A stretch of 42,739 bases of DNA from an uncultured Mediterraneibacter sp. (lineage in GTDB: Bacteria > Bacillota > Clostridia > Lachnospirales > Lachnospiraceae): NCBI GenBank assembly GCA_944377745.1, contig CALWFV010000030.1, positions 1-42,739 of the forward strand, given 5' to 3'. Numbering within the stretch: the stretch's first letter is position 1; the number at the start of each line of letters is the position of its first letter. Made by a program: the position numbers and the translations under genes. The notes under the pieces are model-generated. The model did no database searches. It worked only from the letters and a program-made list of their open reading frames with translations, and had not been told where the DNA came from. This document shows, piece by piece, positions 1 through 42,739 of the stretch.

Positions 1-614
1 TCGCCTTTGTAAATCCAAACCTTTACACCGACTTTTCCGTAAGTTGTGTCAGCTTCTGCAAATCCATAATCAATGTCTGCTCTTAAAGTCTGAAGCGGGA
101 TCGTACCCTCGCTGTAGAACTCTGTACGTGCCATATCAGCACCGCCGAGACGTCCGGATACGGAAGTCTTAACTCCGAGAGCTCCTGCCTTCATTGTTCT
201 TGACATGCAGGACTTCATCGCACGACGGAAGGAGATACGGTTCTCAAGCTGCTGAGCAATGTTCTCAGCTACAAGCTGCGCGTCCTTATCCGGTCTCTTG
301 ATCTCTTTGACGTCAACGATCAGTTTCTTGTCTGTATATTTAGCAAGTTCGCCTTTTACCTTCTCGATCTCAGAACCGCCCTTACCGATGACAACACCCG
401 GTTTTGCTGTATAAACTGTGATCTTCACGCGGTCGGAAGCCCTTTCGATCTCGATCCTTGAGATTCCGGCGCTGTATAATCTTTTCTTTAAAAATGTTCT
501 GATCTCGTGATCTTCAACCAGATTGTCAGCGAAATCTTTGTCTGCATACCATTTGGAATCCCAGTCTTTGATTACGCCGACTCTCAAGCCATGAGGATTT
601 ACTTTCTGTCCCAT
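1..614 (-). CDS. rpsC: 30S ribosomal protein S3 (3' end cut by window edge)
   Basis: Binds the head of the 30S subunit and helps form the mRNA entry channel. Translation from ATG at 614-612 begins [18 protein letters not shown], the typical S3 start. The KH-domain loop GKGGSEIEK and the C-terminal segment [10 protein letters not shown] are both readable. About 204 residues are visible against roughly 218 for the family, so only the C-terminal tail lies outside. The GGAGGG ribosome-binding site sits a few bases upstream, and rplV ends 9 bases before the start, so the gene is co-transcribed with the S10 cluster. Confidence 0.97.
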
Positions 615-623
615 AATGCCCTC

Positions 624-1010
624 CTATCTTTCATTCAGCACAATTGTGATATGGCTCATTCTCTTCTCGATCCTGTATGCCCTTCCCTGTGCTCTCGGTC
701 TGATTCTCTTCATTGTCGGTCCTTTGTTCGCGTAGCACTCCTCGATGTACAGGTTGCTCGCGCTCATGCCGTTGTTGTTCTCAGCGTTTGCGATCGCTGA
801 TTTAAGCAGTTTCTCTATCACTGTAGAAGCATATCTCGGATTGTAAGCTAAAATACCGAGTGCTGTTGTTACATCCTTACCTCTGATGGCATCAAGAACG
901 TAGCATGCCTTCTGAACAGAAATCCTTGCATAGGAGATCTTAGCTGAAGGTCTTGTATCTCTCTGCTCGTTTCTTTCTCTCTTGATCTGGGATCTGTGTC
1001 CTTTTGCCAT
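624..1010 (-). CDS. rplV: 50S ribosomal protein L22
   Basis: L22 (128 aa) binds 23S rRNA and lines the peptide exit tunnel. The first ~15 residues (MAKGHRSQIKRERNEQR) are a basic extension. The L22 core follows (AKISYARISVQKACYVLDAIRGK), then the C-terminal beta-hairpin IRPRAQGRAYRIEKRMSH, which carries the residues that reach the tunnel. The start has a good AGGAGG-type site in the spacer after rpsS. Length and gene position are normal for Firmicutes. Confidence 0.97.
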   Translation of the reverse strand: MAKGHRSQIKRERNEQRDTRPSAKISYARISVQKACYVLDAIRGKDVTTALGILAYNPRYASTVIEKLLKSAIANAENNNGMSASNLYIEECYANKGPTMKRIRPRAQGRAYRIEKRMSHITIVLNER

Positions 1011-1042
1011 GGATGAACCCTCCTTTCAAATGTGTCTGTTGA

Positions 1043-1324
1043 TTATCTTACTTTCGACTTTTTCTCGTCTTTGCCATGTCCTCTGTAAGTTCTTGTCGCA
1101 ACGAACTCACCGAGTTTGTGTCCAACCATATCCTCTGTAACGTACACCGGGACATGTCTTCTTCCGTCATGTACGGCAAATGTGTGGCCGACGAATGACG
1201 GGAAGATCGTAGAACGGCGTGACCATGTCTTTATAACTGATTTATCACCAGAAGCATTCATAGCGTCTACTTTTTTCAGTAAGCTTTCGTCTGCAAATGG
1301 TCCTTTTTTAAGTGAGCGAGCCAT
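1043..1324 (-). CDS. rpsS: 30S ribosomal protein S19
   Basis: S19 (93 aa) sits in the 30S head and contacts S13 and the 16S rRNA. The protein opens [19 protein letters not shown] and contains the family signature [21 protein letters not shown] and [17 protein letters not shown] clear AGGAGG sequence precedes the ATG. It follows rplB by 26 bases in the normal S10-operon order. Length is standard. Confidence 0.97.
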
Positions 1325-1350
1325 AGGTTCTAACCTCCTTGTGAATCTAA

Positions 1351-2193
1351 TTATTTAATCGCTTTACCGTCTCTTCTTCTTACAATCAGCTTGTTGGAAG
1401 CTTTTTTCTTCTTACGAGTCTTAAGACCCAGTGCAGGTTTGCCCCACGGTGTGCACGGACCCGGGCGTCCGATACCGGTCTTACCTTCACCACCACCATG
1501 CGGATGGTCGTTCGGGTTCATGACAGAACCGCGTACTGTCGGGCGGATACCCATGTGACGTTTACGTCCTGCTTTACCGATATTGATCAGGTTGTGCTCT
1601 CCGTTTCCTACAACTCCAACGGAAGCTCTGCAGATGATCGGAACCATTCTCATCTCACCGGACGGAAGTCTCAGTGTAGCGTATTTGCCTTCTTTTGCCA
1701 TGAGCTGTGCGCTGTTTCCTGCTGAACGAACAAGCTGTCCGCCTTTTCCCGGATAAAGCTCAATGTTGTGAACCTGTGTACCAACCGGGATCTCGGAAAG
1801 CGGCAGGCAGTTTCCAACTCTCACCTCAGCCTCCGGTCCGTTCATAATGACCATCCCGTCTTTCAGGCCTTCCGGAGCAAGGATGTATGCCTTCTCGCCG
1901 TCTGCGTAACAGATCAGAGCGATGTTCGCGCTTCTGTTCGGATCGTACTCGATCCCTACTACTGTTGCCGGGATTCCGTCTTTCTTTCTCTTAAAGTCGA
2001 TGATTCTGTATTTCTTCTTCGCTCCGCCCCCACGGTGTCTTACTGTGATCTTACCCTGGGCGTTGCGTCCCGCGTTTCTCTTCTTGGAATCCAGGAGTGA
2101 CTTCTCAGGAGTCTTCTTTGTGATCTCGGAGAAATCAGAACCTGTCATCTGTCTTCTGGAAGGTGTATATGGGTTATATGTTTTGATTCCCAT
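1351..2193 (-). CDS. rplB: 50S ribosomal protein L2
   Basis: L2 (280 aa) is a core large-subunit protein needed for subunit association and peptidyl transfer. The N-terminal OB-like domain ([14 protein letters not shown] through [17 protein letters not shown]) and the C-terminal SH3-like domain are complete. The conserved loop [14 protein letters not shown] holds the histidine placed near the peptidyl-transferase centre. GGAGAG precedes the ATG. Upstream, instead of a short gap to rplW, there is a 255-base structured spacer, which is unusual for this operon. Confidence 0.97.
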
Positions 2194-2448
2194 TACGTTC
2201 TCTCCTTTCGTTTGCTCTAATTATTCGTTTCACGGATTTGCACCGTTTAATTTGATTGATTTAGTCGCATCAATCGGCTTACAGTTCGGCTCGCTAGGCT
2301 CGAATGAGGATCCTCCTCATTTCATTCGGAGCATCTGCTTTCGTACTAGGCTCGAAAGAACCTCGCCAAGTACTCAATGCATCGCCAAGCTCCCCGAACG
2401 GGGTCCGACTAAGCCTCAGCCTGCGCTGACGCTTGCCTTCGGCAAGTC
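2194..2448 (-). promoter_or_regulatory. Structured spacer between rplW and rplB
   Basis: Most S10 operons leave only a few tens of bases here. This 255-base stretch has no convincing ORF but many self-complementary segments. Visible hairpins in the transcript are CTTGCC/GGCAAG just after the rplW stop, CCCCG/CGGGG, and GCTCCGAATGA/TCATTCGAGC with one bulged base. It contains one full copy (2342-2373) and a partial copy (about 2291-2307) of the repeat also found between rpsJ and rplC. Its role is unknown; RNA processing, attenuation or a mobile repeat are all possible. Confidence 0.6.
2342..2373 (-). repeat. S10-operon structured repeat, copy 3
   Basis: About 32 bases. On the plus strand it contains TAGGCTCGAAAGAACCTCG flanked by GTAC on both sides. 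It matches copy 2 (4217-4248) at most positions. The flanking pair is GTAC/GTAC here but GCAC/GTGC in copy 2, so pairing is kept although the sequence differs. Confidence 0.65.
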
Positions 2449-2748
2449 TTATAACCCCTCGAAGATTTCAATATCAGCGCTGTCCTCTGTAAGCTGTACG
2501 ATCGCTTTCTTTGTCTTAGCGGTCTTTCCGAATGTCATACCGCGTCTTTTCTTCTTACCGTCAAGGTTCATTGTGTTGACGCTCTTTACTTTTGTGCCGT
2601 TGAACATTTTCTCAACAGCCTCTTTGATCTGATTCTTTGTAGCCTCTGTGTGTACAAGGAATGTGTATTTCTTGTCAGCCATCAGATCCATGCTCTTCTC
2701 TGTGATAACCGGTTTAAGGATTACATCATAATACTGAATGTTTGCCAT
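2449..2748 (-). CDS. rplW: 50S ribosomal protein L23
   Basis: L23 (99 aa) lies at the exit of the ribosomal tunnel and docks trigger factor and SRP. The sequence shows the family landmarks [14 protein letters not shown] near the N-terminus and [18 protein letters not shown] in the middle. Its ATG overlaps the rplD stop by one base (TAATG), so the two genes are translationally coupled. The C-terminus ends EIFEGL, followed directly by hairpin-rich non-coding sequence. Confidence 0.96.
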
Positions 2749-3368
2749 TATGCGTACACCTCCTCGATCGCAGCAACAGCAGCCTTAGTTGTGATAACTG
2801 TGTTGTATTTCAGGATGTCGAATACGTTGATGGTGTTTGTGTGTGCTGTCTTGACATCCGGGATGTTTCTTGCAGAGATCTCAGCGTTTACATTTCCGTC
2901 TTCCAGTACAACAAGTGCTTTTGCAACGTTCAGGTTGTTCAGGACATTCTGGAAATTCTTTGTCTTGATCTCGTCAAATTTCAGGTCATCGATCACGATG
3001 AACTTGTTCTCTTCCACTCTGGAAGTAAGGGCAGATTTCAGAGCCGCTCTCTTCTCTTTTCTGTTCATCTTGAAAGAGTAGTCTCTCGGAACCGGAGCGA
3101 ATACTACGCCGCCGCCTGTCCACTGGGGAGCTCTTGTTGATCCCTGTCTTGCGTGACCTGTTCCTTTCTGTCTCCACGGTTTTCTTCCGCCGCCGGAAAC
3201 CTCGGAACGGGTTTTAGCTTTCTGTGTTCCCTGACGATTGTTTGCAAGCTGATTTACGACTGCCATGTGTACCAGGTGCTCGTTTACCTCAACACCGAAT
3301 ACAGCATCGCTCAGTTCGATGGTATCAACTTCTTTACCTTCGATATTGTAAACAGATACTTTTGCCAT
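2748..3368 (-). CDS. rplD: 50S ribosomal protein L4
   Basis: L4 (206 aa) is an early-assembly 23S rRNA-binding protein with a long loop reaching the exit tunnel. In several bacteria it also represses its own S10 operon by binding the leader RNA. The tunnel loop segment is readable as [20 protein letters not shown]. The rest is the usual alpha/beta globular domain. AGGAGG precedes the ATG after a short gap from rplC. Whether it binds the S10 leader in this organism cannot be read from sequence alone. Confidence 0.97.
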
Positions 3369-3397
3369 CTGTGTGTTCCTCCTTTCTTATTGTCAGC

Positions 3398-4081
3398 CTA
3401 GCAGCCCTTAACGGATTCTTTGATCGTTACAAGGCATTTCTTCGGTCCCGGTACAGAACCTTTTACAAGGAGAAGATTGTTCTCTGCGTCAACTCTTACA
3501 ACCTCGAGATTCTGAACTGTGATCTTCTTGTTACCCATCTGTCCGGGCATCTTCTTGCCCTTGAATACTTTACTCGGATCAGATGCAGCACCGTTTGAGC
3601 CGGCATGACGATGGAACTTGGAACCATGTGTCATAGGTCCTCTGCTCTGGCCGTGACGCTTGATCGCGCCCTGGAAACCTTTACCTTTGGAGATTGCAGT
3701 TGCATCGATGTGATCCCCTGCAGCAAAGATATCAGCCTTGATCTCCTGAGCAAGTGTATATTCTTCTGCGTTGTCGAATCTGAATTCCTTCACGTATCTC
3801 TTTCCTGATACGCCCGCTTTGTCAAAATGACCTTTCTCGGCTTTTGTCACACCGTTTCTGTGTGCGACCTCTTTTCTGCCGCTGTTGTCTCTTGTGATGA
3901 TCTTCTCTTTCTTGTCGACGAATCCGACCTGAACCGCGCTGTAGCCGTCGTTTTCAACAGTCTTGACCTGTGTCACTACGCAGGGACCTGCCTGAAGGAC
4001 AGTTACCGGGATCAGAGCGCCATTCTCTTCGTCGAAGATCTGGGTCATTCCAACTTTTGTAGCTAAGATAGCTTTCTTCAT
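3398..4081 (-). CDS. rplC: 50S ribosomal protein L3
   Basis: L3 (227 aa from this start) binds near the 3' end of 23S rRNA and starts large-subunit assembly. I chose ATG at 4081 because it gives the canonical [16 protein letters not shown] and lies just after an AGGAGG site; an ATG 45 bases further upstream is in frame but has no family-like sequence. The central loop [17 protein letters not shown] with its glutamine is present. The gap to rpsJ upstream is 168 bases, unusually long, and contains two structured repeats. Confidence 0.96.
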
Positions 4082-4170
4082 TATAATTACCTCCTGTGAT
4101 TTACAGCGGAACGCTTTCGCGCTCATCCTAAATTATAGGACGTTACTGTCAAACTGATTATAGATGTTCG

Positions 4171-4203
4171 CCTTACCAGGCTCGACAGCACCTCGCCAGG
4201 TGC
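4171..4203 (-). repeat. S10-operon structured repeat, copy 1
   Basis: Located in the rpsJ-rplC spacer. It has the same layout as the other copies (an AGG-CTCGA block followed by ACCTCGCCAGGT). This copy also forms its own hairpin, GCACCT/AGGTGC around a CGCC loop. Confidence 0.65.
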
Positions 4204-4216
4204 GCCGAACTAAGTA

Positions 4217-4248
4217 CGCACTAGGTTCGAAAAAACCTCACCAGGTGC
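4217..4248 (-). repeat. S10-operon structured repeat, copy 2
   Basis: Second copy in the rpsJ-rplC spacer, ending one base before the rpsJ stop codon. The outer arms GCAC and GTGC pair, and the inner arms TAGGTTCGA and AACCTCACC are partly complementary. Confidence 0.65.
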
Positions 4249-4249
4249 T

Positions 4250-4567
4250 TTACTTAGACTTCATTTTGATATCGATGTAAACACCAGCCGGCATTTCCAA
4301 TCTGGAAAGTGCGTCCACAGTCTTCTGTGTCGGCGTGATGATATCGATCAGTCTTTTATGAGTTCTCTGCTCGAACTGCTCTCTGGAGTCTTTGTACTTG
4401 TGTACAGCTCTCAGGATCGTCACTACCTCTTTCTTTGTCGGCAGCGGCACCGGTCCACTCACCTGTGACCCGTTCTTTTTTACAGTTTCGATGATTTTCT
4501 TTGCGGATGCATCAACGAGCTGATGATCATACGCTTTCAATGTGATTCTCATTACTTGACTTGCCAT
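4250..4567 (-). CDS. rpsJ: 30S ribosomal protein S10
   Basis: S10 (105 aa) is a 30S head protein and the NusE partner in transcription antitermination. It begins [19 protein letters not shown] and contains [17 protein letters not shown], both family signatures. It is the first gene of the cluster, with AGGAGG before the ATG. A ~255-base leader and a consensus promoter lie upstream. The stop codon is followed at once by copy 2 of the structured repeat. Confidence 0.97.
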
Positions 4568-4822
4568 AAAAAAAGTCGCCTCCTTTTCGTACTTTTGACT
4601 TCAGTACGACAAGCGGTGACTGTACACTCTCCCGTGTGTGTCGTGAGAAACTTACACGTTGTTTCATACTTTTCCCTTCTCTGGTAATCAGTAATCAGTT
4701 GTGATTCGTACAGTGACTTGTCGCCAGTTTCCTAACTTGACATTCGCTCCACGGAAAACCTGCCTTCGCTTATCTTTTTGCTCCGGCAGCAACCTCACGC
4801 TTCACAGCTATCATGTCACAGC
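4568..4822 (-). promoter_or_regulatory. S10 operon leader RNA
   Basis: Non-coding 5' leader of about 255 nt between the predicted transcription start and rpsJ. Visible pairings include CGTACT/AGTACG at 4589-4609 and a long-range CGACAAG/CTTGTCG (4607-4613 with 4716-4722). Such leaders often carry a ribosomal-protein binding site, commonly for L4; that is only inferred here. I see no small ORF with a convincing start. Confidence 0.5.
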
Positions 4823-4828
4823 CCTCTT

Positions 4829-4857
4829 AGTATAGCGAATGAAGGAATTTATTTCAA
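4829..4857 (-). promoter_or_regulatory. S10 operon promoter
   Basis: TTGAAA (4857-4852) and TATACT (4834-4829) separated by exactly 17 bases, read on the minus strand, with AT-rich sequence upstream. This is a near-consensus sigma-A promoter pointing at rpsJ. The stretch from here to 5051 is AT-rich intergenic DNA before the divergent AraC gene. Confidence 0.8.
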
Positions 4858-5051
4858 GTAGTTTTTTCGAAATTTTGTATTTTTTTTCGTACAATCCTTT
4901 TTAGTCCTAAAATGGGATAATACTGACCAGATTTTGAAGCTCTCACCTAAAAAAAAAGAGTATACTATATATATTCATTATTTAAAGTCAGCAGACACAG
5001 AGCCCTCTCGGGAATTATGCTCTCATCTGAAAACAGTGGTGATAACAACAT

Positions 5052-5975
5052 ATGTGCGCATATATTTACGAATCGATCCGGCACAGTAATGAAAACAGGA
5101 TCAAACTGTTCACTGCATCTATGGACTACTCCGGTTTTCACTGGCACCACGACTATGAGATTGTTCTTGTTCTAAAGGGACAGATCGAAATTGTGGAAAA
5201 TGCTTCTGAACTATGTCTGGATGAAGGAAATTTTTTGCTTTTAAATTCAAGAGCCGTTCATGCGATCAGGCGGAAAACCCGGGATAACCTATGTTTGTTC
5301 CTGCAGATCTCTCCAGAACTGTTGGGTAATACCGGCAGTAATTTCTACTATTTTTATCTGAACAGCAGAGACGCTTCAAAGGAGCCCGGGAACGGGTATG
5401 CTCATTACCGGAGACTATTGGCCAAAGCCGGATATGAAAACAGCCTGATTTCGCCGAATAAATATCGTATCAACGCTTATATTTATACTCTACTCGCCGA
5501 CCTTTTTGACTTTGCAATTTATGATATCTATCAAAAAGGGGGTTTAGATTCTTTAGATTTAGATGATGTTGAATTGTTTATGCAGATCGTAGATTACATC
5601 CAGGAAAACTGCTGCAGCCAAGATGTTCTCAGCGAGGCAAGGAAACAATTGGGGCTCGGTGAAAAAACTCTGTACCGGTTTATGAAGAAATATACTGGCA
5701 GATCGCCAAAGCAATTCGTTCTGGAGCACAGGATCAATATTGCAATGAACATGCTGAGGAACACAAAATATTCGATACCATACATCGCTTCATACTGTGG
5801 TTTTAATGCCGAAAACACATTCTACAGGGCTTTTAAGCAGGAAGCCGGTATTACCCCCGGTGAATACCAGAAGCAAAATACTGACGTTAAAATAGACATG
5901 GAGATCAAAGGATATCTGCCATTCCATCAGGAAGAAGCCAGATATCTATTAAAAAAATACGCAAGTGAGGTCTAA
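5052..5975 (+). CDS. AraC-family transcriptional regulator with N-terminal cupin
   Basis: A 307-residue one-component regulator. Residues about 20-100 look like the cupin sugar-sensing fold (FHWHHDYEIVLVLKGQIEIV, then LDEGNFLLLNSRAVHAI). Residues about 205-295 hold the paired helix-turn-helix typical of AraC (LGLGEKTLYRFMKKYTGRSP and IPYIASYCGFNAENTFYRAF). It lies 4 bases before the GH3 gene on the same strand, so it most likely controls that gene in response to a sugar. The ATG at 5052 has only a weak GTGGTG site upstream. The ligand cannot be told from sequence. Confidence 0.88.
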   Translation: MCAYIYESIRHSNENRIKLFTASMDYSGFHWHHDYEIVLVLKGQIEIVENASELCLDEGNFLLLNSRAVHAIRRKTRDNLCLFLQISPELLGNTGSNFYYFYLNSRDASKEPGNGYAHYRRLLAKAGYENSLISPNKYRINAYIYTLLADLFDFAIYDIYQKGGLDSLDLDDVELFMQIVDYIQENCCSQDVLSEARKQLGLGEKTLYRFMKKYTGRSPKQFVLEHRINIAMNMLRNTKYSIPYIASYCGFNAENTFYRAFKQEAGITPGEYQKQNTDVKIDMEIKGYLPFHQEEARYLLKKYASEV

Positions 5976-5979
5976 TGAT

Positions 5980-8046
5980 ATGGATTGTAACAGAAAATAT
6001 CGATTAAAACATACCGAAAAGGCGCAAGCTATAGTAGATCAGCTCAGCCTGGAAGAAAAAGTATCACTGATGAGCGGTGACATGCCTCTTGAAAAAATCC
6101 TTGCGGAGGCTCGCATATCGCCGGAAAAGCACTATAATCATGTTCCCTGCAGCGCAGGTGGACTTCCGGAATATAACGTTCCTCCGATCATGTTCTGTGA
6201 TGGATCGCGCGGTGTTGTATGCGGGACAGGGAAAAGCACCTGCTTTCCTGTCGCCATGTTGCGAGGCGCTTCTTTTGATACAAGTCTCGAAAGGAAGATC
6301 GGCACGGCGATTGCAAGAGAAATCCTCGCGTACGGCGGGAATCTGTTCGGCGGGGTATGTATCAATCTTCCCTATGCCCCCGGCTGGGGGCGGAGCCAGG
6401 AGACGTATGGTGAGGATTCTTTCCATCTTGGGGAAATGGGCAGTGCCATGGTCCAGGGTATTCAGGGAGAACATGTGATCGCCATGGTGAAACATTTTGC
6501 ATTTAACCAGATGGAAATTTCCCGTTTTACTGTTAATGTGACATGCGATCCACGGACAGAGCGTGAAGTCTTTTTACCCCATTTTAAAAAGTGTGTCGAC
6601 AGAGGGGCTGCTGCCGTAATGAGTTCCTACAACAAATATCAGGGATGCTACTGCGGGCATCACGATTATCTGCTCAACAAAGTTTTAAAAGAAGAATGGG
6701 GATTTGACGGCTTTGTCATGAGCGATTTCGGCTCAGGTGTCAGGGATACGGTTGAAGCGGCAAACGGCGGTCAAAATGTAGAAATGAGCGGCACAAAATA
6801 TTTCGGCGATAATCTGATCCGCACAGTAAGGGACGGCAAAGTATCTGAAGACAGGATCAACGACGCTGCCCTGCGTATCATCCGCACCATGATCAGTTTC
6901 CAGGAGGCAGGGAATTCCAGGTATCCTGAATCTGTCATCGGCTGCAGAGAACATATTTCTCTTGCATTGCAGTCGGCCAGAGAGGGGATTACACTGATCC
7001 AAAACAAGCACAGCGTCCTTCCTTTAAACCGGAAGAAAGTACAACGGCTCGTTGTACTGGGACGTCTCGCATCTGCCGATAACCTCGGCGATCACGGTTC
7101 CAGCCAGGTTTTCCCGGCTTACACGGTGACTCCTTTACAAGGGATCACAAAAGCCGCCTCTAACAGCGAAGTCATCTACTACGATGGCGCAAATATTCCA
7201 CACGCAAAAGAGCTTGCCGAATCTGCTGATGCCGTAGTTCTGATCGTTGGATATAATTTTGATGACGAAGGTGAATATACGACGCAAAATTCAGATGAGA
7301 CCTATACAGGAGCCAGAGGCGGAGACCGATACGACCTGGGCTTGCATCCAACCGATGTGGCATTGATAAAAGAGACCGGGTCGGTAAACCCGAACTCGAT
7401 CGTTGTGATGATCGGCGGGAATACGATCACAACCTCCGAATGGCAGGACAGTGTCGGCGCCATCCTTATGGCATATTATCCCGGAATGGAAGGAGGCACC
7501 GCGATCGGAGAGATTCTGTTCGGCGATGTAAATCCAAGTGGGAAGCTGCCGTTTGTGATTCCTGTATCTCAGACAGATCTTCCCTCTGTAAAATGGGAAA
7601 CAGATTCTCAGTATTATGATTACTACCATGGTTATGCCAAACTGGAAAAAGAAGGGATCTCCCCTGCATTCCCCTATGGTTTTGGATTATCCTACACTAA
7701 ATTCGAAATAACAGACGCGGTTTTCGAGACCAGCAGCGATCTCATGACCGCTTCCTGCAGTGTGAAAAACACCGGCTCTATGGAAGGCAGCGAAGTGGTA
7801 CAGTTATACATAGGTTTTTCTAATTCCAGGGTCGACCGTCCTGCAAAGCTGCTTAAAGGATTCTGCAGAGTCAGCCTGAAGCCGGGTGAAACAAAGCGGG
7901 TCGACATCGACTGTCCGCTGGATGAGCTGCAATGGTATGATCCGGAAGACAAGTGTTTTAAGCTGGAAAAAATGAAATATGATGTATATATCGGTTCCAG
8001 CTCCGATAATAACGATCTGATCAAAGGGACCCTAGATCTTGCGTGA
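5980..8046 (+). CDS. Glycoside hydrolase family 3 enzyme (beta-glucosidase type)
   Basis: Retaining exo-acting glycosidase that likely removes terminal beta-linked glucose or similar sugars. It has no signal peptide, so it is cytoplasmic. The (beta/alpha)8 domain includes KHFAFNQMEISRF and the nucleophile loop GFVMSDFGSG (nucleophile predicted at Asp249). The second alpha/beta domain follows (ALQSAREGITLIQNK to YYPGMEGG), then a fibronectin-III-like C-terminus after FPYGFGLSYT. I chose ATG 5980 (688 aa) since GTGAGG sits 9 bases upstream; a GTG at 5965 overlapping the araC stop is also in frame. It is coupled to the AraC gene. Exact substrate is unknown. Confidence 0.92.
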   Translation: MDCNRKYRLKHTEKAQAIVDQLSLEEKVSLMSGDMPLEKILAEARISPEKHYNHVPCSAGGLPEYNVPPIMFCDGSRGVVCGTGKSTCFPVAMLRGASFDTSLERKIGTAIAREILAYGGNLFGGVCINLPYAPGWGRSQETYGEDSFHLGEMGSAMVQGIQGEHVIAMVKHFAFNQMEISRFTVNVTCDPRTEREVFLPHFKKCVDRGAAAVMSSYNKYQGCYCGHHDYLLNKVLKEEWGFDGFVMSDFGSGVRDTVEAANGGQNVEMSGTKYFGDNLIRTVRDGKVSEDRINDAALRIIRTMISFQEAGNSRYPESVIGCREHISLALQSAREGITLIQNKHSVLPLNRKKVQRLVVLGRLASADNLGDHGSSQVFPAYTVTPLQGITKAASNSEVIYYDGANIPHAKELAESADAVVLIVGYNFDDEGEYTTQNSDETYTGARGGDRYDLGLHPTDVALIKETGSVNPNSIVVMIGGNTITTSEWQDSVGAILMAYYPGMEGGTAIGEILFGDVNPSGKLPFVIPVSQTDLPSVKWETDSQYYDYYHGYAKLEKEGISPAFPYGFGLSYTKFEITDAVFETSSDLMTASCSVKNTGSMEGSEVVQLYIGFSNSRVDRPAKLLKGFCRVSLKPGETKRVDIDCPLDELQWYDPEDKCFKLEKMKYDVYIGSSSDNNDLIKGTLDLA

Positions 8047-8084
8047 GTGCAAAAACTCCGGTAAAACATTTAACTTTTAACGGA

Positions 8085-8123
8085 CAGATGCGCGACGACG
8101 GATATGCAGTCGGCGCGCATCTG
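8085..8123. terminator. Hairpin between convergent GH3 and AraC genes
   Basis: CAGATGCGCG and CGCGCATCTG pair over 10 bp, extended inward by CGAC/GTCG after one mismatch. It sits between the ends of two converging genes and probably ends both transcripts. There is no long T run on either side, so it is not a textbook intrinsic terminator. Confidence 0.55.
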
Positions 8124-8125
8124 CC

Positions 8126-9325
8126 CTACCATTCTTTCACCCCATATGCACTGCGGAACTGGCGCATTGTCATATTTGTAAGTTTCTTGAAACACATCCC
8201 AAGATGACTCTGTGAAGAAAACCCGAGATATGTTGCTATTTCACTATAGGAATAATTTGAATAGATCAGGAGATTTTTAGCAAGTTTTATCTTCTCCCGG
8301 CAAATATATTCCGTCAGCGGGATACTCTCGCATTCATGAAAGAGAGAAGACAGATAACTCACATTCAGTTCCAGCGCTTCCGCTATTTCATTTACACGAA
8401 TCTTTTCATGAAGATGAGCGGAAATATAATCCTTGCATTTATTAACATGGGGATTCCCGACTTTACTATTATCCTCGTCCTTCTTCTGCTTTATCTCTTT
8501 AACCATTCTCGCATACTCAAATTCTGCAGAGCGGAACAGATCTATGATTGGAAGAATTTCTTTGCATTCTTCTATCTGAATACTGTAAGAATCAAAAAGC
8601 GAGTATGCGATCTCCGGAACTACTCCGCCCCTGATCGCCGCCCGGCTTGCAAGAGTCAAAATGACAACAGCGAGATTTTTGGTATGACGCAGACGGTTCT
8701 TTGCAAGCGTACCTATTTCTCCCGAGTAATCTTCTGCAATACCGTGTTTGAGCCCTTCAATATCCCCCTGTTCAATACTGAGCACCACCCGCATTTCCTG
8801 ATCATATGGATTATGATTTTTCCCACATTCACGGTTTCGAAAAATCAGGTCAGAAAAATATTTCTTCACCTTATTATCTGATACGCTCCGAACATCCCTG
8901 TCCATATAAAGAACAGTTTTATCAACAGGTCTGTCCCGGTACAAATTATAGACAAGAAGGATATTCTCCTCAAATACATCTAATACGCATTCCGAGACCT
9001 TATCAGACCAGTAAAGTCCATCATCCGCCAAATAATTGTCAACAGGGAAATCCGAATGATTAATATAAACTGGTCCTATGATACAAGAGTATGTCTTTGT
9101 CGGAACAAACGCATATGTAAATTTATGGTTTACGGAAAGAAGGACCGGAACATTCGGAATATCTTTCCCGGGAATAAACAGATCATATATCTTGTTATCA
9201 TCAAAAATGTCAGCCAACTGGGTGACAGGGCACAATACCTCTATTAATTCCCCCTCCGGTGAATACCGCCGTACGATCGTCTGAAGTTGCCTGCTGATAA
9301 ATTGCAAAAGATAATGGTGATTCAT
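8126..9325 (-). CDS. AraC-family transcriptional regulator, large
   Basis: A regulator of about 399 aa. Its N-terminal ~290 residues do not match a family I can name with certainty; they resemble the sensor part of long AraC regulators common in gut Clostridia (IGPVYINHSDFPVDN, then VVLSIEQGDIEGL). The C-terminal ~100 residues are a clear double helix-turn-helix (VNEIAEALELNVSYLSSLFHE and YSEIATYLGFSSQSHLGMCF). ATG 9325 is preferred because GGGGGC lies 6 bases upstream; an in-frame TTG precedes it. It is divergent from the GH42 gene across 158 bases, so it is the natural candidate regulator of GH42 and the transporter. Confidence 0.88.
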   Translation of the reverse strand: MNHHYLLQFISRQLQTIVRRYSPEGELIEVLCPVTQLADIFDDNKIYDLFIPGKDIPNVPVLLSVNHKFTYAFVPTKTYSCIIGPVYINHSDFPVDNYLADDGLYWSDKVSECVLDVFEENILLVYNLYRDRPVDKTVLYMDRDVRSVSDNKVKKYFSDLIFRNRECGKNHNPYDQEMRVVLSIEQGDIEGLKHGIAEDYSGEIGTLAKNRLRHTKNLAVVILTLASRAAIRGGVVPEIAYSLFDSYSIQIEECKEILPIIDLFRSAEFEYARMVKEIKQKKDEDNSKVGNPHVNKCKDYISAHLHEKIRVNEIAEALELNVSYLSSLFHECESIPLTEYICREKIKLAKNLLIYSNYSYSEIATYLGFSSQSHLGMCFKKLTNMTMRQFRSAYGVKEW

Positions 9326-9483
9326 CAATACGCCCCCTTTTTTATCTTTGCCAGTCCATGTAAAATATCATATCATATTTTTGTCCAAAAAAATTGATAT
9401 ATACCTAAATTTTTTAATATATGTCACAAAGAAAAAAATATATCATGTAACAAGATAAAGCAAAACGAGAAGGAGGTTGGAAC

Positions 9484-11487
9484 ATGGAGAAAACACTGCT
9501 GTTCGGCGCAGCATATTATCCGGAATATATGCCATACGAGCATTTGGATCAGGATATTTCAATGATGAAAGCTGCCGGGATGAATGTAGTACGTATTGCC
9601 GAATCAACATGGAGCACTCTGGAACCAGAAGAAGGAGTTTTTAATTTTTCTTACATCGACCGTGTCATCGAAAAGACCCAGGACGCGGACATGATGGTAA
9701 TCATAGGAACGCCCACATACGCCGTACCGCCATGGCTTATAAAGGAAGATCCTGATATCCTGGTGGAAAGAAAAACAGGAAAAGCCCAGTATGGGTACCG
9801 GCAGCTCATCAATCTGTTGAATCCCACTTACCGCAGCCACGCGGAAACAGTTATCCGAAAGCTTGTTGCTCACACGTCAGGAAAAGAAAATGTCATTGGT
9901 TATCAGATTGATAATGAAACGAAACATTATGGCAACATGGGCAGTGAGATACAGCAAGCCTTTCAGAAATATCTGGAGAAAAAATTTGTGACGACGGAAA
10001 AATTTAACGAGACATTTGGTCTGGCTTATTGGAGTAATTCTATCCACCACTGGGATGACCTTCCTGACATAAAAGGATGTATCAATGGAGGGTTCATGGC
10101 TGAATTTGAAAAATTTCAGCGGACCATGGCCGCAGAATTTTTAAACTGGCAGGCTCAGCTTGTACGCCAGTATAAACGGGAAGACCAGTTTATCACCAAT
10201 AATCTGGGCTTTTCATGGAAAAAGTTCGGAGCGGATATCGCCCATGACGGCTATTCCTATGGTGTACAGCCCAATATTAATTTCTATGAAGCCTCACAAT
10301 GTCTGACGCTCGCGGCTTCAGACATTTATCATCCCACCCAAGATAACCTGACCGGAGCCGAAACAGCTTTTGGCGGAGATGTTACCCGAAGCCTGAAGGA
10401 CAGTAATTACCTAGTCATGGAATGCCAAGCCCAGGCATTCAAATACTGGACTCCTTATCCCGGTCAGTTAAGACTACATGCCTATGGGCATCTGGCAAGT
10501 GGAGCTAAAGGCATTTTATACTGGAACTGGCATTCTATCCACTGCGGGTATGAAACCTACTGGAAAGGACTGTTAAGCCACGACCTGGGGCCCAATCCAA
10601 CTTACCGGGATGCCTGCACGATCGGAGAAGAGTGGAATAAAATGAGTCCAAAACTGTGCGGACTCAAAAAGAGTAATAAAATCGCCATCGTAGTGGACAA
10701 TCATTCACTGACCGCATTTGAATGGTTTCCCATTGACAAAGAACTCAGTTATAATGATGTACTGCGCTGGATGTATGACAGTCTGTATGAGATAAACGTT
10801 GAATGTGATGTGGTTGACATCAATGCGTTGGAACCTGCAAAATATCAAATGATCATCACACCTGCACTGTATTGTATCTCAGAGGATATGCTGAAAAGAT
10901 TAGATGATTTTGTAAAAGGCGGCGGAGTTTTGATCAGCTCCTTTAAATCTTTTATTGCGGATGAACATGTCCGGGTGTACGCGGATACACAGCCGCATCT
11001 TCTGCAGAAATGCTTTGGCATAAGCTGCAACCAGTATACTGATCCAGGGAAAACAAGGATCAAAGGACGGCAGGTACAATACATTGCAGAACTCCTGATA
11101 CCTGATGAGGCAGAGAGCATGGCTGATTATGAACATAAATACTGGGGGATCTATTCCGGGATCACACGGCATTCATATGGCAAAGGCTGTGCATATTATA
11201 TCGGATGTTATACTGAGAAAGATGTACTGAAAGATCTGTATAAAGCAGCACTGTCGGACGCATCTGTCCCGGCACCGGAACTTACATGGCCTGTCACAGT
11301 CAGAAGCGGCGTAAATCAGGAAGGCGCCCTTCTTCATTATATTCTTCACTACAGTGAAGATAACAGGACGATCTCCTGCCCGTATGAAGACGTTACAGAT
11401 ATTTTAACCGGGAAAACATATAAAAAGGGAGAGCCGATCAGCCTGAAAGACTGGGATGTACTTATTTTAGAGGAAAATAAACTATAG
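9484..11487 (+). CDS. Glycoside hydrolase family 42 beta-galactosidase
   Basis: Cytoplasmic retaining beta-galactosidase (667 aa) cleaving terminal beta-galactosides from imported oligosaccharides. The N-terminal TIM barrel starts FGAAYYPEYMP. The predicted acid/base is Glu145 in GYQIDNETK, and the nucleophile Glu313 in LVMECQAQAF; both lie where GH42 enzymes carry them. A trimerisation-like alpha/beta domain follows (IAIVVDNHSLTAFEWF, VKGGGVLISSFKS), then a small C-terminal beta domain. AGGAGG at 9471-9476 precedes the ATG. It pairs with the downstream GPH transporter in an uptake-and-cleavage unit. Confidence 0.93.
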   Translation: MEKTLLFGAAYYPEYMPYEHLDQDISMMKAAGMNVVRIAESTWSTLEPEEGVFNFSYIDRVIEKTQDADMMVIIGTPTYAVPPWLIKEDPDILVERKTGKAQYGYRQLINLLNPTYRSHAETVIRKLVAHTSGKENVIGYQIDNETKHYGNMGSEIQQAFQKYLEKKFVTTEKFNETFGLAYWSNSIHHWDDLPDIKGCINGGFMAEFEKFQRTMAAEFLNWQAQLVRQYKREDQFITNNLGFSWKKFGADIAHDGYSYGVQPNINFYEASQCLTLAASDIYHPTQDNLTGAETAFGGDVTRSLKDSNYLVMECQAQAFKYWTPYPGQLRLHAYGHLASGAKGILYWNWHSIHCGYETYWKGLLSHDLGPNPTYRDACTIGEEWNKMSPKLCGLKKSNKIAIVVDNHSLTAFEWFPIDKELSYNDVLRWMYDSLYEINVECDVVDINALEPAKYQMIITPALYCISEDMLKRLDDFVKGGGVLISSFKSFIADEHVRVYADTQPHLLQKCFGISCNQYTDPGKTRIKGRQVQYIAELLIPDEAESMADYEHKYWGIYSGITRHSYGKGCAYYIGCYTEKDVLKDLYKAALSDASVPAPELTWPVTVRSGVNQEGALLHYILHYSEDNRTISCPYEDVTDILTGKTYKKGEPISLKDWDVLILEENKL

Positions 11488-11618
11488 CCGAAACAAGTCC
11501 GAAAATGGAAATTATAAGGCTCAATTCGGCAACTATTTCAGTACAAAAAATGTCATACTGGATTCAAGAAATATACGTGACTTCACAAAAGATATTTATT
11601 GCAAAGGAGGACTGACAC

Positions 11619-12956
11619 ATGAATCACAAAGTTTCACTCAAAGAAAAATTTGCTTTTGCACTCGGCGATGTCGGCTGTAACTTTATCTGGACCGTAGTAG
11701 GTTCCTTTCTGACATTGTATTATACGGACAGCGTAGGCATCAGCGCAGCAGTCGTAGGAACGATCATGCTCATAACCAGGATTCTGGACGGAATCTCGGA
11801 TTTGGGAATGGGTGTTGTCATTGATCATACTCATACGCGATGGGGAAAGGCAAGGCCCTGGGTACTGATCACAGCACCTTTGATGGCAATCGGTCTGATA
11901 CTGGCTTTCAGTGTACCTTCCTGGCTTTCTGACAACGGGAAGATCGGATATGCTTCTTTCACGTATATCCTGCTTGCTGTATTTATCTTTACTGCCTGCA
12001 ATCTTGCATATTCCACATTAACCTCCCTGATCACAGGCAGACAGGAAGACATAACAAGCATGACTTCTCTCCGGTATATCCTTGTTTACGCTGTTATGAT
12101 ACTTATCTCCTACACAACAATGCCGTTGGTTGATGATTTCGGTTGGACAGGCATGTCTGTCATATTCGGTATTGCAGGAATGATCTGTCTTCTTATCACC
12201 TTTTTCGGAACGAAAGAACGGAATACCGTGGAAAAGAAAGACACAGATGCCAAGATAGGGATTTTACAATCTTTCACGCTTCTGCTCAAAAATAAATATT
12301 TTATTATGGTAACTATCCTTTTTATAGTAAACTTTGTCAATATGGGGCTGACCGGAGGAGTCGGAATATACTTCGCAAGAGATTTCCTGGGAAATTCCGA
12401 TTTATATGGCACTATGACACTGGCCAATTACATTCCCGTTATGATCGGATTGTTTGCATTCCCGAGCCTTGCCAACAGATTCGGAAAATGGAAATGTATG
12501 GTTGTAGGATACATCCTTGAGGCTGCCGGTTATCTTATCATTTTCCTTGCGCCCAGCAGTTTCCCGGTAGTGCTGCTCGGTCTTGCTGTAAGAGGAATCG
12601 GCCATGTTCCTAATTCGGCGGGTATCTATGCAATGGTTGCTGATGTTACGGATTACGGTGAATGGAAAACCGGTATCAGAAATGAAGGGGTCACTTTCAG
12701 TGCAACAAGCTTTGGCACAAAGATCGGAACCGGTATCGGCTCAGCAGTCGTAGGCTGGGGACTTGCGCTCGGCAACTATGTAGGAAGCGCTACAGTACAG
12801 GGTGCCAGCGCGCTGGAATCAATCAAAGCATTGTACACATATATTCCGCTCATTGTAACTCTGGTCGGACTGGTTGTTATTTTAAATGCCAATATTGACA
12901 AGATATATCCGACAATCGAAAAAGACCTCAAGGCAAGAAGACAGACAAAAGAGTAA
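11619..12956 (+). CDS. GPH-family sugar:cation symporter (MFS superfamily)
   Basis: Inner-membrane transporter (445 aa) of the glycoside-pentoside-hexuronide type (MelB/LacS relatives), moving a glycoside with a cation. About 12 hydrophobic segments are visible. The signature loop after helix 2 reads DHTHTRWGKARPW, with LITRILDGISDLGMG before it, as is usual for GPH transporters. There is no C-terminal EIIA domain, unlike LacS. A strong AGGAGG precedes the ATG. The 131-base gap to the GH42 gene shows no other gene. The substrate is probably a beta-galactoside, inferred from context. Confidence 0.92.
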   Translation: MNHKVSLKEKFAFALGDVGCNFIWTVVGSFLTLYYTDSVGISAAVVGTIMLITRILDGISDLGMGVVIDHTHTRWGKARPWVLITAPLMAIGLILAFSVPSWLSDNGKIGYASFTYILLAVFIFTACNLAYSTLTSLITGRQEDITSMTSLRYILVYAVMILISYTTMPLVDDFGWTGMSVIFGIAGMICLLITFFGTKERNTVEKKDTDAKIGILQSFTLLLKNKYFIMVTILFIVNFVNMGLTGGVGIYFARDFLGNSDLYGTMTLANYIPVMIGLFAFPSLANRFGKWKCMVVGYILEAAGYLIIFLAPSSFPVVLLGLAVRGIGHVPNSAGIYAMVADVTDYGEWKTGIRNEGVTFSATSFGTKIGTGIGSAVVGWGLALGNYVGSATVQGASALESIKALYTYIPLIVTLVGLVVILNANIDKIYPTIEKDLKARRQTKE

Positions 12957-12962
12957 ATTTAT

Positions 12963-12987
12963 AAGAGACGTGATCAAATCTCTTTTT
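12963..12987 (+). terminator. Terminator after the sugar transporter
   Basis: AAGAGA and TCTCTT pair around a 10-base loop, followed by a short T run. It begins a few bases after the transporter stop codon. Confidence 0.6.
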
Positions 12988-13038
12988 AATCTTAAAAAAT
13001 TTCTGCACACTCGAAAAATTTTTGTGCGGCTCTTGTTC

Positions 13039-13067
13039 TTGACATTGCCGCACTGAAGTGTTATAGT
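13039..13067 (+). promoter_or_regulatory. Consensus promoter of an orphan RNA
   Basis: TTGACA at 13039-13044 and TATAGT at 13062-13067 with a 17-base spacer. This is one of the best sigma-A matches in the window, yet no protein gene follows on this strand. Confidence 0.8.
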
Positions 13068-13073
13068 ACTTGT

Positions 13074-13342
13074 GATTTATAAAAGGTAACCAAAGGCGGT
13101 TTTTCTAGTGTGGAAGGCCGCTTTTTGCTTTTTATAGATCAACACATGCTGCTGTATGTTGCACTGACGCCGGATGTTTCCCCAAGGCATCCCTGCCGAG
13201 GTGAACCCTTCCGGGAACGCACCCTCTTTGCAGGATATTCCCCAATATGTGTTTCCGGGATGCTCAGTAGCAGAGAGAATCCTCTCAATTACATACCAGA
13301 AAGCAAAGGGAGAAGGACTTGTGCCTTCTCCCTTTGCTTTTC
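13074..13342 (+). ncRNA. Candidate structured non-coding RNA
   Basis: The predicted start (13074) is also the first base of an extended hairpin: outer arms 13074-13085 and 13129-13140 pair (GATTTATAAAA with TTTTATAGATC), and an inner AAAG-CGG/CCGCTTT stem closes a 19-base loop. The transcript could end after this ~67-nt hairpin or run to the strong terminator at 13300-13340. Smaller hairpins lie between (GGATG/CATCC near 13163, ATATT/AATAT near 13239, GAGAG/CTCTC near 13274). The short ORFs here have no ribosome-binding site or family-like sequence. I do not recognise it as 6S, SRP, tmRNA or RNase P. Confidence 0.5.
13300..13340. terminator. Strong terminator shared by hydF and the orphan RNA
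   Basis: AAAGCAAAGGGAGAAGG and its exact reverse complement form a 17-bp stem with a 7-base loop. On the plus strand it is followed by T-rich sequence. On the minus strand it lies 27 bases after the hydF stop. Confidence 0.85.
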
Positions 13343-13366
13343 TCCGTTTTCTTTTTTAAAGATTAC

Positions 13367-14596
13367 CTAGCCAAGAAGCTTTACGATCTCGGGGAACACC
13401 TGGACACTCCGCTTCAGGATCCCCTGAGTCTGCGCGATCAGGATCCCGTAATTCGTCATCGCCACCCCCTGATCCCGCGCACACGCGATCCGATATTTCA
13501 TCTCACGCTCATTCAGCATGCAGCCCCCGCAGTGAACCACCAGCTTATATTTCCTCAGTTCATCGGGGAACTCCGTACCGGATGTAGTCTCAAACCGGAT
13601 GTCCTTCCCCGTATACTCCTTGATCCACCGCGGGATCTTCACGGTTCCGATATCATCGCACTGCCTGTGGTGGGTACATCCCTCGCTGATCAGGATCGTA
13701 TCTCCGTCTTCCAGCCGGTCCAGCGCAGTCACTCCCCGCACCGCCGCTTCCAGATTCCCCTTATGCCTTGCAAAAAGGATCGAAAACGAGGTGAGCCGGA
13801 TATCCTCCGGCGTATCTTGCGATACTTTCCGAAATGCCTGACTGTCAGTTATCACAAGCTTTGGCTTTTCTCCCAGACGTTCCAGCGTCCCCTTCAGTTC
13901 CGTCTCCTTCACCACCACCGACACGGCGTCCGCTTCCAGGATATCCCGGATCGTCTGCTGCTGCGGCAGGATCAGGCGCCCTTTGGGAGCCGCCTTATCG
14001 ATAGGCACCACGAGCACCACAAGATCAGAAGGAGCGATCAGATCCCGGACGATATATTTTTCGGGTTCCTCTGTCTGCGCCAGACGGGCGATCCGCTCTT
14101 TCAGTTCTGTGATCCCGCTGCCGTCCGCCGCGCTGACAGAGAGGATGCGCTCATCCTCTGCGCCAAGAGCATCTTTTATCTGCTGCTCCTGTTCCGGTTT
14201 TATCTTATCTTTCTTATTGACTGCTATTATATAAGGAATATTCTTTTTCCGTATCCGCTCCATGAGCCGGATATCTTCCGCCGATACTCCGTTTATCCCG
14301 TCGATCACCAGGACCGCGGTGTCGGTTTTATTGAGGACCTGATAACTCTTTCTGACCCGCAGTCCTCCCAGTTCTCCTTCGTCGTCAATCCCCGGTGTGT
14401 CCATCATCACCACGGGTCCCAGCGGAAGAAGTTCCATCGATTTATAGACCGGATCCGTCGTCGTTCCCTTTACTTCAGATACAACTGCCAGATCCTGCCC
14501 GGTCACGGCATTCATGACGCTGGACTTTCCTGCATTCCGCTTTCCAAAAAAACCAATGTGTACTCTTTCTGATGACGGTGTCTGATTCATGCTCAT
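13367..14596 (-). CDS. hydF: [FeFe]-hydrogenase maturation GTPase HydF
   Basis: HydF (409 aa) is the scaffold on which the 2Fe subcluster of [FeFe]-hydrogenase is built before transfer to HydA, using radical-SAM partners HydE and HydG (not in this window). The N-terminal GTPase domain shows GKRNAGKSS, VSEVKGTTTDP, DTPGIDD and NKKD. The C-terminal cluster domain has Cys307-x-His309 and His355-Cys356-x-x-Cys359, the known iron-sulfur ligand pattern. ATG 14596 is chosen because GAGAGGG lies 8 bases upstream; the longer open frame runs through the tRNA gene and is not real. It starts 15 bases after tRNA-Sec and probably shares its transcript. Confidence 0.95.
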   Translation of the reverse strand: MSMNQTPSSERVHIGFFGKRNAGKSSVMNAVTGQDLAVVSEVKGTTTDPVYKSMELLPLGPVVMMDTPGIDDEGELGGLRVRKSYQVLNKTDTAVLVIDGINGVSAEDIRLMERIRKKNIPYIIAVNKKDKIKPEQEQQIKDALGAEDERILSVSAADGSGITELKERIARLAQTEEPEKYIVRDLIAPSDLVVLVVPIDKAAPKGRLILPQQQTIRDILEADAVSVVVKETELKGTLERLGEKPKLVITDSQAFRKVSQDTPEDIRLTSFSILFARHKGNLEAAVRGVTALDRLEDGDTILISEGCTHHRQCDDIGTVKIPRWIKEYTGKDIRFETTSGTEFPDELRKYKLVVHCGGCMLNEREMKYRIACARDQGVAMTNYGILIAQTQGILKRSVQVFPEIVKLLG

Positions 14597-14611
14597 ATAT
14601 TCATCCCTCTC

Positions 14612-14709
14612 TGGCGGGGACATGTGGGAATCGAACCCACCCGGGACGTCTCTTACGCCCCACTCAGGTTTTGAAGACCCGGAAGCACACCAGTTACTTT
14701 TCTGCCCCC
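14612..14709 (-). tRNA. selC: tRNA-Sec (anticodon UCA)
   Basis: A 98-base tRNA read on the minus strand. The anticodon arm is CGGGT-CTTCAAA-ACCTG, giving anticodon TCA. It has the long variable arm typical of selenocysteine tRNA, the T arm GTGGG-TTCGATT-CCCAC, and a 3' end CCCCGCCA, so CCA is encoded. The extended acceptor stem begins GGGGGCA at 14709 and pairs with ATGTCCCC; the eighth pair looks mismatched. Its size and ending resemble the known E. coli selC. It lies between the DUF3343 gene and hydF and has its own promoter. Confidence 0.93.
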
Positions 14710-14720
14710 ATAATGTGATT

Positions 14721-14755
14721 CGGTGTGCAGAGAGCAATGATGCCCCTGCACACCG
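14721..14755 (-). other. Hairpin just upstream of tRNA-Sec
   Basis: CGGTGTGCAG and CTGCACACCG form a perfect 10-bp stem with a 15-base loop, between the predicted selC promoter and the tRNA 5' end. It may mark a processing signal or an early pause. Confidence 0.5.
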
Positions 14756-14769
14756 ATATCTTCTTTCTT

Positions 14770-14798
14770 ATACTAACAGACCCCGCCGTTTATTTCAA
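14770..14798 (-). promoter_or_regulatory. Promoter of selC-hydF
   Basis: On the minus strand TTGAAA (14798-14793) and TAGTAT (14775-14770) are 17 bases apart. This gives tRNA-Sec and hydF a start independent of the upstream selenium operon. A CCCGCC/GGCGGG hairpin overlaps the -35 region and might end the upstream operon. Confidence 0.6.
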
Positions 14799-14859
14799 GG
14801 CGGGAAATTTCCAAACTGCCCGGCTGCACGAGCCGAAACCTCTCCCGAACACTCAGCCG

Positions 14860-15096
14860 CTACACCATGCACTCATGCAGAGCTTCCTCTTCGATAGCCT
14901 TTTCCTTCATGACCTCAAGGATGTTCTCTCTCGCATCCAGAGGCGCGCACCACGCCAGCCCGCACCCTGCGGAGATCGACCTCGGTACCGGGATCAGTCT
15001 TCCGGGAACCTTCTTCTCTCCACATGCCTGTTCCATAGCCATAGCGTCCGCCGTTGTATGAAATGTCACAACAAGCTTTAACTCTTTCTTTCTCAT
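14860..15096 (-). CDS. DUF3343 small protein, putative selenium/sulfur carrier
   Basis: A 78-aa protein starting MRKKELKLVVTFHTTADAM, the usual opening of DUF3343. Cysteines are at 25, 45, 50 and 76; GCGLAWCAP (45-50) is the conserved pair typical of the family. DUF3343 proteins often sit next to YedF/TusA-type proteins and selenium genes and are thought to carry or bind activated sulfur or selenium. That role is inferred from genome context, not proven. It follows the TusA-like gene by 6 bases and is the last protein gene of the main selenium operon. Confidence 0.8.
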   Translation of the reverse strand: MRKKELKLVVTFHTTADAMAMEQACGEKKVPGRLIPVPRSISAGCGLAWCAPLDARENILEVMKEKAIEEEALHECMV

Positions 15097-15102
15097 CCCG
15101 TC

Positions 15103-15306
15103 CTACTCGATCACCACGGCAAACCCGTCCTCTGTCTCTGTGGACGTAGTCTTTCTTCCGTGGTCTTTTGCAAATTTTTCCACATTCATTTTCTGATGGG
15201 GTTCTGTCACAAGCACCCTTACCGGATCATTTCCTTTTTTCAGCGCCTCCGCTGTCAGCATCAGCGGCTCCGGGCATGACAGCCCTCTTGCATCAACTTC
15301 TCTCAT
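15103..15306 (-). CDS. TusA/SirA-like sulfurtransferase (selenium-associated)
   Basis: A 67-aa TusA-fold protein with the signature CPEP at residues 11-14 (MREVDARGLSCPEPL). The single cysteine of this motif is the usual persulfide or perselenide carrier. It is a stand-alone counterpart of the N-terminal domain of YedF, which is encoded at the head of the same operon. Placed between the YedE transporter and DUF3343 genes, it probably passes selenium from uptake or from the cysteine desulfurase towards SelD. Substrate is inferred. Confidence 0.88.
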   Translation of the reverse strand: MREVDARGLSCPEPLMLTAEALKKGNDPVRVLVTEPHQKMNVEKFAKDHGRKTTSTETEDGFAVVIE

Positions 15307-15321
15307 CGTTCTCCCTCTTTT

Positions 15322-16306
15322 CTACTTTCCTTCACTTCTATTATTCGTAAACGCGATCACAAAGCATACGACGATACACAGGATCACCGCCACTTTTCCG
15401 TTCATCGGGACAGCTCCCGCAACCAGTTCCTGCGTTTCCGCATCCAGAGCAGTCCCGCTGGCAGCCAGCCCGAAGTTGTGAGCCGCGGCTGCTCCCGCAA
15501 ACATCCCCAGCACTGTCACCGCAGAATCTGACGATCCCTGTCCCGCAAGGATCAGCTGACGCAGCGGGCATCCTCCCGCCAGTACTGCCGCAAATCCCAC
15601 AGCGTACATGCCAAGGATATTCCAGAGGTGTTCCGAGTGAGCGATCACTCCCGGAGTATCAAACGCCGGAACAAATCTTCCTGTCGCGATATTAAAGATG
15701 AGCATTACCACAAAGAATCCTCCGATGATCGTGAGAAGATCAAAGTTTCTCATCAGGATCACGTCACGGATGCTTCCCGCAAAACACATCCTGGACTTCT
15801 GCGCCACTGCTCCGAAGATCAGGCCGCCGATCAGTGAAAGCAGGATCGGAGCATGCATGCTTCCCGGTCCGCTGGTGCTGCTCTTCAGAAGCGAAGTTCC
15901 CAGTGAGAGGATGAGCACGCCCAGGATGAATCCGATGAGAGCCACCCACGCATTCAGATCTCCTGCAGACATGCGGATGATCATGCGGAGCGGACATCCC
16001 AGGAATACCAGGGAGCCGATGACAAGGATCATCCCCAGGACAAACCGTACCATGGAAGACGAGCCTGCTGTCGACCGGTACTCCTTTGTCGCTACAGAAA
16101 TGAGAAATGCTCCCAGGACAAGACCGATGATCTCAGGTCTTGCATACTGCACCGCCTCTGCGGAATGCAGCCCCAGAGCGCCCGCCGTGTCACGTATAAA
16201 GCATGCGATACAGAACGCCATGTTCGCCGGATTGCCGAACCAGGCAAGACACGCCGCAGATCACACCTGCAAGGGCGAGTTTTTTCTTAGAATCAGATAA
16301 GTTCAT
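15322..16306 (-). pseudogene. yedE: YedE-family putative selenium transporter, frameshifted near the N-terminus
   Basis: Membrane protein of the YeeE/YedE family thought to import a selenium compound. The open part (15322-16221) has several hydrophobic segments and two GCPLR motifs typical of the family. The proper start is ATG 16306, seven bases after an AGGAGGG site, reading MNLSDSKKKLALAGVICGV. Near 16249 the frame changes by one base; after that the second frame reads LAWFGNPANMAFCIACFIRD, exactly the expected continuation. A single extra base (about 327 aa when corrected) explains it. Either the gene is broken, or the sequence has an error; restart at the internal ATG 16221 would lose the first membrane helix. 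Confidence 0.85.
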
Positions 16307-16318
16307 TTTGTTTCCCTC

Positions 16319-17452
16319 CTACTCAGTCAGTTCCTTTATCGCCTTAATGGCAGAATCGACTTCTTCTTCTGTGTTGTAATGGGAAAAACTGAACCTGACC
16401 GCTCCCTGTCCGACAGTGCCGAGCGCCTGATGCATCAGGGGCGCGCAGTGCGCTCCCGGCCTTGTCACGATCCCGTAAGAGACATTCAGCTCATCGCTGA
16501 CTTCCGAGGAATCATATTCCCCGATATTCAGCGAGACGATGGGACTCCTGTGATCCGTGTCAAAATCCCCGTACACCGCCACCGAAGGGATCTGTCTGAC
16601 GCCTTCATAGAAGCGTCTCATCAGGGCAAGTTCCCTGTCCCGGATCGTATCCATCCCGGTCTCTGTGATATACTCCACCGCCGCTTTGAACCCGGCTATC
16701 CCGTGACCGTTCAGTGTCCCCGCCTCCAGGGCTGTGGGCATGACCGACGGATGTGCCTTATTATAGGTGTCGACACCGCTTCCGCCCGAGAGCAGCGGAC
16801 GGATCCGCACACCGGGGCGCACATACATCCCTCCGGTCCCCTGCGGACCGAGAAGGCTTTTGTGCCCTGTAAAGCACAGAACGTCGATCCCCAGTTTCTG
16901 CACATCAATGGGATACACTCCCGCAGTCTGGGACGCATCCACCACAAACAGAAGCCCTTTCCGCCGGGTGATCTCACCGACCCGTTTCAGGTCGATCATA
17001 TTCCCGGTCAGATTGGAGGCATGGGTACAGACGACCGCCTTCGTATCCTCCCGGACCGCCGCCTCGAGTTCTTCATATGAAATATTTCCTTTCTCATCGC
17101 ACCCGAGAATCGTAAGTCCGCATCCCTGCCCCCTGCACTCGTACAGAGGTCGAAGTACCGAATTGTGCTCCAGGACGGTGGTAATCACGTGATCCCCTTC
17201 TGAAAAGAGTCCTTTGATCGCAATATTCAGGCTCTCCGTAGAATTTGCAGTAAATACGATACAGTTTGCGTTCTCCGCATGAAAAAACTCCGCCAACAGT
17301 TCCCTTGCCTGATAGATCATCCTGGAGGCGCCAAGAGCCGGTTCCGAGGCTCCCCGCCCTGCATTTCCCAGGGTGTCCATCGCCTCCAGAACAGCCCGCT
17401 TCACCGCCTCAGGCTTATGTAATGTGGTTGCCGCATTATCCAGGTAAATCAT
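16319..17452 (-). CDS. Cysteine desulfurase / selenocysteine lyase-like PLP enzyme
   Basis: PLP enzyme of the SufS/Csd group (about 377 aa) that draws sulfur or selenium from cysteine or selenocysteine as a protein-bound persulfide or perselenide. The start MIYLDNAATT (ATG 17452) is the family opening; a 48-base upstream extension in frame has no family character. The PLP lysine lies in FTGHKSLLGPQGTGG (about residue 198) and the catalytic cysteine in RPGAHCAP (about residue 335), the SufS-type motif. The stop overlaps the ribosome-binding site of yedE. In this operon it most likely provides selenium for SelD. Confidence 0.92.
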   Translation of the reverse strand: MIYLDNAATTLHKPEAVKRAVLEAMDTLGNAGRGASEPALGASRMIYQARELLAEFFHAENANCIVFTANSTESLNIAIKGLFSEGDHVITTVLEHNSVLRPLYECRGQGCGLTILGCDEKGNISYEELEAAVREDTKAVVCTHASNLTGNMIDLKRVGEITRRKGLLFVVDASQTAGVYPIDVQKLGIDVLCFTGHKSLLGPQGTGGMYVRPGVRIRPLLSGGSGVDTYNKAHPSVMPTALEAGTLNGHGIAGFKAAVEYITETGMDTIRDRELALMRRFYEGVRQIPSVAVYGDFDTDHRSPIVSLNIGEYDSSEVSDELNVSYGIVTRPGAHCAPLMHQALGTVGQGAVRFSFSHYNTEEEVDSAIKAIKELTE

Positions 17453-17535
17453 AGGTCCTTTTTCTCCCTTTCCACAGATATAAGTATATTCCTCTTGCAA
17501 ACCTCCGTCTAATCGAAAACCCAGATACCGCGTTC

Positions 17536-18444
17536 TTACTTATAGGTATTATCTATAAATATTTCTTTCACTGTGCAGATAAACTTCTCCACCTCCCGGG
17601 TAAGGGGTCTGTTTTTATCGTATACGACATTGATGCTCCGCTTTCCGCCCTCATTCCCCAGAGGAAATGCCAGGAGGGCGCCGCTGTTTATCTCGTCCTC
17701 CGCAGCGAGACGGGACAGGATGGAGATTCCCATGCCGCTCCTGACAGAACGCTTGATCGTCTCCTGGTTCTCCATACTCGCCACAATGTTCAGCGCATCC
17801 ATGTCTACCCCGATCTGGCTCAGTAGCCTTCTCGCCTCTCTCCTCGTTCCGGATCCGGGCTCCCTCAATATGACCGGCTCTTCCCTGATCCAGGAGGTAA
17901 TCTCCATCCCCTGGCGGGAACGGAACGTCTCATTCCCGGGCGCGATGACTACCAGTTCATCCTGGTAAAACGGCAGATAGACGCACCCTTTCTGTTCCAG
18001 CTGCGTTCCCGTAAATCCCAGATCCGCACGGCGGGAAATGATCTGCTCTACTACGCCTGCGCTGTCCGTTTCCATCACCTGGAGCTGTTCTCCCGGATAT
18101 TTTTCCTGATACCGCACCATGATCCGGGGAAGGAGATACTGGGACGGGATCGTAGAGGCCGCGATGCGGAGCGTCCTCTTCTCTTTCTCCCGGAGTCCGA
18201 AATGCTCCCGGATCTTTTTCTCGATGCCAAGCATCTCTTCCGCATAGACATAGAGTTCTCTTCCTGCGTCTGTCAGTTCTACCTTCTTTGTATTTCTGCA
18301 GAGCAGACTGGCATCCAGTTCCTTTTCCAGTGACGCCACATGGGCGCTGACTGTGGGCTGAGTCAGATACAGCTACTTTGCAGCCTCTGAAAATTTTTTC
18401 GTCTCCGCCACCTTCACAAACGCTTCCAGCTGTTTCAGATTCAT
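17536..18444 (-). pseudogene. LysR-family regulator interrupted by an amber codon
   Basis: The start ATG at 18444 overlaps the selB stop (ATGA) and reads MNLKQLEAFVKVAETKKF, a perfect LysR helix-turn-helix opening. Codon 24 is TAG (18375-18373), and the frame then continues LYLTQPTVSAHVASLEKEL without shift. The remaining ~278 residues form the usual substrate-binding domain. So a full 302-aa LysR protein is spoiled by one nonsense codon; AAG or CAG would restore it. Internal re-start at 18339 would lack the DNA-binding helix. It would have been the obvious regulator of the selenium operon. Decay, a recent mutation or a sequence error are all possible. Confidence 0.88.
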
Positions 18445-20354
18445 CCGTTTTTCACTCTCTCTGTCTCTGCTCCTTCTTTTCGGGTCAGACCGCGCCGGTC
18501 CGTATAGTCCAGGATCTGTTTCGCGCATTTCCGACTGGTTGCCAACAGATCCCTCACCTGAGCAACAGTGATCTTTCCTGTTTCATCCAGTTTCTTTCCG
18601 ATCTGCCGTTCTGCCCTCTCCAGATATTCCGGCAGTGTATAGATCCCGTTCACGACCTCAGCGATCACTTTCTGATCTGTCAGCAGACGCAGTATCTCTC
18701 CGCTCTGTTCTTCAGTCATTTTCTCAGGAAGCGCCATCTCTTTGGACACAAAGCTGTATCCGGCTCTTTCTGCCTCACTGATCAGTTTCTCCTTCACAGC
18801 GCGGTAATCCCGGTCCTCCCTGGGGCGGTACCCCGCCGGAAAGTATACATCGCCCTGCTTTTCGATCACTCCTGTCCGAAGCAGACACTCCATATATACT
18901 TCTGCAGCAGTTTTTTTCATGCAGTCAAGAAGGATTTCCCGGAAGCCGGATAGCGGAACTCCCCTCCGGTATGGGTAACGGGCGAGATATTCCTCCATCC
19001 CGGCAAGGATCGCATTTCTCACCCCTTCTTCCTCGTCTGTATGCCACAGGAAACATTCTCCCTTCGTCTCCAGCGCGAAGATCCTGCCTTCCTTCTGCAG
19101 TTCCCGGACACACAGCTCAAGCCTGCTTCTCTCCATTCCTGTCTCTGCCGCCAGTTCTTCTGTTGAGGTCATGCTCTTTCCGTGTTTTCTGATCTGAAGT
19201 TCCACCAACTCTTTCTCTCCGCCTTCTTCCCGCCGTCGCAGCCGTTCAAGGACTTCAGTCCGGAATCTTCTCTCCCTGGGGACATCGGTCTCCAGCACAA
19301 CGCCGCCCCCAATCGTCTCAAGAGGGGAGTAGAACCGCACCACGAACCGGTCTCCCGTGCAGAGCGCCGTGTCTGATTCCATGCGCAGTTGAGCGTATCC
19401 GCTCTCTCCGGGAAGAAGTTCCTCCCGGTCGAGAAGGACCGCTCTGCAAAGAAGTTCCGAAGTCCCGCTGTAAAAATGCAGACGCATCTGATTTTTGATC
19501 ACACGGCGGGAACTTTTCAAAACCGAGAGCTTCACGTCAATGTTCCGGCCGGACCGGAGCGTATCCTCCGGCGCAAGCACACAGCCCCGGCGCACTTCCT
19601 CCCTGGATATCCCGGAAAGGTTAAGAGCTGCCCTCTGCCCGGCAGAACACTCATCCTGCTCCGTCTGGTACACCTGTATTCCTCTCACTCTGCATCCGGT
19701 ATTTCCGGGATATATGCACAGGATGTCCCCTTTACTGATCCTGCCGCTCAGCAGCGTTCCGGTGACGACCGTGCCGTGACCGGGAACCGAAAACACTCTG
19801 TCCACAGGAAGCCGTGCCATCCCCTGACGGTTCCGGGAAGGGATTTTCTCCGCCATCCTGACGATTTCTTTTTTCAGGGTTTCCACGCCGCTTCCGTCCG
19901 CTGCCGAGACACGGACCACGGGGGCATCTTTCAGCGCGCTCTCTTTCGTCTCCTCCCGGATCTCGCTCTCCACCATATCCAGCCATTCTCTATCCACAAG
20001 GTCGCACTTATTCAGGGCAATGATATAGTGCTCCACTCCCAGAAGAGACAGGATATCAATATGTTCCCTTGTCTGGGGCATGATCCCTTCATCCGCCGCG
20101 ATAACGAGGAGCACCATGTCCATGCCCGGCACCCCCGCCGCCATATTGTGGATAAACCGTTCATGTCCGGGAACGTCTATGATCCCGGCACGCCCGCCGT
20201 CCGGCAGGTCAAACCAGGTAAATCCGAGATCAATGGTGATCCCCCGCTTTTTCTCTTCCTCAAGCCGGTCCGTGTCCCGTCCGGTCAGCGCCCGGATCAG
20301 CGCGGTCTTCCCATGATCGATATGTCCCGCTGTCCCTATGATCACATTGTGCAT
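18441..20354 (-). CDS. selB: Selenocysteine-specific elongation factor SelB
   Basis: SelB (637 aa) carries selenocysteyl-tRNA to the ribosome at UGA codons marked by a SECIS hairpin. The N-terminal EF-Tu-like GTPase has GHIDHGKT (residues 10-17), DVPGHE and NKCD. Two beta-barrel domains follow (PVDRVFSVPGHGTVVTGTL). The C-terminal ~250 residues are winged-helix repeats that bind SECIS RNA. ATG 20354 overlaps the selA stop by one base (TGATG) and has AGGAGG just upstream, so it is translationally coupled; the GTG one codon earlier is less likely. The gene end overlaps the lysR start. Confidence 0.96.
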   Translation of the reverse strand: MHNVIIGTAGHIDHGKTALIRALTGRDTDRLEEEKKRGITIDLGFTWFDLPDGGRAGIIDVPGHERFIHNMAAGVPGMDMVLLVIAADEGIMPQTREHIDILSLLGVEHYIIALNKCDLVDREWLDMVESEIREETKESALKDAPVVRVSAADGSGVETLKKEIVRMAEKIPSRNRQGMARLPVDRVFSVPGHGTVVTGTLLSGRISKGDILCIYPGNTGCRVRGIQVYQTEQDECSAGQRAALNLSGISREEVRRGCVLAPEDTLRSGRNIDVKLSVLKSSRRVIKNQMRLHFYSGTSELLCRAVLLDREELLPGESGYAQLRMESDTALCTGDRFVVRFYSPLETIGGGVVLETDVPRERRFRTEVLERLRRREEGGEKELVELQIRKHGKSMTSTEELAAETGMERSRLELCVRELQKEGRIFALETKGECFLWHTDEEEGVRNAILAGMEEYLARYPYRRGVPLSGFREILLDCMKKTAAEVYMECLLRTGVIEKQGDVYFPAGYRPREDRDYRAVKEKLISEAERAGYSFVSKEMALPEKMTEEQSGEILRLLTDQKVIAEVVNGIYTLPEYLERAERQIGKKLDETGKITVAQVRDLLATSRKCAKQILDYTDRRGLTRKEGAETERVKNG

Positions 20355-21811
20355 CACGGCGCCTCCTTCCGGAGGATCTCCCCTCCCCGGAATGCCTCTG
20401 CCACCTGTTCCGCCCCCTTCTCGTCAACTGTCCTCATATCAAGGAACAGCTTCTCTCCGGACAGATATCCGATCACGGGGACTTCCAGTTTCCTCAGTCT
20501 CTCCGCCAGTTCGCCGGCCGGGATATCCACAGGAGCCACTGTCACCGCATAGCTGGGGATATCCTGCTCCGGGAGGGAACCGCCCCCTGCCCGGGAAGCG
20601 CACTTTTCCACCGTGATCAGGGCTCCTTCTGCTCCGTCCGGGGCTTCTGCTCGGATGGAAGCCCGCAGTCTTTCCGCCAGTTTTTCTGCATCGACATGGA
20701 TCTCCTCAGCCGGACGGGTCAGCATCCGGAGGACCGGGATCGTCTCTACCGCCTTCTCCGGATCCAGATACTGCCGGAACACAGCTTCCAGCGCCGCCGC
20801 GGTAAATTTATCGATACGCAGTGCTCTGGCAAGTGGATGACGCTTCATTTTCTCGATATACTTTTTCTTACCAACGATGATCCCCGCCTGAGGGCCTCCC
20901 AGAAGCTTATCCCCGCTGAAAGACACCACATCCGCTCCGCGTCTGACGGATTCCTGCACCATAGGTTCATGGACGAGCCCGTACTTTCCGAGATCCACCA
21001 GAACACCGCTCCCCAGATCCTGGATCACGGGAAGCCCGGTCTCCTTCTTCAGTTCCGCAAGTTCCTCCAGTGTTGTCTCCCGGGTATATCCGATGATCCT
21101 GTAATTGCTGGTGTGCACCTTCAGGAACGCTTTCGTCTCCTGACACACCGCCCGACGGTAATCCTCCGGCCGCGTCCGGTTCGTGGTCCCCACCTCGCGC
21201 AGCATCGCCCCGCCAAGTTCCAGAATCTCCGGGATCCGGAAACCTCCACCGATCTCCACCAGTTCCCCTCTGGATACGACGACCTCACCGCCCGAGGCAA
21301 GAGCACTTAAGATAAGCAGCATTGCCGCAGCGTTATTGTTCACCGCCATAGCCGCCTCCGCTCCGGTGACGCGGCATACGATCTCCTCAAAATTCAGGCA
21401 CCGTTCCCCCCTCTTCCCTGTCTCCAGGTCAAACTCCAGATCCGAGTAGCCTCCGGCTATCTCTCCGGCATTCCGGAGAACCTCCTGTCCAAGGGGCGCT
21501 CTGCCCAGCCCGGTATGGAGGATGATCCCGGTCACGTTTACTACCCGCGTCAGATTCATGCGTTTCTCACCGCACAGTATGTCCCGGATCTTCTCCCTGA
21601 TCCCGGCCAGGATCCTTCCCACCGTCTCCTCCGGTTTCTCTTCCGAGTCCGTTGCGCAGCATCCGATCTCTCCCCTGGCCTCATTCAGAGCACTGCGCAC
21701 TGCGTCGATCACGCAGTCATAACCGTACTCCTTTATCAGTTCTTCCGTTTCCTTCTCCTTCATCAGGCTGTCCACACGGGGAAGCAGCCTGTAAATGTCA
21801 TTCTTTTCCAA
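20354..21811 (-). CDS. selA: L-seryl-tRNA(Sec) selenium transferase SelA
   Basis: SelA (485 aa) is a PLP enzyme that turns seryl-tRNA(Sec) into selenocysteyl-tRNA(Sec) using selenophosphate. The N-terminal tRNA-binding helices are followed by the fold-type-I core (RVVNVTGIILHTGLGRAPL). The PLP lysine is Lys302 in FSGDKLLGGPQAG. Length is normal for the family. Upstream, a 192-base spacer from selD holds three hairpins; downstream it overlaps selB. All key motifs are intact. Confidence 0.96.
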   Translation of the reverse strand: MEKNDIYRLLPRVDSLMKEKETEELIKEYGYDCVIDAVRSALNEARGEIGCCATDSEEKPEETVGRILAGIREKIRDILCGEKRMNLTRVVNVTGIILHTGLGRAPLGQEVLRNAGEIAGGYSDLEFDLETGKRGERCLNFEEIVCRVTGAEAAMAVNNNAAAMLLILSALASGGEVVVSRGELVEIGGGFRIPEILELGGAMLREVGTTNRTRPEDYRRAVCQETKAFLKVHTSNYRIIGYTRETTLEELAELKKETGLPVIQDLGSGVLVDLGKYGLVHEPMVQESVRRGADVVSFSGDKLLGGPQAGIIVGKKKYIEKMKRHPLARALRIDKFTAAALEAVFRQYLDPEKAVETIPVLRMLTRPAEEIHVDAEKLAERLRASIRAEAPDGAEGALITVEKCASRAGGGSLPEQDIPSYAVTVAPVDIPAGELAERLRKLEVPVIGYLSGEKLFLDMRTVDEKGAEQVAEAFRGGEILRKEAP

Positions 21812-21839
21812 GCAGTTCTCTCCTTTTTATTTCGGATCA

Positions 21840-21962
21840 GACAGGGGAAGATTCCTTCCCCTGTCCCCCGCGATACCACAGGCAGCTCACGGCAGCCGCC
21901 TGCAGGGCTTATCGCGTGCAAACAACAGCAGCAGGACATGCAGTTCTCTGCACGTCCTGCTG
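21840..21962 (-). promoter_or_regulatory. Three consecutive hairpins between selD and selA
   Basis: Hairpin 1 at 21840-21865 (GACAGGGGAA/TTCCCCTGTC), hairpin 2 at 21870-21915 (GCGATA/TATCGC outside, CAGGCAGC/GCCGCCTG inside) and hairpin 3 at 21929-21962 (CAGCAGGAC/GTCCTGCTG plus inner TGCA/TGCA). No ORF is seen. They could set the relative amounts of SelD and SelA by RNA processing or partial termination. Confidence 0.55.
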
Positions 21963-22003
21963 TCGCCGGACTTTATGATCTTTTCCCGCGCCCACATGCG
22001 CGT

Positions 22004-23044
22004 TTATCTCAACCGGATGAGTTTATCCTGCTTTTCAAGCACTCTGCCGATGACCGATACTTCCGTATCCATTTCCATTTTCCTGAGGTCATCCAGCAGA
22101 CCTGCCGCCTCTGATCCAGGCACACTGAACAGAAGTCCTCCTGACGTCTGCGGATCACAGAGCAGATCCAGGTACACTTCCTCCACATTTCCATTGTCCA
22201 GGAAAGGATCTGCAAAGTCCCTGTTGCGGTACGCTCCCGCCGGGACAAGCCCCATTCTCGCATAATCCTTTGCCTCTTTCATATACGCCACATCATCCAC
22301 ATGGATCTCCAGCGTCACACCGGCAGCCTTTGCCATTTCAACACAATGCCCCAGAAGACCGAACCCGGTCACATCCGTACACGCATGGATTGTATGTCCC
22401 GCCGCGGCTTCTCCCGCTTTCCGGTTCAGCGACGCCATCACGCGTGCCGTTTCCATTGCAGCCTGCTCTGACGCCATCTGCGCTTTTACTGCGGTGTTCA
22501 CCACGCCGCTCCCGATCTGCTTTGTCAGGATCAGAACGTCGCCGGAACGGCATCCGCTGTTTTTATATATCCTGTCCGGATGGACAAAACCGGTGACGGA
22601 CAGACCATATTTCGGCTCGTCATCCTGCACGGAATGTCCTCCCGCCAGAACAGCTCCCGCCTCTTTCACCTTATCCGCTCCTCCACGCAGGATTTCTCCT
22701 AAGATCTCCACATCCAGGCAGTTGGGGAAGCAGACGATGTTGAGCGCCACCTTCGGCACTCCTCCCATGGCATAGACGTCGCTCAGCGCATTTGCGGCTG
22801 CGATCTGCCCGAACATATACGGGTCATCGACCACCGGAGTAAAGAAATCCAGAGTCTGGATCATCGCGATATCATCCGATATTTTATAGATCGCGGCATC
22901 ATCCGATGTCTCGAGTCCGACGAGCAGACGCCCGTCTTCAAATTTCGGCAGCTTGCTCAGAACCTGAGCAAGGGTCTTCGGACCTATTTTCGCCGCTCAC
23001 CCGGCAGTCTTCGTCATCTGGGTAAGATGGATTTCCTTATACAT
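22004..23044 (-). CDS. selD: Selenophosphate synthetase SelD, itself a selenoprotein (UGA at codon 16)
   Basis: SelD (346 aa with Sec) makes selenophosphate from selenide and ATP. From ATG 23044, just after GGGAGGTGAGG, the protein reads MYKEIHLTQMTKTAG, then UGA (22999-22997), then AAKIGPKTLAQVLSKL. UGA falls exactly at the catalytic Cys/Sec position of SelD (G-U/C-AAK), so it is read as selenocysteine, not as a stop. The rest shows the ATP-binding fold (SDDAAIYKI, AVLAGGHSVQDDEPKYG, DVTGFGLLGH). A SECIS hairpin follows the UGA. It needs the SelA, SelB and tRNA-Sec encoded beside it. Confidence 0.95.
22952..22972 (-). promoter_or_regulatory. Bacterial SECIS hairpin of selD
   Basis: In the mRNA, CTTGCTCAG and CTGAGCAAG pair over 9 bp around GTT; with the top pair open the loop is GGTTC, giving the conserved guanosine. 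The apical loop begins about 33 bases after the UGA, within the usual 16-37 base range for bSECIS. A small GGTC/GACC hairpin lies between UGA and this stem. Confidence 0.85.
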
Positions 23045-23129
23045 CTGTCCTCACCTCCCTTTGAACGTCTTTTCTCAGGATTTGTTTAAAAAACTTTTCA
23101 GCCCTCGCCTGATCTCTGCAATCGGGTTT

Positions 23130-23762
23130 TTACGGGCGGATCACCCTGTCCGCCTGCTGCATTGTCTCTACGATGCTGTACATGTTCGTCACCGTTCCCA
23201 CTGCAAGTTTTTCTTTGAGTCCGTAAAAATCAAGACATGTACCGCAGGTCATGATCTCTACGCCCTGTTCCGCCAGATTCTTCAGATCTTCAAGAGCCGG
23301 GGATCCTTCTACTGTAAGTCTGGCGCCGCCATTGTAAAATACCATTTTATCTGGAAGTTCATCGAGCTGTGTCACGGCGAACAGGAAGCTTTTCATCAGG
23401 ACGTGTCCCAGTTCTTCATCTCCTTCGCCCATCTTGTCCGATGAGACTACCACGATCGTATTTCCGCGTACCGCCATTTCATCCGTGCATCCGCACTCAT
23501 TTTCGCTGTCCCGCTGCGTCTGCTCTGTTTCCACAGACACACCTTCACCGACCTTCACATTCACTCTGTACTTTCCCTCGCCAAGCTTCTCACTGGAAAC
23601 TTCAGCTCCTGAGTTCTCCGCCATTTTCGTCACATTGCGGACCGCCGTTTCATTGTCCACCAGGACTTCGATCTGTCCCGGTCCGTTCAGTTCCCCGAGC
23701 GCTTTCTTTGTCTTTATCACCGGAATCGGACACGCGTCCCCCATTGCATTTACCGTGATCAT
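23130..23762 (-). CDS. yedF: YedF, selenium metabolism protein (TusA domain plus DsrE-like domain)
   Basis: A 210-aa two-domain protein found with selenium genes. The N-terminal TusA-like domain has the carrier motif ACPIPV (Cys11) and the C-terminal half is DsrE/F-like with MTCGTCLDFYGLKEKL. The acidic, cysteine-bearing linker ENECGCTD joins them. ATG 23762 is chosen since AAGGAG lies 8 bases upstream; an ATG 18 bases earlier is in frame. As first gene of the operon it lies ~40 bases from the predicted start of transcription. The exact biochemical step is not known; delivery of selenium to SelD is the favoured idea. Confidence 0.92.
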   Translation of the reverse strand: MITVNAMGDACPIPVIKTKKALGELNGPGQIEVLVDNETAVRNVTKMAENSGAEVSSEKLGEGKYRVNVKVGEGVSVETEQTQRDSENECGCTDEMAVRGNTIVVVSSDKMGEGDEELGHVLMKSFLFAVTQLDELPDKMVFYNGGARLTVEGSPALEDLKNLAEQGVEIMTCGTCLDFYGLKEKLAVGTVTNMYSIVETMQQADRVIRP

Positions 23763-23808
23763 GATGTTCGCTCCTTTCATTTTTTATCGCATCGATTTAG
23801 GTGACGCC

Positions 23809-23817
23809 ATTATAGCA
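23809..23817 (-). promoter_or_regulatory. Selenium operon promoter (extended -10)
   Basis: On the minus strand TGC-TATAAT (23817-23809) forms an extended -10 box. The -35 match 17 bases upstream (TAGACT) is weak. It lies about 47 bases before the yedF ATG and points at it. Confidence 0.6.
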
Positions 23818-23897
23818 TACTTTCTCTTTAAAGTCTACACGCATATCACTATCAAATCATACACATATATTATCGTATGGTCTGTTTAGCAAATCTG

Positions 23898-23906
23898 TGT
23901 TATAAT
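23898..23906 (+). promoter_or_regulatory. Promoter of the methyltransferase gene (extended -10)
   Basis: TGT-TATAAT at 23898-23906 is an extended -10 box without a good -35. It lies 83 bases before the ATG at 23989, which has AAGGA upstream. Confidence 0.55.
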
Positions 23907-23988
23907 CAGTTGAACCTTTCGCGGCATTCGCGGCGAGAAGCAGAAATGCTTAAACTCATATTAGATATTAGAAAGAAGGATTTATCTC

Positions 23989-24846
23989 ATGTGGATCGCA
24001 GATAAATGGAAAGATTATGAAATCATTGACTGTTCAAAAGGAGAAAAACTCGAACGGTGGGGAAAATACCTCCTCGTGCGCCCTGACCCGCAGGTGATCT
24101 GGGATACCCCGAAGCATCACCGGGGATGGAAAAAAATGAACGGTCACTACCACCGCAGCAAGAAAGGCGGCGGCGAGTGGGAGTTTTTTGATCTGCCGGA
24201 GCAGTGGCAGATCCATTACAGGGACCTGACCTTTAATCTGAAGCCGTTCAGCTTTAAGCATACCGGTCTCTTTCCCGAACAGGCGGCAAACTGGGACTGG
24301 TTTTCCGAAAAGATCAAAGAAGCCGGTCGTCCGGTAAAGGTGCTGAACCTTTTCGCCTATACCGGAGGAGCTACCCTGGCTGCTGCGGCCGCAGGAGCAC
24401 ATGTCACTCATGTCGACGCTTCCAAGGGAATGGTCGGCTGGGCTAAGGAAAACGCTGTCTCTTCCGGTCTGAAAGACGCGCCGATCCGCTGGCTGGTTGA
24501 CGACTGTACTAAATTTGCAGAACGGGAGATCCGCCGCGGAAATACCTATGACGCAATCATCATGGACCCGCCTTCCTACGGCAGAGGTCCCAAAGGAGAG
24601 ATCTGGAAGATCGAAGATATGATCCATCCGCTGATCGGCTTGTGTACGAAGATCCTGTCAAGGGATGCCATCTTTTTCCTTGTCAACTCCTACACGACAG
24701 GTCTCGCCCCCGCAGTCCTGACCTATATGATCGCCACAGAGCTGAAGCCTTGGGGCGGAACAGTTGAGTCGGAAGAGATCGGACTTCCCGTCACTGAATC
24801 CGGGCTGGTGCTTCCCTGCGGCGCTTCCGGAAGGTGGTGCCGGTAA
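23989..24846 (+). CDS. Class I SAM-dependent RNA methyltransferase (RlmI/RlmK-like)
   Basis: A 285-aa methyltransferase. The N-terminal ~115 residues are an aromatic-rich domain (FDLPEQWQIHYRDLTFNLKP). The Rossmann core follows, with the SAM-binding motif FAYTGG (122-127), an acidic residue in HVDASKG and the catalytic motif DPPSYGRG (193-200). This combination is typical of the RlmI/RlmK group acting on 23S rRNA, but the PUA domain of RlmI is absent and the RNA target is unknown. It stands alone on the plus strand with its own promoter and a strong terminator. Confidence 0.85.
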   Translation: MWIADKWKDYEIIDCSKGEKLERWGKYLLVRPDPQVIWDTPKHHRGWKKMNGHYHRSKKGGGEWEFFDLPEQWQIHYRDLTFNLKPFSFKHTGLFPEQAANWDWFSEKIKEAGRPVKVLNLFAYTGGATLAAAAAGAHVTHVDASKGMVGWAKENAVSSGLKDAPIRWLVDDCTKFAEREIRRGNTYDAIIMDPPSYGRGPKGEIWKIEDMIHPLIGLCTKILSRDAIFFLVNSYTTGLAPAVLTYMIATELKPWGGTVESEEIGLPVTESGLVLPCGASGRWCR

Positions 24847-24867
24847 AAAGTGAACTTTCACAGATAG

Positions 24868-24907
24868 TGCGGGAGCAGTCTGCAGACAGCTGCAGACTGC
24901 TCCCGCA
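24868..24907. terminator. Terminator between methyltransferase and sirtuin genes
   Basis: TGCGGGAGCAGTCTGCAG pairs with its exact reverse complement (18 bp) around a 4-base loop, followed by a T/C-rich tract on the plus strand. It lies between convergent genes and may serve both. Confidence 0.85.
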
Positions 24908-24929
24908 TTCTTCTTCATTCCATTCCTGT

Positions 24930-25658
24930 CTATTTCACTTTTATCCTTTCAAGGACCTCTCCGATCGGAGCGGCGATCGTCAGCTCCGCTCTCACCGCTC
25001 TTCCCGTCTCTGATTTGTTGATCACCACAAGATGTTTTCCCCGGAAATAGTCAATGAATCCGGCTGCGGGATAGACCACCAGAGAGGTGCCTCCGATGAT
25101 CAGAGTGTCCACCCCTGCGATCGCGTGCACGGTCCCGCTGATCGTATCACTGTCAAGTCCTTCCTCATACAGTACCACGTCCGGTTTAATGATCCCGCCG
25201 CATTCGCATCTGGGAATCCCCTCCGATCCTTTAACATATTCTGCGCTATACGATTTTCCGCAATCCATACAGTAGTTCCGATGGATACTTCCATGCAGTT
25301 CATAAACACATCTGCTTCCCGCCGCCTGATGGAGACCGTCGATGTTCTGAGTAACCACCGCCGTCAGCTTTCCGGCCTGTTCCAGTTCCGCCAGCTTCCT
25401 GTGCGCAGCGTTGGGCTTTGCATCCAGGATCATCATTTTCTCTTTATAAAATTCATAAAAAGCTTCTGTGTGCTTCATAAAGAAACTGTGGCTTACCACT
25501 TCTTCCGGCGTATATTTATAATGCTGGTGGTAGATCCCGTCCGCGCTTCGGAAGTCCGGTATCCCGCTCTCCGTGGATACTCCCGCTCCCCCGAAAAATA
25601 CGATCCGGCTGCTGTCATCAATGATCTTCTGAAGCTGTTCTGTCTCTTTCTCGTACAT
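24930..25658 (-). CDS. NAD-dependent protein deacylase (sirtuin)
   Basis: Sir2-family enzyme (242 aa) that removes acyl groups from lysines using NAD+. NAD-binding GAGVSTESGIPDFRS is at 24-38 and TQNID at 103-107. The catalytic histidine is His122 (ELHGSIHRN). A zinc site is formed by Cys130, Cys133, Cys151 and Cys153, and GGTSL follows near 190. It starts with a GGAGGAG-type site. The upstream 68-base gap from the HD gene holds a perfect palindrome. It is close to CobB-type bacterial sirtuins; acyl preference cannot be read from sequence. Confidence 0.94.
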   Translation of the reverse strand: MYEKETEQLQKIIDDSSRIVFFGGAGVSTESGIPDFRSADGIYHQHYKYTPEEVVSHSFFMKHTEAFYEFYKEKMMILDAKPNAAHRKLAELEQAGKLTAVVTQNIDGLHQAAGSRCVYELHGSIHRNYCMDCGKSYSAEYVKGSEGIPRCECGGIIKPDVVLYEEGLDSDTISGTVHAIAGVDTLIIGGTSLVVYPAAGFIDYFRGKHLVVINKSETGRAVRAELTIAAPIGEVLERIKVK

Positions 25659-25690
25659 ACTGCTCCTCCTTTTCCCGGTACAGTGTTCGA

Positions 25691-25708
25691 CAAATAACCA
25701 GTTATTTG
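25691..25708. promoter_or_regulatory. Palindrome upstream of the sirtuin gene
   Basis: CAAATAAC-CA-GTTATTTG, perfect 8-base arms with a 2-base spacer, 33 bases before the sirtuin ATG. The size fits an operator for a dimeric repressor; the regulator is not known. Confidence 0.45.
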
Positions 25709-25726
25709 CGAAACGATGTACTGACT

Positions 25727-26356
25727 TTAATCTTCCAAAAGATTACCGCATTCCACATGTTTGTCAAATATCTCCTGCATCTTCTCCCAGACGATCCCCG
25801 ATGTCTCCGGAATCCGTTCATTCCGCTTCATCGGCTGGGCCCTGTGGACGCCGTGCTCCTTCCAGCTCTTTCCGCCTGATGCATCGTTCAGGAGCAGCGG
25901 CTGGAAATTATCCAGAAGATGCGCGAATTTTGCTTCAGGAGTCTCATAGCGCTCAAACTCCTCCCAGAGTTCCCGGAAGTATGCGCCCTGATCCTCCGGC
26001 AGGAGCCCGAAGATGCGATCCGCCGCCTTTACTTCCCGTTCTCTCTTTGTCTGCGCCCCTTTTTCGTCGTAAGCATATGTATCTCCCGCGTCAATTTCCA
26101 CAAGATCGTGGATCAGCACCATAATCATCACTTTTGTCAGATCCGCTTTCTCTTCCATATGTTCCTGCAGGAGTACAGCCATCAGCGCAAGATGCCAGGA
26201 ATGCTCAGCATCATTCTCCTTTCTCTCTCCGTCTGCAAGATAGGTCTGACGGAAAATATTCTTCACCTTGTCCACTTCCACAATAAACCGGATCTGCTTC
26301 TCAAGGCGTTCTTTTTCCGGCGTCAGATTCTTTTCTTCCAATATGATCATCTCCAT
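25727..26356 (-). CDS. HD-domain hydrolase (YfbR/HDDC2-type 5'-nucleotidase)
   Basis: A 209-aa HD-domain metal-dependent phosphohydrolase. Metal ligands are seen as His52 (DAEHSWHLAL) and His83-Asp84 (LIHDLVEIDAGD). This layout matches the YfbR/HDDC2 group, which dephosphorylates deoxynucleoside monophosphates; the substrate here is inferred. Two in-frame ATGs lie at the start and neither has a strong ribosome-binding site. The gene has an extended -10 promoter 20-28 bases upstream and probably continues into the sirtuin gene. Confidence 0.85.
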   Translation of the reverse strand: MEMIILEEKNLTPEKERLEKQIRFIVEVDKVKNIFRQTYLADGERKENDAEHSWHLALMAVLLQEHMEEKADLTKVMIMVLIHDLVEIDAGDTYAYDEKGAQTKREREVKAADRIFGLLPEDQGAYFRELWEEFERYETPEAKFAHLLDNFQPLLLNDASGGKSWKEHGVHRAQPMKRNERIPETSGIVWEKMQEIFDKHVECGNLLED

Positions 26357-26375
26357 TTCACTTTATCTGATGTTT

Positions 26376-26384
26376 AGTATACCA
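26376..26384 (-). promoter_or_regulatory. Promoter of the HD hydrolase gene (extended -10)
   Basis: TGG-TATACT read on the minus strand, 20 bases before the ATG at 26356, leaving a very short leader. No convincing -35. Confidence 0.45.
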
Positions 26385-26515
26385 CGAGCTCAGAAAAGGA
26401 AGTGATGCGAAGCGGCATTTACTTTTCAAGCCGTGGGTTGTCCGGTATAATCTCCGCGAAGCGGGGCAGACCGATTTTATCGGTCTGGATTGCGCTTTGT
26501 GCAATCATTATAGCA
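26385..26515 (-). promoter_or_regulatory. Second upstream promoter and structured leader of the HD gene
   Basis: TGC-TATAAT (26515-26507, minus) is an extended -10 box. The RNA made from it would contain CAGACCGAT/ATCGGTCTG around a 3-base loop (26467-26487), then CCGC/GCGG. There is no ORF. I do not recognise a riboswitch class. Confidence 0.4.
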
Positions 26516-26534
26516 CATCCATATAAAAACGACG

Positions 26535-26576
26535 CAAAAAATGCCTCCTGCACCGAAATCTTCCGTTACAGGGGGC
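26535..26576 (-). terminator. Terminator of the DUF6465 gene
   Basis: On the minus strand GCCCCCTG and CAGGAGGC pair with one mismatch, followed by a run of T (26541-26535). It lies about 46 bases after the DUF6465 stop. Confidence 0.7.
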
Positions 26577-26621
26577 ACTATTCCTCACTATATTTTCTGT
26601 CAGCTTTCAGAAAGCCCGCTC

Positions 26622-27122
26622 TTACAGATCAACCTCTCCGGTCGTATCGCCGTTGACAACATAATATGCCTTGGACTCTTCCGGTTTCAGATAGATCTTG
26701 ACGTCTTTCATATCGCCTACTTTGTTCTTCAGAACTTTTGTCCAGATCTCTTTCACTTTCTGAAGGATTTCTTTATCAGAATACTCTTTTCCATAGAACT
26801 GCAGGTACATCTCTGTCTTAAGCTCAGCCTTCTTTGCCGGAGCTTTCTTCGCTGTTGTCTTCTTTTCAGCCGGTTTCGCAGCTGTCTTCTTCGCCGGTGC
26901 CTTCTTTGCAGTTGTCGTCTTTTCTGCTGCTTTTTCCTCTGGTGTATCTACTAAAACTCCTGCTTTTGTCTCAAGCTTCTTTGTCGTATCTTTCTTCGTC
27001 TCGATCGCTTTTGCTGCCGGTTTTTCAGCTTTCGCTGCCGGTTTCCCCGTCTTTGCTGCCGGCTTTACTGCTTCTTTCTTCTCTACAGCCGCTTTTGCCG
27101 TAGATGCTTTTTTTACTGCCAT
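26622..27122 (-). CDS. DUF6465 protein with Lys/Ala/Pro-rich histone H1-like N-terminus
   Basis: A 166-aa protein. Residues 1-~100 are a low-complexity basic tail built from AAK, PAAK and KKAPAKK units (AKKAPAKK occurs twice), resembling the tails of histone H1-like nucleoid proteins. Residues ~100-166 form a small globular domain (ELKTEMYLQFYGKEYSDKEI, then DVKIYLKPEESKAYYVVNGD), which I associate with DUF6465 of Clostridia. The function is unknown; nucleic-acid binding through the tail is a guess. It has AGGAGG, a good promoter and a structured leader. Confidence 0.82.
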   Translation of the reverse strand: MAVKKASTAKAAVEKKEAVKPAAKTGKPAAKAEKPAAKAIETKKDTTKKLETKAGVLVDTPEEKAAEKTTTAKKAPAKKTAAKPAEKKTTAKKAPAKKAELKTEMYLQFYGKEYSDKEILQKVKEIWTKVLKNKVGDMKDVKIYLKPEESKAYYVVNGDTTGEVDL

Positions 27123-27158
27123 ACTTGTTCCCTCCTAAAATAATACACCCAAGTATTG

Positions 27159-27200
27159 CGGCACTGACTTTTTTCCGTTATGCTGCCAGTCAGCACCGCT
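27159..27200 (-). promoter_or_regulatory. Leader hairpin of the DUF6465 gene
   Basis: In the leader RNA GCGGTGCTGACT and AGTCAGTGCCGC pair over 12 bp (two G-U pairs) around an 18-base loop, ending about 37 bases before the ATG. Confidence 0.5.
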
Positions 27201-27235
27201 TAGAAATTCACCTTTTACCTCGAAGTTCCAACGAG

Positions 27236-27264
27236 ATTGTACCGCATTTTTCTGGAAACGTCAA
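27236..27264 (-). promoter_or_regulatory. Promoter of the DUF6465 gene
   Basis: TTGACG (27264-27259) and TACAAT (27241-27236) on the minus strand with a 17-base spacer. The leader would be about 107 nt. Confidence 0.75.
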
Positions 27265-27320
27265 ATTTTTTGTTTCTCGTCTCATTTTTGTTCTTTTTCT
27301 GTGAACAGTTCACACCTGAC

Positions 27321-27407
27321 CGCCGCGCCCTGCATGCGCACTCGTTGCGCTACCGCGCTCCACTTCCGCACTACGTGCTAACACTGCTTATAAGGGACGG
27401 AGGTTAC
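27321..27407. repeat. 87-bp repeat element R1 at the 3' end of marR
   Basis: Shares CCCTGCATGCGCACTCGT and GCACTACGTGCTAA and the end GGTTAC with R2 at 27934-28020. Its terminal inverted repeats are degenerate here. The last five residues of the MarR protein and its stop codon are encoded inside the element. Confidence 0.7.
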
Positions 27408-27852
27408 TTTTCTTTTGATCATAATTGCGGAAGAACTCCGACAATCCATTCAGCGTTTTCAGCAGGACCGGGATCTCATCCTCATCCAGCTTCTCGATCA
27501 CCGCATTCGTCATCTGCATATGATAATCCTTGTGGTGTTCATATGCTTTTACTCCTTTCGGCGTGAGCCCGATAAAAACGACTCTCCGGTCTTCATCGCT
27601 CCGCTTTCTGACCACATATTTCTTGTTCACCAGACTGTTGACGGCAGTGGTCAGAGAACCCGCGGTGATGCCCAGCTTCTTCGCCACCATGGACATGGTG
27701 CTCTTGCCGGACAGCCCGATCGCCTCGATGATATGCATATCATTGTTCGTGATATCACGGAACTCTTCGGTTATGATCGCCTCTTCTTCCAGTTTCCATA
27801 TTTCATTGAACAGATTGACCAGAATATCATTTATGGTCTCATATGCATCCAT
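27388..27852 (-). CDS. FabT-like MarR-family repressor of fatty-acid synthesis
   Basis: A 154-aa MarR protein starting MDAYETINDILVNLFNEIW at ATG 27852, with AGGAGAG 8 bases upstream; the longer open frame upstream is repeat DNA. The winged helix contains MSMVAKKLGITAGSLTTAVN, and the wing has RKRSDEDRRVVFIGLTPKG. The layout (FRDITNNDMHIIEAIG before the helix-turn-helix) is strikingly like FabT of streptococci, which represses fab genes with acyl-ACP as co-repressor. A FabT-like palindrome covers the fabH promoter at 39242-39262. Streptococcal fabT lies in front of fabH; here the gene is at the far end. Confidence 0.82.
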   Translation of the reverse strand: MDAYETINDILVNLFNEIWKLEEEAIITEEFRDITNNDMHIIEAIGLSGKSTMSMVAKKLGITAGSLTTAVNSLVNKKYVVRKRSDEDRRVVFIGLTPKGVKAYEHHKDYHMQMTNAVIEKLDEDEIPVLLKTLNGLSEFFRNYDQKKSNLRPL

Positions 27853-27933
27853 CCAAAGCTCTCCTTTCTTTTTCTTCGTCCGCACCGTAATCCCCCGCCC
27901 TGCATGCGCACTCTCCGTCTTCGCACGCACCGC

Positions 27934-28020
27934 AACCGCCGCCCTGCATGCGCACTCGTCGCGCTGACGCACTCCAGTTCTGCACTACGTGCTAAGACTG
28001 CTTATGAGGGCGGCGGTTAC
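27934..28020. repeat. 87-bp repeat element R2 with perfect terminal inverted repeats
   Basis: AACCGCCGCCCT at 27934-27945 is the exact inverted copy of AGGGCGGCGGTT at 28007-28018. Internal sequence matches R1 at most positions. A partial copy of its left end (CCGCCCTGCATGCGCACT) also lies at 27895-27912. Size and ends fit a MITE-like or palindromic intergenic element. Confidence 0.7.
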
Positions 28021-28037
28021 GAGTTCCACTCGCACTC

Positions 28038-28092
28038 AGAAAGAGGGAAATGCCTCTTACATGCCAGCATGACGCTGCATTTCCCTCTTTCT
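28038..28092 (-). terminator. Hairpin at the end of the fab operon
   Basis: AGAAAGAGGGAAATG and its exact reverse complement form a 15-bp stem with a 25-base loop holding CAGC/GCTG. It begins 22 bases after the last fab-operon stop codon. The T run is weak. Confidence 0.65.
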
Positions 28093-28114
28093 AAGGCGGT
28101 GCAGACTGTAACCT

Positions 28115-29170
28115 TTATATGGCAAAAAGCGCCTGAACCACGTCTCTCACCGTCTCTATCTTCTCTGCGCGGTATGCCTTCGCTCCGCAGAAGAGCAATG
28201 CGTTTTCTATATTTCCTTTCACCGAATTAATCAGTCCGTCTGTAATACAGTAAGGAATGTTTGCGGGATCGCATTTCGCCAGACATCTGTGGCACGGACT
28301 GTGGGGCACCTTTTCTCCTCCCATGACCCGCTCCATAAAATTGTTCATGATCGCTCTTCCCGGCATTCCCACCGGGCTTTTCACGATCTTGATGTCTTCT
28401 TTCGTCGCGTTGATATATGCTTCCTTATAACGGATATCCGCATCGCATTCCTCAGTCGTGACAAATCTCGTCGCCACCTGCACACCGTCAGCGCCCAGAC
28501 CGAGGATCCGTTTTACATCGGAACTGTCATAGATCCCTCCGGCTACGACCACCGGAATCTCGATGCCATACTTCTCACCGTAGGACTTCACTGTGCCGAT
28601 GATCTTCCGGATCTCTTCCGCATAGGAGTCCTCCGTATAACTCTCCACTTCTTCTTTTTTAAATCCCAGATGTCCTCCGGCTTCCGGACCTTCTATGACC
28701 ACAAGATCTGCTGTGCGCTTATACTTTCTGTCCCAGTATTTCAGGATCACATGGGCGGATTTATCCGTAGAGACGATGGGAGCGATCTTTGTGCTGCTCC
28801 CCTCTGTCAGGGCCGGAAGGTCTGTGGGAAGTCCGGCGCCGGAAATAATGATATCGGCCCCCGCCTTCACTGCGGCCTTGACATGTGCGGCATGCTCTTT
28901 CAGGGCGGTCATCACATTATACCCGATGATTCCGTCCGGTGAGATCTCACGGGCCTTTTTCATCTCTTTCTCGATCGCGGCCAGATTCGCTTTCGCCGGG
29001 TCCTGATCAAAGTACAGCTCCCGGTATCCGATCTGGGCGGTGGATATGATCCCGATGCCGCCTTCCTTCGCCACAGAACCTGCCAGCCTGCCAAGGCTGA
29101 TCCCCACGCCCATCCCCCCCTGGATCAGGGGTACTTTTGTCAGTTTTTCACCTATTCTCAGATTTTTCAT
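28115..29170 (-). CDS. Nitronate monooxygenase / FabK-like flavoprotein with C-terminal cysteine cluster
   Basis: An FMN TIM-barrel protein of the NMO/FabK superfamily (351 aa). It opens with KVPLIQGGMGVGISLGRLAG; the flavin phosphate site is IPVVVAGGIYDSSDVKRILGLGADGVQVATRF, where the two parts resemble FabK. Unlike FabK encoded by the same operon, its C-terminal ~65 residues carry C-x2-C-x3-C-x7-C (CHRCLAKC...YC), possibly a metal or Fe-S site. ATG 29170 is preferred, six bases after GGGG; a TTG four codons upstream is in frame. It lies 35 bases after accDA as the last gene of the operon. Function unknown: detoxification or a second enoyl reductase are possible. Confidence 0.85.
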   Translation of the reverse strand: MKNLRIGEKLTKVPLIQGGMGVGISLGRLAGSVAKEGGIGIISTAQIGYRELYFDQDPAKANLAAIEKEMKKAREISPDGIIGYNVMTALKEHAAHVKAAVKAGADIIISGAGLPTDLPALTEGSSTKIAPIVSTDKSAHVILKYWDRKYKRTADLVVIEGPEAGGHLGFKKEEVESYTEDSYAEEIRKIIGTVKSYGEKYGIEIPVVVAGGIYDSSDVKRILGLGADGVQVATRFVTTEECDADIRYKEAYINATKEDIKIVKSPVGMPGRAIMNNFMERVMGGEKVPHSPCHRCLAKCDPANIPYCITDGLINSVKGNIENALLFCGAKAYRAEKIETVRDVVQALFAI

Positions 29171-29205
29171 ATCTATCCCCAATTTATGAGCTCACGCCCG
29201 AAATC

Positions 29206-30903
29206 TTACATCCGGCGGAATCTCTGATATCTCTTTTCAACCAGCTCATCAACATTCAGTGCCGTATAGCGCTCTATGAAATCCATGATTTGAACTTCCA
29301 GTTCTCCACAGACCGGATCCATATTTTCATCCGTAAAATTCTCCGGCTCCGCGATCACCTGCTCCACGATACCGAGGCGCTTCAGATCTCCGGCAGTCAG
29401 CTTCATGACTTCCGCCGCCTCACTTGCCCGCTTGCTGTCTTTCCAGAGGATGCTTGCGAATCCCTCCGGCGAGAGTACGGAATAGATGGTGTTCTCCAGC
29501 ATCCATACCTCATCCGCAACTGCCATGGCAAGTGCTCCGCCGCTTCCGCCTTCTCCGATGACCACGGAGAGCACCGGCACCTTTAGGCCGGAAAGTTCGA
29601 ACAGATTTCTGGCGATCGCCTCGCCCTGTCCTCTCTCCTCTGCCTCCAGTCCGCAGAAGGCTCCCGGCGTATCCACAAAACAGATCACCGGACGATGAAA
29701 TTTCTCCGCCTGCTTCATAAGGCGCAACGCCTTCCGGTATCCGTCCGGAGACGGCATGGAGAAGTTCCGGTCCAGATTTTCTTTCGTGGTCTTTCCTTTC
29801 GCCTGGGCAATGACTGTCACAGGCATTCCGTGAAACCGTGCGATCCCTCCGACGATGGCATGATCATCCTTGAAATAGCGGTCTCCGTGAAACTCCATGA
29901 AATCTGTAAACAGCGCATTGATATAATCTGTCCCTACCGGACGGTCCTTCTTTCTTGAAAGCTGGACTCTGTCCCATGCGCTTAAAGACTCATCATGATG
30001 CGCTTTCTCGAATGACTCAGATGCGGCTCTGAGTTCATGATCTTTGAACCCTTTCTCCGCATGCGCAGAGAGAATCTGGGTGAGAACGTCTTTCAGCTCT
30101 TCCCTCTCCACGATCCGGTCAACGAATCCGTGATCCAGGAGGAACTCGGAGCGCTGAAAACCTTTCGGCAGTTTCTGTCCGATGGTCTGCTCGATGACCC
30201 TGGGCCCCGCAAATCCGACGAGAGCCTTTGGCTCCGCCAGGATGATGTCTCCCAACATTGCAAAGCTTGCGGTGACGCCTCCCGTAGTCGGGTCCGTCAG
30301 AACAGAAATATAAAGCTGTCCGGCATCGCTGTGGCGCTTGAGCGCAGCAGAAGTCTTTTCCATCTGCATCAGGGAAACAATTCCCTCCTGCATCCTCGCT
30401 CCGCCGGAACAGGTAAATATAATCACCGGAAGTTTCTCCGCCGTCGCGCGCTCTACCGCACGGGTGATCTTCTCCCCGACGATCCGGCCCATGCTGGCCA
30501 TCATGAATCTTCCGTCACATACACCGATCACGGCCGGATTCCCATTGATGCTGATCTTCCCTGTCACCACCGCTTCATTCAGCCGGGTCCGCTCCTTCAG
30601 AGCATTTATCTTATCTTCATACCCCTTGAAATCAAGTGGATTGACAAAATCCATCTCCTTGTTCCACTCTTCAAAGGAGCCTTCATCCGCCAGCATTTCA
30701 ACTCTTCTGTATGCGTGCACACGGAAATATCCGTGGCACTTCGGACAGATATAATATCCGTTTTTCACATCTTCCGCAATGATCGCCGCGCCGCACTTAT
30801 TACATTTTCGAAGGAGCCCTTCCGGTACTTCCGGACGGGAGTTCCGAAGAGAAATGTAATGCGCGCGCTGGCTGGTCTTCTTAAACATATTCTGCAATTT
30901 CAT
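29206..30903 (-). CDS. accDA: Acetyl-CoA carboxylase carboxyltransferase, fused beta (AccD) and alpha (AccA) subunits
   Basis: One 565-aa chain carries both halves of the carboxyltransferase that moves CO2 from biotin to acetyl-CoA. Residues 1-~290 are AccD: zinc ribbon Cys34, Cys37, Cys53, Cys56, then [11 protein letters not shown] and [19 protein letters not shown]. Residues ~310-565 are Acc[49 protein letters not shown]. There is no stop codon or internal ribosome-binding site at the joint. In most bacteria these are two genes. It follows accC after a hairpin-containing spacer. Confidence 0.95.
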
Positions 30904-30935
30904 CTGAGACTACCTCCTGGAAGCCTGTCATTTGC

Positions 30936-30975
30936 AAAGGGGCCTGACCCCTCTGCAAAAGGGTCAGGCCCTTTT
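30936..30975 (-). promoter_or_regulatory. Hairpin overlapping the accC stop codon
   Basis: GGGCCTGACCC and GGGTCAGGCCC pair perfectly (11 bp), extended by one G-U and three A-T pairs, with a 10-base loop. It covers part of the accC stop codon and ends shortly before the accDA ribosome-binding site. It may act as an attenuator or mRNA-stability element. Confidence 0.6.
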
Positions 30976-32332
30976 ACTCGCCGTTTTCTGAATGTTCTGA
31001 CAACTGTGCTATAAACTCGATATCGATATTACCGGATATGAAATCCGGATTATTCAGGATCTCGTACTGGTAATCCACGTTGGTATCAATTCCTTCTATG
31101 ATGACTTCGCCCAGCGCGCTACGCATCTTGCGGATTGCCTCATTCCTGTTCTTGGCATGCACGATCAGCTTTGCCAGCATGGAATCGTAGTAGGGCGGCA
31201 CCGTGTATCCACTGTAAATGGCCGAGTCGATACGCACTCCTTTTCCGCCCGGAAGATACATATCCGTGATCGTTCCCGGGGAAGGCCGGAAGTTCTTTTC
31301 CGGGTTCTCCGCATTGATCCTGCACTCGATGGCATGTCCCGTGATATGCACATCCTCCTGCTTATAGCTTAAAGGACGTCCGTCCGCGATGCGGATCTGC
31401 TCCTTGACCAGATCGATCCCTGTCACCCACTCCGTCACCGGATGTTCTACCTGGATCCTGGTGTTCATTTCCATAAAATAGAATTTTCCGTTCTTCTCGA
31501 GAAGGAATTCAATGGTCCCGGCATTGGTATAGTGCGCCGCCTTTGCAGCCTTCACCGCAGCCTCTCCCATCTTCTCACGGAGTTCCGGAGTCAGAGCGAT
31601 GGACGGGGATTCCTCAATCATCTTCTGATGATTTCTCTGGATCGAGCAATCACGCTCTCCTAGATGGATCACGTTGCCGTGCTTGTCCGCCATAATCTGG
31701 AACTCGATGTGGCGCGGATGCTGGACAAAATGTTCGATGTACATGGTATTGTCCCCGAATGCCATCTGCGCTTCCTTCTGCGCCGTTTTGAAACTGTTCT
31801 CGAACTCATCGGGAGTCTCAGCGACACGCATTCCTTTTCCCCCGCCTCCGAGAGCCGCCTTGACGATGACCGGATAGCCGATCTCGGCCGCCACCTTCGC
31901 GCCTTCCTCTGCGTCATAGATGGGATCCTTACTTCCGGGGATGACCGGTACGCCTGCGTTCATCATGGTGTTCCTTGCCTCGGATTTGTTCCCCAGTTTC
32001 CGGATCACTTCGGAGTCCGGTCCGATAAATGTGATATTGCACTGCTCACACAGTTCCGCAAACCTGCTGTTCTCAGAGAGAAAGCCGAATCCGGGATGGA
32101 TGGCGTCCGCTCCGGAAACAAGCGTGGCGCTGATGATATTCTGCATGTTCAGGTAACTCTCGGATGAGGGAGCCGGTCCGATACAGATTGCTTCGTCCGC
32201 AAGCTGTGTGTGCAGCGCTTCTCTGTCGGCTTCAGAATATACAGCTACCGTCTCGATCCCCATCTCGCGGCATGCCCGGATGATCCTGACCGCGATCTCT
32301 CCGCGGTTTGCGATTAAAACCTTTCCAATCAT
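30974..32332 (-). CDS. accC: Acetyl-CoA carboxylase, biotin carboxylase subunit
   Basis: AccC (452 aa) carboxylates the biotin of AccB with ATP and bicarbonate. It starts [21 protein letters not shown], has the ATP-grasp glycine-rich loop [12 protein letters not shown], the active-site stretch [16 protein letters not shown], and the C-terminal biotin-carboxylase domain. All key motifs and length are normal. It starts 6 bases after the fabZ stop, with its ribosome-binding site GGGGAG inside the end of fabZ, so the two are tightly coupled. Confidence 0.96.
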
Positions 32333-32338
32333 TTTATG

Positions 32339-32770
32339 CTACTCCCCTACCATGAATGTCAGCTCTGCGGTAACAACTACTTTTCCGTCCACATAAGCGG
32401 TAGCCTGCCCCACTCCGACAGGACCCTTGCTCTTGATGATCTTTGTCTCAAGTTTCAGCGTATCCCCCGGGAATACCATTCCCTTGAAGCGGCACTTCTG
32501 CACCCCGCCGAAAAATGCGATCTTTCCCTTGTTCTCCGGCATGCTTAAGATCGCTACCGCTCCGGTCTGCGCCAGAGCCTCAAGGATCAGCACTCCCGGC
32601 ATCACTGCCTTCTGCGGAAAATGCCCGCGGAAGAAATCTTCTCTGTATGTCACTGCTTTGTATCCCACCGCATACTGTCCCGGCTCATAATCCTCGATCC
32701 TGTCGAGAAGGAGGAACGGGTGTCTGTGAGGAATGATCTCCTGGATCTGTTCTACATTCAAACTGTTCAT
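32339..32770 (-). CDS. fabZ: 3-hydroxyacyl-ACP dehydratase FabZ
   Basis: FabZ (143 aa) removes water from 3-hydroxyacyl-ACP to give trans-2-enoyl-ACP. Hot-dog fold with catalytic His50 and Glu64 in FRGHFPQKAVMPGVLILEAL. The opening IQEIIPHRHPFLLLDRIEDYEPG is the family signature. Length is normal. A 300-base structured non-coding stretch separates it from accB upstream. Confidence 0.95.
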   Translation of the reverse strand: MNSLNVEQIQEIIPHRHPFLLLDRIEDYEPGQYAVGYKAVTYREDFFRGHFPQKAVMPGVLILEALAQTGAVAILSMPENKGKIAFFGGVQKCRFKGMVFPGDTLKLETKIIKSKGPVGVGQATAYVDGKVVVTAELTFMVGE

Positions 32771-32867
32771 GATCTATGCACCTCTTTTTATCTGAGTACT
32801 CATTGTCTATATACCGGATATGCGGATAAAAACATCCACATATCTGATCTCATTTCTGATATTTTAT

Positions 32868-33076
32868 GATGAAGGCGTCAAAAAACTTTTTTGACGCCTG
32901 TGATACCGGCTTGCTCCGTGCTTACGCACTCTCACAAGCCTCAAAACATTCGAAATCCGCTCATTTTTCTACGAAAAATGGCTACTTTCTCATGTTTTGG
33001 GCGGGTCAAGTAGTCAAAAATCCTCTCTCAAGCAAGCTTGCGTCGGATTTTTGTCTATTTGACCCTGGTATCATCA
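32868..33076. repeat. MITE-like element made of four consecutive hairpins
   Basis: Ends TGATGA...GTCAAA on the left and TTTGACCCTGGTATCATCA on the right, an imperfect inverted pair. Inside are four hairpins: 32874-32898 (GGCGTCAAAAAA with its complement, 1-base loop), 32908-32940 (GGCTTG/CAAGCC with GTGC/GCAC), 32942-32999 (CAAAACAT/ATGTTTTG with CATTTTT/AAAAATG) and 33003-33065 (about 21-base arms). The accB stop codon lies in its right end. It fills nearly all of the fabZ-accB spacer; the rest (32771-32867) is AT-rich and shows nothing. Confidence 0.65.
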
Positions 33077-33553
33077 TTTTATTACGAAGAGCGGCTGACC
33101 GTACTCTACAGCCTGTCCGTTCTCTACAAGGATCTCAGCCACGGTTCCTGTGAAATCGCTCTCGATCTCATTCATCAGCTTCATAGCCTCCACGATAGCA
33201 AGTACCTGCCCCTCTTTCACACTGTCGCCCACTTTAACGAAGGGCTCTGCATCCTCAGCCGGAGCCGCGTAGAAGGTTCCGACAAGGGGAGATTTTACGA
33301 CGTTTCCTGCCGGAAGCGCATCTGCTGCCTCCGGAGCGGATACCTCAGCCGCCGCAGGCGCTGCTGCAGGTGCCGCTGCCGCCGGTGCCGGTGCCACAGA
33401 TGCAGCCGGGATCACTGCCGGTGCCTGGACCTGGACGATCTTTCCCTCTGTCTTCTTCAGTGAAAGCTTTACGCCATCTTCTTCGTATTTAAACTCTGTA
33501 AGTTCAGAATCTGAAACAGCCTGAATAAGCTGTAATACCTGTTCAACTTTCAT
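33074..33553 (-). CDS. accB: Biotin carboxyl carrier protein of acetyl-CoA carboxylase
   Basis: AccB (159 aa) carries the biotin shuttling between AccC and AccDA. A short N-terminal dimerisation segment (MKVEQVLQLIQAVSDSEL) is followed by an Ala/Pro-rich linker at about 45-80, then the biotinyl domain with EAMKLMNEI; the modified lysine is about Lys125. ATG 33553 is chosen because AGAGG is 8 bases upstream; the frame is open three codons further. The stop is within the terminal repeat of the adjoining element. It follows fabF closely. Confidence 0.95.
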   Translation of the reverse strand: MKVEQVLQLIQAVSDSELTEFKYEEDGVKLSLKKTEGKIVQVQAPAVIPAASVAPAPAAAAPAAAPAAAEVSAPEAADALPAGNVVKSPLVGTFYAAPAEDAEPFVKVGDSVKEGQVLAIVEAMKLMNEIESDFTGTVAEILVENGQAVEYGQPLFVIK

Positions 33554-33565
33554 TACACACACCTC

Positions 33566-34804
33566 TTACCCTTCATACTTTTTCAACAGCAGTGTTGCGT
33601 TATGTCCGCCAAATCCAAGAGAGTTCGTCAAGACATAGTTCACATCCTTCTCAACCGGAGCGCCTACGGTGTAGTTAAGATCACATTCCGGATCTACGTT
33701 CTCCGTGCCCATTGTCTGATGGATGAATCCGTCCTGGATACTCTTTACACAGACAACAAACTCGACTCCGCCCGCTGCTCCCAGGAGATGGCCGATCATG
33801 GACTTCGTTGAGTTGATGGAAACGTCTTTCGCCGCATCTCCCAGCGCGTACTTGATTGCTCTGGTCTCAAACAGGTCGTTGTGATGTGTGCTTGTTCCGT
33901 GTGCATTGATATAATCGATCTGCTCCGGAGCGACTCCTGCTTCCTTCATGGCGAGTTTCATCGCCATTCCTGCACCTTCTCCGCTCTCTTCCGGGGAAGT
34001 GATGTGGTAAGCGTCGCCTGTTGCGCCGTATCCCACCAGCTCTGCATAGATCTTCGCACCGCGGGCTTTCGCGTGTTCCAGTTCCTCAAGGACAACAACC
34101 CCGGATCCCTCGCCCAGGACAAATCCGTCTCTGTCCTTGTCAAACGGACGGGAAGCATGTTCCGGATCGTTTGTCGTTGACAGTGCTGTCAATGCTGTAA
34201 ATCCTGCGATTCCTGTGGGGCATACGGAAGCCTCCGTACCGCCTGCCACCATCACGTCCGCATCGTCGTACTGGATCGCACGGAACGCATCTCCAATGCT
34301 GTGTGTACCGGTAGCACATGCGGTCACAACGTTGGTACATTTTCCCTTCAGTCCGAGCTGGATGGAAATGTTTCCTGCTGCCATGTTGGAGATCATGAGC
34401 GGAACCATCAGCGGGTTTACCTTGTTCGGTCCCTTTGTAATGATCTTCTCATAGTTTGTCTCCACACACTGCAGGCTTCCGATCCCGGATCCAACGATGA
34501 CTCCGCACCTGTACGGATCTTCCTTGCTCATATCAATGCCGGCATCCTCGAACGCCTCTTTCGCTGCAGCAACCGCATACTGCGAAAACGGCTCCATTCT
34601 CTTTGCAGCCTTGAAGTCCATGCGTTCCTTTGCCACAAATCCTTTTACTTCAGCCGCGATCTGAACCTTAAAGTCAGACGCGTCGAATTTCGTGATCGGT
34701 CCAATGCCGACCTTTCCTTCTCTGATCCCGCTCCAGAACTCCTCCACCGTATTTCCGATCGGTGTCACAGCCCCAAGACCAGTCACCACAACTCTTCTTT
34801 TCAT
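33566..34804 (-). CDS. fabF: 3-oxoacyl-ACP synthase II FabF
   Basis: FabF (412 aa) condenses malonyl-ACP with acyl-ACP. The catalytic triad is Cys163 (VVTACATGTH), His302 (NAHGTSTHHND) and His339 (KSMIGHLLGAAGG). The start MKRRVVVTGLGAVTPIGN at ATG 34804 is canonical, with GGAAAGGAAAGAG upstream; 15 more codons are open upstream but not family-like. It is separated from fabG by a 516-base non-coding region full of repeats, although both belong to the same operon direction. Confidence 0.96.
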   Translation of the reverse strand: MKRRVVVTGLGAVTPIGNTVEEFWSGIREGKVGIGPITKFDASDFKVQIAAEVKGFVAKERMDFKAAKRMEPFSQYAVAAAKEAFEDAGIDMSKEDPYRCGVIVGSGIGSLQCVETNYEKIITKGPNKVNPLMVPLMISNMAAGNISIQLGLKGKCTNVVTACATGTHSIGDAFRAIQYDDADVMVAGGTEASVCPTGIAGFTALTALSTTNDPEHASRPFDKDRDGFVLGEGSGVVVLEELEHAKARGAKIYAELVGYGATGDAYHITSPEESGEGAGMAMKLAMKEAGVAPEQIDYINAHGTSTHHNDLFETRAIKYALGDAAKDVSINSTKSMIGHLLGAAGGVEFVVCVKSIQDGFIHQTMGTENVDPECDLNYTVGAPVEKDVNYVLTNSLGFGGHNATLLLKKYEG

Positions 34805-34873
34805 ATCAATAACTCTTTCCTTTCCGGAGCCATTCTCTGCCCGCTCCATCCATTCCTGTCCTCATTCATCTTC

Positions 34874-34991
34874 TTCTGTCAGGATTAAGTTCCCTTTTGC
34901 CTGGGTCAGCCCCTTTTGCGCAGTCCAGCAGGAGACGCTAAAGCCCCTACCAGCATCCTCAACAGCCTTCTGTCAAGATCAAGTTCCCTTT
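34874..34991. repeat. Short direct repeats in the fabG-fabF spacer
   Basis: About 24 bases repeated at 34874-34897 and 34968-34991 (TTCTGTCA-GAT-AAGTTCCC with two differences). A 30-base block containing GGGTCAGCCCCTTTT and CAGTCCAGCAGG also occurs at 34903-34932 and again at 35135-35164. These repeats interleave with the 104-base hairpin repeats, suggesting successive duplications. Confidence 0.6.
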
Positions 34992-35012
34992 CGCGGCTGT
35001 CCAGCCGGAATG

Positions 35013-35116
35013 TTCTGTGTTGTCACTAAGGACCGTTAAAAGAACGCCGGCACTTAGGCCGCGTCCTTTGCGGTCTTAGTACCGCTGCGTTCTTTTCCGA
35101 GCGCAAGCGTGTCCGC
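35013..35116 (-). repeat. 104-bp structured tandem repeat, copy A (fabG-fabF spacer)
   Basis: Contains a long hairpin at 35038-35096: outer arms AAAAGAACGC/GCGTTCTTTT, then CGG/CCG, then ACTTAGGCCGC with GCGGTCTTAGT around a 7-base loop. It is nearly identical to copy B, 157 bases away. Of five differences, one couple (35060 with 35072) swaps a C-G pair for T-A, and another turns G-U into G-C. Confidence 0.75.
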
Positions 35117-35169
35117 AGTGAAACCGTCCGGCTTGGGTCAGCCCCTTTTTCACAGTCCAGCAGGCGGCT

Positions 35170-35273
35170 TTCTGTGTCGTTACTAAGGACCGTTAAAAGA
35201 ACGCCGGCACTTAGGCTGCGTCCTTTGCAGCCTTAGTACCGCTGCGTTCTTTTCCGAGCGCAAGCGTGTCCGC
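35170..35273 (-). repeat. 104-bp structured tandem repeat, copy B (fabG-fabF spacer)
   Basis: Second copy, hairpin at 35195-35253. The inner stem is ACTTAGGCTGC with GCAGCCTTAGT; the changed bases at 35217 and 35229 still pair. No ORF of note. It lies about 47 bases after the fabG stop in the direction of transcription. Confidence 0.75.
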
Positions 35274-35320
35274 TGGAATGACACAGACAGCCGCCTGCGC
35301 CCCTGCGAAAAAACCTGATC

Positions 35321-36061
35321 TTACATTGCCATTCCGCCGTCTACATTAAGCACCTGTCCGGTGATATACTTCGCGTCATCGGAAGCCAGGAACGCCACCG
35401 CGTTTGCAATATCCTCCGGCTCGCCGAATTTTCCAAGAGGAATCTGCGCTACAGCTCCTTCTTTCACTTTATCTGAAAGCACTTCTGTCATCTCCGTATT
35501 GACAAATCCGGGCGCTACAGCGTTCACTGTCACTCCGCGGCTTGCCAGTTCCCTTGCCACAGACTTTGTCAGTCCGATCACGCCTGCCTTGGAAGCGGAG
35601 TAGTTGGCCTGTCCTGCATTTCCAAGGACTCCGGAAACAGAAGCCATATTGATGATGCGTCCGCCTCTCTGCTTTATCATCTGTCTTGCCACGAAACGGA
35701 TGCAGTTGAACGTTCCTTTCAGGTTCGTGTTCAGGACAGCATCGTAGTCTTCCTCGGACATCTTCATCAGAAGACCGTCTCTGGTGATCCCTGCATTGTT
35801 TACAAGGATATCGACGCTTCCGAATGTAGAGATGATCTCTTTGAACATCTCCTCACACGCTGTAAAATCAGATACATTACACTGTCTGATCTCCACTTTT
35901 CCTCCGGCTGCCTCAATCTCTTTCTTTACTTCCTCCGCGCGCTCCTTTGATCCGTTGTAATTCACGATCACTGTCGCGCCCTCTCCAGCCAGCTTCAGCG
36001 CCACCGCGCGGCCGATTCCGCGGGAAGCACCTGTCACTACGGCAACTTTTCCATTTAACAT
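35321..36061 (-). CDS. fabG: 3-oxoacyl-ACP reductase FabG
   Basis: FabG (246 aa) reduces 3-oxoacyl-ACP with NADPH. Short-chain dehydrogenase with the cofactor loop TGASRGIG (10-17), NNAG (88-91), and catalytic Ser141, Tyr154 and Lys158 (YSASK). The C-terminus [12 protein letters not shown] is typical. The start overlaps the fabD end by 7 bases, so the two are coupled. Downstream is the repeat-rich spacer before fabF. Confidence 0.96.
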
Positions 36062-36975
36062 AATTCACTTACCACCTTGTCCACGTCTTCCCATGTGCCG
36101 ACGTTGTATACTTTCACATCACGGTTGATCTTGCGCATAAAGCCTGCCAGGGTCCTTCCCGGTCCAATCTCGACGAACGTGTCCACGCCGTCCGCGATCA
36201 TGTTCTCCACACTCTGCTGCCAGCGCACGGAGAAAGCCACCTGCTTCGCAAGGAGTTCCTTCGTCTCACTGATATCCCGCACATATTCTGCTGTCACATT
36301 TGTTACATAGGGAATCTCAAGCGGAGAAAACTCTACCTTCTCAAGAATCTGTCCCAGCTCTTTGCCCGCTTCTGTGAGCATCGGTGAATGGAAGGGTCCG
36401 CTCACGTTCAGCGGCAGGACTCTCTTCGCTCCCGCTTCTTTAAGCGCTTCGGATGCCTTCTCCACGCTTTCCTTCCATCCCGTGATAACGATCTGTCCGG
36501 GGCAGTTGTAATTGGCGATGGTCACGCCGTCGATCTCATCGACCACCTTCTCGATCGCCTCTCCTGTCATGCCGAGGACTGCCGCCATAGATCCTTTTCC
36601 TCCCGGCACCGCATTCTGCATGAGGATACCGCGCTTTCTCACCGTAGTGATGGCGTCTTCCGCAGTCATCCCGCCTGCAGATGCGATCGCACAGTACTCT
36701 CCGAGGCTTAAGCCCGCTGTCACGTCAGCTTTCAGCCCCCGCTCTCTTAACACATGTTCCATTGCCAGACATACGGTCACAAGCGCTGCCTGTGTGTACT
36801 CTGTCTGGTCCAGCTTGTCATTTTCTTCAAAGCATAACGCTTTCATATCTATATCCAGCAGCTCGGTCGCCTTGTCGATGACCTTGCGCGCTGTTTCACT
36901 CTGCTCATAAAAATCCTTGCCCATTCCGGCTTTCTGTGCTCCCTGCCCCGGGAACATGAATGCGATCTTACTCAT
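36055..36975 (-). CDS. fabD: Malonyl-CoA:ACP transacylase FabD
   Basis: FabD (306 aa) loads malonate from CoA onto ACP. The opening [19 protein letters not shown] and the nucleophile elbow GLSLGEY (Ser90) are seen, with the catalytic histidine in [10 protein letters not shown] near residue 200. Length is normal. It overlaps fabK upstream by 8 bases and fabG downstream by 7, typical of a compact operon. Confidence 0.96.
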
Positions 36976-37906
36976 AGAATCCTTTTCCTCCGATCAGATC
37001 GTCTGTCTCCTTCACCAGTTTCTGGATCAGGTCATGGCATGACATTTTCTCTTTGACCATACCTGCGATCTGTCCTGCCATCACGCTTCCTGTCTTCACA
37101 TCTCCGTCTACGACCGCACGTCTTAAGCCGCCCAGAGTCAGAAGCTCAAGTTCCTCGAAGGGAGCTCCCTCCTGCTCTTTCTTTAAGTATTCTTTTGTCA
37201 TCTGATTTCTCAGAGCTCTTACCGGATGTCCTGTGGAACGTCCTGTTACTCTGGAATCGATGTCTCTTGCCTTGATGATCATGTCCTTGTAATTTTCATG
37301 AACCTGAGATTCATTCGTAACCACAAAGTGAGTTCCCATCTGTACGCCCTGCGCGCCCAGCATGAACGCCGCAGCGATCCCTCTTCCGTCGGCGATCCCG
37401 CCGGCAGCGATGACCGGTACACTCACTGCATCCACAACCTGCGGTACAAGTACCATAGTCGTGTTCTCACCGATGTGTCCGCCTGCCTCGGTTCCCTCAG
37501 CGACCAGCGCGTCCGCGCCGCATCTCTCCATACGCTTTGCCAGCGCAACAGAGGCGATGACCGGGATGACCTTGACTCCGGCTTCCTTCCACATCTTCAT
37601 GTATTTTTCCGGAGAGCCCGCGCCTGTTGTAACGACTTTCACGCCCTCCTCAACGATAACTTTTGCCACATCGTCCGCATAGGGACTCATCAGCATGATA
37701 TTTACACCAAACGGTTTGTCAGTGAGTTTTTTTGCCTCTCTGACCTGTTCACGCACCCAGTCAGCCGGCGCGCTCGCTGCACCGATCAGCCCGAGGCCGC
37801 CGGCTTCGGATACGGCGGCTGCGAGATGATACTCAGCAACCCAGGCCATTCCTCCCTGAATGATCGGATATTCAATTCCCAGTAATTCGGTTACTTTTGT
37901 CTTCAT
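36968..37906 (-). CDS. fabK: Enoyl-ACP reductase II FabK (FMN)
   Basis: FabK (312 aa) is the flavin-dependent, triclosan-tolerant enoyl-ACP reductase used by many Firmicutes instead of FabI. The TIM barrel starts LLGIEYPIIQGGMAWVAEYHLA. The flavin site is VPVIAAGGIADGRGIAAAFMLG with GAQGVQMGTHF. HIGENTTMVLVPQV after EGTEAGG is also characteristic. AAAGG precedes the ATG. It lies between acpP and fabD in the same order as in streptococci. Confidence 0.95.
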   Translation of the reverse strand: MKTKVTELLGIEYPIIQGGMAWVAEYHLAAAVSEAGGLGLIGAASAPADWVREQVREAKKLTDKPFGVNIMLMSPYADDVAKVIVEEGVKVVTTGAGSPEKYMKMWKEAGVKVIPVIASVALAKRMERCGADALVAEGTEAGGHIGENTTMVLVPQVVDAVSVPVIAAGGIADGRGIAAAFMLGAQGVQMGTHFVVTNESQVHENYKDMIIKARDIDSRVTGRSTGHPVRALRNQMTKEYLKKEQEGAPFEELELLTLGGLRRAVVDGDVKTGSVMAGQIAGMVKEKMSCHDLIQKLVKETDDLIGGKGFYE

Positions 37907-37944
37907 ACTCTACAACCTTTCTTTCTCTTAAAAATGAATCAGTC

Positions 37945-38169
37945 TTATTTGTGTGCTTCCAGATATTTTACAACGTCGCCGATCGTGTTGATCTGCTCCA
38001 GGTCCTCAGACGGGATCTCAACGTCGAACTCTTCCTCAAATGCCATTACCATCTCAAATAAATCCAGGGAATCAGCGCCCAGGTCGTCTTTGAAGGATGT
38101 CTCCTCTGTAAGTTCTGCTGCATCAGCGTTTAATGATTCTGCTACGATCTCTTTGATTTTCTCTAACAT
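37945..38169 (-). CDS. acpP: Acyl carrier protein
   Basis: AcpP (74 aa) holds the growing acyl chain on a phosphopantetheine arm. The arm attaches to Ser34 in [13 protein letters not shown]. The protein is small, acidic and helical with normal length. It has a good ribosome-binding site (AGGAAAAGAAGACC region) and lies between fabH and fabK. Confidence 0.96.
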
Positions 38170-38241
38170 GGTCTTCTTTTCCTTTCTTTTTGAAAATTCT
38201 TTATTTTGTAATCCGGCCTCTGCCGGGAATTACCTGTGTTT

Positions 38242-39207
38242 CTACCACTCAAACAGACAGCCGGCCCAGGTAAGGCCTGCCCCGAATCCCGCCATGATCA
38301 GTTTCTGTCCCTCATGGAACATCCCCTTGCGGTTCATCTCATCAAGAAGGATCGGCACGGTCGCTGCCGATGTATTGGCGTATTCCTCCAGGTTCATGGG
38401 GAACCGGGAAATGTCCGTCTTCAGTCTCTTCGCTACCGCCTCTATGATCCTGCGGTTTGCCTGGTGGAGGATAAAATAGTCAATGTCCTCCAGGCCGACT
38501 TTCGACTGTTCCAGTATCTCTTCTATAATTTCCGGAACTTTGCGGACAGCGAATTTAAACACGCCCTGACCGTCCATATGGATGTAGGCATCCTTATCGT
38601 TGCCTTCAACGTTCCAGTCTTTCCTGTGCCTGCTTAAGCCTGTCAGCGCCGGACCCTTTTCCCCGTCAGAACGCGCCGCCATCCAGACCGGATTTCCTTC
38701 CTGCGCCCGGAGGATCACCGCTCCCGCGCCGTCTCCGAACAAAATACATGTACTCCTGTCCGTCCAGTCGATCATGTGGCTCATGCTCTCTGCGCCGACA
38801 ACTACTATCGTGCGGTAAATCCCTGCCTGGATATAGGCCTGCGCCGTATTAAATCCCAGCACAAAACCCGTACATGCCGCATTCAGGTCGTATCCTGCCG
38901 CGTTCACCGCGCCGATCATCCTCTGCACCTCGCACGCCGCACAGGGGTAGATCGTCTCAGAGGAAGACGTCGCAACGATGATCATATCGATCTCTTCCGG
39001 TGCGATCCCGCTCTGTTCCACTGCCCGGAGCGCCGCCTGTCCCGCCATATAGGAGGTGGTCTCCTCTTTCGCGACATGTCTTCTGGCGATTCCCGTCCTC
39101 TCACGGATCCATTCATCGTTCGTGTCCACGAGCTTCGCCATGTCATCATTGTCCATCACATGGGGCGGTACATATGAACCTGTCCCGCAAATTTTTCCTG
39201 TTATCAT
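38242..39207 (-). CDS. fabH: 3-oxoacyl-ACP synthase III FabH
   Basis: FabH (321 aa) starts fatty-acid synthesis by condensing acetyl- or branched acyl-CoA with malonyl-ACP. The catalytic residues are Cys112 (LNAACTGFVLG), the histidine in FILHQANRRI and the asparagine in EYANTSAAT. It is the first gene of the operon; ATG 39207 is preceded by a modest AGGG site. Its promoter carries a FabT-type operator, so it is the likely point of feedback control. Confidence 0.96.
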   Translation of the reverse strand: MITGKICGTGSYVPPHVMDNDDMAKLVDTNDEWIRERTGIARRHVAKEETTSYMAGQAALRAVEQSGIAPEEIDMIIVATSSSETIYPCAACEVQRMIGAVNAAGYDLNAACTGFVLGFNTAQAYIQAGIYRTIVVVGAESMSHMIDWTDRSTCILFGDGAGAVILRAQEGNPVWMAARSDGEKGPALTGLSRHRKDWNVEGNDKDAYIHMDGQGVFKFAVRKVPEIIEEILEQSKVGLEDIDYFILHQANRRIIEAVAKRLKTDISRFPMNLEEYANTSAATVPILLDEMNRKGMFHEGQKLIMAGFGAGLTWAGCLFEW

Positions 39208-39227
39208 TATTTTTCCCTACCAAATTT

Positions 39228-39244
39228 ACTTTGATTCTTAAATA
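39228..39244. promoter_or_regulatory. Possible second FabT-like site
   Basis: ACTTTGATTCTTAAATA matches one half of the palindrome at 39242-39262 well and the other half poorly. It lies in the leader just downstream of the predicted start of transcription. Confidence 0.45.
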
Positions 39245-39262
39245 CTTTGACTCTCAAAGTAT
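39242..39262. promoter_or_regulatory. FabT-like operator over the fabH promoter
   Basis: ATACTTTGA-CTC-TCAAAGTAT: perfect 9-base arms with a 3-base spacer. The known FabT site has the form TTTGATTATCAAA, so the match in arms and spacing is good. It covers the -10 box, so a bound protein would block transcription. Confidence 0.75.
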
Positions 39263-39285
39263 ATCACACTGTTTCCATTTGTCAA
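39258..39285 (-). promoter_or_regulatory. fab operon promoter
   Basis: TTGACA (39285-39280) and TATACT (39263-39258) on the minus strand with a 16-base spacer; predicted start about 39251, leaving a ~44-base leader before fabH. Confidence 0.8.
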
Positions 39286-39383
39286 TATAGTTTATTAATA
39301 ATTCTGTAACATTTCTGCGACCGGCTTTTTCTGCCTCTGCTTCCTTTCCTCAGACGCGGCGCAGACCTGATATTTTGCAGGAA

Positions 39384-39426
39384 AAGGCGGTGTCATCAGA
39401 CCGGATCCCGCTGACAGCACCGCCTT
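39384..39426 (-). terminator. Terminator of the BFD-like gene
   Basis: AAGGCGGTG and CACCGCCTT form a 9-bp stem, extended inward by TCA/TGA pairing, and followed by TTTT on the minus strand. It separates the [2Fe-2S] gene from the fab promoter. Confidence 0.7.
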
Positions 39427-39482
39427 CTTCTCTTATGTACTTATTATTTATATGTATTCTGTTTAGTGACTCTGATCTTTCC

Positions 39483-39677
39483 TTATTTCATCATGATCTC
39501 TGAGATCGCATCCAGGATCTTGTCATGACATCCGCCGCATCCTGTAGAACAGTGTGTGATCTTCTGCACGTCTTCAAATGCAGACAGAACATCGCTGAAT
39601 GAGTCCATCTGGTGAAGAGCATTCTCCACATCCGCGTAGGATACCTGTTTGCAGTTACATATCATTCCGTCTTTCAT
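39483..39677 (-). CDS. BFD-like [2Fe-2S]-binding protein
   Basis: A 64-aa protein with the bacterioferritin-associated ferredoxin (BFD) pattern: CNC near the start (MKDGMICNCKQVSYADV) and CSTGCGGC near the end, whose four cysteines would bind a [2Fe-2S] cluster. ATG 39677 is chosen because AAGGAG sits upstream. Such small proteins serve in iron release or as electron carriers and as domains of larger enzymes; which applies here is unknown. It is flanked by its own terminator and an upstream AT-rich palindrome. Confidence 0.88.
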   Translation of the reverse strand: MKDGMICNCKQVSYADVENALHQMDSFSDVLSAFEDVQKITHCSTGCGGCHDKILDAISEIMMK

Positions 39678-39781
39678 AGTATCTTCTCCTTCCGTCTCGC
39701 TCTGCCCGACCGACCGCGTCCGCCTTCTCATATATCGGAAATACCGGTCTTCTGCCGATCTCAGGCAGCCGCTCGTTTGTT

Positions 39782-39795
39782 GATAAAATTTTATC
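39782..39795. promoter_or_regulatory. AT-rich palindrome upstream of the BFD-like gene
   Basis: GATAAAATTTTATC, a perfect 14-base inverted repeat about 105 bases before the ATG. It could be an operator, perhaps for an iron regulator given the gene; it does not match the full Fur consensus. Confidence 0.3.
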
Positions 39796-39834
39796 TGTAC
39801 TCTATGATAAACTATCCGAGTGAAAAAAGCAATT

Positions 39835-40721
39835 TCAGATACCGTATTCTTTATACAGAGTTTCTCTGTACTCCGGATCTGATGCCGTCTTTATCAGCAA
39901 ATCTGTTTTATTCTCTTCGGTAAGTTTCAGGATCAGCCGGCTGTAGCGCTCTGATTCCTCTTTTCTTCCTTTCTCCATTCCCTTCTCCATAGCATCATCC
40001 CATATCATCTGTCCAAGTATCGTCATCGCCATCTCCTCCTTGATCATTCCCAATTCTTGTTTATCCAAAAATTTAACTGCAAATGTATAGAGGATTGCCT
40101 CCATCTTCCGCGCATCCTCTTTTGCGAAAAGATCTTCTCCCATCTTCAATAAGCGAATCCCTTTAAGAATCCTCTCCTTCTGCTCTCCCTTTCCCCCATA
40201 AGCGGAGATAAGAGCAGGGGAATGATATCATCTCTGGTCAGGGATCTCACTCCTTTTTTCTGAATCTGCTCCAATACCCTGTCCGCATCTTCATCCTTCA
40301 GGCGGATCAATCGGACTCTGTATGTATTGATCCCGTCCGTTATCCTGTCCCGGAGTATTTTCACTTTAGATGAACAGATTACGAAAGTCACCACCGGTGC
40401 TTCATAGATTCTCACGGTAGACGCCTCATATTCTCTGAAACGCCTCAGATCACTCTCGGTAATAGAATCACTTTCAAATTCAAAGTGATAATAAACACCG
40501 TTTTCCATCTCGTAAAGAAAATCTTCATACATGTGGCGCGTCTCAAGTTCTACCAGCTCTGTCGGTACGGCTCGGAGCACTATTTCATGGATTCCCAGCC
40601 AGCGCACCATCTCGTCGCCAAAATATGCTGCTGCCGACTTAAGTGCCAGATCCTCAGCCTGGGTCAGCCCCTCTCTTCTTTTGTTGTCTTCCTGCAATAT
40701 TTCCTCCGTTTCCAGCGGCAC
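39835..40721 (-). pseudogene. Rpn-type PD-(D/E)XK nuclease / transposase-like gene, frameshifted
   Basis: Two overlapping frames make up one Rpn/PDDEXK-type protein of about 295 aa. The first (40146-40721) starts at GTG 40721 with GGAG 8 bases upstream and holds the nuclease core (VYYHFEFESDSITESDLRRF). It ends KGFAY-stop at 40146. The second frame continues LLKMGEDLFAKEDARKMEA just where it should and ends at 39835 with helical Glu/Lys-rich sequence (EKGMEKGRKEESERY). One missing base near 40155 explains the break. These genes often sit in variable regions. An AT-rich TATAAT (40744-40739) may be the promoter. Confidence 0.75.
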
Positions 40722-41043
40722 AGGAACTGCTCCATATTATTATAATAGCACAGCAGACAGCAGATTGCTTCGTTATTTTAGATTTAAGTTTCTTAAAAAT
40801 ATTCATTGGATATCTGTCCGAACCGGACGGCGATATTCAGATGAGATTAACAGGACTTAACAGATGCGTCCCGAAATCAGAAAGAAATATGGCGGCAGTG
40901 TCCGTGCATTGCCGCTGTCTGCATATATTTAAGATACTATAACAGCCGTGTGACTGCAAGACGTCCCCTGCGCCATTTTCTTTCATTTCCGTGATTTGTC
41001 TACAGTTGTGTCATCTTCTCTCTGCACCGTCACAGAATGCTTT
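40722..41043. other. Gene-free stretch
   Basis: About 320 bases without a supported gene. It holds the TATAAT upstream of the Rpn gene and, at about 40902-40926, a hairpin with GCGGCA/TGCCGC arms that could end the transcript of the upstream gene (41044-41649). I see nothing else. Confidence 0.5.
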
Positions 41044-41649
41044 TCACCGATCGATCTTTAGCCCGATCAGCCCTCCCTTCTCCTCATATCCGGTATTCCA
41101 CAGATCCGACAGCCGGAACGTGCTCTTCTCTCCGTATGTCGCCACCGTGATCCACATTCCATCTTCCCGCTCTTCATAGCCGTAACAGAGAAACCAGTGC
41201 CACACAAAATCCTTATAGCATTCCTTTTTGTGGCGGAGCATCAGATAAGGTACAGGAAAGCCGCTGTCGATATGTTTCTTTATAAAATCTTCCGCCGCTC
41301 CTGCCTCCTCCGTCCCCTGCATTTCTTCTATAATAATATGCTTTTCTCCGACATCCGGCAGATATTTTTCAAATCCATCCTTGAACAGATATGTTCTGTT
41401 CACTCCGTTTACCCTTGGTTTCAGATAAGGCTTCATCCTCATAGAAAAACGGACGTAGTCCTCCCGGGTAAGATGATCGATGTCAAAGGGATAGAGATGC
41501 TTCATATTTTTATGGAGAGCGAGGTAAATGCAGCAGTCACATGCCGTGGCAGCCGCGCACCCTCCGATATACATCACAACATTTTTAAACCATTCCTGGT
41601 TGCCGCCTACGGCGCCATCTATTGAGAAATAATCCAGTAGCTTTTTCAT
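41044..41649 (-). CDS. Uncharacterised protein, possibly C39-like cysteine peptidase fold
   Basis: A 201-aa soluble protein with no signal peptide that I cannot assign with certainty. Near the N-terminus GGCAAATACDCCIYLAL places Cys31 before a hydrophobic helix, and near the C-terminus VWHWFLCYGYEEREDGMWIT is followed by ATYGEKSTFRLSDLW. This order (Cys on a helix, then His before a beta strand) resembles the papain-like C39 family, as in peptide-processing or double-glycine peptidases. Conservation of the Cys and His would need checking. The ATG has AAAGGA about 11 bases upstream. Two 70-bp repeats lie before the gene. Confidence 0.6.
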   Translation of the reverse strand: MKKLLDYFSIDGAVGGNQEWFKNVVMYIGGCAAATACDCCIYLALHKNMKHLYPFDIDHLTREDYVRFSMRMKPYLKPRVNGVNRTYLFKDGFEKYLPDVGEKHIIIEEMQGTEEAGAAEDFIKKHIDSGFPVPYLMLRHKKECYKDFVWHWFLCYGYEEREDGMWITVATYGEKSTFRLSDLWNTGYEEKGGLIGLKIDR

Positions 41650-41670
41650 TCATTCTTCAATCCTTTCCTT

Positions 41671-41804
41671 CCGTCCAGCCATGACAGCTCGATTCCGGCA
41701 CTTCGCGCCTCCATCTCGCTGAGGGCTCGCGCCCCTTCCGCCGTCCAGCCATGACAGCTCGATTCCACCGCTCCGCGTCTCCATCTCGCTGTGGGCTTGC
41801 GCCC
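41671..41804. repeat. 70-bp tandem repeat, two copies
   Basis: CCGTCCAGCCATGACAGCTC begins both copies at 41671 and 41741, an exact period of 70. CCATCTCGCTG and a GGGCT-GCGCC end are also shared, with about ten differences overall. No ribosome-binding site or family-like protein supports the open frames through it. Confidence 0.75.
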
Positions 41805-41807
41805 TAT

Positions 41808-41872
41808 AGAAGGAAATACACAGCCCCTTCTTTGTGAGCAAGCTCCCACGAAGGGGCTGCGCATTTCCTTCT
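41808..41872. terminator. Large hairpin upstream of the ABC ATPase gene
   Basis: AGAAGGAAAT/ATTTCCTTCT (10 bp) outside and AGCCCCTTC/GAAGGGGCT (9 bp) inside, with 4-base internal loops and a 19-base terminal loop. It could end a transcript entering from either side. The rest of 41873-42029 holds only the promoter and ribosome-binding site of the next gene. Confidence 0.65.
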
Positions 41873-41954
41873 GCATGGCTTAATTATAATACACATTATA
41901 ATCCATCTGGTTGAAATGTACATTTTTTTCTTCCTTTTTTGGTTACTCGTGACA

Positions 41955-41983
41955 TTGTCCGTTTTGGGTTTTGAGACTATACT
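41955..41983 (+). promoter_or_regulatory. Promoter of the ABC ATPase gene
   Basis: TTGTCC (41955-41960) and TATACT (41978-41983), 17-base spacer, about 40 bases before the AAGGAGG site. Confidence 0.6.
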
Positions 41984-42029
41984 TATGTCAGAAACAAACG
42001 ATACATATTTTTTAAGGAGGCTATTTAAA

Positions 42030-42739
42030 ATGGCAAGTTTATCACTTCAGGGAATTCAGAAAATCTATCCTAACGGATTTCACGCAGTAAAAGATTTCAA
42101 TCTTGAGATCGAAGATAAAGAGTTTATCATCTTCGTAGGACCTTCAGGATGTGGTAAATCTACAACACTTCGTATGATCGCTGGTCTGGAAGATATCTCC
42201 GGCGGTACACTGAAGATCGACGGAAAGGTTATGAACGATGTAGAGCCGAAAGACCGTGATATCGCAATGGTATTCCAGAACTACGCTCTGTATCCGCATA
42301 TGACAGTATATGATAACATGGCATTCGGACTGAAACTTCGTAAAGTTCCGAAGGATGAGATCGACAAGAAAGTTCGCGAGGCTGCAAGAATCCTTGACCT
42401 TGAGAAACTGCTTGACCGTAAACCGAAGGCTCTTTCCGGTGGACAGAGACAGCGTGTTGCTATGGGACGTGCTATCGTTCGTAATCCTAAGGTATTCCTT
42501 ATGGACGAGCCTCTTTCCAACCTGGATGCAAAACTGAGAGTTCAGATGCGTATCGAGATCTCCAAGCTTCACGAGAACCTGGGTGCTACGATCATCTACG
42601 TAACACATGACCAGACAGAGGCTATGACACTTGGTACAAGAATCGTCGTTATGAAAGACGGTGTTGTTCAGCAGGTAGATACACCTCAGAACCTTTACAA
42701 TACACCTTGCAACCTGTTCGTAGCAGGATTCATCGGATC
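42030..42739 (+). CDS. Sugar ABC transporter ATP-binding protein, MsmK/UgpC type (3' end cut)
   Basis: ATPase subunit that powers carbohydrate ABC importers of the CUT1 class; one such protein often serves several transporters. ATG 42030 follows AAGGAGG. Walker A is GPSGCGKST (37-45), the Q loop [11 protein letters not shown], the signature LSGGQRQR (135-142), Walker B VFLMDEP (155-161) and the switch histidine [10 protein letters not shown]. About 236 residues are visible; the family length is ~370, so the C-terminal regulatory (TOBE) domain lies outside. The hairpin upstream and own promoter suggest independent transcription. Confidence 0.96.

Follow-up and report, generated by a model that had tools for sequence, protein, structure and literature searches.

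The non-coding DNA between fabG and fabF in the window (the whole stretch of DNA analysed here, 42,739 nucleotides) holds two tandem copies of what is probably a family-specific, non-coding element of the MITE kind, one whose folded core has been retained and is presumably functional. The fab genes lie on the minus strand in the order acpP, fabK, fabD, fabG, fabF, accB, fabZ and accC, and the products of all eight scored above the NCBIfam cut-offs. A gap of 516 bp, the very length of non-coding sequence that the initial annotation had given for it from the letters of the DNA, separates the FabG stop (35321) from the FabF start (34804). The two 104-bp copies that it described there correspond to a direct repeat with a spacing of 157 bp and 95% identity (Table), and the copies differ, as it had counted, at exactly five positions (35021/35178, 35024/35181, 35060/35217, 35072/35229 and 35074/35231). 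Both of the compensating couples that it pointed out were recovered in the fold of the plus strand, with C-G at 35060-35072 replaced by T-A at 35217-35229, and G-U at 35058-35074 replaced by G-C at 35215-35231. The hairpin of ~59 bases that it placed in each copy is present as well, but is merely the inner part of a longer palindrome, an element of ~150–190 nt.

With its outer arms, copy 2 has a fold z of -10.3 (0/200 shuffles were as low) and is matched at 35156-35304 by our covariance model R1, trained on a diverse set of 56 copies, with 127.1 bits; in the fold of copy 1, 8 nt of one outer arm are without a partner. In the fab-locus alignment the outer arms of the window copies reach the fabG stop codon, and with the arms running to that stop the element in the window has no defined ends. 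The arm sequences D3 and D4, on the fabF side of copy 1, may be what is left of a third, core-less copy. A tandem arrangement like that of the window was also seen in another genus (genome G150, locus L248 2007-2531), in which three copies follow each other with a 187-bp period.

Table. Features of the window and the basis on which each was placed
Feature	Position	Strand	Basis and remarks
S10-Clostridia ribosomal protein leader	4718-4813	-	Rfam
Selenocysteine tRNA	14612-14709	-	Rfam
Clostridiales-1 RNA	32901-33073	-	RF01699, 125.6 bits; directly after accB stop, same operon
fabF	33566-34804	-	TIGR03150, 621 bits (cut-off 494); next operon gene
Leftover arm sequences D3, D4	34873-34994		direct repeats
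Copy 1 with outer arms, outer stem damaged	34999-35139	+	R1 model match, 114.2 bits; fold
Copy 1, 104-nt core repeat	35013-35116	+ (folded strand taken as plus, antisense to fab)	direct repeat D1
GNRA tetraloop GCAA, copy 1	35103-35106	+	sequence; aligned copies
Copy 2 with outer arms, one long imperfect palindrome	35146-35312	+	inverted repeat I1; fold z
Copy 2, 104-nt core repeat	35170-35273	+	direct repeat D1
GNRA tetraloop GCAA, copy 2	35260-35263	+	sequence; aligned copies
fabG	35321-36061	-	TIGR01830, 358 bits (cut-off 298); gene before the element

On one strand (the plus strand of the window) a core of ~90 nt would fold into a fixed shape, made up of an inner hairpin whose helices stack and are interrupted by internal loops, a side hairpin capped by a GNRA loop, and a closing helix. 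This core would sit on an outer stem of ~20 bp, which keeps most of its pairing despite wide variation in sequence. The RNAalifold consensus of 56 copies (alignment A1, from which aberrant copies and near-duplicates were dropped; 58 were listed and L085 and L068 omitted) comprises 45 pairs, and two-sided changes occur in 35 of the 45 (0/500 shuffles). Paired cells came to 94.4%, compared with 74.7% in shuffles and 31–44% in controls with slid partners, and two-sided cells to 533 compared with 167; further pair types showed no excess over shuffles (87 vs 85.8; 196/500 shuffles). Four of five covariation measures lay beyond all 500 shuffles and one did not, and counts of this sort can be inflated by the relatedness of the copies and by template switching. 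Variation is greatest in the outer stem, yet 90.2% of it is paired, and its helix 1 has two-sided changes in 19 of 20 pairs.

We have taken the plus strand of the window, antisense to fab, as the putative folded strand because of the GNRA loop and a bias in the A-C and G-U mismatches of the aligned copies. On the strand opposite to fab, the loop of the side hairpin reads GNRA in 138/140 aligned copies (GAAA, GAGA, GGGA, GCAA, GGAA, GCGA or GUAA) and in 104/105 after thinning; at the fab locus it is GNRA in 20/20 alignment rows, with four different loops. These counts come from an alignment (A2) in which the seven lowest of 147 rows were dropped, and were preferred over the tally of a loose pattern (229 GNRA of 264, with 19 not found), which hit elsewhere too. 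An A-C mismatch on one strand is a G-U pair on the other, and when the 105 thinned copies are read on the fab-sense strand, A-C mismatches outnumber G-U pairs by 120 to 75, or by 119 to 39 once pair 77/139 of A2 is left out. That one pair counts against our choice, since in 36/105 copies it reads as G-U in the fab sense and as C-A on the strand we propose, and the difference in folding energy between the strands is small, the proposed strand being lower in 147/258. The fab sense strand was nevertheless rejected as the functional RNA, given that A-C exceeds G-U on it and that the tetraloop is GNRA on the opposite strand alone.

The genome of the window itself contains 28 matches at 27 places (E ≤ 0.01), one palindromic copy being matched on both strands. 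At L011 8361-8567, where both strands are matched, the right half resembles an inverted copy of the left half. The element was present in 42/58 genomes of a genus sample (E ≤ 1e-5). The initial annotation had proposed that relatives be searched with a covariance model, and had let its reading hang on whether other copies keep their pairs; model R1 found matches in 58/150 genomes of a family sample with one genome per genus (E ≤ 1e-6), and the pairs are kept across the 56 copies of the consensus. The same model matched 25/245 genomes of an order sample and 4/299 of a phylum sample, all 25 and all 4 of them within that family. Among the matches listed from a scan of named genomes (80 of 116 stretches) the titles give Mediterraneibacter, Eisenbergiella, Lachnoclostridium, Ruminococcus, Eubacterium and Lachnospiraceae, and some merely Clostridia, Clostridiaceae or Eubacteriales. 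We infer the family to be the Lachnospiraceae, to which the element seems specific. Neither the 50,697 phage records nor the 72,556 plasmid records searched contained the 104-nt sequence, and Rfam 15 yielded nothing at the gathering score, either at the window element or in 13 loci with copies; weaker Rfam matches (E ≤ 10) were rejected as far under their cut-offs, the best at the element being mir-5881 with 22.2 bits (cut-off 87). In the open literature on repeats, MITEs, palindromes and structured noncoding RNA of Lachnospiraceae and Mediterraneibacter we found no paper on the element; a paper on structured RNAs of the human microbiome describes palindromic candidates, and its main text does not name the Lachnospiraceae (PMC8040213).

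Several genomes contain near-identical copies whose alignment ends sharply. Evidence of mobility comes from genome G207 ('Clostridia bacterium isolate B91_16_CH_BP'), in which the unit starts with CAATGTCATTWAGTTAAG and ends with its complement, which gives it 18-bp inverted ends. Allowing ≤2 mismatches, CAATGTCATTWAGTTAAG occurs 126 and 136 times on the two strands of this genome, and a reversed control pattern 0 and 1 times. Among 29 units recognised in 35 loci, 26 measure 189 bp, two 158 bp and one 103 bp, and 22 of the 29 are flanked by a 10-bp target duplication (≥9/10 match) compared with 1.45 in a shuffled-flank control. The same 18-bp ends bound a 1711-bp element in G207 (L264 2251-3961) with an open frame for a 436-aa IS4-family transposase (DDE_Tnp_1; NF033592, 127.5 bits, cut-off 115); beyond these ends we found no similarity between it and the small unit. 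The element is short, non-coding and present in many copies both in the window's genome and in G207, and in the latter it has in addition terminal inverted repeats, target duplications and an autonomous relative with the same ends; judged by these marks, it moves like a MITE in G207, one genome other than that of the window. One of the readings offered by the initial annotation, a structured mobile repeat, is thereby strongly supported, by the dispersal of the element, by its kept pairing and by the transposon ends, duplications and transposase gene of G207.

Transposases of insertion sequences would move the element in trans through its ends. Copies in G085 and G098, of two other genera, have other ends (in G098 a target duplication was seen by eye at 2/5 copies), and comparison with the ends in G207 therefore indicates one core that travels with different ends. 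This suggests that different transposases are at work and that the element would have changed its ends between genera. In G085 several copies (L237, L239, L240 and L241) share extra sequence outside the element, 5' of the folded strand. A 103-bp unit (L268 2346-2448) lacks the core, so that its arms meet, and has a 9/10 duplication; either its core was lost after insertion or the ends suffice, and because a core-less unit has such a duplication, the core may be dispensable for mobility. Some G207 target sites (L122, L180 and L187) look by eye like short palindromes, GTAACAGTTCAGCC...GGCTGAACTGTTAC, and are perhaps the ends of an older repeat. The orientation of the G207 units is random, with 5 between genes that are both antisense, 7 between genes that are both in sense and 14 mixed (26 units with both neighbours). 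From a wider set of 300 hits, 53 were dropped for a missing neighbour; among the 247 copies left, which have a gene called on each side, the gene lying 3' is antisense in 158 and antisense within 60 nt in 97. An insertion bias behind stop codons was considered and dropped, since many of the copies are orthologous, the genes were called as simple ORFs, and the fresh insertions of G207 have no such bias.

Our survey of the fab locus took in 38 of the 53 genus genomes with a fabF match, namely the 30 with the highest FabF scores and 8 picked for having the element. The fabG-fabF gap contains it in 11 of those 30, in addition to the 8 chosen as carriers. All 19 carrier loci have the insert after fabG and in the same orientation; 18 of the 38 are without it, with gaps of 11–267 bp (10/18 under 100 bp), and the one further locus has a 24.6-bit trace only. 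For each of the 20 fab copies, the nearest among 109 copies is a fab copy of another genome, which favours descent over new insertion. A tree of the short core left the fab copies ungrouped, 16/20 falling together only within a clade of 55 that has no support. In the fab copies of G046, G049 and G053, one outer arm has an 8-nt gap. The median identity to window copy 1 over 18 comparisons is 0.88 for the core, 0.56 for the outer arms and 0.32 for the flank, and in the same comparisons 0.83 for fabF and 0.50 for fabF fourfold sites, so the core is kept more strictly than the adjoining coding sequence.

A second old site of the element lies ahead of ileS (TIGR00392, 985 bits, cut-off 621), where we compared 15 loci that were selected for carrying the element and are thus uninformative on how often ileS has one. 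The median identities to the copy in L101 are 0.88 for the core, 0.80 for the arms and 0.62 for fourfold sites, the ileS frame used for the last starting ~33 codons inside the element, and in the 12 more distant loci they are 0.85, 0.68 and 0.60, respectively. These figures compare leader copy with leader copy (a variant that took the best of several pairs gave 0.89 for the core and 0.62 for the arms), and the arms, at 0.80, are not clearly neutral. Because the core exceeds the fourfold sites in identity both at fab and at ileS, the comparisons support purifying selection on the core at these two loci. In the ileS leader the folded strand is in sense and the outer stem ends ~22 nt before the start codon, and in the predicted folds of two diverged leaders the Shine-Dalgarno GGAA is paired with an upstream UUCC; a leader RNA with a paired Shine-Dalgarno sequence would be the simplest reading of this arrangement. 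No T-box was found there by Rfam at the gathering score in L101 and L109. The front of ileS often has two copies that face each other (13/15 loci, e.g., L101 2322-2694), and the distance between them can be as little as 34 bp (L101) or 40 bp (L109). Another copy, also with the folded strand in sense, lies close before plsX (start codon uncertain).

The initial annotation had gone from compensating changes to selection for RNA structure, a step that was only half right, because template switching can explain how the outer stem changes; there is support for selection on structure, but some of the paired changes may have this other source. Two copies with nearly the same core can be as many as eight two-sided changes apart in the outer stem, and across 50 pairs of copies with a core identity ≥0.95 (the pairs share copies) the outer stem has 96 two-sided Watson-Crick changes against 94 that are one-sided or non-Watson-Crick. 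For an RNA, G-U pairs are rare, with 120/4676 cells on the proposed strand and 75/4676 on the other. Template switching in replication, in which one arm is copied onto the other, has been described as a source of paired changes (PMC8794818). The rare wobble pairs and block-wise change of our element fit such a process, which can account for the free sequence of the outer stem but explains neither the constancy of the core nor that of the GNRA loop. Alternatively, the element might be a plain MITE or hairpin without function, with paired changes that come from template switching and a likeness among copies that comes from recent spread. The balance of changes in the outer stem, the scarcity of G-U, the near-identical copies in several genomes and fab outer arms whose identity lies near the fourfold value all agree with this; however, template switching cannot hold unpaired bases such as those of the GNRA loop, the core was kept where fourfold sites had fallen to 0.50 (fab) and 0.62 (ileS) and was above neutral at 2/2 loci tested, and the asymmetry of mismatches between the strands, with pair 77/139 or without it, is not expected of template switching. 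We regard a lack of function as quite improbable.

From a core that is kept, we infer a core that does something. Settled copies would owe their persistence to a use of the folded strand, most likely as RNA, e.g., in the leader of the ileS mRNA. More tentatively, we propose that a functional RNA is the cargo of changing transposon ends, becoming regulatory where its landing is useful and having its outer stem renewed by template switching; this fuller account is a real possibility, though less likely than not. If it is true, the core acquires new terminal repeats in different genera as it jumps and is kept at such places as the ileS leader and the fab operon, and the outer stem loses little of its pairing while its sequence drifts.

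At fab, where the operon runs antisense to the folded strand, the copy would persist as an antisense RNA or a DNA hairpin, and the hairpin in the fab mRNA may in addition act on the fabG-fabF message by cutting or slowing it; the copy may be an antisense RNA, a DNA hairpin or a passenger that lowers FabF through its mRNA hairpin. Within 34700-35500 no promoter-like site was found, and an own promoter at fab was rejected for this reason; there is one terminator-like site in the same interval, where 0.8 are expected by chance. That the fab core is kept though antisense, the lack of a promoter-like site there and the random orientation of the fresh G207 insertions would all suit a site that works at the level of DNA, the conserved strand being bound as single-stranded DNA or as the arm of a cruciform by a protein of replication, recombination or transposition, to which the orientation of genes is irrelevant. 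G-T is a tolerated mismatch in DNA too. DNA hairpins, however, accept GNNA loops, whereas here the third base is a purine in all 138 of the G-N-N-A loops, which is the RNA rule, and the ileS copy lies in sense in a leader whose predicted fold pairs the Shine-Dalgarno sequence, so that we think a DNA-level site rather unlikely.

We are about equally doubtful of an action on the fab mRNA, in which the hairpins would end, slow or cleave the transcript and thereby lower FabF relative to FabG. That the element tunes FabF relative to FabG, the other reading of the initial annotation, is neither favoured nor contradicted by the findings. The fold is strong on both strands at fab, the orientation after fabG is uniform in the carrier loci, and Correia and ERIC elements are described as altering mRNA levels through RNase III or RNase E sites (PMC10969869). 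Yet the features that appear selected, the GNRA loop and the wobble bias, are on the other strand, and nearly half of the genus loci surveyed (18/38) do without the element. We prefer the reading in which the folded strand serves most likely as RNA. The element also suggests a hitherto unrecognised ileS leader in Mediterraneibacter. Descriptions of bacterial MITEs mostly concern the ends. In the present element it is the ends that change, and a folded core specific to one strand persists across a family of gut bacteria, which makes it a natural example of the way in which a mobile repeat may turn into a regulatory RNA. As the core and the outer stem evolve under different rules, the element is also a test bed for telling selection for structure from template switching.

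REP/REPIN elements and integron attC sites are imperfect hairpins, often behind stop codons, with one working strand. The element would resemble them in these respects, and differs in its longer conserved core and in the partner that was found, a DDE transposase. The Clostridiales-1 RNA is likewise a structured RNA with multiple copies in the genome of the window, one of them ~2 kb away in the fab operon; we rejected it as a relative, as the two sequences differ by eye and the element has no match to RF01699. Clostridiales-1 has 7 copies above the cut-off in this genome and 6 weaker ones. With IS4-family insertion sequences the element shares the 18-bp ends and the 10-bp duplications of G207, but beyond the ends it differs from them, and the copies of G085 and G098 end otherwise. 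We liken it by general properties to MITEs such as ERIC and Correia/NEMIS: these too are short, non-coding, palindromic, intergenic and multi-copy, and form long hairpins if transcribed (PMC10969869), and their inverted ends and target duplications are found here as well, in one genome (G207). Unlike them, the element has an inside that is conserved across a family while its ends differ, its fold is specific to one strand and carries a GNRA loop, and at least two of its old insertions look selected in place.
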